Of a stretch of DNA of 33,045 nt, positions 1-33,045 are shown one piece after another. Source of the stretch: a virus; IMG/VR virus record IMGVR_UViG_3300049002_000030, positions 1-33,045 of that record, one strand, 5' to 3'. The notes under the pieces are model-generated. The model made no database searches, was not told the DNA's origin, and worked only from the letters and a program-made list of their open reading frames with translations. Each line of letters begins with the position of its first letter. Positions within the stretch are counted from its first letter, which is position 1. The position numbers and the translations under genes are program-made.

Positions 1-2459
1 GAACAGCACACAAGTGGCACGCCGCGATGTTTGCCATCGCAGCCATAGGCCATATCATCAACGTCGTGAACCCTGCCCAAGCGCCAGCCCGAAGGCACCT
101 TATTGCTGCCCTGTACCACGCCGTCCTAGACGACGACCGTGCGCGAAATTCCTATGAAAGTTGGCTTACTGCCACGGCCAGCGTGCGTGGCCCTCTCGAA
201 CGAAAGCGTAAGGTCAGTTCTACACGATTGCGCCGATTGGCTCCAGAGTTTGGTGGAGAGCTCGACGTATCGCGCTTTATGTTCGCAGTCGAGGCCTATC
301 TCGCCACGCGCTCACGTACGCTAGTCCACCTCGCTTGCGCTACCGTGCTGGAAATTTCCTCGAAGTCTGCCGCAGACGAACTAACTACTGCTCTCGATGG
401 AAGCCTAGCCCTAAAGCTAGGGGTAGCCAGATCGGTTGACAGTGATGATTGGCGGTGGGCTGAGGAGGTTCTCCGCAAACAACCTCCCGCCCTTCTTGAG
501 GCAGAGATATCAAGTGGCAGGACGATCGTAGAAAAATTCATCGACGGTCCCTTCTTTGATGCTTTTTCGCTTGATCACGGCTCATTGATTCCGAAAGAGC
601 TGCGCCACACGACGGGCACTTACTACACACCTTTCTGGCTCGCTCGGTATGTTTTAAGGTCAAATGGATACAACGCCAATATTTCCGACTTCCACAAGAC
701 TAGGATCGTCGATCCCACATGTGGTTCAGGTGTATTTCTCTTGGCTGCAGCGGAAGAGGTGAGAAAAGCGGTTCTTGCCGGGCAGTTGAGTGTTACCGAT
801 GCCGTCGAGTCTATAACCCATAGATTTCATGGCATCGATATAGACCCGCTTGCGGCAGAGCGATGTTCAGCGAACCTCGCGCTAGCTCTCATCGCACTCA
901 TTCAGGCTAGCAATTCCGCAGGTCCACTTTCCTTAGAAAACATCAAGAGTCGAGATAGCCTTCTTGATGACCCAGGTGTCACTCAAGCCGACCTCGTCGT
1001 CGGCAATCCTCCATGGGTGAACTGGGAATACCTGCCGCCCACCTATCGGGCGGAGCACGCCGACTTGTGGCCCGAGCTTGGCTTGTTCGACTTGCAAGGA
1101 CGCGACAAGGCCTTCAGCAAAGAGGATGTGTCAGCACTTTTCTTTGCCACAGCTGTTGACAAATACCTCGTGGATGGCGGGAGGATCGCGTTCCTGGTTC
1201 CTCAGGCGCTTATCAAAGCGGCACTAAACCATCGGGCTTTCCGCAAATTCTCGCTGCGACAGGGCAGTCTCTCTGAGGTTAACTTCAAAGTTGAAGAAAT
1301 AGAGGACTTTGTCGCGATTCGCCCATTTGAAGGCGTAGCGAATCGTACGATTCTAATTAAAGCCAGTCGTGGATCGATCACGACGTATCCCGTGTCGCAC
1401 CGCCGGTGGGTTCACATTCCGGCATCTGCTCGCGCGGAGCTGAGCAGGGATACACCAGGACTAGAAGTCTACGAAGAGATTGCTGAACCATCGGATGCCG
1501 ATCAGCCGACCAGTCATTGGACCACTGGCCCGGAGCGAGCCTTGTCTGCATTGCGGCAAGTCCGAGGCGACAGCTTTTACAGAGCACGTACCGGTGTGTT
1601 TACGGGCGGCGCGAATGGTGTTTTCCACCTCACTCCCCACGGAGAAGATGGGGGATTGGTGCGCGTAGCGAATATCACGGAGCGAGCTAAGCGCATTGTC
1701 CCGAATGTTCGGGCCTCGATCGAATCCGATTATCTTTACCCACTCTTGCGAGGTAGAGAAGTCACACAGTGGCGTTATGAGCCCACCTCGCTGATCCTTC
1801 TGCCGCATACAGCTGACACGAAGATGGAGCCGGTCAGCGAACGGGACCTCGCGCAAAAAGCTCCCGAGACTCTCGCATATCTTGCGCAATTCCGGGAAAT
1901 CCTTGCCGAGCGTGCCGGCTTCGTCGGGTGGGAACGAAAGGTACTCGAGACCGGGTTCTATGCATGCCAACGGATTGGTGAATATACCTTCTCCGCATGG
2001 AAGGTTGTCTGGCGTTACATCGCACCTAGCTTTATCACTGCCGTCGTAGGGCCGCACAAGAGTGCTGACGTCTTCAACGGACGACCTATCATTCCAAACG
2101 AGAAGCTAATGTCGATCGCCTGCCGGAGCGAAGAGGAAGCCTACTACCTGTGTGGACTCCTAAGCTGCTCATTGTCTGTCGCTTTCGTCGAAAGCAGAAT
2201 GGTCAGCACTCAAATTGCTCCTCATCTGATACAGAAATTGCGTCTACCAGCGTTTGATCCCGCCAACGCTGTCCACGCTCGACTCTCCTCACTATGCCGT
2301 GAGGGTCACGTTACTGTAGCGGCGGGCGCCAAGCCTGACGACTGTGTCGAGGAAGTCGATGCGTGGGGGGCGAAGGCGTTCGGCGCGACTTGGGAAAGTG
2401 CTCAAGAGTTGAGAAGCGTCATCCGGATGGAGCGCGAAACGGAGGAGCATGTGATATAG
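1..2459 (+). CDS. N6-adenine DNA methyltransferase, type IIG/Eco57I-like, 5'-truncated by window edge
   Basis: This is probably a restriction-modification or BREX-like enzyme that methylates adenine in DNA using S-adenosylmethionine. Counting from the ATG at 27, motif I (DPTCGSG) is at residues 229-235 and the catalytic motif NPPW at 327-330. A TGTYYTPFWLARYVL segment, typical of Eco57I/PglX-like enzymes, precedes motif I. The C-terminal half resembles a target-recognition region. The frame stays open upstream of ATG 27 to the window edge, so the true start, and possibly a nuclease domain, lies outside. Base composition is clearly lower in GC than the rest of the window and TTA codons occur, which suggests separate acquisition. 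The specific system cannot be assigned without the upstream neighbours. Confidence 0.85.
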   Translation, partial: TAHKWHAAMFAIAAIGHIINVVNPAQAPARRHLIAALYHAVLDDDRARNSYESWLTATASVRGPLERKRKVSSTRLRRLAPEFGGELDVSRFMFAVEAYLATRSRTLVHLACATVLEISSKSAADELTTALDGSLALKLGVARSVDSDDWRWAEEVLRKQPPALLEAEISSGRTIVEKFIDGPFFDAFSLDHGSLIPKELRHTTGTYYTPFWLARYVLRSNGYNANISDFHKTRIVDPTCGSGVFLLAAAEEVRKAVLAGQLSVTDAVESITHRFHGIDIDPLAAERCSANLALALIALIQASNSAGPLSLENIKSRDSLLDDPGVTQADLVVGNPPWVNWEYLPPTYRAEHADLWPELGLFDLQGRDKAFSKEDVSALFFATAVDKYLVDGGRIAFLVPQALIKAALNHRAFRKFSLRQGSLSEVNFKVEEIEDFVAIRPFEGVANRTILIKASRGSITTYPVSHRRWVHIPASARAELSRDTPGLEVYEEIAEPSDADQPTSHWTTGPERALSALRQVRGDSFYRARTGVFTGGANGVFHLTPHGEDGGLVRVANITERAKRIVPNVRASIESDYLYPLLRGREVTQWRYEPTSLILLPHTADTKMEPVSERDLAQKAPETLAYLAQFREILAERAGFVGWERKVLETGFYACQRIGEYTFSAWKVVWRYIAPSFITAVVGPHKSADVFNGRPIIPNEKLMSIACRSEEEAYYLCGLLSCSLSVAFVESRMVSTQIAPHLIQKLRLPAFDPANAVHARLSSLCREGHVTVAAGAKPDDCVEEVDAWGAKAFGATWESAQELRSVIRMERETEEHVI

Positions 2460-2498
2460 GACGCCAAATCTTTGATCGAGCTACGCTTTCGGTAAATA

Positions 2499-2532
2499 GG
2501 TGCTTCCGGTGGTATACCTCACCGGAAGCACC
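2499..2532 (+). terminator. Stem-loop after the methyltransferase gene
   Basis: A perfect 13-bp inverted repeat (GGTGCTTCCGGTG at 2499-2511, complement at 2520-2532) with an 8-nt loop starts 40 nt after the stop codon. There is no clear U tract, so it could terminate or simply stabilise the 3' end. Confidence 0.55.
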
Positions 2533-2604
2533 GTCCTTAGATCCAAAGAGTTGCCATACCTGTACTACAGCCCCAGATCTTGTGAGAGTTCGATATGGGG
2601 CTTT

Positions 2605-3218
2605 CTAGATGCGTAGGTGTGGTGGTAGTGGATCACCGCGACGGCGGTAGTGGCTGATCATTGCGGTGCTCTGGTGAGCGCGTCGCCATTGCTCGCGGGC
2701 GATGGCCGCGGCGTGGTCGATTACCGCGCGGGCCAGGACGGTCGCGGTGAGCAGGCCGCGCAGGGCGGCCATCGACAGCCGGATCAGGGGTGCGTGGCGG
2801 CGGTCCGGGTCGTGTGCCGGGTTCGGGGTGGGTGGTCTTTTCCCAGGCCGGTCCGGGTGACGGCGAGGAACGCGTGGGCGAGCATGCTGATCGTGACGTG
2901 CCGGTGCCAGGGGGTCCATTTGCGGACCTGATACTGGTCCAGCCCGAGTTGATCTTTACCGCACTTGTTGTCGTCCTCGATGTTCCACCGCAAGCCCGCC
3001 GCAGAGATCATCGCCGGGATCGCAGTGCCGGCCGGAGCGTGGACCAGGAAGTATTCGACAGAATCAGGCGTGCTGCCGAATTGCACCAGCTCGGATCGAA
3101 GGGCGGGGCCCGGACGACCGCTTGCGCGCCGTACCGTCCGGGCCCACACATCGTCATCCGCGTCGCGCACCCGCGGCCTTCGGACTTGTCGTCCTTGATA
3201 CCAGGGTGATCTTGACAC
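2605..3218 (-). pseudogene. Decayed IS701-family DDE transposase, C-terminal part, frameshifted
   Basis: On the minus strand one frame (3218 down to about 2784) encodes the C-terminal hallmark of IS701 transposases: GLRWNIED, a lysine, GLDQYQVRKWTPWHRH and SMLAHAFLAV. The catalytic-region Glu lies in the RWNIED segment. The remaining C-terminus (LIRLSMAALRGLL, then WRRAHQSTA and HYRRRG) continues in another frame that ends at the TAG at 2605-2607. A frameshift in the variable linker at roughly 2785-2850 therefore splits the gene. The N-terminal two thirds with the first two catalytic Asp residues is missing and the sequence upstream of 3218 is scrambled. A short inverted repeat (AGCCCC/GGGGCT) just outside the stop may be part of the IS end or its terminator. 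It cannot be active. Confidence 0.75.
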
Positions 3219-3270
3219 GGGGAGACAGTTCCTGGTTTAAACCACCTTGAAACCACCTTGTCGAGTGAAA

Positions 3271-3440
3271 TCAGGTGTGTGCGAGCGACGCCCAGGTGGG
3301 CGTCTGCGGCGCGACCAGCAGCACCATCCCGGCTTCGGCCGGGGTGCGGTTGGCCTTGCGCTGATTGCACCCGCAGCAGCTCGCCACGGTGTTCTTCCAG
3401 CTGTTGCGCCCGCCGCGCGAGCGTGGACCCGGGCGGCACT
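3271..3440 (-). pseudogene. HNH endonuclease C-terminal remnant
   Basis: The minus strand encodes RSRGGRNSW, then a C-x2-CNQRKANRTPAEAGM segment ending in PQTPTWASLA. This matches the C-terminal end of common actinobacterial HNH endonucleases, whose motif normally begins DHVxPRSRGG. The first His of HNH is replaced by a CRPGP segment, and no N-terminal domain can be read upstream in any frame. This is a fragment, probably left by rearrangement at the edge of the island. About 40 residues are recognisable. Confidence 0.6.
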
Positions 3441-3583
3441 TGGAAGGGAGGGCGCCCGGGTCTTCGCCTCGCGCGGCCGACAGGGACGGACCAACGACCC
3501 GTGGAGCGCGAGGTGGGGAGGGGTGGGCTAGCACGCCTCCGACCTTGTCCCAGGGTACGCGAAGTCCCACCTGGTGAGGAATT

Positions 3584-3805
3584 AAACGAAAACCCGTGCA
3601 TAGCAAGTGCTATCCGCGAGTTTTCTGCGGAAACCCTGGGTATGGCACTTGCTATGGCCGGGTTTCCGGAATTTTCGCGCAGGGCCTGACCTGCCTGAAC
3701 GTCGGTCAGGCCGAATAAACAGAAAACCCTCGGATGGCACTTGCTATCGCGCGATGTCCGTTTAATCCCCGGGTATGGCAAGAGCCATGCAGGGGGTTTT
3801 CGTTT
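3584..3805. repeat. Paired palindrome array: two copies of a long dyad with ATGGCA..TGCTAT cores
   Basis: Four related 14-bp palindromes lie at 3600-3613, 3642-3655, 3734-3747 and 3775-3788. The two central ones are identical (ATGGCACTTGCTAT). They form two pairs spaced 42 and 41 bp. An outer arm AAACGAAAACCC (3584-3595) or AAACAGAAAACCC (3717-3729) stands four bases before the first core of each pair. The outermost arms, 3584-3595 and 3794-3805, are exact reverse complements. Between the pairs is a further perfect 9-bp hairpin (3683-3691 with 3704-3712). No coding sequence is supported here. Possible roles are a repressor or partition-protein binding array, integrase arm sites or a non-autonomous element. 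Confidence 0.7.
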
Positions 3806-3842
3806 ATTGCATGCTGGGATTTCACGTGATCGTGGCACGTGC

Positions 3843-3873
3843 CGGCCTGTCGCACCTGATGTTGTACGCTGTC
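3843..3873 (+). promoter_or_regulatory. Direct-repeat promoter/operator, copy 1
   Basis: Half-sites CGGCCTGTC (3843-3851) and TACGCTGTC (3865-3873) are 22 bp apart, and TACGCT fits a -10 box. A leader of about 20 nt with a GAGGAGG ribosome site follows to the GTG at 3895. Five other copies of this arrangement occur in the window. Confidence 0.55.
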
Positions 3874-3894
3874 TCAAACTTGAGGAGGCCGGAC

Positions 3895-4239
3895 GTGGAC
3901 ATCAACTGGGACAACGACCCGCAGATGGTGAGCCTGTACGAGCGGATCGCCGCCATGGTCCAGCAGGAGTACGAGAACAGCCTGCTGGGCAGCGGCGGAA
4001 TCGCCAACCCGGATCATCTGGGCGCCCGCGCAGCCTCGGAGATCTTGAGGGCGGCCACGACCGTGGAGTTCGGCACCAGGGCTTGGAAGCTCGGCTTCAC
4101 GCCGGACCGCTTCCCGCACCGCACCAGCGACCAGTACGGCTGTGCTACCTGCTTGGCCGGCGAGGGCGAGCTGCACCAGGACTACTGCAAACGCTACGGC
4201 CGGGTCATGCGCGCCCCGGATGCGCAGGTGGTCCTGTGA
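3895..4239 (+). CDS. Hypothetical small phage protein, first gene of the early operon
   Basis: The product is 114 aa. The GTG start is chosen because GAGGAGG (3882-3888) lies six bases upstream and a -10-like box just before that; earlier in-frame starts fall inside the palindrome array. The protein is soluble and mixed-charge, with a helical N-terminal half and a C-terminal segment containing CATC and, further on, a third Cys with His, possibly a weak metal site. No family is recognised. Its stop overlaps the next start (GTGA), so the two are probably translationally coupled. Confidence 0.75.
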   Translation: MDINWDNDPQMVSLYERIAAMVQQEYENSLLGSGGIANPDHLGARAASEILRAATTVEFGTRAWKLGFTPDRFPHRTSDQYGCATCLAGEGELHQDYCKRYGRVMRAPDAQVVL

Positions 4240-4628
4240 GTGACCTGTTCGAGACCGAGTGGGAGCTGTTCGCCTCCGCCGACGAGCCGGGCTCCACGCA
4301 TCCGCTGCGACACTTCGGCCCGTTGGGCTTCGCTCAGCAGGACCGCACCGCCAAGCGGGTGGTGAGGGTGCTGCTCGCGGCCGCCGAGGATCCGCGGCCG
4401 GACGACTACTGGGCCTGGCTGGACTACGGCGCGCACCAGCCCACCTGCATCGGTGCCACCGAGGAGGCGATGACCAGCCGGTTCCTGCTGGACCAGCACG
4501 GCGCGCCAGGTCCGCGCGAGGAGGCCGCGGTGGGCCAGGGGCAGATCCTGCGCCTGCGGGTGACCATCCTGCACGAGGTGTACCTGCGCTCGGGGCGCCA
4601 CAACTGGCGCATCACGAGCGCAATGTGA
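4236..4628 (+). CDS. Hypothetical protein
   Basis: This 130-aa protein starts at a GTG overlapping the preceding stop by four bases. It is rich in Asp, Glu and Trp, with no signal peptide or membrane segment. The C-terminal third (LRLRVTILHEVYLRSGRHNW) looks helical. No family is recognised; placement suggests an early phage function. Confidence 0.75.
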   Translation: MSDLFETEWELFASADEPGSTHPLRHFGPLGFAQQDRTAKRVVRVLLAAAEDPRPDDYWAWLDYGAHQPTCIGATEEAMTSRFLLDQHGAPGPREEAAVGQGQILRLRVTILHEVYLRSGRHNWRITSAM

Positions 4629-4639
4629 GAGAGGCCAAC

Positions 4640-4717
4640 GTGAACAAGCCCTCGAGGTTCCTGGACCCCCGGGCCGAGATCGCCGGTCGGACCGGCAGGA
4701 CGGAGCGTCCCCGGTGA
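4640..4717 (+). CDS. Possible 25-codon ORF coupled to the HTH gene
   Basis: A GTG at 4640 with a purine-rich site (GAGAGAGG) upstream opens a 25-aa, Arg-rich reading frame. Its stop overlaps the GTG of the next gene (GTGA). The same overlap style joins accepted neighbouring genes, which favours translation. It could be only a coupling leader. No function is assigned. Confidence 0.35.
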   Translation: MNKPSRFLDPRAEIAGRTGRTERPR

Positions 4718-5016
4718 CCACCCACCGGCTGGACACCGTCAAGCTGGCCCGCGCCATCGACCGGGCCCGTCGGGCTGGCACCCCCGACGAGATCTCGTTC
4801 CGCGAGGTCGCGCGGCAGATCGGCGCCGGCTCGTCCAGCGTGTTCACCCGGCTCAACGACGGGTTCCGGCCCGACGCGGACACCTTGTGCTCGCTGCTGA
4901 TGTGGCTGGACCCGGGCGCCCGGCTGGCCGACTACGTGCTGCCCGGTGATCGCCGGGCAGCAGCCCGGCCCGCGCCGCGCCGGCGGGCTTACGAGAGCGT
5001 GCCGGCTGCGGTCTGA
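4714..5016 (+). CDS. Helix-turn-helix (XRE/Cro-like) DNA-binding protein
   Basis: This is a 100-aa protein. Residues of about 28-65 (EISFREVARQIG, then SSSVFTRLNDGFRPDADTL and LLMWL) match the arrangement of a Cro/C1-type helix-turn-helix: helix 2, a Gly turn, a recognition helix with Ser/Arg, and a following core helix. The C-terminus is basic and probably disordered. It is the only clear transcription factor in the left operon, so it is the first candidate for binding the repeated operators or the palindrome array. It is small for a C1 repressor and more like a Cro or an excisionase-type regulator. Confidence 0.7.
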   Translation: MTTHRLDTVKLARAIDRARRAGTPDEISFREVARQIGAGSSSVFTRLNDGFRPDADTLCSLLMWLDPGARLADYVLPGDRRAAARPAPRRRAYESVPAAV

Positions 5017-5024
5017 ATCCGCCG

Positions 5025-5054
5025 TACGGTGTCACACTTGTGCGCTACGCTGCT
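5025..5054 (+). promoter_or_regulatory. Direct-repeat promoter/operator, copy 2 (leaderless)
   Basis: Half-sites TACGGTGTC (5025-5033) and TACGCTGCT (5046-5054) are 21 bp apart. The -10-like TACGCT ends six bases before ATG 5058, so transcription probably starts at or next to the start codon. Confidence 0.6.
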
Positions 5055-5057
5055 CGG

Positions 5058-5267
5058 ATGGTGCGTATTCCCGAGCAACGTCGCCGCGTGCTCCTCAATC
5101 CCGGCGGCGGTCCACTGAAGATTGACGACATCGATGTCTTCCTCGCCCCGTACGAGGAGGGCGGCGCCCTCTGCGACGAGGAGCCGATGGTCGACGTCGG
5201 TGGCGGCATGCAGATCCCGCTGCGCGAGCTGGTGGACACGCTCGACGAGGAAGACGAGGAGGACTGA
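5058..5267 (+). CDS. Small acidic hypothetical protein
   Basis: The product is 69 aa. ATG 5058 is preferred over GTG 5040 because a TACGCT -10-like box lies between them, which implies a leaderless message. The N-terminus is basic (VRIPEQRRRVLL) and the C-terminus very acidic (DTLDEEDEED), a profile seen in DNA-mimic or partner-binding proteins, although nothing specific is recognised. Its stop overlaps the next start (TGATG). Confidence 0.7.
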   Translation: MVRIPEQRRRVLLNPGGGPLKIDDIDVFLAPYEEGGALCDEEPMVDVGGGMQIPLRELVDTLDEEDEED

Positions 5268-5503
5268 TGCCGGACAAGATCTTCGCCCCTTGGGGCCCGG
5301 AAGTTGCCGCGGCGCTGAACCAATACCAGGAACACGGACCCTTCCACCCCTTCACCTGCGGCCGTGGCCAGGACCGCCAGCACGAATCGGGCGTCTCGCT
5401 CGTTGCTACCACCGAGGGCTGGCACTGCCCTCGCGGCGACTGCGACTACACCCAGGGATGGGCGTGGACCTTCATGGCCAGAGAGAACCATAGTGATCGT
5501 TAA
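5267..5503 (+). CDS. Small zinc-ribbon-like protein
   Basis: The product is 78 aa, translationally coupled to the preceding gene (TGATG). Cysteine and histidine pattern: an early C with nearby H, then HCPRGDCDY (C-x4-C), followed by a Trp-rich end (GWAWTFM). Short proteins with this layout are frequent in actinophage early regions. Zinc binding is likely; the partner is unknown. Confidence 0.7.
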   Translation: MPDKIFAPWGPEVAAALNQYQEHGPFHPFTCGRGQDRQHESGVSLVATTEGWHCPRGDCDYTQGWAWTFMARENHSDR

Positions 5504-5552
5504 GCCCCGCGTGGTGCTGTTCGACGCAGTGCGTTGAGGGTAATTTCTGATC

Positions 5553-5849
5553 ATGCTCAACGAACTGCCGCTGTCGCGCCTCCAGCTCGATGTCCTGGAA
5601 CTGGAGGCGCGCACCTGGAAGCTCGCCGGGTCCAAGCACAGCGAGTTCCGCCAGCGCTGGCCGCACGTCACCGAGACGGCCTACTACCTGGCGCTGAACC
5701 GGATGCTGGACGACGAGCGCGCGCAGCGGCACTCCCCCGCGCTGATCAACCGGTTGCGCCGGCTGCGCGACGAGGAGATCGCCCGGCGTGCCGGCGCCAC
5801 CGGTGGCGCCGCCGCGGCGGAGAGCGGCCTGGGCGTCAAGTCCGAGTAG
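5553..5849 (+). CDS. DUF3263-like helix-turn-helix protein
   Basis: This 98-aa protein matches the layout of actinobacterial DUF3263 proteins: a first helix (VLELEARTWKLAGSKHSEFR), then a helix-turn-helix with a TAYYLALNRMLDD core where the family has a YYQ-LN-LLDDP pattern, then a basic RLRRLRDEE helix. The C-terminus is a low-complexity Ala/Gly tail. DUF3263 members are thought to bind DNA; their role is not known. The Shine-Dalgarno match is weak (GAGGG, about 12 nt upstream). Confidence 0.7.
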   Translation: MLNELPLSRLQLDVLELEARTWKLAGSKHSEFRQRWPHVTETAYYLALNRMLDDERAQRHSPALINRLRRLRDEEIARRAGATGGAAAAESGLGVKSE

Positions 5850-5937
5850 GCGGCGAAGCCCTCGAGCTAATCGCGAGGGAAAAAGTCGCAGGCAAGAGGC
5901 ACAATCCCCCCAGGCCAGCCAGACCTGTGGGAGAGCC

Positions 5938-6351
5938 ATGACCAACCCAGAAGACATCGCTGCCCAGCGCTGGTATGCCGTCATCGACGACATGTCGGCG
6001 CTGGGCAGCTGGTGCGTAATGAACGTTGCGAAGAGCCCGGTGCAGTCCGATCCCGCCACCGGCGAACTGCAGATCGCCCGGTATCTGTCCGAGGCCGCCG
6101 CCCACCAGATCGCCGAGCACCACAACGCCGGCCTGGCCGGCAAGCCCTGGACCCGGCCGGAGCGCTACCGGGTCCGCGCCGAGGACGCCCTGATATTCGA
6201 CGATCTCGGCGAGACCATCGCCCGGGCAGAGGGGCTGCTCGGCGCCGAAGCCGGTGGCGAAATCCGGCAGTTGCGGGCCGTACTCGGCGAGGTGCTCGGG
6301 GCGTTGAACCTGCTGACAGAGGGCGCGATCCGGCTGCGCGCAGAGGCATAG
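5938..6351 (+). CDS. Hypothetical protein
   Basis: The product is 137 aa. The ATG at 5938 follows a GGGAGAG ribosome site. The N-terminal half contains SEAAAHQIAEHHNAG, a pattern common in small actinobacterial and phage proteins. Residues of about 85-135 are a long amphipathic helix (ETIARAEGLLG through EVLGALNLL), suggesting oligomerisation. Function unknown. Confidence 0.75.
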   Translation: MTNPEDIAAQRWYAVIDDMSALGSWCVMNVAKSPVQSDPATGELQIARYLSEAAAHQIAEHHNAGLAGKPWTRPERYRVRAEDALIFDDLGETIARAEGLLGAEAGGEIRQLRAVLGEVLGALNLLTEGAIRLRAEA

Positions 6352-6403
6352 GAGGTGGTCGGCATGCAAGACAGGCCTTAGCCCTGCGTCGGATACGCAG
6401 GGC
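6351..6403 (+). promoter_or_regulatory. Five-codon reading frame followed by a stem-loop (possible leader)
   Basis: A strong ribosome site GGAGGT (6351-6356) overlaps the previous stop. Seven bases later an ATG opens a five-codon frame (M-Q-D-R-P) ending at 6379-6381. A perfect 9-bp hairpin (6381-6389 with 6395-6403, five-base loop) starts at the last base of the stop. The next gene's own GAGAGGAG follows. This may be an attenuator-like leader or chance. Confidence 0.35.
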
Positions 6404-6425
6404 GCCCCCGAGAGGAGCGATCGCC

Positions 6426-6776
6426 ATGTCCCGTACTGACATCCACCGCCCGCTGCACGTCATCGCGCAGGATCCGAGCATGTGGAACCACTTCCGCGAG
6501 GATCACCGGCACGACGACGGCACCTGTGACCTGCAGGAGTTCCTGGACGCCTGGTTCGCCGGCGGCTGGTACCCGCGCACCCGGTGCTCGCTGCGGTGGT
6601 GCTCGGCGCAGCGGATCTGCGCCTGCGAGTTGTGCTCGATGCGGGATTCGCGTAAGCGGGCCCGCCGCCGGGACCGCCAGGGCACTCGCCGCCAGTTGCA
6701 TGACGCCTCGGCCCAGTGGGCCGCGGACGAGCTGGACGAGGATGCACCGCATCCGTACCGGGCTGACGCCTGGTGA
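6426..6776 (+). CDS. Cys-rich hypothetical protein
   Basis: The product is 116 aa with a strong GAGAGGAG ribosome site. A central cluster of Cys residues (RCSLRWCS, then ICACELC) could bind zinc. It is followed by a very basic stretch (RDSRKRARRRDRQ) and an acidic tail, a layout that fits nucleic-acid binding. No family is recognised. Confidence 0.7.
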   Translation: MSRTDIHRPLHVIAQDPSMWNHFREDHRHDDGTCDLQEFLDAWFAGGWYPRTRCSLRWCSAQRICACELCSMRDSRKRARRRDRQGTRRQLHDASAQWAADELDEDAPHPYRADAW

Positions 6777-6792
6777 CCTGTCGAGGAGATCG

Positions 6793-7017
6793 ATGAACAC
6801 CGTCGCAAACGACGACCCCATGGGCGACGACTACTGGGCCCGGTTCGAGACCAGGGACAAACGGGTGGAGGTCGACCGCAACCGCCGGAACTCGGCGTAC
6901 GGCGGGATGGACCCTGGAACCTGGGGCTGGCGCCGGCCGAACCCCGCTGACCTGCAGGCGGAGCGCATCGCCCTGCTGGAACGCGCGGCCGCGGACACCG
7001 CTTCCCAGCAGGAATGA
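6793..7017 (+). CDS. Small hypothetical protein
   Basis: The product is 74 aa, with a GAGGAG ribosome site. It is charged, with a central YGGMDPGTWGW segment and a helical C-terminus. It ends just before a hairpin (7024-7048), so it probably closes this operon. No family is recognised. Confidence 0.65.
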   Translation: MNTVANDDPMGDDYWARFETRDKRVEVDRNRRNSAYGGMDPGTWGWRRPNPADLQAERIALLERAAADTASQQE

Positions 7018-7023
7018 CGCACC

Positions 7024-7048
7024 GCCGGGAATATTGTGACTTCCCGGC
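7024..7048 (+). terminator. Hairpin between operons
   Basis: A perfect 8-bp stem (GCCGGGAA with TTCCCGGC) and a 9-nt loop lie directly between the end of the 74-aa gene and the next promoter. No U tract follows. Confidence 0.45.
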
Positions 7049-7077
7049 TCGGTGTCGTATTCCTGTGATACGGTGTC
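7048..7077 (+). promoter_or_regulatory. Direct-repeat promoter/operator, copy 3 (leaderless)
   Basis: Half-sites CTCGGTGTC (7048-7056) and TACGGTGTC (7069-7077) are 21 bp apart. The -10-like TACGGT ends seven bases before ATG 7082, as in leaderless actinobacterial promoters. It leads the operon that contains dnaE. Confidence 0.6.
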
Positions 7078-7081
7078 TCGC

Positions 7082-7348
7082 ATGTCAGACACCCGGCCGG
7101 AGCCGTGCACGCTGTTGCGCACTCCGAGCCGGGCTCTGTATGTCCCCCTGGTGCGCCACTGGTCCTATGTGCTGGCCAGTGACGCCATCCGTCCCGGGCG
7201 CTCCGGGACGACCGTCTGTGGGACTCGCGGCGCGGTCGACCAGGACCGCGCCAACTATCAAGCCCGCAACATCCGGCAGCTCGTAAAGATCGACGAGTTG
7301 CCAGCCTGCGAACGGTGCATGACGTTCGTGCGGCGCCTCGCCGCCTGA
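7082..7348 (+). CDS. Small hypothetical protein upstream of dnaE
   Basis: The product is 88 aa, beginning at the ATG right after the -10-like box. It has one cysteine near the start, a mid Cys and a terminal CERC motif (PACERCMTFVRRL), so it may hold a metal. This resembles small actinobacterial proteins that end in a C-x2-C plus basic helix. No known function. Confidence 0.7.
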   Translation: MSDTRPEPCTLLRTPSRALYVPLVRHWSYVLASDAIRPGRSGTTVCGTRGAVDQDRANYQARNIRQLVKIDELPACERCMTFVRRLAA

Positions 7349-7363
7349 GTTGGAAGGACGAGC

Positions 7364-7588
7364 ATGAGCGACAACCCCACCTCGACGCTCGCCCGGCCGA
7401 AGACGAAGATCGACTTCTGCCTGGCGATCAACCCGAAGAAGCCTGACCTGATCTGTACGCGGATCAACAACCACAAGGGCCACTGCTGCGACGAGATCTC
7501 CGGCGCGGCCTGGACCGACCGCGGGCAGCCGCACGAGTGCACCCAGGGCCACGACCACAGCAAGGAGAAGGGCCTGGTGTCGGCGTGA
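7364..7588 (+). CDS. Small Cys/His-rich protein
   Basis: The product is 74 aa with an AAGGA ribosome site. Cys and His residues (FCLAI, ICTRINNHKGHCCDE, HECTQGHDH) suggest a compact zinc-binding protein. The stop overlaps the GTG of dnaE (GTGA), so the two are made together. Confidence 0.7.
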   Translation: MSDNPTSTLARPKTKIDFCLAINPKKPDLICTRINNHKGHCCDEISGAAWTDRGQPHECTQGHDHSKEKGLVSA

Positions 7589-10500
7589 GCGCCGACAGCT
7601 TTGTGCACCTGCACGCTCATACCGAGTACTCGATGCTCGACGGCGCGGCGAAGATCAAGGCACTGATGGCCAAGGCGATCGCGCTGGGCCAGCCCGCGGT
7701 GGCCAGCACCGACCACGGCAACGTGTTTAGCCACTACGAGATGTGGGACGTCGCGCGCAAGTTGCGTGAGGACGGCGCCGACATCAAGTCGGTGCTGGGC
7801 TGTGAGCTGTACGTGGCCCCGGCCAGCCGGTTCGACAAGAAGAAGATCTACTTCGGGGCCGGCGGCAAGAAGGCGGCCAAGAGGGGCGGCGGGGACGACA
7901 GCAAGGACGTCTCCGGCGATGGCGCCTTCACCCACATGACCGTGCTGGCGCAGAACGCGCAGGGTCTGCGCGCGCTGTTCGAGCTGACCAGTCGCGCCTC
8001 CCGGGAGGGTTTCTACAACAAGCCGCGCATCGACGCTGACCTGCTCAGCGAGGTGCTCGCCAAGTGGCCCGGCGCCACGCTGATCGGTACCACCGGCTGT
8101 CTATCCGGCGCGGTGCAGACCCGGATCCGGCTCGGCCAGTACGACCGGGCCGTGCAGGAGGCGGCGATCTGGCGGGACATCCTCGGGCAGGAGAACTACT
8201 TCCTGGAGCTGATGGATCACGGCATGGCGCTGGAGAACAACGTCCGCGACGACCTGATGCGCCTGGCCAAGGAGCTGGACCTGCCGCTGCTGGCCACCAA
8301 CGACAGCCATTATGTCGAAGCTGATCAAGCAACGATGCACGACGCTCTCTTGTGCATCCAAATGCAGAACAAGATCCACGAGACGGGCCGGATGAAGTTC
8401 GACGGCCAGGGCTACTTCATGCGCTCCTCCGAGGAGATGCGCACCCTGTTCGCCGAGCTGCCGGAGGCCTGCGACAACACCCTGGCCATCGCCGAGCGGA
8501 TCCCCACCGACGCGTATGACGAGGTGTTCCTGCCGCGCGCCGACCTGCTGCCGGCGTTCCCCGTGCCCGAGGGCCACACCTCTGAGACCCACCTGCGTGA
8601 GCGGGTGCGCACCAGCCTGCGCGCCAAGTATCCGGACCAGGCCGCGCCTGAAGGCATCACCGCCGAGGCGCTGGAACGCGCCGACTACGAAGACGGCGTC
8701 ATCAACCGGATGGGCTACCCGGACTACATGCTGATGGTGGCCGACATGACCGACTGGGCCCGCTCGCAGGGTATGCGGGTCGGCCCCGGCCGCGGCTCGG
8801 CCGCCGGCTCGATCACCTCGTACGCGCTGGGCATCACCACTGTGCCGACCCTGGAGCATGGCCTGCTGTTCGAGCGCTTCATCAACCCGGAGCGGGTGTC
8901 GCCACCGGACGTCGACGTCGACTTCCCTGAGGCGGGCCAGGGCGCGGTCTTCAAATACCTGGAGGAGCGCTGGGGCGCCGACCGGGTCTGCCGGATCCAG
9001 ACCCTGGGCACGATCAAGGCCAAGGCCGCGATCAAGGACGCGGCCCGGGTGCTGGACAAGCCGTTCTCCACCGGCGCCCGGATGACCGCGGCGTTCCCCA
9101 AGGCGATCAGCGGCTTCGAGGCCGACCTGGCCTGCGTCACCGACGAGCAGCACCCGCGCTACGCCGACGCGGAGGAGTTCCGGGCGGTGCTCGCCAAGGA
9201 GGAGGGCGCGCAGGAGGTCTTCGACCTGGCGGTACAGCTGGAGGGCCTGATCCGGTCCATGGGCGTGCACGCCTGCGGAATCGTGGTGTCCAGTCAGTCG
9301 CTGATGGGGCTGATCCCGCTGGTGTGGTCGGAGAAGTACCAGCAGTGGGTCTCCGGCTTCCCGAACGCCGAGGTCCTCGAACCGATGGGCCTGCTCAAGG
9401 TCGACTGCCTGAGCCTGGACACCATGGACGTCATCCAGCACACCGTCGACCAGATCGCCGAGCGCCACGGGGTGGACGTCGAGCCCCGGTTGACGGAGCT
9501 TGACGACCCGGCCGCGTTCGCCGAGCTGGCCAGCGGGCACACCGTGGGCATGTTCCAGGTCGCCTCCGGTGGCCTGTCGAGGCTGCTGGCGCAGATGCGC
9601 GCTGACCGCTTCGAGGACATCTCCGCAGCCCTGGCGCTGTACCGGCCCGGCCCGATGGGCGCCGACGCGCACACCGACTACGCGCTGCGCAAGACCGGCC
9701 GGCAGAAGATCAAGCCGATCCACCCGGAGCTGGAGGACGCCCTGGCCGAGATCCTCGGCCCCACCTACGGGGTCATCGCCTACCAGGAGCAGGTGCTGCG
9801 CTCCGTGCAGGCGGTCGCCGGCTACTCGCTGGGCCGGGCCGACCTGCTGCGCAAGGCGATGGGCAAGAAGAAGCCGGAGGTGCTGGCCAAGGAGAAGCCG
9901 CCGTTCTTCGCCGGCATGAAGGGCCAGGGCTACTCGGAGGAGGCCGCACAGGCGCTCTGGGACATCTTCCTGCCGTTCAGTAGCTATGCGTTCAATGTCG
10001 CTCACACTGTGTCGTATGGGTTCATTACGTACGCCACCGCATGGCTGAAGGCGCACTACCCGGCCGAGTTCATGGCAGCGCTGCTCACCCAGGCCGGCGA
10101 CGACTCCGACAAGAAGGCGATGTTCCTGGCCGAGTGCCGGCGCATCGGGATCACCGTGCTGGTGCCCGACGTCAACGAGTCCGGTCCCAGCTTCACGCCG
10201 ATCAGCAGGTCCGAGATCCGCTTCGGCCTCAACGCCGTCAACGGCCTCGGCGCCAAGGCGGTGCCCGGCATCATCTCCGGCCGGGCGAAGGGACCGTACG
10301 TCTCGTTCGCCGACTTCCTCGACCGGATCCCGCTGAGCACCTGCAGCAAGCCCGCGGTCGGCGCACTGATCCGCGGCGGCGCGTTCGACTCCCTCGGGCA
10401 CACCCGCAGCTCGCTGACCGCCTGCTACGAGGACGGCGTCGGCCAGCTCGCCGGGGTGAAGAAAAAGGAGGCGATCGGCCAGTACGACCTGTTCAGCGCG

Positions 10501-11226
10501 GCCGAGGACGTGCAGTTGGAGTCGGTGGCGGTGCGCGACATCGAGGAGTGGAACAAGGAGACCCTGCTCACCCTGGAGCGCGACGCGCTGGGGCTGTACG
10601 TGTCCGGGCACCCGCTGGACGAGCTGGAGCCGGTGCTCGCCGGCAACCGCACCATGACGATCGGCGAGCTGCTGGCGGCCATCGCGGTGGACGAGGAGGG
10701 CGGGGTCGCCGACGCGTCGGTCACCGGCGCCACCCTGGCCGGCCAGCTGGTCAGCGCGGAGCACAAGGTCGCCCGGTCCGGGAAGTCGTACGCGAAGCTG
10801 GTGCTCGCCGACCTGGACAGCCAGGCCGAGATCATGGCGTTCGGCCGGGCGTACGGCTCCTACCGGCACCTGATGCAGCCCGACTCGAAGGTGCGCGTCA
10901 AGGTGAGCTTGTGGCAGCGCGACGAGGGCGAGGCGCCGACCATCTGCGTCGACATCCTCGACGAGCTAGACATGGGCCTGATCGGGGTCACCGGGCCCGG
11001 CACGAGCGGCCTGCGGCTGGTGGAGATCCACTGTGCTCCGGAGCTGTTCGACGACGAGCTGGCCGGCCGGGTCCGCAAGATCATGCTGGACCATCCCGGT
11101 GACCGGCCGCTGCGCTTCCGGCTCGGCTCGGAGAGGTACTCGCCGGAAGGTTGGACGGTCACGCCGGACGTGGAGTTCATGACAGAGATGATGGAGTTGT
11201 TCGGCCGCGAGGCGATTCGGCTCTGA
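7585..11226 (+). CDS. dnaE: DNA polymerase III alpha subunit (DnaE-type), phage-encoded
   Basis: This 1,213-aa C-family replicative DNA polymerase is full length for DnaE. Order: PHP domain from residue 6 (HLHAHTEYS at 8-16, STDHGN, ATNDSHY), palm with catalytic Asp444 and Asp446 (PDVDVDFPE) and the third Asp at 607 (LKVDCLSLD), YRPGPM and YQEQVL finger motifs, a helix-hairpin-helix region, and a C-terminal OB-fold. The PHP metal ligands appear retained, so intrinsic 3'-5' proofreading is plausible; no dnaQ is seen. The GTG start is chosen because HLHAH must lie near the N-terminus and because it overlaps the previous stop. Two short AT-richer patches cover NDSHY (about 8305-8375) and SSYAFN (about 9975-10040). 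The gene belongs to the phage early operon. Confidence 0.92.
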   Translation: MSADSFVHLHAHTEYSMLDGAAKIKALMAKAIALGQPAVASTDHGNVFSHYEMWDVARKLREDGADIKSVLGCELYVAPASRFDKKKIYFGAGGKKAAKRGGGDDSKDVSGDGAFTHMTVLAQNAQGLRALFELTSRASREGFYNKPRIDADLLSEVLAKWPGATLIGTTGCLSGAVQTRIRLGQYDRAVQEAAIWRDILGQENYFLELMDHGMALENNVRDDLMRLAKELDLPLLATNDSHYVEADQATMHDALLCIQMQNKIHETGRMKFDGQGYFMRSSEEMRTLFAELPEACDNTLAIAERIPTDAYDEVFLPRADLLPAFPVPEGHTSETHLRERVRTSLRAKYPDQAAPEGITAEALERADYEDGVINRMGYPDYMLMVADMTDWARSQGMRVGPGRGSAAGSITSYALGITTVPTLEHGLLFERFINPERVSPPDVDVDFPEAGQGAVFKYLEERWGADRVCRIQTLGTIKAKAAIKDAARVLDKPFSTGARMTAAFPKAISGFEADLACVTDEQHPRYADAEEFRAVLAKEEGAQEVFDLAVQLEGLIRSMGVHACGIVVSSQSLMGLIPLVWSEKYQQWVSGFPNAEVLEPMGLLKVDCLSLDTMDVIQHTVDQIAERHGVDVEPRLTELDDPAAFAELASGHTVGMFQVASGGLSRLLAQMRADRFEDISAALALYRPGPMGADAHTDYALRKTGRQKIKPIHPELEDALAEILGPTYGVIAYQEQVLRSVQAVAGYSLGRADLLRKAMGKKKPEVLAKEKPPFFAGMKGQGYSEEAAQALWDIFLPFSSYAFNVAHTVSYGFITYATAWLKAHYPAEFMAALLTQAGDDSDKKAMFLAECRRIGITVLVPDVNESGPSFTPISRSEIRFGLNAVNGLGAKAVPGIISGRAKGPYVSFADFLDRIPLSTCSKPAVGALIRGGAFDSLGHTRSSLTACYEDGVGQLAGVKKKEAIGQYDLFSAAEDVQLESVAVRDIEEWNKETLLTLERDALGLYVSGHPLDELEPVLAGNRTMTIGELLAAIAVDEEGGVADASVTGATLAGQLVSAEHKVARSGKSYAKLVLADLDSQAEIMAFGRAYGSYRHLMQPDSKVRVKVSLWQRDEGEAPTICVDILDELDMGLIGVTGPGTSGLRLVEIHCAPELFDDELAGRVRKIMLDHPGDRPLRFRLGSERYSPEGWTVTPDVEFMTEMMELFGREAIRL

Positions 11227-11243
11227 CCGGCGCGGGCGGGCGA

Positions 11244-11273
11244 GGATATGTCCTATCGGACTGCTACGCTGTC
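11244..11273 (+). promoter_or_regulatory. Direct-repeat promoter/operator, copy 4 (leaderless)
   Basis: Half-sites GGATATGTC (11244-11252, weakest copy) and TACGCTGTC (11265-11273) are 21 bp apart. The -10-like TACGCT ends seven bases before ATG 11278. It would drive the operon of small genes after dnaE. Confidence 0.55.
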
Positions 11274-11277
11274 GCAC

Positions 11278-11517
11278 ATGACAGACAGCAATCCCCGCCC
11301 GCCCGTCGTCGTTGAATACAACCTGAGCTGGCCCGGAGTCGGCGGTAGCGAGAGCGACACCGTGGAGATCCCCCGCGATGAATGGGACGCGATGACGCCG
11401 GCCGCGCGCACCGCGTACTGCGAGCAGATCGCTGAGGATGCCGCCGCCAACCGGTTCAGCTGGGGCTGGCACATCGAAGACCCCGACGACTACGCAGCCA
11501 CCGAGGAGCCCAAGTGA
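11278..11517 (+). CDS. Small phage hypothetical protein
   Basis: The product is 79 aa and probably leaderless. An N-terminal beta segment (VVVEYNLSWPGVGGSESDTVEI) is followed by a helical region and an FSWGWHI motif. Similar short proteins with a terminal aromatic WGW are common in actinophages and unassigned. The stop overlaps the next GTG. Confidence 0.7.
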   Translation: MTDSNPRPPVVVEYNLSWPGVGGSESDTVEIPRDEWDAMTPAARTAYCEQIAEDAAANRFSWGWHIEDPDDYAATEEPK

Positions 11518-11939
11518 GCGACGAACACGCCCGAGGCAAGGTCGACGGCGCCGAGATCTTCGTCGGCGACACGGTGATGGTGAGCGGCGAGGTCGTCCGC
11601 TCCGTCGCCGGCGTCGGCGCCCTGGTGCAGTTCACCTCCAAGACCGAGAACTACCAGGGCTGGATCTGTGAGGCCGACCTGTGGTTCGCCGCCCTCACGC
11701 CCGACCTGGCCCCGGAGCCGGAGGACGGTGTCTGGCTGCTGGTGCACGACGAGGAGGGCGTGGCCCAGATCTTCCACCGCGACGACGCCGAGGGCCACTG
11801 CGACCACCCGACCCGCCGCTACGACCGGCACTGGTGGGACGTGGTCGCCACCCAATGGATCGACTGGCCGACCGCGGTGCTGCGCGGCGCCGGCCGACGT
11901 GATGCGCAGCGCATGCGCGTGGAGAGCGAGGGCGAATGA
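11514..11939 (+). CDS. Hypothetical protein
   Basis: The product is 141 aa and GTGA-coupled to the gene before. The N-terminal half (EIFVGDTVMVSGEVVRSVAGVGALVQF) looks like a small beta-barrel of the SH3/KOW kind. The C-terminal half is Trp- and His-rich. The function is unknown, and the barrel reading is an inference from residue pattern only. Confidence 0.7.
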   Translation: MSDEHARGKVDGAEIFVGDTVMVSGEVVRSVAGVGALVQFTSKTENYQGWICEADLWFAALTPDLAPEPEDGVWLLVHDEEGVAQIFHRDDAEGHCDHPTRRYDRHWWDVVATQWIDWPTAVLRGAGRRDAQRMRVESEGE

Positions 11940-12499
11940 ACAAGCAGCTGGAGACCGCAGTGGATGAGCTGCTGGTCGAGTACCCGTACCTGACGATCCG
12001 CCAGGCCGGCGGCGTCTGCCCGTTCCAGGCCGAGGGCACCATCCACGACGAGGAGTTTTACTTCCGCTTCCGGCACAACTGGGCCGAGCTGCGGATCCAG
12101 AGTGGGCAGGGCTGGTTCAAGCCGCTGTACTCCGCCGGCGGCGAGTACGGCGAGGGCGAGGACCAGGGCTGGCTCGACCCCGACGAGTTCGGCCGGATCA
12201 TGAGGGAGCTGATGGGCCGGTTGGAGCGCGCCCCGATCCTGTGGGAGTTCCCCGGCGTCGAGCCGAGCGACATCGGGAAGATCAAGGCCGGCGACCCGCA
12301 GAGCTACGGCGCCTGGGGACACAGCCCCGAGGAGGCATGGACCGCGATGCACGCGCCGTCGGCGTACCTGCGGTCCAAGGGCATCGACGACGCCACGCAG
12401 GCGCAGTGGCTGGCCCAGCGCCAGATGTCGCCGATCACCACGACGGTCGACGACCGGGTCTTCCCCGACCCTGACCCGTTCGCGCAGGCCGTCCGATGA
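11936..12499 (+). CDS. Hypothetical protein
   Basis: The product is 187 aa, with an ATGA overlap with the gene before and after. It is acidic and aromatic, predicted mixed alpha/beta, with no membrane segment and no recognised domain. Tight coupling suggests co-expression with the SLOG protein that follows. Confidence 0.7.
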   Translation: MNKQLETAVDELLVEYPYLTIRQAGGVCPFQAEGTIHDEEFYFRFRHNWAELRIQSGQGWFKPLYSAGGEYGEGEDQGWLDPDEFGRIMRELMGRLERAPILWEFPGVEPSDIGKIKAGDPQSYGAWGHSPEEAWTAMHAPSAYLRSKGIDDATQAQWLAQRQMSPITTTVDDRVFPDPDPFAQAVR

Positions 12500-13089
12500 G
12501 CGCGGAGACCTGGCCGGTCGCGATGGTCACCGGGCACCGCCGGGTCGCGGCCGCCGACCGGCCCTGGGTGGCGCAGCAGCTCCGGGAGGTCGCGACCAAG
12601 CTGCAGAGCGAGCACGGCACCGAGACGGCGGTCTCCGGCATGGCGCTGGAGGTCGACACGACCTGGGCCGAGATCGCGCTCGAGCTGGACCTGAAGCTGG
12701 TCGCGGCGATCCCGTTCCCCAGCCAGTCCTGCGACCCGGTCGCCCCGGCCAACCAGCAGTGGACCGTCGACCAGCAGGTCGTCTGGGCCTCCCTGGTGAG
12801 CCAGGCTCACGCGGTGCACATGGTCAGCGACAGCGACCCGCGCGACTTCAGGGAGCGCGTCGCGATGCTGCACAAGCGCAACGACGCGATGCTGCGGGTC
12901 GCCCAGGTCGTGGTCGGAGTCTGGGACGAGGGCAACCTGCGCTCGGGCACGTCCAGCTGCCTACGCAAGGCGTACAGCGCCGGCCTGCCGATCATCCTGC
13001 TGAACCTCAAGCACCGCGGCCGGCCGCGCCGGCCCAGCGACCAGTGGTGGTCGCAGGCCCTGCAAGTGCCGATGCGGCGCGCGGCATGA
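12496..13089 (+). CDS. SLOG-superfamily protein (YpsA/DUF1273-like)
   Basis: The product is 197 aa with a Rossmann-like nucleotide-binding fold of the DprA/LOG type. It shows VTGHR at residues 11-15, SGMALEVDTTWAEIALEL as the second glycine-containing segment, AAIPFPSQ, then an RNDAML helix, a VGVWDEG strand and a final SGTSSCLRKA segment where family members have GGT. SLOG proteins sense or process nucleotide-derived ligands; YpsA affects cell division in Firmicutes and relatives occur in phages and defence loci. GGT is replaced by SGT here. The exact ligand cannot be given. Confidence 0.8.
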   Translation: MSAETWPVAMVTGHRRVAAADRPWVAQQLREVATKLQSEHGTETAVSGMALEVDTTWAEIALELDLKLVAAIPFPSQSCDPVAPANQQWTVDQQVVWASLVSQAHAVHMVSDSDPRDFRERVAMLHKRNDAMLRVAQVVVGVWDEGNLRSGTSSCLRKAYSAGLPIILLNLKHRGRPRRPSDQWWSQALQVPMRRAA

Positions 13090-13271
13090 TCCTGCTGCGG
13101 GTGTGCTGCCGCGGCCGGGGACGGTGCGCGCGAATGGACGTCACGGCGGCGCTCGCGCACGCCGAGCAGCGATCCCGGCGCACCGGCCGGGACCAGAACA
13201 TCCGCTGGGCCGACGGCGCCTGGCGCATCACCGAGGCGCCGCAACACCAGAAGCGAGGAGCACACCAATGA
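13086..13271 (+). CDS. Small basic hypothetical protein
   Basis: The product is 61 aa, ATGA-coupled at both ends. The N-terminus is Cys/Arg-rich (LLRVCCRGRGRCARM), and a later ATG at 13134 is an alternative start. The C-terminus (RTGRDQNIRWADGAWRITEAP) resembles short actinophage proteins. No function assigned. Confidence 0.55.
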   Translation: MILLRVCCRGRGRCARMDVTAALAHAEQRSRRTGRDQNIRWADGAWRITEAPQHQKRGAHQ

Positions 13272-13663
13272 TCACCGACGACCCGCAGCGCGAGGGCTTC
13301 GACAACTACTACGGCATCTGGGTAGCCGTCATCGGCGAGGACAGCGAGACCATGGTCGCCCTCGGCCACCACAACCTGCGCCACGCCCTGGCCGCCTTCA
13401 ACGCCTGTGCCCGCCGGCTGCTGGGCTGGACCGACCTCTACGACGGACTGCTCAGCCGCGACCCGGAGAAGTGGCAGGCCGTCTGGAACTCGCTGGAGAG
13501 CGCCTGGGCCGTGCAGAAGTACGCCTGCGACGAGGCCGAAGAAGCCGACCACGACCCGGACTGCATGGAATGCTCGGAGATCAAGGAGGCGGGTTGGTGG
13601 CTCACCTGGGACGCCAACTCGCAGACCGCCGGGGCTTTCCCCGTGGTCATCTGGCGGGCTTGA
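13268..13663 (+). CDS. Hypothetical protein
   Basis: The product is 131 aa, ATGA-coupled, with an AAGCGAGGAG ribosome site. The middle is alpha-helical (ALAAFNACARRLLGW) and a CDEAEEADHDPDCMECSE segment could bind metal. Unknown family. Confidence 0.7.
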   Translation: MITDDPQREGFDNYYGIWVAVIGEDSETMVALGHHNLRHALAAFNACARRLLGWTDLYDGLLSRDPEKWQAVWNSLESAWAVQKYACDEAEEADHDPDCMECSEIKEAGWWLTWDANSQTAGAFPVVIWRA

Positions 13664-13708
13664 TCTACAGGCGCTTCCGCGCCGCCGACCTGCCCGAAAG
13701 GAACCGAC

Positions 13709-13894
13709 ATGTACCTGCTGGACGCGCTGAGCGTGGAAGAGGTTGCCGACATGCGGCTGTGGATCGCCGACTGCCCGTGGGCGGACCTGGATGATGAGCA
13801 GGTCGCCGCGCTGAGCGACGACGACGTGATCGACGGGGTGCGCGAGTACTACGAGGGCGGTATCGGGATGTTCCTGGCCGACCGGGGGATCTGA
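13709..13894 (+). CDS. Small acidic hypothetical protein
   Basis: The product is 61 aa with a GAAAGGAA ribosome site. It is strongly acidic and helical, with repeated short LSxDDV-like turns; the acidic character recalls DNA mimics but nothing specific supports that. TGATG overlap with the next gene. Confidence 0.6.
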   Translation: MYLLDALSVEEVADMRLWIADCPWADLDDEQVAALSDDDVIDGVREYYEGGIGMFLADRGI

Positions 13895-14136
13895 TGCACT
13901 GCCCGAACTGCCAGGCTGAGGACACGGTCAGCATCCGGCGGGCCTCCAGCGCCCGGCAGATCGGTACGTTCTCGCTCGCCGGCGCCCAGTTCGAGGTCTC
14001 CGCGAACTCCGTCGCGATCGCGGAGTGCGGCGAGTGCGATCTGTCGCTGGTGGGGCACCTGGAGAACCCGACATACGCCGAGGACGGGATCACCTTCACC
14101 GGCGGCCACTTCGTGGTGCCGCACCCGCCGGACTGA
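13894..14136 (+). CDS. Zinc-ribbon protein
   Basis: The product is 80 aa. Two CxxC pairs, CPNC near residue 3 and CGEC near 50, form a typical zinc ribbon on either side of a beta region. It is the last gene before the terminator at 14144-14181. Likely a nucleic-acid or protein adaptor; no family name is justified. Confidence 0.7.
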   Translation: MHCPNCQAEDTVSIRRASSARQIGTFSLAGAQFEVSANSVAIAECGECDLSLVGHLENPTYAEDGITFTGGHFVVPHPPD

Positions 14137-14143
14137 CGTAAAA

Positions 14144-14181
14144 CGGCGGCCTGCCCCCTTGCCGGTGAGGGTGGGCCGCCG
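14144..14181 (+). terminator. Terminator at the end of the early region
   Basis: A CGGCGGCC (14144-14151) and GGCCGCCG (14174-14181) stem is continued inward by C-rich and G-rich segments. It lies eight bases after the last stop of the early operon and is followed by an A-rich stretch on this strand. Confidence 0.6.
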
Positions 14182-14355
14182 AAGAAAAGAAGAGCATCAG
14201 ATCGCATCGGCGGTACGGGAGTCAACCCGGTCATGACGCAGTAAGCAGATAACGAATGAAACGTCAATAAGACACTAGGCCGCATAGCTTGCATTTCGGC
14301 AGCTGCGACTGTCATCATGGCGACCAGCAGGTGCAGTGTGTTTGCAGCCTGGAGC
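14182..14355 (+). other. Gene-free, AT-richer intergenic region, possible small-RNA locus or promoter
   Basis: No reading frame with a ribosome site is seen. The part up to about 14300 is much richer in A/T than its surroundings. The region is closed by terminators on both sides (14144-14181 and 14356-14393), so any transcript starting here would be a short RNA. No tRNA fold was recognised. Confidence 0.35.
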
Positions 14356-14393
14356 AACGCCCGCAGATCCCCAACCGGATCGGCGGGCGTTTT
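14356..14393 (+). terminator. Strong intrinsic terminator
   Basis: AACGCCCGC (14356-14364) pairs with GCGGGCGTT (14383-14391), with an inner GATCC/GGATC stem, and runs into four Ts. It is among the clearest intrinsic terminators in the window and has no gene directly upstream. Confidence 0.7.
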
Positions 14394-14426
14394 CGCGTTT
14401 CTGGGGCCAGATCGAGGAGGCGCCTG

Positions 14427-14675
14427 GTGAATCTCGATGCCTACGTGACCCGGTCCCAGGCCGCCATGGTGACCGGGGTGCGCCCGGACACCATCGGCAA
14501 GTGGCACGCCCGCGGCTGGACCGACCCGCAGGGCGAGCGGCACACGCTGCGCACCAGGCCGGGCGACGGCCGGGCGCTGCTGTTCCGCCTCGGCGACATC
14601 CTCACCGCCGAGCACGACACCAGCCTGAACCCGCGCGCCCGGCGCCGCACGCTTCCGCCGGCCCTGGCCGCCTGA
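14427..14675 (+). CDS. MerR/excisionase-like helix-turn-helix protein
   Basis: The product is 82 aa. The GTG start has GAGGAGG six bases upstream. VTRSQAAMVTGVRPDTIGKWHARGW is a winged helix-turn-helix like that of MerR and excisionase proteins, followed by a LLFRLGDILTAE wing segment. Small proteins of this kind precede late genes in many actinophages and may regulate them. Confidence 0.75.
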   Translation: MNLDAYVTRSQAAMVTGVRPDTIGKWHARGWTDPQGERHTLRTRPGDGRALLFRLGDILTAEHDTSLNPRARRRTLPPALAA

Positions 14676-14693
14676 CCGAGGAAGGCCAGCCCC

Positions 14694-15074
14694 GTGGCCG
14701 AGTGGTCCTGGCCCAACAGCACCGTCGCCCGGGTCATCGACGGCGACACCGTCGAAGCCTGCCTGACCCGCGACATCGGCTTCGAGGGCAGCGTCAGCTT
14801 CCCCGTACGTCTGCGGCTGAACCGGATCAACGCCGAGCCGGTGAAAAGCGACAAGGGCTTCCGCGCCAAGGCGCGACTGCTCGCGCTCACCGCCGGCATG
14901 AAGCTCACCATCACCACCGGCCGCGGCTACAAGTACGGGGCGCCGGCCGGCAAGACCGGCGAGTGGATGGCCGAGCTGGTGCTGCCCGACGGGCGCAACC
15001 TGTCCGACCTGCTCGTCGCCGAGGGGCTCGCCGTGCACTGGGACGGCCTGGGCGCGCGGCCCGACAACTCCTGA
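14694..15074 (+). CDS. Thermonuclease-like (SNase fold) protein
   Basis: This 126-aa staphylococcal-nuclease-like domain shows ARVIDGDTVEA near residue 13, VRLRLNRINAEP around 38-49, GFRAKARLLAL, a tyrosine-containing YKYG turn, GEWMAELVLPDG and NLSDLLVAEGLAV. These are the conserved beta-barrel segments of the family, with the first catalytic Asp and Arg region present. There is no signal peptide, so it would act in the cytoplasm on nucleic acid. GTG start with a GAGGAAGG ribosome site. Confidence 0.85.
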   Translation: MAEWSWPNSTVARVIDGDTVEACLTRDIGFEGSVSFPVRLRLNRINAEPVKSDKGFRAKARLLALTAGMKLTITTGRGYKYGAPAGKTGEWMAELVLPDGRNLSDLLVAEGLAVHWDGLGARPDNS

Positions 15075-15149
15075 CGTGCCCGCTCCGGCAGGAAACCTGG
15101 CGGCCCGGCCGGGGCGGGCGCCCAACCCACCCACACAGAACGGATCACC

Positions 15150-15392
15150 ATGACCGACGTCCTCGTAGGCCGGCACCCGAGCACCGTGCAGTTGCTCAGC
15201 TTCTTCGCCTACGACCACCTGCCGCCGTTCCTGCAGGCGGTCAGCGCACCGTGCCACGACCTCGCGTTCGACCTGGCCGGCACGCTGCCGGACGGTCCGG
15301 AGATGACGGTGGCGCTGCGCAAGCTGCTGGAGGCCAAGGACGCGTTCGTGCGCCAGGCGTTGGTGGTCAAACAGCTGCAGGAGCGTTCCTGA
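15150..15392 (+). CDS. Small phage protein of a common actinophage type
   Basis: The product is 80 aa. HPSTVQLLSFFAYDHLPPFLQAVSAP followed by ALRKLLEAKDAFVRQAL matches a pattern seen repeatedly in small actinobacterial phage proteins: a short helical two-part protein with a central MTVALRKL segment. No ribosome site is evident. Function unknown. Confidence 0.75.
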   Translation: MTDVLVGRHPSTVQLLSFFAYDHLPPFLQAVSAPCHDLAFDLAGTLPDGPEMTVALRKLLEAKDAFVRQALVVKQLQERS

Positions 15393-15398
15393 CGAACT

Positions 15399-15416
15399 CC
15401 CGCGCACAAGCGCGGG
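15399..15416 (+). terminator. Short GC hairpin
   Basis: A perfect 7-bp stem (CCCGCGC/GCGCGGG) with a 4-nt loop lies six bases after a stop codon. No U tract; may be an RNA-stabilising element instead. Confidence 0.35.
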
Positions 15417-15462
15417 TCGACCCGGCCCGGGTTCAAGGGCACTCCTTCAGAGGAGCCGGCTC

Positions 15463-15786
15463 ATGCCGAAGCACAACATCTACCCTCTCGCCGGCCGCTT
15501 CCTGGCCGTCCCGCCCGCCGAGGGCGAGCCGCTGCCGCCATCCGGCCGGCTCGAGCTGCACTGGCAGCGCGACACCTACGTCCAGCTGGCCAGCACCCGC
15601 TGGGCCGGCGACCCCGCGAAGATCGACACGACGCAGGAGTTCCTGCCGCCAGAGAGCGACACCGGCTCCGAGCCGATGCGCCCAGCCTGGGAGGGCTTCT
15701 TCGTCGACCTGGACCGCGGCGGCATCAACCACCTGATCAAGCAACTGCGCGCCGCGCGCGACCAGGCGTACGGCAAGGACGAATAG
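15463..15786 (+). CDS. Hypothetical protein
   Basis: The product is 107 aa with an AGAGGAG ribosome site. The C-terminus (GFFVDLDRGGINHLIKQLRAARDQAYGKDE) has a motif frequent in actinophage small proteins near the HNH gene. The N-terminal half is beta-rich. Unknown role. Confidence 0.7.
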   Translation: MPKHNIYPLAGRFLAVPPAEGEPLPPSGRLELHWQRDTYVQLASTRWAGDPAKIDTTQEFLPPESDTGSEPMRPAWEGFFVDLDRGGINHLIKQLRAARDQAYGKDE

Positions 15787-15830
15787 ACGTATCCGGCAAC
15801 AACCCCACCCCGGTCGAGGCGGCGGAGTCG

Positions 15831-16232
15831 ATGGGCGACAACCTGGAAACAGAGGCCGATCCGGCTTCGCCTCCTCCCGGGACCACCAGCAACAAGGTAG
15901 AGATCACCGTCGGCGGCCACAGCGTGTCCGTCGAGTCCGCCGACCCCCTAGTCGACGTCGTCGGGTACGCCCTGGGCATCTACGACCAGACCGCGGCCGC
16001 GACCCGGTACGTGCCGATGGGCTTCGACGTGACCGGCGGCAGCTTCGAGCGCGCCGAGCCGTACGCCGAGCCGACCCTGGAACGCTGGGAGGCCGACGAT
16101 GCCGGGCGGATGGCAGGGCAGCAGACGCCGGGATCAACTACCCGCCGACTGGTACATCCGGATACGCCCGGCGGTAATCGCACGCGACTCCGGCCGATGC
16201 CGGTGGATCGAGAACAACGCCCGCTGCCGTGA
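15831..16232 (+). CDS. Hypothetical protein overlapping the HNH gene
   Basis: The product is 133 aa, with GGAG close upstream. Residues of about 24-65 (KVEITVGGHSVSVESADPLVDVVGYALGIYDQTA) look like a small alpha/beta domain. The frame runs 134 bases into the HNH gene in a different phase. Its last part is Pro/Arg-rich and looks non-native, so a lost stop or frameshift near 16098 is possible. Confidence 0.55.
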   Translation: MGDNLETEADPASPPPGTTSNKVEITVGGHSVSVESADPLVDVVGYALGIYDQTAAATRYVPMGFDVTGGSFERAEPYAEPTLERWEADDAGRMAGQQTPGSTTRRLVHPDTPGGNRTRLRPMPVDREQRPLP

Positions 16233-16398
16233 GCGCGGCACCGACGTCGACCACATCAAGGACCCCGACGACCACTCGCCGGGCAACCTGCGCTTGCTGT
16301 GCAGCGCGCATCACGACCGGCGCAGCTCCGCGCAGGGCAACGCCGCGAAGAAGGCGCGCCGGGACCGCAACGTCGAACGCCACCCGGCGCTCGACTGA
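16099..16398 (+). CDS. HNH endonuclease
   Basis: The product is 99 aa. A GWQGSRRRDQLPADW start, a first Cys (CRWIENNARC), DVDHIKDPDDHSPGNLRLLC and SAHHDRRSSAQGNAAK give a complete beta-beta-alpha-metal HNH motif with both zinc Cys pairs. Small HNH proteins near terminase and portal genes nick DNA during packaging in several phages (HK97 gp74 type). ATG 16099 is chosen because the LPADW segment is typical near the N-terminus of this family. It overlaps the gene before by 134 bases. Confidence 0.88.
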   Translation: MPGGWQGSRRRDQLPADWYIRIRPAVIARDSGRCRWIENNARCRERGTDVDHIKDPDDHSPGNLRLLCSAHHDRRSSAQGNAAKKARRDRNVERHPALD

Positions 16399-16486
16399 CC
16401 ACGAGCGGCTCTCGCCGGATCCCGAGGGGCATTGCGCTCAGTGGACCGGCGGGATCTTCCTATCCCGCGAAGGGGCCACTTCACCC

Positions 16487-16918
16487 ATGGCCAGCACCAA
16501 CGAGCGCTTCGTCTTCCCCGACCAGGTCTGGTACGACGCCAACAACCCCGGCTCGCTGCACGACGCGCTGCGTGTCGACTACGCCCGGGCCAAGGCCGCC
16601 GCCGAGCGCCGGCCGAGCCTGCGCCGGCACATGGAGTCCTGCTCCGTCTGCCAGGCGATCGGCGGCGCGGGCGCGGCCGCGCCGCCCCCGGGCACCACCC
16701 CACAGCGGATCAAGCTGGCCCTCGGCCTGGAGCAGATGCACACGCTGCTCCAGCTGCCGGCCAACTACGAGATCGTGCACATGTACGCCGACAACGACCC
16801 GAACTACGTCTTCGTGCTAGTCGCCGGCGAGGGGCTGCCGGAGGCGAGCCCCGCGGTCGAGACGCCGTCGGGCCGGGTCACCGACGTGCGTGACGACACC
16901 ACGCCTAAAGCATCCTAG
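16487..16918 (+). CDS. Hypothetical protein with C-x2-C pair
   Basis: The product is 143 aa, starting at ATG 16487 after an AAGGGG site. HMESCSVCQAIGG provides one Cys pair and an upstream His, possibly a metal site. The second half (RIKLALGLEQMHTLLQLPANYEIVHM) is followed by a hydrophobic strand YVFVLVAGEGLP, a combination seen in other actinophage proteins. The stop lies inside a perfect 14-bp palindrome (16915-16928). Confidence 0.7.
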   Translation: MASTNERFVFPDQVWYDANNPGSLHDALRVDYARAKAAAERRPSLRRHMESCSVCQAIGGAGAAAPPPGTTPQRIKLALGLEQMHTLLQLPANYEIVHMYADNDPNYVFVLVAGEGLPEASPAVETPSGRVTDVRDDTTPKAS

Positions 16919-17026
16919 GACGTCCTAGCCCGCGTGTGCGCACGCACATCAGCGCGCCGAGCTGGGAGTTTGTCGGAGGAAACCTCGAGTTTCGGCGCAC
17001 GCCTGGCGCCAGGGAGGGAGTCGGGC

Positions 17027-17446
17027 GTGCGCCGATTTGAGCTGCACCGGATAGAGGATGCCAGCGGGGTCAGCGGCACCGGCGTGGTGGCCCAGGGCGT
17101 CCAGTTCGACGACGGGCACTGCGCGATGCGCTGGCTGACCGAGACCGCCTCCACCGCCCTCTACGACAGCGCCGGCGACGTCGAGCGCATCCACGGCCAC
17201 GAGGGCCGCACCACGATCCTCTGGCTGGACTCCGGCGGGCTGAGCGCGATCACCCCGGACTGCGGCTGCGACTCCGTGCAGACCCTGGGCGGCAACGGTC
17301 ACCAGATCGAGGTGCACCACGTCATCCCCGACGACGGCGCCGGGCACACCGACAGCCTGGAATGCGGCTGCGGGCCGCAGATCCACCTCAAGCCGCCGGA
17401 CATGCTGGTGGCCGACCACGTCGACCAGGACGAGCTGCCCAGCTAG
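17027..17446 (+). CDS. Conserved actinophage protein with CGC motifs
   Basis: The product is 139 aa. The GTG start has AGGGAGGGA upstream. RRFELHRIEDASGVSGTGVVAQGVQFDDG then ALYDSAGDVERIHGHEG match a widely seen small actinobacterial phage family. The C-terminal half has two CGC motifs (DCGCD and ECGCGP) around HHVIPDDGAGH, a second module that appears as a separate gene elsewhere, so this looks like a fusion. No biochemical role is known. Confidence 0.75.
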   Translation: MRRFELHRIEDASGVSGTGVVAQGVQFDDGHCAMRWLTETASTALYDSAGDVERIHGHEGRTTILWLDSGGLSAITPDCGCDSVQTLGGNGHQIEVHHVIPDDGAGHTDSLECGCGPQIHLKPPDMLVADHVDQDELPS

Positions 17447-17467
17447 CGCGCGCGTCCGCTTAAAGGC

Positions 17468-17872
17468 TCAGCGCTGCTTCTCCGGATGTTGCCGCCGGCA
17501 CTTGGCGGAGAAGCAGATCACGTTGCCGTCCTTGGTGCGGGGATCACTCCGGCCGGCGCTCGGGCTCGGGCTGGCGTGGTCCTTGACCTGCGTGGCCGGC
17601 ACGCGGTCGCGCAGCCGGGACAGCACATCGCCCGGGTTCACGTTGCGCCCGCGCAGGTCATAAAGCGCCAGCCCGGCCAGGATCAGCGCCACCACGACGC
17701 CGACGCGCAGCATCGCCCAGAAGCCGTGCCAGAAGCTCGAGCGCATGCCCGGCAGGCCCGCCTTGGTGCGCTGATAGTCGCTCGAGGCGCGTCGCATGAC
17801 CGCCCAGCGCCCGCCGAGGACGAACAGTACGAGCCCGGCCACGATCCACAGCGGGCTGATATCGAGGGCCAT
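17468..17872 (-). CDS. Small membrane protein with two transmembrane helices
   Basis: The product is 134 aa, on the opposite strand to its neighbours. Two hydrophobic segments are visible: PLWIVAGLVLFVLGGRWAVM near the start and FWAMLRVGVVVALILAGLAL around residue 50-70. A polar C-terminal tail ends in a CFSAKCRRQH motif. A membrane protein on the minus strand next to the packaging genes fits a moron such as a superinfection-exclusion protein, but no family is recognised. The ribosome site is weak (GAGG). Confidence 0.6.
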   Translation of the reverse strand: MALDISPLWIVAGLVLFVLGGRWAVMRRASSDYQRTKAGLPGMRSSFWHGFWAMLRVGVVVALILAGLALYDLRGRNVNPGDVLSRLRDRVPATQVKDHASPSPSAGRSDPRTKDGNVICFSAKCRRQHPEKQR

Positions 17873-18002
17873 GCGCCTCAGTGTGCGCGATCGGCCCGGC
17901 CCGTGTCACGACCGCTGGACCGGCCCAGCCCTACGTCAAACAACACCGCCCGCCGGCCCGGCATGGGTCGCGGACGCCACCGCGCACACGAGGAGTTCTC
18001 CG

Positions 18003-18332
18003 ATGGCTGACCGCAGCCCCCAGACCTTCACCGAGACGGTCCTTCAGCCCAGCTACTACGCCGCCAGCGGCGGCGGCGGCGACCGCGTTCGTCCCGGCGT
18101 GGTGCTGCACGTCAAGAACGCCAACGCGGCCAGCACGGTGCTCACCATGGCCACCCCGGCGGTGGCCGACGGCGACCTCGCCATCGCCGACCGGACTCGC
18201 ACCATCACCAACGGCACCGAGGCGTTCCTGGTGGTGCCGACGGACCGGGTCTACCGCGACGTCGACGGCATGGTGGGTCTGACGTGGTCGGTGACCACCA
18301 CCGTCACCTTCGCCGTGCTGTCCCGCAGCTGA
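18003..18332 (+). CDS. Possible head-decoration or minor virion protein
   Basis: The product is 109 aa with an ACGAGGAG ribosome site. It is all-beta, with VLHVKNANAASTVLTMATP and FLVVPTDRVYRDVDGMVGLTWS. Ig-like or decoration-type proteins with this pattern are common in actinophage head modules. It sits directly before the terminase genes and is separated from them by a strong terminator. Confidence 0.65.
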   Translation: MADRSPQTFTETVLQPSYYAASGGGGDRVRPGVVLHVKNANAASTVLTMATPAVADGDLAIADRTRTITNGTEAFLVVPTDRVYRDVDGMVGLTWSVTTTVTFAVLSRS

Positions 18333-18352
18333 TCTGTTCCGCCCCCCACCTC

Positions 18353-18386
18353 AAGAGCCCGCGACCGTCACGGTCTGCGGGCTCTT
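18353..18386 (+). terminator. Intrinsic terminator before the terminase genes
   Basis: AAGAGCCCGC (18353-18362) pairs with GCGGGCTCTT (18377-18386), and an inner ACCGT/ACGGT stem extends it. A pyrimidine run (CCCTTTCCC) follows. Confidence 0.7.
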
Positions 18387-18413
18387 CCCTTTCCCGACAC
18401 GGGAGTGATCACC

Positions 18414-18908
18414 ATGGCCAAGACCGGCCCTGCTCCGAAGGTCGTCAAGCACGGCCATGGCGGCGGCGAATGGCAGGACGTCCCCGACGCGCCGTACACC
18501 GGCCCCGGATCCGACCGCGACCTGCCCGACATCCCGGGGCTGCCCTGGTACGAGACCACCATGGCCTGGTGGATCACTGTCCGGCGGATGCCGCACTGTC
18601 GGCTCTGGACCGAGTCGGACTGGAACTTCGCCACCATGTGCGCGGTGATCGTCAACCAGGCGTGGGGCGAACTCTACGGCGGGGCGCTTCCGGTGAACCT
18701 GCTTTCCGAGCTGCGGCAGCGTGAGGCGCTGCTGGGCATGACGATGGAGCAGCGCCGCAAGCTGGGCATCCGCTACGTCGATCCGGCCCAGTTCCCCGAC
18801 GAGTTCCCCAACGGCGTGCCCGATATCGGGCGGAGCACTCAGCCGACCGACGGGAACGTCAAGGACATCAACAAGGCGCCGTCGCGGCGCGCCCGCCTGG
18901 CGGGCTGA
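18414..18908 (+). CDS. Terminase small subunit
   Basis: The product is 164 aa. The ATG at 18414 has GGGAG eight bases upstream. LPWYETTMAWWITVRRMPHCRLWTESDW, then ELRQREALLGMTMEQRRKLGIRYVDP is the signature of actinophage small terminase subunits, which recognise the packaging site and feed DNA to the large subunit. The large-subunit gene starts three bases after its stop. Confidence 0.8.
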   Translation: MAKTGPAPKVVKHGHGGGEWQDVPDAPYTGPGSDRDLPDIPGLPWYETTMAWWITVRRMPHCRLWTESDWNFATMCAVIVNQAWGELYGGALPVNLLSELRQREALLGMTMEQRRKLGIRYVDPAQFPDEFPNGVPDIGRSTQPTDGNVKDINKAPSRRARLAG

Positions 18909-18911
18909 GCT

Positions 18912-20708
18912 GTGCCGCGCACCCTGGTGCGCGCGCCGGAACATGACCGGCTGCGCAGCTTGGGCGGCTTGGCCTGTGGGTGGATCGAGTTCTTCGTCCG
19001 GCATGGGCCAGGTGCCGTTCAGGGCATGGAGATTACGTTCGGCGACGAGTTCGCCGGCTTCGTTATGGACTCGTACGCCCTGCTTCCTGAGGGCAAGCGT
19101 ATCTATGACCATGTATTTCTGTCGCGCCCGAAGGGCACGAACAAAAGTGGATTAGCTTCATATTTGGCGCTCTTCGAGGCACTGGGCCCGTGTCGCTTTG
19201 CCGGCTTCGCTGAGGGCGGCGAGGTCTACGAGGATCCGTGGGGCCTGGGGTTCTCGTACGAATACGAACGTGGCGAACCCATGGGTAAACCGGTTCATGT
19301 GCCTATGATTCGTATTATGGCCACCGAAGAAGGACAGCCCCTAGCGCTGGATACGCCCGTACCGACCCCGTCCGGCTGGACGACGGTCGGCGAACTCACG
19401 GTTGGTAACACCGTGTTCGACGCCGACGGCTGGCCACGCCAGGTGGCCCGTGAGACGCGGGTGATGGAGGGGTTGGACTGCTACGCGGTCACCTTCTCCG
19501 ACGGAGAGCGCGTCGTCTGCTCCGGGTCGCACCTGTGGACGCTGGAGCGGCGCAACGGCAAGGGCACCGCCTTCGAGAAGGTCACGGTTACCACCGAGCG
19601 CCTCGCCGGCGACTACATCCGCGGTGGCAGCCAGGGCGGTATGACCGGCCTGCGCTACCGCGTGGCGGCCGGGGTCGAGTGGCAGGTGCCCGAGGCGGAG
19701 CTGCCGATCGACCCGTACCTGCTGGGCATGTGGCTCGGCGACGGCAGCAAGTCGGACTCGAGCATCGCCTTCGACTACCGTCTCCGCGACGAGTACGAGG
19801 TGCTGCTCAAGCCCTTCCTGGGCGATCACGAGGAGCTGGTCTTCGCCAACGAGACCGGTAACTCCGGGGTCGTCAGGATCCGCCGCCGCAAGGGCCTTTG
19901 CGCCTTCGGTCACGAGTACGGCGACGACACGATCCACCGGGCGTGCGGGCCCTGTCGGCGCATCCGGAACAGCGGGTTCCGCAAGGAGCCAGAGGGGGTC
20001 CGCACCTCGACTTTGCGGGAGCGCCTGCGCGATGCCGGACTGCTGGGCTTCAAGCACGTACCGGCGGCCTACTTGCGCGCCTCCGCGGCCCAGCGGCACG
20101 CGCTGTTGCAGGGCCTGATGGACTCCGACGGGTGCTTCGTCCGGGCCAACAACGCGGTCAAGGCGACCTTCACCAATACCGACCGGCTGCTGATCGACGG
20201 CATCGAGGAGCTGCTCACCACGCTGGGCTACAAGTGGGCCGAGCGCTGGGATGAGCCAGTCAAGGCCTGGCGGGTCGAGTTCGTGGCCTGCGCAAGCAAG
20301 CCGCCTGCCCGGCTGGCACACAAGGTCGCAAAGCTGGACGTCCTGGGCGCGAACGCGCGGTCACGTCGCCGGCATGTGGCGAAGGTGGAGCGGGTCGAAC
20401 CCGTCCCGGTCAAGTGCATCGGGATCGACACCGACGACCACCTGTTCCTGGTGGGCCGGCGAGCCGTGCCGACGCACAATACCGGCAACGTCTACGACAC
20501 CATCTACTTCAACCTGACCGACGAGGACTGTCCGCTATCGCACGTGCCGGGCATCGACCCCGGCCGCACCCGGGTGTACCTGCCGTCCGGCGGCTTCGTA
20601 ATGCCGTCAACCGCCAGCTCGGCGGCCAAGGACGGCGGCAAGGAGACCTACGTGGTCTTTGTCTGGCCCCCCGCTGCCATTTGTAGCGGGGGGCCAGACA
20701 TTGACTGA
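18912..20708 (+). CDS. Terminase large subunit, N-terminal part, with intein; interrupted at Walker B
   Basis: This is the ATPase part of the phage DNA-packaging motor. N-extein residues 1-142 include the Walker A-like loop SRPKGTNKSG with Lys78. An intein occupies residues 143-523 and the extein resumes at Thr524 (TGNVYDTIYFN). The ATPase core then runs to KETYVVF, which should continue straight into the Walker B acidic residues DESH. Instead the frame enters a hairpin-containing insert and stops at TGA 20706-20708. The true Walker B and nuclease domain continue in another frame from 20717. Leu81 inside the Walker A loop is a rare TTA codon, and codons from about 19050 to 19337 are AT-richer than average. 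GTG start. Confidence 0.85.
   Translation: MPRTLVRAPEHDRLRSLGGLACGWIEFFVRHGPGAVQGMEITFGDEFAGFVMDSYALLPEGKRIYDHVFLSRPKGTNKSGLASYLALFEALGPCRFAGFAEGGEVYEDPWGLGFSYEYERGEPMGKPVHVPMIRIMATEEGQPLALDTPVPTPSGWTTVGELTVGNTVFDADGWPRQVARETRVMEGLDCYAVTFSDGERVVCSGSHLWTLERRNGKGTAFEKVTVTTERLAGDYIRGGSQGGMTGLRYRVAAGVEWQVPEAELPIDPYLLGMWLGDGSKSDSSIAFDYRLRDEYEVLLKPFLGDHEELVFANETGNSGVVRIRRRKGLCAFGHEYGDDTIHRACGPCRRIRNSGFRKEPEGVRTSTLRERLRDAGLLGFKHVPAAYLRASAAQRHALLQGLMDSDGCFVRANNAVKATFTNTDRLLIDGIEELLTTLGYKWAERWDEPVKAWRVEFVACASKPPARLAHKVAKLDVLGANARSRRRHVAKVERVEPVPVKCIGIDTDDHLFLVGRRAVPTHNTGNVYDTIYFNLTDEDCPLSHVPGIDPGRTRVYLPSGGFVMPSTASSAAKDGGKETYVVFVWPPAAICSGGPDID
19338..20480 (+). other. Class 3 intein with LAGLIDADG homing endonuclease in terminase
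   Basis: This 381-codon intein begins with Pro1 (PLALDTPVPTPSGWTTVGEL) instead of Cys or Ser. Block B is CSGSHLWTL with Trp at intein residue 67, two after the His. Block F has Cys360 (VKCIGIDTDDHLFL) in place of the usual Asp. Block G is PTHN with Thr379 before His380-Asn381, and the +1 extein residue is Thr. Pro1, the Trp-Cys-Thr triplet and Thr+1 together define class 3 inteins, whose branch forms through the block F Cys. The homing endonuclease has two LAGLIDADG motifs (terminase residues 269-278 and 398-407) that keep their acidic residues, and between them a C-x3-H...C-x2-C cluster (330-348). Confidence 0.88.
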
Positions 20709-20716
20709 CACCATTT
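20661..20716 (+). other. 56-nt hairpin insert in terminase, candidate translational bypass element
   Basis: The insert begins right after the TTT codon at 20658-20660 with a perfect 15-bp stem (20661-20675 with 20685-20699, loop of nine) and ends in a second TTT at 20714-20716. Coding resumes at GAT 20717 with DESHLYNTPELRRMH. The length is not a multiple of three, and both relevant frames have a stop inside (20706 and 20702). CCATTTG occurs in the loop and at the landing edge. Alternatives: small palindromic mobile element with a TTTG duplication, or a disabling insertion. Confidence 0.6.
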
Positions 20717-21856
20717 GATGAATCGCACCTCTATAATACGCCCGAATTGAGGCGTATGCATACGACGGTCACGCGGAACCTGGTCAAGCTGCGCGGAACG
20801 GCGTCGGAACCGTGGTACATCGAGACGACGACGATGTTTGCCCCCGGTGAGGATTCGGTCGCCGAGACCACATTCCGCGAGGCGGAATTGATCCGGGAGA
20901 ACAAGAAAAAGCGCGGCCGCATCAGAATGCTCTATGACCACAGGTGGGGCGACTGCCCCGACCTGACGGTCGAGGAGCAACTGATCGAGGCCATCAAGGA
21001 GGCCTTCGGCGAGGCCATCGAGTGGAACGACATCCCGTCGATCGTGGACGAGTTCTACTCGCTGAAGGCTGATCCGGCCGACAGCCGGCGCTACTTCCTC
21101 AACGCCGAGACGTCGTCGAAGGACACCTGGCTCCCGCTGCGTGACATCGACGCCTGCAAGGACGCGACCAGGTCGCTGCAACCCGGCGACGTGATCACGC
21201 TTGGATTCGACGGCTCGATCAACGACGACAGCACCGCCCTGGTTGCATGCAGGGTCGCCGATGGTCACCTGGAGCTTCTGCACATCGACGAGCGGCCGGC
21301 GGACCTGCCGCCGCACCGGGAGTGGAGCGTCGACGAGCCCGCGGTGGACGCCGCGGTGCAGCAGGCGTTCAAGACCTACCGGGTCGTGGGCTTCTACTGC
21401 GACCCGGCCATGTGGTCCAGCTGGATCGCGACCTGGCACAACCGCTGGGAGAAGCAGCTCAAGGCACGCGCCACGGCGGGTAAGCCGCTGGAGTTCCGGG
21501 CCAACATCCGGACCCGGATGGCGGCCGCGGTGGAGGCGTTCTACTTGGCGGTGAAGTCCACCGCCAAGGGGATGGCCACCGGTGATCCGACGCTGCGAGT
21601 GCTGTCGATCGTGCCACCGGAGGACCGCCCGGAGGGCGACGAGAACAAGCCGCTGATCCTGCGCCGGCACCTCGCCAACTGCTACGTCCGCAAGACCACC
21701 GAGGGCGATCTGCTGCGCAAGGAGCTGCCGAAAAGCCCTCGCAAGATCGACGCCGCGATGAGTTCCGTCCTGGCGTTCCAGGCCCGCAACGACGCGATCA
21801 AGGCCGGCGTCAAGACCGGTCCGCGCGCCAAGCGAATTCCCCGCCGGGTCCGCTAG
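20717..21856 (+). CDS. Terminase large subunit, C-terminal part (Walker B and nuclease domain)
   Basis: About 379 codons continue the terminase in a frame shifted by the 56-nt insert. It begins with the Walker B/catalytic residues DESHLY, then the coupling region (TVTRNL, EPWYIETTTMFAPGEDS). The RNase H-like nuclease domain follows with ITLGFDGSINDDSTALVACR and later acidic positions, including KIDAAMSSVLAF near the end. These nuclease residues look intact. Without ribosome hopping or another joining event, an isolated protein could start at ATG 20756 and would lack Walker B. The retained sequence with no other lesion suggests the full protein is still made or the break is recent. Confidence 0.8.
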   Translation, partial: DESHLYNTPELRRMHTTVTRNLVKLRGTASEPWYIETTTMFAPGEDSVAETTFREAELIRENKKKRGRIRMLYDHRWGDCPDLTVEEQLIEAIKEAFGEAIEWNDIPSIVDEFYSLKADPADSRRYFLNAETSSKDTWLPLRDIDACKDATRSLQPGDVITLGFDGSINDDSTALVACRVADGHLELLHIDERPADLPPHREWSVDEPAVDAAVQQAFKTYRVVGFYCDPAMWSSWIATWHNRWEKQLKARATAGKPLEFRANIRTRMAAAVEAFYLAVKSTAKGMATGDPTLRVLSIVPPEDRPEGDENKPLILRRHLANCYVRKTTEGDLLRKELPKSPRKIDAAMSSVLAFQARNDAIKAGVKTGPRAKRIPRRVR

Positions 21857-21903
21857 TTCCGGCCGCGCCACTGGGCGGGCCAACCGACAAAGGAAGGTCC
21901 GCC

Positions 21904-22476
21904 GTGACCGCTCTGGCCCATTCCGTCATCGTCGAGGGCACGCGGTACGCCGCGGGCACCGACCACACCGCGATGCCCGTTGCGCACGTCGACGAGATCC
22001 GCAACGGTGCCGCCTGGGTGGGCGGAGTCGCACCGGCGCTCAGCGTCATCCCCATCGGCAAGTCGCACATCGTCGCCGGCGACCTGTCCAGCGCGACCAA
22101 GGCCCGCGACGCACTGGGCATCGCGGTGGACCTGCGCTACGGCCACATCGTGCCGACCGGCTCCGCTCCCACCGTGGCCGCGCAGGCCGCCGCCGGTACC
22201 AGCGCCACCGCCGCGGTGACCGGCAAGGACACCGCCGGCACCGTGACGGTCACCTCCGGCTCGGCCAGCCTGGCCGCCGGCAACCAGGCGGTGGTGACGT
22301 TCAACCACGCGTTCGCCGTCGCCCCCGTCGTGGTGCTGACCCCGGGTAGCGCGGCCGGGGCGGCGCTGGCGCCCTACGTCGCGGCGGTCACCACCACCAC
22401 ATTCACGATCGCCTTCGGCTCCGCGCCGTCGGCGTCCACCGCCTATCCCGTCAACTTCCACGCGGTCGGCAAGTAA
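21904..22476 (+). CDS. Structural protein with C-terminal beta domain
   Basis: The product is 190 aa, with a GTG start and an AAAGGAAGG ribosome site. The N-terminal half resembles head-region proteins (SVIVEGTRYAAGTDHTAM). Residues of about 95-190 form an all-beta module (VTVTSGSASLAAGNQAVVTF, AVAPVVVLTP, TTTFTIAF) seen at the ends of phage fibre and tail proteins. It may be a minor virion or receptor-binding component. No specific assignment. Confidence 0.65.
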   Translation: MTALAHSVIVEGTRYAAGTDHTAMPVAHVDEIRNGAAWVGGVAPALSVIPIGKSHIVAGDLSSATKARDALGIAVDLRYGHIVPTGSAPTVAAQAAAGTSATAAVTGKDTAGTVTVTSGSASLAAGNQAVVTFNHAFAVAPVVVLTPGSAAGAALAPYVAAVTTTTFTIAFGSAPSASTAYPVNFHAVGK

Positions 22477-22498
22477 CCCTCCCGAAGGACGGTGACCC

Positions 22499-22945
22499 GT
22501 GCGACCTGACCAGTACGAGCACCTCCACTCCCATCTCGAGCGCCTGCAGGCGCGCCTCGACGTCCTGGACGACGCCGTGGTGCGGCTGCAGCAGATCGAG
22601 ATCGCCACTTCCCGAATGGAGCTGACCCTCATGGCCCGCGCATCCGACCAGATCAACGACCTGTCCAGCAAGATCGACGCCCTGGGCACCGTCGTCACCG
22701 ACGTGCACTCCGACTTCGAAGCCCTGCGGGCGGCGATGGAAGCCGACCGGGAGAACCTCTCGGCCGCCGGCCAGGCCGCGCTCGACGCCGCCAACGCCAA
22801 GGCCGACGCGGTGGCGCAGCAGCTGCGCGACCTCGACGTGGAGGTCGGCGACGCCGACGGTTCCGACATTCCGACCCCGCCGCCCGCGGACGAGGGTGGC
22901 CTTGCCCCGGACGACACCGCCGGCGGCGCGAGCCCGACCGCCTGA
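22499..22945 (+). CDS. Coiled-coil protein
   Basis: The product is 148 aa. Most of residues 5-115 follow a heptad pattern with regular Leu/Ile/Val positions (LQARLDVLDDAVVRLQQIE, INDLSSKIDALGTVV). The C-terminus is acidic and Pro/Gly-rich. Such proteins occur in head modules as assembly aids. GTG start 22499. Confidence 0.65.
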   Translation: MRPDQYEHLHSHLERLQARLDVLDDAVVRLQQIEIATSRMELTLMARASDQINDLSSKIDALGTVVTDVHSDFEALRAAMEADRENLSAAGQAALDAANAKADAVAQQLRDLDVEVGDADGSDIPTPPPADEGGLAPDDTAGGASPTA

Positions 22946-23017
22946 GAGCTGGCCCGGCGGCTGTGGCGTCCTCACTACGCTGCGGCCGCCGGTGCTCGCC
23001 GGGGAGGGCGACGCACC

Positions 23018-23203
23018 ATGAGGTACCAAGTGGCGCACAGCGACCTGCTGGTGCGTCGCGACCACCGTCCGGTCCTGGCCCGCGCCATGTGCGCGCGCTG
23101 CGGGCGTCGCTGGCTCGAGGGCCGGCGGATCTGGCACACCGAGTGCGCTGCGCTGCTGGCTCATGCGTTCGACCTGTACTTCGAGCGCGTGCGCGAGCCG
23201 TAG
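23018..23203 (+). CDS. Small zinc-finger-like protein
   Basis: The product is 61 aa with a GGGGAGGG ribosome site. It has a CARCGRRW motif, then a HTEC segment about 15 residues later, giving a C-x2-C...H-x2-C zinc site. The gene is followed by a long-loop inverted repeat. Unknown function. Confidence 0.6.
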   Translation: MRYQVAHSDLLVRRDHRPVLARAMCARCGRRWLEGRRIWHTECAALLAHAFDLYFERVREP

Positions 23204-23211
23204 ACATAGGT

Positions 23212-23263
23212 GAGGCCCACCGGTCTCTTGTTGATCCGAAGATTAACGGGCGCGGTGGGCCTC
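23212..23263. terminator. Convergent terminator
   Basis: GAGGCCCACCG (23212-23222) pairs with CGGTGGGCCTC (23253-23263) across a 30-nt loop. It lies between a plus-strand gene and a minus-strand gene that converge here, so it may serve both. Confidence 0.5.
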
Positions 23264-23286
23264 GACTGTAAGGCTTACCTGTCGCG

Positions 23287-23544
23287 TCAGTGCTCCAGGA
23301 TGATGTGCGCCCAGATGCTTCGGTCGGGCGCTTCGTAGAAGCCCTGCCCGGTATTGCGCAGCTCGTCGGCCAGCGCCGAGGCGATGGGGATCCGGACGCG
23401 GTCGCCCGCGATCTCCAGTAGCTCCTCGGGGATGCCCTCGTGGAAGAGCACCACCCTGGTGCCCACGTCGGTGGTCGGCATGACCCGGCCCCAATCCCGG
23501 CAGACCCCCCGTAGGCCAATGTGGCTGAGAGTCACCCGTTCCAT
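23287..23544 (-). CDS. Minus-strand hypothetical protein (moron)
   Basis: The product is 85 aa. The ATG complementary to 23542-23544 is chosen because AGGAG lies seven bases upstream on that strand; a longer frame exists but would overlap the promoter. The protein shows TTDVGTRVVLFHEGIPEELLEIAGDRVRIP, a small beta domain, and a GQGFYEAPDRSIWAHI end. It has its own copy of the direct-repeat promoter and is transcribed against the head genes. Function unknown. Confidence 0.7.
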   Translation of the reverse strand: MERVTLSHIGLRGVCRDWGRVMPTTDVGTRVVLFHEGIPEELLEIAGDRVRIPIASALADELRNTGQGFYEAPDRSIWAHIILEH

Positions 23545-23590
23545 TGCAAAACTCCTGTTTCCTGTTGTTTCCAGCTCCGGCTGAAGCGCC

Positions 23591-23620
23591 AACAGCGTAG
23601 CACCGCTCCACGACACCGAA
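23591..23620 (-). promoter_or_regulatory. Direct-repeat promoter/operator, copy 5 (minus strand)
   Basis: On the minus strand TTCGGTGTC (23620-23612) and TACGCTGTT (23599-23591) are 21 bp apart, with TACGCT as -10. The leader to the start at 23544 is about 40 nt and carries AGGAG. GGTGTC and TACGCT match copies 2-4 with identical spacing. Confidence 0.65.
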
Positions 23621-23636
23621 GGGAGCGTGCGCGCGC

Positions 23637-25229
23637 GTGGCGATCAACGTCGAGACCCGGCTGTCCCCCGGCTGGTGGATGGACCGACTGTTCCGCCGGC
23701 TGTCCGACCAGAAGCGCCACGACCGACTCAACGAGCTGCACAAGCGCTACCACGGCGACCCGCCGCTGCCTGAGGGCAATGATGTGGCCAGGGAGCTGTT
23801 CACCGCCTTCCAAAAGAAGGCCCGTACCAACTACGCCGAGCTGGCCGTTTCGGCCGTCAGCGAGCGAATGAAGCCGGTCGGTTTCCGGACCGCGGTCGAC
23901 GCCGACGAGACCGGCGACACCGACGCGATCGACATCTGGCTGCGCTCGCGCATGAACATCGTCTGTGCCGATACCCACGACCTGATGCTGAACCTGGGCG
24001 AGGCCTTCGTCATCGTCGGCTGGATGGACGACAAGCGCGGCGTGCCGGTGGTCACCGCCGAGGACCCGCGCTACATGGTCGGCGAGCCTGACCCGGTCGA
24101 CCCGTACCAGCTGCGCGCCGCGCTGAAGTTCCTGCGCGACGACATCGAGGGCGAGGACCGGGCGTACCTGTACCTGCCCGGCGAGGTCTGGGTGGCCAAG
24201 CGCGACGCCCCGTTCAGCGCGCTCGACCCGCACGTGGGGCCGATGTACTGGTCCCCGCAGACCTGGACCTGGGACACCGAGCGTTCCGGCACGCTGGGCC
24301 ACGAGCAGCTGCCGGTGGTGCGCTTTTTGAACAAGGACGGCCAGGGCGAGTACGAGAAGCACATCGACATCCTGGACCGGATCAACTACCAGACGCTGAA
24401 CCGGCTCTGCACGGCCGCCCTGCAGGCGTTTCGGCAGAGGGCGATCGAGACGACGGCCGAGGAGCCGATCGACACCGAGGACGAGGCCGGCAACCCGATC
24501 GACTACTCGGGCGTGTTCACCTCCGACCCCGGCGCGGTCTGGTTCCTGCCGCCGGGCGCGAAGATCTGGGAGTCCGGGGCCGCGGACATGCGGCAGATCC
24601 TGGAGATCAACGAGAGCGACATCGTCCAGTTCGCGGCCACCACCAAGACCCCGATGTACTACCTCAACCCGGGCGGCGCCAACCAGAGCGCCGACGGCGC
24701 GAGCATGCAGCGCGAGTCGCTGGTCTACAAGGTCGAGGACCGCATCGAGCGGTGCAAGCCGCTGTGGTCCGAGGTCATGTCGCTGATCTTCTCCGCAGTC
24801 GGCGATTCCGAGCGCGCAGACGTCAGCAAGATCCAGTCGCTGTGGGCCAACCCGGACCGGCTCAGCCTGGCCGAGAAGGCCGACGCGGCGAACAAGGTGC
24901 AGACGCTCATTCCCTGGCGCTCGATGATGAAGCTGATCTTCGACTTCGACCCGCAGACGATTGAGCGGATGCAGTCGGAGCGCGAGGAGGAGCAGCTCAT
25001 TGCGCTGCAGCAGCAGCTCCTGCTGCAGGCACAGGAGCAGGCCGCGGCCAACGCCAAGTCGCTGGACCCGAACGCCGGCAAGGCCGGCAACAACGACGGG
25101 GACAACGCCGGCGCGAAGGCGGCCCAGGCCACCGCGGACAACGCAGCCGCACAGCTGGCCAGCCTCAAGGGTCTGACCGGTGGCGCCCAGCTGCAGATCG
25201 GCACCGCGCCCAAGAGCCTACGGGCGTAA
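23637..25229 (+). CDS. Portal protein
   Basis: This 530-aa portal is of the SPP1 gp6-like type used by many actinophages. It has an N-terminal helical part (GWWMDRLFRRLSDQKRHDRL), then FQKKARTNYAELAVSAVSERM, a central wing with DPRYMVGEPDP, and TTKTPMYYLNPGGANQSADG near residue 340, the conserved region just before the long crown helices. The C-terminus is Gln/Ala-rich. It forms the dodecameric ring at one vertex through which DNA is packaged. The GTG start at 23637 follows GAAGGGAG. Confidence 0.88.
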   Translation: MAINVETRLSPGWWMDRLFRRLSDQKRHDRLNELHKRYHGDPPLPEGNDVARELFTAFQKKARTNYAELAVSAVSERMKPVGFRTAVDADETGDTDAIDIWLRSRMNIVCADTHDLMLNLGEAFVIVGWMDDKRGVPVVTAEDPRYMVGEPDPVDPYQLRAALKFLRDDIEGEDRAYLYLPGEVWVAKRDAPFSALDPHVGPMYWSPQTWTWDTERSGTLGHEQLPVVRFLNKDGQGEYEKHIDILDRINYQTLNRLCTAALQAFRQRAIETTAEEPIDTEDEAGNPIDYSGVFTSDPGAVWFLPPGAKIWESGAADMRQILEINESDIVQFAATTKTPMYYLNPGGANQSADGASMQRESLVYKVEDRIERCKPLWSEVMSLIFSAVGDSERADVSKIQSLWANPDRLSLAEKADAANKVQTLIPWRSMMKLIFDFDPQTIERMQSEREEEQLIALQQQLLLQAQEQAAANAKSLDPNAGKAGNNDGDNAGAKAAQATADNAAAQLASLKGLTGGAQLQIGTAPKSLRA

Positions 25230-25257
25230 CGGACATGGGACGGAGGGGAACCGGACC

Positions 25258-26337
25258 GTGGCGCGGCGCACCGACCAGATCCGCGAACTGCAGGCCCTGA
25301 TCCAGGCCCAGGCCGCGGTCCGCGACCAGCAGTCGAAGCTGGCCCAGACCGGCGCACGCCAGGCGTTCGGGAAGATCGACGACTGGCGTGACCCGAAGCA
25401 GACCCGCCGTGCGGTCACTGACGCCGTCAAGATCGTGCAGTCGGCGCAGCGCCGCACGGCCAGCGTCACCGACGGCTACATGGCCCGCTCTACCAGCGCG
25501 ATCACCGGGCGCCGCTACGACACCGTCGGCGCGATCGACGTGCGCTCGCTGCGCCGCAAGCTCCCGCAGGATGTCATCGAGCAGCTGGCCAAGTCCGGCC
25601 GCGACTCGATCCCGGCGGCCCAGGCGACCCGCTCGCAGGGCAGGGTCGCCGCGGTACCGGCCGAGGAGGTCTACGGGCGCATCGCCGACCACGTGCGGTT
25701 CGTGACGGTCTCCCGCGGGATCAGCACCGAGCAGGCCGCGCTGGAGGGCCTGCGCCGCGCAGCGATCGTCGCCGACACCGACGTCATGCTGGCCGACCGG
25801 GCCCAGGCGAACAAGTTCCTGACCCAGCGCAAGCCCACCAGCGTGGTCGGCTACCGGCGCATCCTGCACCCCGAGCTGGGCTCCGGCGCTCCGCCGTGCG
25901 GCCTGTGCGTGGTGGCCGCCGACCGGCTCTACCACATCGAAGACCTGATGCCGATCCACTCGCGCTGCCGGTGCACAGTGGCCGCGGTACTGGCCGATTA
26001 TGACCCCGGCCAGACCCTGAACGATCAGGACCTGGCCGCGATCTACAAGGCCGCCGGCGGCAACACCCGCAACCAGCTCAAGACGGTGCGGGTGTCCTAC
26101 GACGAGCACGGCGAGCTGGGCCCGGTGCTGACCAATGCCGACCAGAATTTCCGTGGCCTGTCCGATTTCGCCCGCACGCAGAGCCAGGACCTGGAGACGA
26201 ACTGGCTGGCCGAGCTGGAGTCGCTGCAAGAGCAGCTGTCCAGCCTGGTCGGCCGGGCCGGCGAGAGCAGCGACGTCGACCAGGCCATCCAGTGGAACAG
26301 GCAGAAGATCCGCGAACTGAGCGCGCGCCTGCCGTAG
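25258..26337 (+). CDS. MuF-like head morphogenesis / capsid maturation protein
   Basis: The product is 359 aa, directly after portal. The MuF signature is at about residues 212-245: PPCGLCVVAADRLYHI, then MPIHSRCRCTVAAV, a Cys/His-containing domain. The N-terminal half is helical and the C-terminal end has a leucine-rich helix (LAELESLQEQLSSLV). MuF proteins are minor head components, sometimes with a protease or toxin fused; no extra domain is obvious here. The GTG at 25258 is preferred because of GGAGGGG upstream. Confidence 0.85.
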   Translation: MARRTDQIRELQALIQAQAAVRDQQSKLAQTGARQAFGKIDDWRDPKQTRRAVTDAVKIVQSAQRRTASVTDGYMARSTSAITGRRYDTVGAIDVRSLRRKLPQDVIEQLAKSGRDSIPAAQATRSQGRVAAVPAEEVYGRIADHVRFVTVSRGISTEQAALEGLRRAAIVADTDVMLADRAQANKFLTQRKPTSVVGYRRILHPELGSGAPPCGLCVVAADRLYHIEDLMPIHSRCRCTVAAVLADYDPGQTLNDQDLAAIYKAAGGNTRNQLKTVRVSYDEHGELGPVLTNADQNFRGLSDFARTQSQDLETNWLAELESLQEQLSSLVGRAGESSDVDQAIQWNRQKIRELSARLP

Positions 26338-26517
26338 CTACCAGAGCCCGCCGACCGTGGGCGAGTCGTGGAACCGCGCGACCATCGCCTCACGCGTCCA
26401 CGACTCGGGGTCGACCTCCTCGGAGGGCAGCTCGACCTTGATGAAGTTCTCCAGCCACCAGCCACCGAGCACGAAGTCGGCGAACTGCTCGTCAGCTGGC
26501 CAACGGTCGGCGCTCAT
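26338..26517 (-). CDS. Small hypothetical protein, last gene of the minus-strand moron operon
   Basis: The product is 59 aa, starting at an ATG that shares one base with the stop of the HD hydrolase gene (TGATG). It is acidic with several Trp (GGWWLENFIKVELPSEEVDP). It ends immediately beside the MuF stop. No family is recognised; its coupling suggests action with the hydrolase. Confidence 0.6.
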   Translation of the reverse strand: MSADRWPADEQFADFVLGGWWLENFIKVELPSEEVDPESWTREAMVARFHDSPTVGGLW

Positions 26518-27044
26518 CAGTCCTCTTCGGCCATCGCCGGGCCGAAGAGCATGCACTCCTGCCGGCCCAGCCCGTGTTCGCGCATGTGTGCGTCGCGAGC
26601 CGGCACCAGGACCGCCAGGGCCTCGTCGTACTTCTCGCACAGCCGCCGGACCCGCCGCGGCTCGGTCTTGATGAGGTTGCGCAGCTCGAATCGGTTGTCG
26701 GTGTTGTCGGCCAGCTTGACGTGGCAGGCCAGCGGGTGCGCGGCCGCGATGTAGATGCGGTCCATGTAGTTCTCGCCCTCGCGCAGGGTCACCGCATCGA
26801 CAGCCCTGACCACCATGTCCGGGTAGCCCAGGTCGCGCAGCAGCTTGAGGGTGACCACGGTGTCCTCGACGACGTCGTGCAGCAGGCCAGCCATGTACGC
26901 CCACTCGCCGTGCGGCCTCAGCCGGCCGGCGACCCGGCGGACGTGGTTGACGTACGGCTCCTCGCCGTAGGGCTGGCCCTGGTGCGCCAGGGCGACGAAC
27001 TCGTCGGTGTAGCTGACGCCGGGCGTCCAGTAGTCGGCGGTCAT
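26517..27044 (-). CDS. MESH1/SpoT-type HD-domain hydrolase
   Basis: The product is 175 aa. HQGQPYGEEPYVNHVRRVAG, AGLLHDVVEDT and VKLADNTDNRF are the three conserved segments of RelA/SpoT-family HD hydrolases, with the metal-binding His, HD pair and late Asp, plus the ED pair. No synthetase or regulatory domain is present, so it resembles small alarmone hydrolases such as MESH1, which remove the 3' diphosphate of (p)ppGpp or act on NADPH. In a phage it could cancel a stringent or alarmone-based defence response. It is the middle gene of a minus-strand operon in the late region, with overlaps at both ends. Confidence 0.85.
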   Translation of the reverse strand: MTADYWTPGVSYTDEFVALAHQGQPYGEEPYVNHVRRVAGRLRPHGEWAYMAGLLHDVVEDTVVTLKLLRDLGYPDMVVRAVDAVTLREGENYMDRIYIAAAHPLACHVKLADNTDNRFELRNLIKTEPRRVRRLCEKYDEALAVLVPARDAHMREHGLGRQECMLFGPAMAEED

Positions 27045-27289
27045 GCCGGCACGTGCCAGGCGCGGACCTCGGCCAACTGGAACCTCTTGCTCCGCCCGAG
27101 GTCGTAGACCTCCATCGCCTGCTGCATCTCGGCGGCGGCGATGCGGTCGAGCTGGGTCTGTACTTCGCCGCCCCAGACGTAGACCGGGTAGTCGTCGTGA
27201 TCGAACTCGTCGACGACCACGATCATGTGAGTCGCACCGTCCTCGATGCCGGCTTCGAACCAGTCGTCGATCTGCTGCACAGTCGTCAT
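27041..27289 (-). CDS. Conserved small actinobacterial protein, first gene of the moron operon
   Basis: The product is 82 aa with AGGAG on the minus strand just before the start. VQQIDDWFEAGIEDGATHMIVVVDEFDHDDYPVYVW and MEVYDL match a small family common in actinobacterial genomes and phages with no known function. The stop overlaps the HD hydrolase start (ATGA), so they are translated together. Confidence 0.75.
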   Translation of the reverse strand: MTTVQQIDDWFEAGIEDGATHMIVVVDEFDHDDYPVYVWGGEVQTQLDRIAAAEMQQAMEVYDLGRSKRFQLAEVRAWHVPA

Positions 27290-27322
27290 GCCTTGCTCCT
27301 GTCTAGCTGGGGTTGTCGAACT

Positions 27323-27352
27323 AACAGCCTAACAGTCGACTGCGACACCAAG
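27323..27352 (-). promoter_or_regulatory. Direct-repeat promoter/operator, copy 6 (minus strand)
   Basis: On the minus strand CTTGGTGTC (27352-27344) and TAGGCTGTT (27331-27323) are 21 bp apart; TAGGCT is the -10. It is placed to drive the three-gene HD hydrolase operon with a leader of about 30 nt. Confidence 0.6.
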
Positions 27353-27356
27353 ACCT

Positions 27357-27384
27357 CCCTCACCTGATGCGGTGGGGGCTTTTT
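27357..27384 (+). terminator. Intrinsic terminator upstream of the scaffold gene
   Basis: CCCTCACC pairs with GGTGGGGG (one G-T wobble), loop of six, followed by C and five Ts. It lies on the plus strand just before the scaffold gene and beside the minus-strand promoter. Confidence 0.6.
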
Positions 27385-27436
27385 CATGCCCGCCATGGGC
27401 GCCCACACCCATCAACCCGACACGGGAGTCACCACC

Positions 27437-28429
27437 ATGACCCAGCCGCACATCCCGGGCCTGATCACCGCCACGGGAGGCGTCACGCCGCCCGCCGCTC
27501 CGGCACAGCCGGCCCAGATCACCCAGCCCGGCACACCGGCTGTGCAGCCGGCACCGGCGGCGCAGGCCGCTCCGGTCCCAGTTACTCAGGCCGTGCAGGC
27601 CGCACCGCCGCAGGATCCAGCGGCGGCCGCGGTTGCGGTGCAGCTGCCGACCACCCTGTCGACCGGGGTCACCACGACCACCCTGCCGGGGCTCACCGTC
27701 ACGGTGCCCGGACTGAACCCGCCCGCTGTCGCCGTTCCGGGCCAGCCCACCGTGCAGCAACCCGCCAATCCCCCGCAGGATCCCGCCACGGGAACCGACG
27801 CGGATCGCGGCTACCCGCAGGGCACCCCGCTGGAGCAGATGAACGCCGAGCAGCGCGAGGCGTACTGGAAGTACCACGCCCGGCAGTGGGAGACGCGCGC
27901 GAAGGAGCGCAACGACTACGACGCCGTCAAGGCCAAGGCCGGACAGTACGACCAGCTCGTCGCCAGCCAGGCCACCGATCAGGAGAAGGCGATCACGGCC
28001 GCTCGTGCCGAGGGAGAACGATCCGCGACCGCCAGGGCCGCCGTCGTCCTCGTCGACGCGCACGTGCGCGCGGGCCTGCAGCAGCGCCTGCAGCCGCACC
28101 AGGTGGAGGCTCTCGCCTCGAACTTGAACCACCAGCACTTCCTCGGGGCCGACGGCCTGACGGTGGACGCCGCCAAGGTGCTCGCCTTCGTCGACACCGT
28201 CGCCCCGCAGGCCGCAGCCACCGCCGTCACGGTTCCGGCTGTCCCCGCCACCCCGGGCGCTCTGCCCGTCGGCGTCCCGTACTCCGCGCAGCCGCCGCAG
28301 CCCGCCACGGGCCTGCCGCGCCAGCTGCCGGACCTCGGTCAGGGCGCTCAGACGTCGGCACCGCTCGACAAGTTGGAGGCCGGGCGCCAGCAGGCGCGCG
28401 CCTTCCTCGCCAACGGCGGAAACCGCTAG
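27437..28429 (+). CDS. Capsid scaffolding protein
   Basis: The product is 330 aa. The first third is a Pro/Ala/Thr/Gln-rich low-complexity region. The middle has MNAEQREAYWKYHARQWETRAKERNDYDAVKAKAG, the helix typical of actinophage scaffolds. The end returns to Pro/Ala and finishes with a basic-acidic helix (LDKLEAGRQQARAF) suited to capsid binding. The position, between MuF and the decoration and capsid genes, supports the call. ATG 27437 has GGGAG eight bases upstream. Confidence 0.82.
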   Translation: MTQPHIPGLITATGGVTPPAAPAQPAQITQPGTPAVQPAPAAQAAPVPVTQAVQAAPPQDPAAAAVAVQLPTTLSTGVTTTTLPGLTVTVPGLNPPAVAVPGQPTVQQPANPPQDPATGTDADRGYPQGTPLEQMNAEQREAYWKYHARQWETRAKERNDYDAVKAKAGQYDQLVASQATDQEKAITAARAEGERSATARAAVVLVDAHVRAGLQQRLQPHQVEALASNLNHQHFLGADGLTVDAAKVLAFVDTVAPQAAATAVTVPAVPATPGALPVGVPYSAQPPQPATGLPRQLPDLGQGAQTSAPLDKLEAGRQQARAFLANGGNR

Positions 28430-28477
28430 CAGCCGGCGCCGAGGTCTCTCGCGCGCCACCCCATTCAAGGAGAACCC

Positions 28478-28900
28478 ATGGACCTCAGCGTCCGCAGCTA
28501 CGGGCCCTGGTCGCCCGAGAACTTCAGCTGGCTGGGCTCCGCGCACGGCACCGACTCGACGCAGACGATCACTCTCGTCAAGTCGCTGTTCAGCGCGCTG
28601 TCCTACTACACCGGCTCCCAGCTGATCCCGGGTGGCGTTGCCCTCGGCAAGGTCACCTCGGCTGGCGCGACCCAGGACATGTTCGGCCCCTACGACAACG
28701 CCGCCACCGACGGTCGCCAGACCATGGTCGGCCACCTCTTCAGCACCAAGTCGGTGACGGGCTCCGGCCTGTACATCGGCGCGGCGCTGCTCGTCCACGG
28801 CACGGTCCGGCTCTCGAAGCTGGCTGCCATCACCGCTGACCACGGGGTCGACACGGCCGGCCAGGCCGACGTTGCCGGCCGCCTGGTCTACCTGGCCTGA
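28478..28900 (+). CDS. Head decoration protein (lambda gpD-like)
   Basis: The product is 140 aa. LIPGGVALGKVTSAG followed by MFGPYDNAATDGRQTMVGHLFSTKS is the conserved core of gpD-type trimeric decoration proteins that cap the capsid three-fold sites. It lies just before the major capsid gene. AAGGAG ribosome site. Confidence 0.85.
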   Translation: MDLSVRSYGPWSPENFSWLGSAHGTDSTQTITLVKSLFSALSYYTGSQLIPGGVALGKVTSAGATQDMFGPYDNAATDGRQTMVGHLFSTKSVTGSGLYIGAALLVHGTVRLSKLAAITADHGVDTAGQADVAGRLVYLA

Positions 28901-28914
28901 GAGGAGGCGTAACG

Positions 28915-29952
28915 ATGGCACTGAATTTCGATCTCATCGAGCCCGGCGTCCTGACCGGATTCGTGCGTGAGCTGCCGGTCCCGGCGAACTACACGCTCAG
29001 CACCTTCCTGCCGGACCAGAACATCTCCGACATCGAGGCCGCCTTCACGACGGCCTTCAAGCGCAACCGCGCGGCCATGTTCCGGGCGTACGACGCCGAG
29101 ACGCCCATCGGCGAGCGTGACAACTTCCAGCGTTCGCGCGTCAGCCTGCCGCCCCTGGGTCAGAAGACCCTGGTCGGCGAGGAGGAGCGCCTGCGCCTGG
29201 AGATGCTGCGTTCGGGCGGCGACAACACCGCCAGCCTGATCCAGGCGCTGTACAACGACGCCCGGATCAACACCGAGGCGGTCCTGGCCCGCATGGAACT
29301 GGCCCGCGGCCAGGTCCTGACCACCGGCAAGTTCACCTTCGCCGGCGAGAACGGTCTCAAGGGCATCGAGGCGGACTTTGGTGTGCCGTCGAGCCACATG
29401 CCGACCGCGCCGGACCCGTGGACCGACCACGTCGACGCCGACCCGCTCGACCAGCTGCGCGACTGGGTCGACCTGTTCGTCGACGACGCCGGCGAGGCCC
29501 CCGCCTACGGGCTGACCTCGCGCCAGGCGATCGGGCACATGCTGCGCAACGAGAAGGTGCGTTCGCGTTACGCCACCCTGGGCGGCACCCCGTCGGTCAT
29601 CACCCGGTCGCAGCTGGCCGCGGTGCTGGACAGCGAGGACCTGCCGCAGCTGGTGCAGTACGACTCGCAGGTGTACGTGAACAACACGGCCACCCGGATC
29701 ATCCCCGCCAACAAGATGATCCTCCTGCCGCAGACCGCCACCGCCCTGGGCAACACCTACTGGGGCGTCACGGCCGAGGCGCTGGAGCTGGTCGGACTCA
29801 ACAACCCGCAGCTCACCTTCGCCCAGGCCCCCGGCCTGGTCGGCATGGTGACCAAGGAGGGCGACCCGGTCCGCACCTGGACCAAGGTCACGGCGATCGG
29901 CATGCCCGTGCTGGCCGACAACCTCAAGCTCCTGACGGCCACCCTCTGGTGA
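28915..29952 (+). CDS. Major capsid protein (protein E-like, HK97 fold)
   Basis: The product is 345 aa with a GAGAGGAGG ribosome site. The order matches E-type capsids: N-terminal PANYTLSTFLPDQNISDIEA, a loop RVSLPPLGQKTLVGEEERLRLE, spine helix (ARINTEAVLARMELARGQVL), the ADF and P-domain region, then WGVTAEALELVG and GMVTKEGDP in the A-domain. It forms the icosahedral shell with the preceding decoration protein. No N-terminal delta domain is evident, consistent with a separate scaffold. Confidence 0.88.
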   Translation: MALNFDLIEPGVLTGFVRELPVPANYTLSTFLPDQNISDIEAAFTTAFKRNRAAMFRAYDAETPIGERDNFQRSRVSLPPLGQKTLVGEEERLRLEMLRSGGDNTASLIQALYNDARINTEAVLARMELARGQVLTTGKFTFAGENGLKGIEADFGVPSSHMPTAPDPWTDHVDADPLDQLRDWVDLFVDDAGEAPAYGLTSRQAIGHMLRNEKVRSRYATLGGTPSVITRSQLAAVLDSEDLPQLVQYDSQVYVNNTATRIIPANKMILLPQTATALGNTYWGVTAEALELVGLNNPQLTFAQAPGLVGMVTKEGDPVRTWTKVTAIGMPVLADNLKLLTATLW

Positions 29953-30476
29953 CCGCCGAGGAGAAGCCCCGCGTTCTGACGCGGCTGGTGATCCTCGACG
30001 GCGTGGTCTGGAACGAGGGCGACGTACCTCCCCCGGAGGTCGCCGCCCTCATCCGGAACCCGAAGTGCTGGGCACCCGTCGAGGCCGACGCCAACCCGTG
30101 GGGCCCCGAGGGCCGGCGCACGCCGTCGGTGAACGTCATGGACACTGGGATGCCGGTGATCCCCAGCGAACCGGGCACCAACGGCATCCCGAACTTGACG
30201 GAGCAGCCGGCCGACACCATCTCCAGCACGGTCGTCCCGGCCGCTGCGGGCACGGTCAACGGCCTGCCGCTACCCGATCCGGAGCCGGTTGTCGCCGAGT
30301 CCGAGCCCGTCGAGGAGATGGTCGCTCCGGTCCTGCCGGAGCCGCCGCGTTCCGGCAAGGGGGCGACCGAGGCCGCCTGGCGCGCGTACGCCGCCCAGCT
30401 GGATGTCGACGTGACGGCAGCCGCGGACCGCGGCGACATCATCGCCCGGCTCAGGGACGACGGCCGCATCCAGTAA
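29949..30476 (+). CDS. Head-to-tail connector-like protein with HeH-type C-terminus
   Basis: The product is 175 aa, GTGA-coupled to the capsid gene. LVILDGVVWNEGDVPPPEVAALIRNPKCW matches the start of small connector-region proteins. A Pro-rich middle is followed by AAWRAYAAQLDVDVTAAADRGDIIARLRD, a HeH/Lsr2-like helix-extension-helix module that could bind DNA or a partner. The exact role in the virion is inferred from position. Confidence 0.65.
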   Translation: MTAEEKPRVLTRLVILDGVVWNEGDVPPPEVAALIRNPKCWAPVEADANPWGPEGRRTPSVNVMDTGMPVIPSEPGTNGIPNLTEQPADTISSTVVPAAAGTVNGLPLPDPEPVVAESEPVEEMVAPVLPEPPRSGKGATEAAWRAYAAQLDVDVTAAADRGDIIARLRDDGRIQ

Positions 30477-30504
30477 CCCATCGATCTCGCGTCCCGGCGG
30501 CCTT

Positions 30505-30518
30505 CCCCGGCGCCGGGG
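30505..30518. repeat. Perfect GC palindrome between capsid and tail genes
   Basis: A 14-bp perfect palindrome (CCCCGGCGCCGGGG) lies in the 90-nt gap between the connector gene and the next small gene. It could stabilise or attenuate transcripts of the capsid region; no U tract. Confidence 0.4.
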
Positions 30519-30566
30519 CGCGGATCTCCCTTGCCCCGCACCCGATCCACACGAAACGAGGACGAG

Positions 30567-30860
30567 ATGTCGAATCCCGTGCGTACCTGCATCGGGTGCG
30601 CCCAGAGCGACGACCACCCGCGGCACCTGTTCGCCACCGGCGATGGGGCACTGATCGGCTACCACATGGACTGCTGCGCCATCGCACGCGACTGCGAGGT
30701 CTGCAAGGCTCAGCTCGCCGATGTCGGGGGCGTCAAGAAGAACCCGAAGGGTGACGCGCTGCGCGCCCACCTGGTCACCACCGGCCCGGAGGCCGACAAG
30801 CCCGGCTGGACGGCGCCGGCCGACGAGCCGGTCGCGACCAGCGACAAGCAGAAGGGCTGA
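30567..30860 (+). CDS. Small zinc-binding phage protein
   Basis: The product is 97 aa. RTCIGCAQSDDHPRHL, then YHMDCCAIARDCEVC, gives a Cys/His pattern (C-x2-C, HPRH, H-x2-C-C, C-x2-C) conserved in a small family found after capsid genes in actinophages. The role is unknown. ACGAGGACGAG lies upstream. Confidence 0.75.
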   Translation: MSNPVRTCIGCAQSDDHPRHLFATGDGALIGYHMDCCAIARDCEVCKAQLADVGGVKKNPKGDALRAHLVTTGPEADKPGWTAPADEPVATSDKQKG

Positions 30861-30866
30861 TCCTCC

Positions 30867-31253
30867 ATGGCCAACAACATCGTGACCGCCGAGGCGAACC
30901 GGCTGCTGGACGCCTCGCTGGGCACCACCGCGTACCCCGCGCCGACCGGCGCCATGAAGCTGGCGCTGGCCACCGCGACCGGCACGGCCAGCACCGCCGG
31001 CACCGAGGTCACCGGCGGTTCGTACGCCCGGCAGACCATCGCCTTCGGCGCGGCCAGCGCCGGCGCGGCGGCCAACTCCGGCGCGATCACCTTCACTGCC
31101 ATGCCGGCGGCCACCGTGACCGGCGTGGACATCTACGACTCCAACGGCACCCCGCGGCGTGCGTGGGCGGGGGCGCTGACCGCCAGCAAGACGGTCGCGT
31201 CCGGTGACTCGCTGAGCTTTGCGGCGTCGAGCGTTTCCATCACGCTCGCCTAG
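30867..31253 (+). CDS. Minor tail-region structural protein
   Basis: The product is 128 aa. ANRLLDASLGTTAYPAPTGAMKLALATATG, EVTGGSYARQTIAFGAASAG and GVDIYDSNGTPRRAWAGAL are hallmarks of a small all-beta phage protein family, often labelled minor tail or tail-fibre protein. It starts six bases after the previous stop and precedes the fibre-like gene. Confidence 0.7.
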   Translation: MANNIVTAEANRLLDASLGTTAYPAPTGAMKLALATATGTASTAGTEVTGGSYARQTIAFGAASAGAAANSGAITFTAMPAATVTGVDIYDSNGTPRRAWAGALTASKTVASGDSLSFAASSVSITLA

Positions 31254-31276
31254 CCCGGGCGGCTATCGCAGGCGCC

Positions 31277-31303
31277 GGGCGCCTCTGATCGGAGGAGGCG
31301 CCC
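31277..31303 (+). promoter_or_regulatory. Stem-loop covering the ribosome site of the fibre gene
   Basis: GGGCGCCTC (31277-31285) pairs perfectly with GAGGCGCCC (31295-31303). The stem covers part of the GGAGGAGG ribosome site and ends directly at the ATG at 31304, so translation may be limited until the hairpin opens. Confidence 0.5.
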
Positions 31304-33045
31304 ATGGCGCGGCTGTTCACGACGGCGTCGTCGAGCTACCTCACGACGTCGATCGGCGCGCTCGGCGCCGTTGCCTCGGGCACCGTCGTGGCAGCTGTCA
31401 AGCGCACCTCCGACGGCGCCTGGCACGGCATCACCCACCTGGCCACCTCGGCGAACGCGCCGTGGTGGGGCATCGAACTGGACATCAACAACAAGATCTC
31501 CGCGCTGGGCGCGGGCACCACCGATGCGCCCAGCCCGACGATCACCATCACCGCCGCCGACGGCTGGTGCCTGATCGCGATCACCAAGACGTCCGGTTCT
31601 GCGGTCATCCGGTACCACAAGTACGTCTTCGCCACCGGCACCTGGACGCATGAGAACGGCGCGACCTCGTACGCCAACGGCACTGCCGGCGGTGCCGGCA
31701 GCATGGTCAACTTCGGTCGGTTCTCGGCCGGCTCGGCGGACTACCTCAACGGCACCCTGTCAGCGGCGGCCTACTACAGCGGCGTGCTCAGCGACGCGCA
31801 GCTGGAGGGCATGACCAACACGCTGAACGCGTGGGCGGCGCTGACCCCCACGGCGATGTGGGTCTTCAACCAGGCCTCCACGGCCACCTCGGTGACCGAC
31901 GAGACCGCGGGCGGCGCCACCCAGAACGCGATCAGCGGCACCGTCGTGTCCGGCGTCGACCCGATCGCCTACTCCACCGGCGGCGCGACCCCGCCGGCAT
32001 TCCGGGCCGCGGCCAGCGCGACCGGCGCATCCGGCGTCGCCACCATCACGATCCCGGCGACGGTGCAGATCGGCGACCGCATGATCGTCGTGGTCAGCTA
32101 CAAGCTGGCCATCGGCACGGCGACGATCAACACGCCGTCCGGCTGGACCCAGGTCTTCGCCCCCGCCAACGGGCCGGCCGGAGCCACGTTCCAGGGCGCG
32201 GTCTACGCCAAGACCGCCGTCTCCGGCGACCCCGGCGCCACCCTGACGATCAACACGACGTCGGCGACTCAGCAGATCAACGCGGCGTTCGCCGCGTACT
32301 CCGGCGCGACCGGCACCTTCCGCGGCACGTCGTTCGTGGTCGGCTCCACCACCGCCGCCACCGCGGTCACCGCGACGGCCGCGGGCACCGCCCCTCAGGC
32401 CAACGACCTGGTCGTGCTGATCGGCGCGGCCCGCGGCTCCACCAACGGCCCGGCCAACGCCCCGACCTTCTCCGGACCGTCCGGCGCGACGATCCGAGGG
32501 CAGTCCGCCAACGTCTCCAACTCGGCGCAGAACACTGCGGCGTTCATCGGCGACCACGACGCGAGCACCGGCGACCGCACAGTCACCGCCTCCGGCACGG
32601 CCTGGTCGATCGCCGGCCAGCTGGTTCTGGAGCCCTCGTCCACCACCACCACCTACCAGGCTTCGACCGCGCTGAGCGCCGCGTCCGGTCTGACCTCCGC
32701 CGCGGCCCTGGCCGGCGTCGGGGCGTCCGCGCTGAGCGCAGCCTCCGGGCTCAGCGCCGCTGCCATTGTCATCGCTGCGGGTGCCGTCGCGCTGGACGCC
32801 GCCAGCGGGATGACCGCGGGTGCCGTCGCGACCGGCGCTGCCGCGACCAGCATGTCTGCATCGAGCGGTCTGACCGCGACCGCGACCGCGACCGGCTTCG
32901 CAGCCGCAGCCATCAGTGCCGCCTCCGGTCTCAGCGCCAGCGCCGTAGCCACCGGCGAGGGCGCTGCGGCGCTGGCGGCAGCGTCGGGCCTGGCCAGTGC
33001 CGGGCTTGCCACCGCGGTGGCATCGGCCGCGCTGAGCGCGGCCAG
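31304..33045 (+). CDS. Large tail-fibre/lectin-like protein, 3'-truncated by window edge
   Basis: The frame is open from ATG 31304 to the edge (580 codons). Residues of about 1-180 look like a LamG/concanavalin-type jelly roll (YLTTSIGALGAVASGTVVAAV, WWGIELDINNKISAL, DYLNGTLSAAAYYSGVLSDAQ), seen in carbohydrate-binding phage proteins. A second beta region (VATITIPATVQIGDRMIVVVSY, SGWTQVF) runs to about 450. From codon 456 (32669) a 20-residue, 60-bp tandem repeat starting ALSAASGL runs in register to the end of the window. This is probably a receptor-binding or fibre component of the virion. The gene is easily missed because its stop lies outside. Confidence 0.75.
   Translation, partial: MARLFTTASSSYLTTSIGALGAVASGTVVAAVKRTSDGAWHGITHLATSANAPWWGIELDINNKISALGAGTTDAPSPTITITAADGWCLIAITKTSGSAVIRYHKYVFATGTWTHENGATSYANGTAGGAGSMVNFGRFSAGSADYLNGTLSAAAYYSGVLSDAQLEGMTNTLNAWAALTPTAMWVFNQASTATSVTDETAGGATQNAISGTVVSGVDPIAYSTGGATPPAFRAAASATGASGVATITIPATVQIGDRMIVVVSYKLAIGTATINTPSGWTQVFAPANGPAGATFQGAVYAKTAVSGDPGATLTINTTSATQQINAAFAAYSGATGTFRGTSFVVGSTTAATAVTATAAGTAPQANDLVVLIGAARGSTNGPANAPTFSGPSGATIRGQSANVSNSAQNTAAFIGDHDASTGDRTVTASGTAWSIAGQLVLEPSSTTTTYQASTALSAASGLTSAAALAGVGASALSAASGLSAAAIVIAAGAVALDAASGMTAGAVATGAAATSMSASSGLTATATATGFAAAAISAASGLSASAVATGEGAAALAAASGLASAGLATAVASAALSAA
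32669..33045 (+). repeat. Tandem 60-bp repeats encoding 20-residue Ala/Ser/Gly units
   Basis: Units begin at 32669, 32729, 32789, 32849, 32909, 32969 and 33029. Each starts with a variant of ALSAASGL and continues with an Ala/Thr/Gly-rich dozen residues. Length is exactly 20 codons in every complete copy, while the DNA has diverged, so the repeats are not very recent. They continue past the window. Confidence 0.85.

Follow-up and report, generated by a model that had tools for sequence, protein, structure and literature searches.

The window analysed here, a viral record of 33,045 nt with 68% GC, contains on its plus strand a gene for the terminase large subunit (TerL, 18912-21856). The coding sequence of the N-extein (18912-19337) runs to ATEEGQ, a boundary placed by comparison with L003, a close relative that reads ATEEGQ-TGNVYD and has no intein. 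The intein (19338-20480; 381 codons, ending in VPTHN) carries a LAGLIDADG homing endonuclease domain; its first residue is proline (EEGQ/PLALDTP), the usual residue being cysteine, serine or alanine, and the residue that follows the intein is threonine. TerL coding sequence then runs from TGNVYD to KETYVVF (20481-20660) and includes a Shine-Dalgarno (SD)-like AAGGAG at 20640-20645. Its final codon is a TTT for phenylalanine (20658-20660), referred to below as the take-off codon, and directly behind it lies a non-coding gap of 56 nt (20661-20716), composed of a hairpin (20661-20699), a 14-nt tail (20700-20713) and a second TTT, the landing codon (20714-20716). The hairpin, whose pairing is supported by covariation, has a perfect 15-bp stem that starts immediately 3' of the take-off codon and in which 20661-20675 pairs with 20685-20699. 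Past the gap, the resumed TerL coding sequence (20717-21856) provides the DE of the Walker B motif and then the nuclease domain.

The frame that starts at 18912 and passes through KETYVVF ends at a TGA at 20706-20708. Past the gap, DESHLYNTPELRRMH restarts at 20717 in a different frame, open to 21856, which itself has stops within the insert at nucleotides 23 and 41 of the latter. The RNA fold of the hairpin reaches -40.9 kcal/mol (z = -7.9), and none of 200 shuffled sequences was equally stable. In L003, which has no insert either, KETFVVF-DESH is unbroken. A preliminary description of the window, made from sequence alone, had claimed a hairpin-led 56-nt insert between matched TTT codons at Walker B, stops within the insert in both read-through frames and restoration of Walker B upon deletion of the 56 nt. 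All of this holds for the window: the coordinates, the 15-bp stem and the frames were confirmed, and L003 reads as the deletion predicts. The intein with its homing endonuclease is present as described. It is also correct that no SD-like sequence directly precedes the landing site in the window, but a canonical one, the AAGGAG mentioned above, is found upstream of the take-off codon. No second copy of the palindrome occurs elsewhere in the window, neither Rfam families (at the gathering threshold) nor tRNAs were detected in it, and solved TerL structures, searched by sequence, gave no match.

The insert is not an isolated case. Together with the window, 23 distinct inserts were found, all at the Walker B motif of TerL, the other 22 belonging to actinobacterial, mostly Streptomyces, phages and prophages. 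Three groups of TerL are involved: group A (KETF..DES/DET), which includes the window, group B (NEGNRPTF..MDEVHH) and group C (GARPTF..VVCDEVHH and close kin). When viral contigs were queried with the C-terminal portion of TerL, the relatives L004 and L007 emerged, with different hairpins at nearly the same site; L005 and L006 carry an insert identical to that of L004. Of nine matches to a degenerate hairpin pattern among all IMG/VR contigs, eight lay at TerL Walker B, while a TerL-based search in the second group uncovered inserts in eight of 80 relatives, and more came from further scans and from Streptomyces genomes. The group B/C insert pattern matches exactly 4 of 393 Streptomyces genomes, every time at TerL; in a sample of 395 genomes from the wider class it has no match, and neither has the group A pattern. 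A relaxed group A scan returned mostly chance matches, and a covariance-model screen of whole actinobacterial genomes was not clean, with GC-rich terminators reaching 39 bits. The total of 23 is biased by the search patterns, some of which required TTT. A fair set was therefore defined of 15 inserts that were found by protein or DNA similarity, or were given at the start, without any TTT or hairpin pattern. Three insert-bearing records, L120, L234 and L301, stem from one IMG dataset (2933705211) and each carry a TerL insert, differing in sequence. Near the end of L203 (60-110) the TerL hairpin region appears a second time in garbled form, probably through an assembly artefact; the L203 hairpin itself is confirmed by the genome locus L270.

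The anatomy of the inserts is directly visible in the sequences. A TTT take-off codon immediately precedes the insert in 23 of 23 cases; in the fair set the proportion is 15/15, against 40 of 97 intact relatives, the other 57 of which have TTC (p = 8e-6, without correction for relatedness). The resumed sequence is immediately preceded by TTT in 11 inserts, TTC in 11 and ATC in one, and hence by a phenylalanine codon in 22/23. The exception is L004, where ATC leaves no cognate codon and an extra TTT lies out of frame. In 21 of the 23 gaps, the last part contains no other Phe codon in any frame. The window departs from the other inserts in that its interruption falls three codons later, after the F adjoining DE, the usual F position being occupied by tyrosine. 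Gaps measure 44-57 nt (n = 23), with residues modulo 3 of 0 (two), 1 (ten) and 2 (eleven), and even close kin differ in the frame that is required, as in L217 (50 nt), L234 (49 nt) and L204 (47 nt). Since all three frame classes occur, no single frameshift or readthrough event accounts for the inserts. Both relevant frames meet stops inside the gap in group B and in the window; neither does in group C and some members of group A. No stop codon adjoins the take-off codon in any insert: the nearest is the second codon (L150 and L178), and most group C gaps are free of stops.

In all folded cases the stem starts at the take-off codon or at most 3 nt from it. A structural alignment of 17 hairpins has 264 of 265 stem cells paired and compensatory changes in 10 of 16 pairs. 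For the 15 hairpins whose discovery did not depend on a hairpin pattern, the corresponding values are 234/235 and 8/16; this set contains 33 G.U cells and no A.C cell, and none of 2000 shuffles performed as well. The covariation of the stems demonstrates that an RNA hairpin is under selection, and the absence of A.C cells indicates that it is the structure of the sense-strand RNA that is maintained, rather than a palindrome in the DNA. Furthermore, a covariance model trained on group C hairpins only detects those of groups A and B (E from 4e-9 to 7e-4; 3.7e-5 for the window), and hairpin distance correlates with TerL distance (Mantel r 0.72, p 2e-4). None of the hairpins has a poly-T behind it.

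A second signal lies upstream of the take-off codon. Insert carriers of groups B and C mostly have GAG GGG at codons -7/-6, and codon -6 is GGG in 12 of 15 inserts compared with 1 of 60 intact genes; further upstream no such difference between carriers and intact genes is seen. Predicted pairing with the anti-SD is strongest 10-12 nt upstream of take-off (-8.4 versus -5.8 kcal/mol). The AAGGAG of the window occupies exactly the same register, -18 to -13 from the take-off codon, as the GAGGGG of other insert-bearing TerLs, despite its later take-off, whereas L004, L007 and L085 have AAGGA[A/G] at -9 to -4 instead. The register is evident from the sequences themselves; when phylogeny is taken into account, the tests of the SD and TTT associations all point in one direction but are weak in significance, with about 5 of 10 independent pairs on the tree pointing the same way, none the opposite way and a median p of about 0.06. 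The peptide upstream of take-off is conserved in carriers, but also in intact TerLs.

Strong purifying selection acts on the codons just past the gap, and the gene is alive: pN/pS is 0.12-0.16 over the first 30 codons past the gap and 0.21-0.28 over 250 codons, and the codons from the gap to DE are conserved. The distribution of the insert is patchy. Near relatives differ in its presence, and a tree of 116 TerLs implies at least 10 changes of insert state on well-supported branches and 15 overall, so that the insert must have been gained or lost often, as would be expected of a mobile cassette. It seems to behave like a mobile element that is tolerated because it is bypassed, although the mobility is inferred. 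The preliminary description had linked the insert to the homing endonuclease of the intein; this part is not supported, since carriers such as phage Ponzi are intein-free. No insert-specific endonuclease was found, and a homing endonuclease cassette as in T4 was considered and rejected, the HNH gene near the terminase genes occurring with and without the insert.

Ponzi is a cultured, infectious phage of Streptomyces lividans with a gap of exactly 50 nt, at a junction that reads ARPTF(TTT), hairpin to TTT, VVCDEVHH. Its TerL is annotated as two genes, gp42 and gp43, in neither of which the Walker B DE can be read. Some carriers may be decaying, as L275 has a further break in TerL. In the insert-free phage Success, eight tRNA genes, one of them for tRNA-Phe(GAA), immediately precede the terminase genes (L201:400-1458).

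Many related TerLs have another type of interruption, of 4-10 nt, at Walker A. For the phiHau3 terminase, bypassing at a UUA codon that follows KGWG has been noted as likely (PMC5009743, ref. 161). TTA-led breaks at KGWG occur in L124, L135, L136, L150, L165, L168, L170, L178, L187, L190, L195, L217, L282 and L285, and TTA-led Walker A breaks also in L259 (1619) and L300 (603). They take forms such as GWG/TTAGGGC/K, GWGK/TTAG/T and GWG/TTAGC/K, which resemble the published phiHau3 site, and their landing codons agree with take-off in all three positions or in two of them. L150, L178 and L217 combine the UUA-type Walker A interruption with a Walker B hairpin in one TerL. In phiHau3 a second interruption is present near Walker B (L300:905-945), GCC CGG/TCTTTAACGG/TCC ACG TTC GTA, in which CGG is both take-off and landing codon of a 10-nt gap with TTA within.

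Programmed translational bypassing of the insert is, in our opinion, the likely explanation, inferred from sequence without protein, RNA or reporter evidence. In this reading, a ribosome translating TerL would arrive at UUU with peptidyl-tRNAPhe(GAA) in its P site, whereupon the foot of a highly stable hairpin in the mRNA would fill the A site and block decoding. The SD-like sequence 13-18 nt upstream would probably hold the ribosome, the weak UUU pairing would open and the ribosome would let go. As the stem begins right at take-off and the tail typically measures about 9 nt, the hairpin may be passed while still folded, leaving mostly about 9 nt to be crossed. The peptidyl-tRNA would then re-pair at the first UUU or UUC beyond the hairpin, and translation would restart with V-V-F-DE or DE, yielding a full-length TerL with an intact Walker B. 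A ribosomal hop from TTT to TTT had already been suggested for the window. This idea gains support from the 22 further inserts, the covariation, the selection, the constant Phe landing codon despite a variable gap frame, and a cultured phage with a 50-nt insert; the hop itself and the order of its steps remain inferences. Several points speak against bypassing: L004 has no cognate landing codon, there is neither a stop directly after take-off nor an identified nascent-peptide signal, the stability of the stem greatly exceeds that of the gene 60 elements, the SD and TTT associations are only weakly significant once phylogeny is considered, and the TTT..TTY repeat is equally compatible with removal of the gap from the RNA.

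The latter is the rival that survives best. The gap might be excised from the mRNA, as a tiny hairpin intron or by cutting and religation, after which an ordinary ribosome would read the joined message. Joining at the TTT..TTY repeat would give an identical protein, and a sense-strand RNA hairpin is indeed under selection. However, an intron of this form or size is not known to us, no recognisable group I, group II or other known intron structure was detected with Rfam at the gathering threshold, and the SD-like sequence at a fixed upstream distance together with the constant UUU implicates the ribosome. We regard RNA removal as unlikely, while it remains possible. There is slightly less room, though still some, for a TerL made of two cooperating pieces, one an ATPase stub and the other a C-terminal part with a start of its own, with a regulatory or terminator-like hairpin in between. 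The annotation of Ponzi has such a form and in group B an ATG is available at the M of MDE, but groups A and C lack a usual start codon before DE in the resumed frame, the first in-frame start of the window is a TTG at 20747, beyond DESHLYNTPE, the codons between gap and DE are conserved, and the hairpins are not followed by poly-T.

The preliminary description had offered as its alternative a small palindromic element that killed a prophage gene, considered here as a palindromic mobile DNA element that knocked out TerL in defective prophages. The patchy distribution with its at least 10 gains or losses, the short direct repeat flanking the insert and the possible decay of some carriers (the further break in L275) would fit, but this account is not supported and seems very improbable: Ponzi is infectious, purifying selection acts past the gap, the wobble pairs are exclusively of the sense-RNA kind, and hairpins diverge together with TerL, no copy being found outside it in any scan. 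A dispersed palindromic element of the MITE or REP type was rejected, as neither exact nor relaxed patterns detected any coding copy beyond TerL in viral contigs, GTDB genomes or whole Streptomyces genomes, the only matches being hairpins that resemble terminators or arise by chance. Programmed -1/+1 frameshifting or stop-codon readthrough across the insert, for which the stop-free gaps of group C and some group A members could be quoted, is practically ruled out, as the required frame differs between near relatives, both relevant frames contain stops in group B and in the window, and about 16-19 added residues would split the Walker B strand.

Returning to bypassing, a bolder reading can be formulated: that these are mobile bypass cassettes in Streptomyces-type phages, residing in the catalytic motif of an essential motor gene, some phages adding a UUA-type Walker A interruption, and that the ribosome, helped by an upstream SD-like tether, hops over an intact hairpin from UUU to the first Phe codon by a mechanism distinct from the sliding in gene 60. 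That all of these elements hold together is a proposition on which we would not lean to either side. Efficient bypassing in bacteria and phages has rested for decades on one well-studied example. If the proposal is true, at least 23 natural elements with varied stems, gaps and landing codons would make the rules of take-off, hairpin crossing and landing testable, and the presence of a culturable S. lividans phage among the carriers would open an experimental route. An annotation as split gene or pseudogene may conceal an intact TerL, and the question arises why the catalytic motifs of the phage packaging motor gather such elements.

The hairpin-led Walker B insert of 44-57 nt represents a new form, bypassing in a terminase at UUA having already been proposed for phiHau3; no report of the hairpin inserts was found in the literature searched, which largely leaves out subscription journals. 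Bypassing in T4 gene 60 proceeds from GGA to GGA, the take-off codon being followed by UAG, and requires a nascent-peptide signal and a 5' stem-loop (PMC5009743, PMC11194080); the processivity of its sliding stays constant for up to 56 nt (PMC11194080), a finding with which the gap range of the TerL inserts agrees. Both systems concern a phage gene with a non-coding gap of about 50 nt (50 in Ponzi), cognate take-off and landing codons and a take-off stem-loop, and a link to mobility exists for the T4 insert too (PMC5009743). Unlike gene 60, the TerL inserts occur in a different gene and in many copies, use UUU/UUY without an adjacent stop, have a far more stable hairpin that lies entirely downstream of take-off, and possess an SD-like element before take-off, the window having none just before landing. 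The UUA site of phiHau3 or StrepC.1 is also found in the TerL of a Streptomyces phage, where it interrupts an ATPase motif between matched codons behind an SD-like sequence, but its gap is at most 10 nt, it has no hairpin and it affects chiefly Walker A, whereas the inserts described here are longer, hairpin-led and placed at a UUU codon of Walker B. For plaA of Prevotella loescheii a bacterial translational hop has been reported as well, over a shorter distance (29 nt) in a different gene, and was not followed up (PMC5009743). Finally, the mitochondrial byp elements of Magnusiomyces are likewise short, mobile-like inserts tolerated through bypassing; these are spread over many genes per genome, with an unused A-site codon and little dependence on context (PMC5009743), while the TerL inserts are confined to one site in one phage gene.
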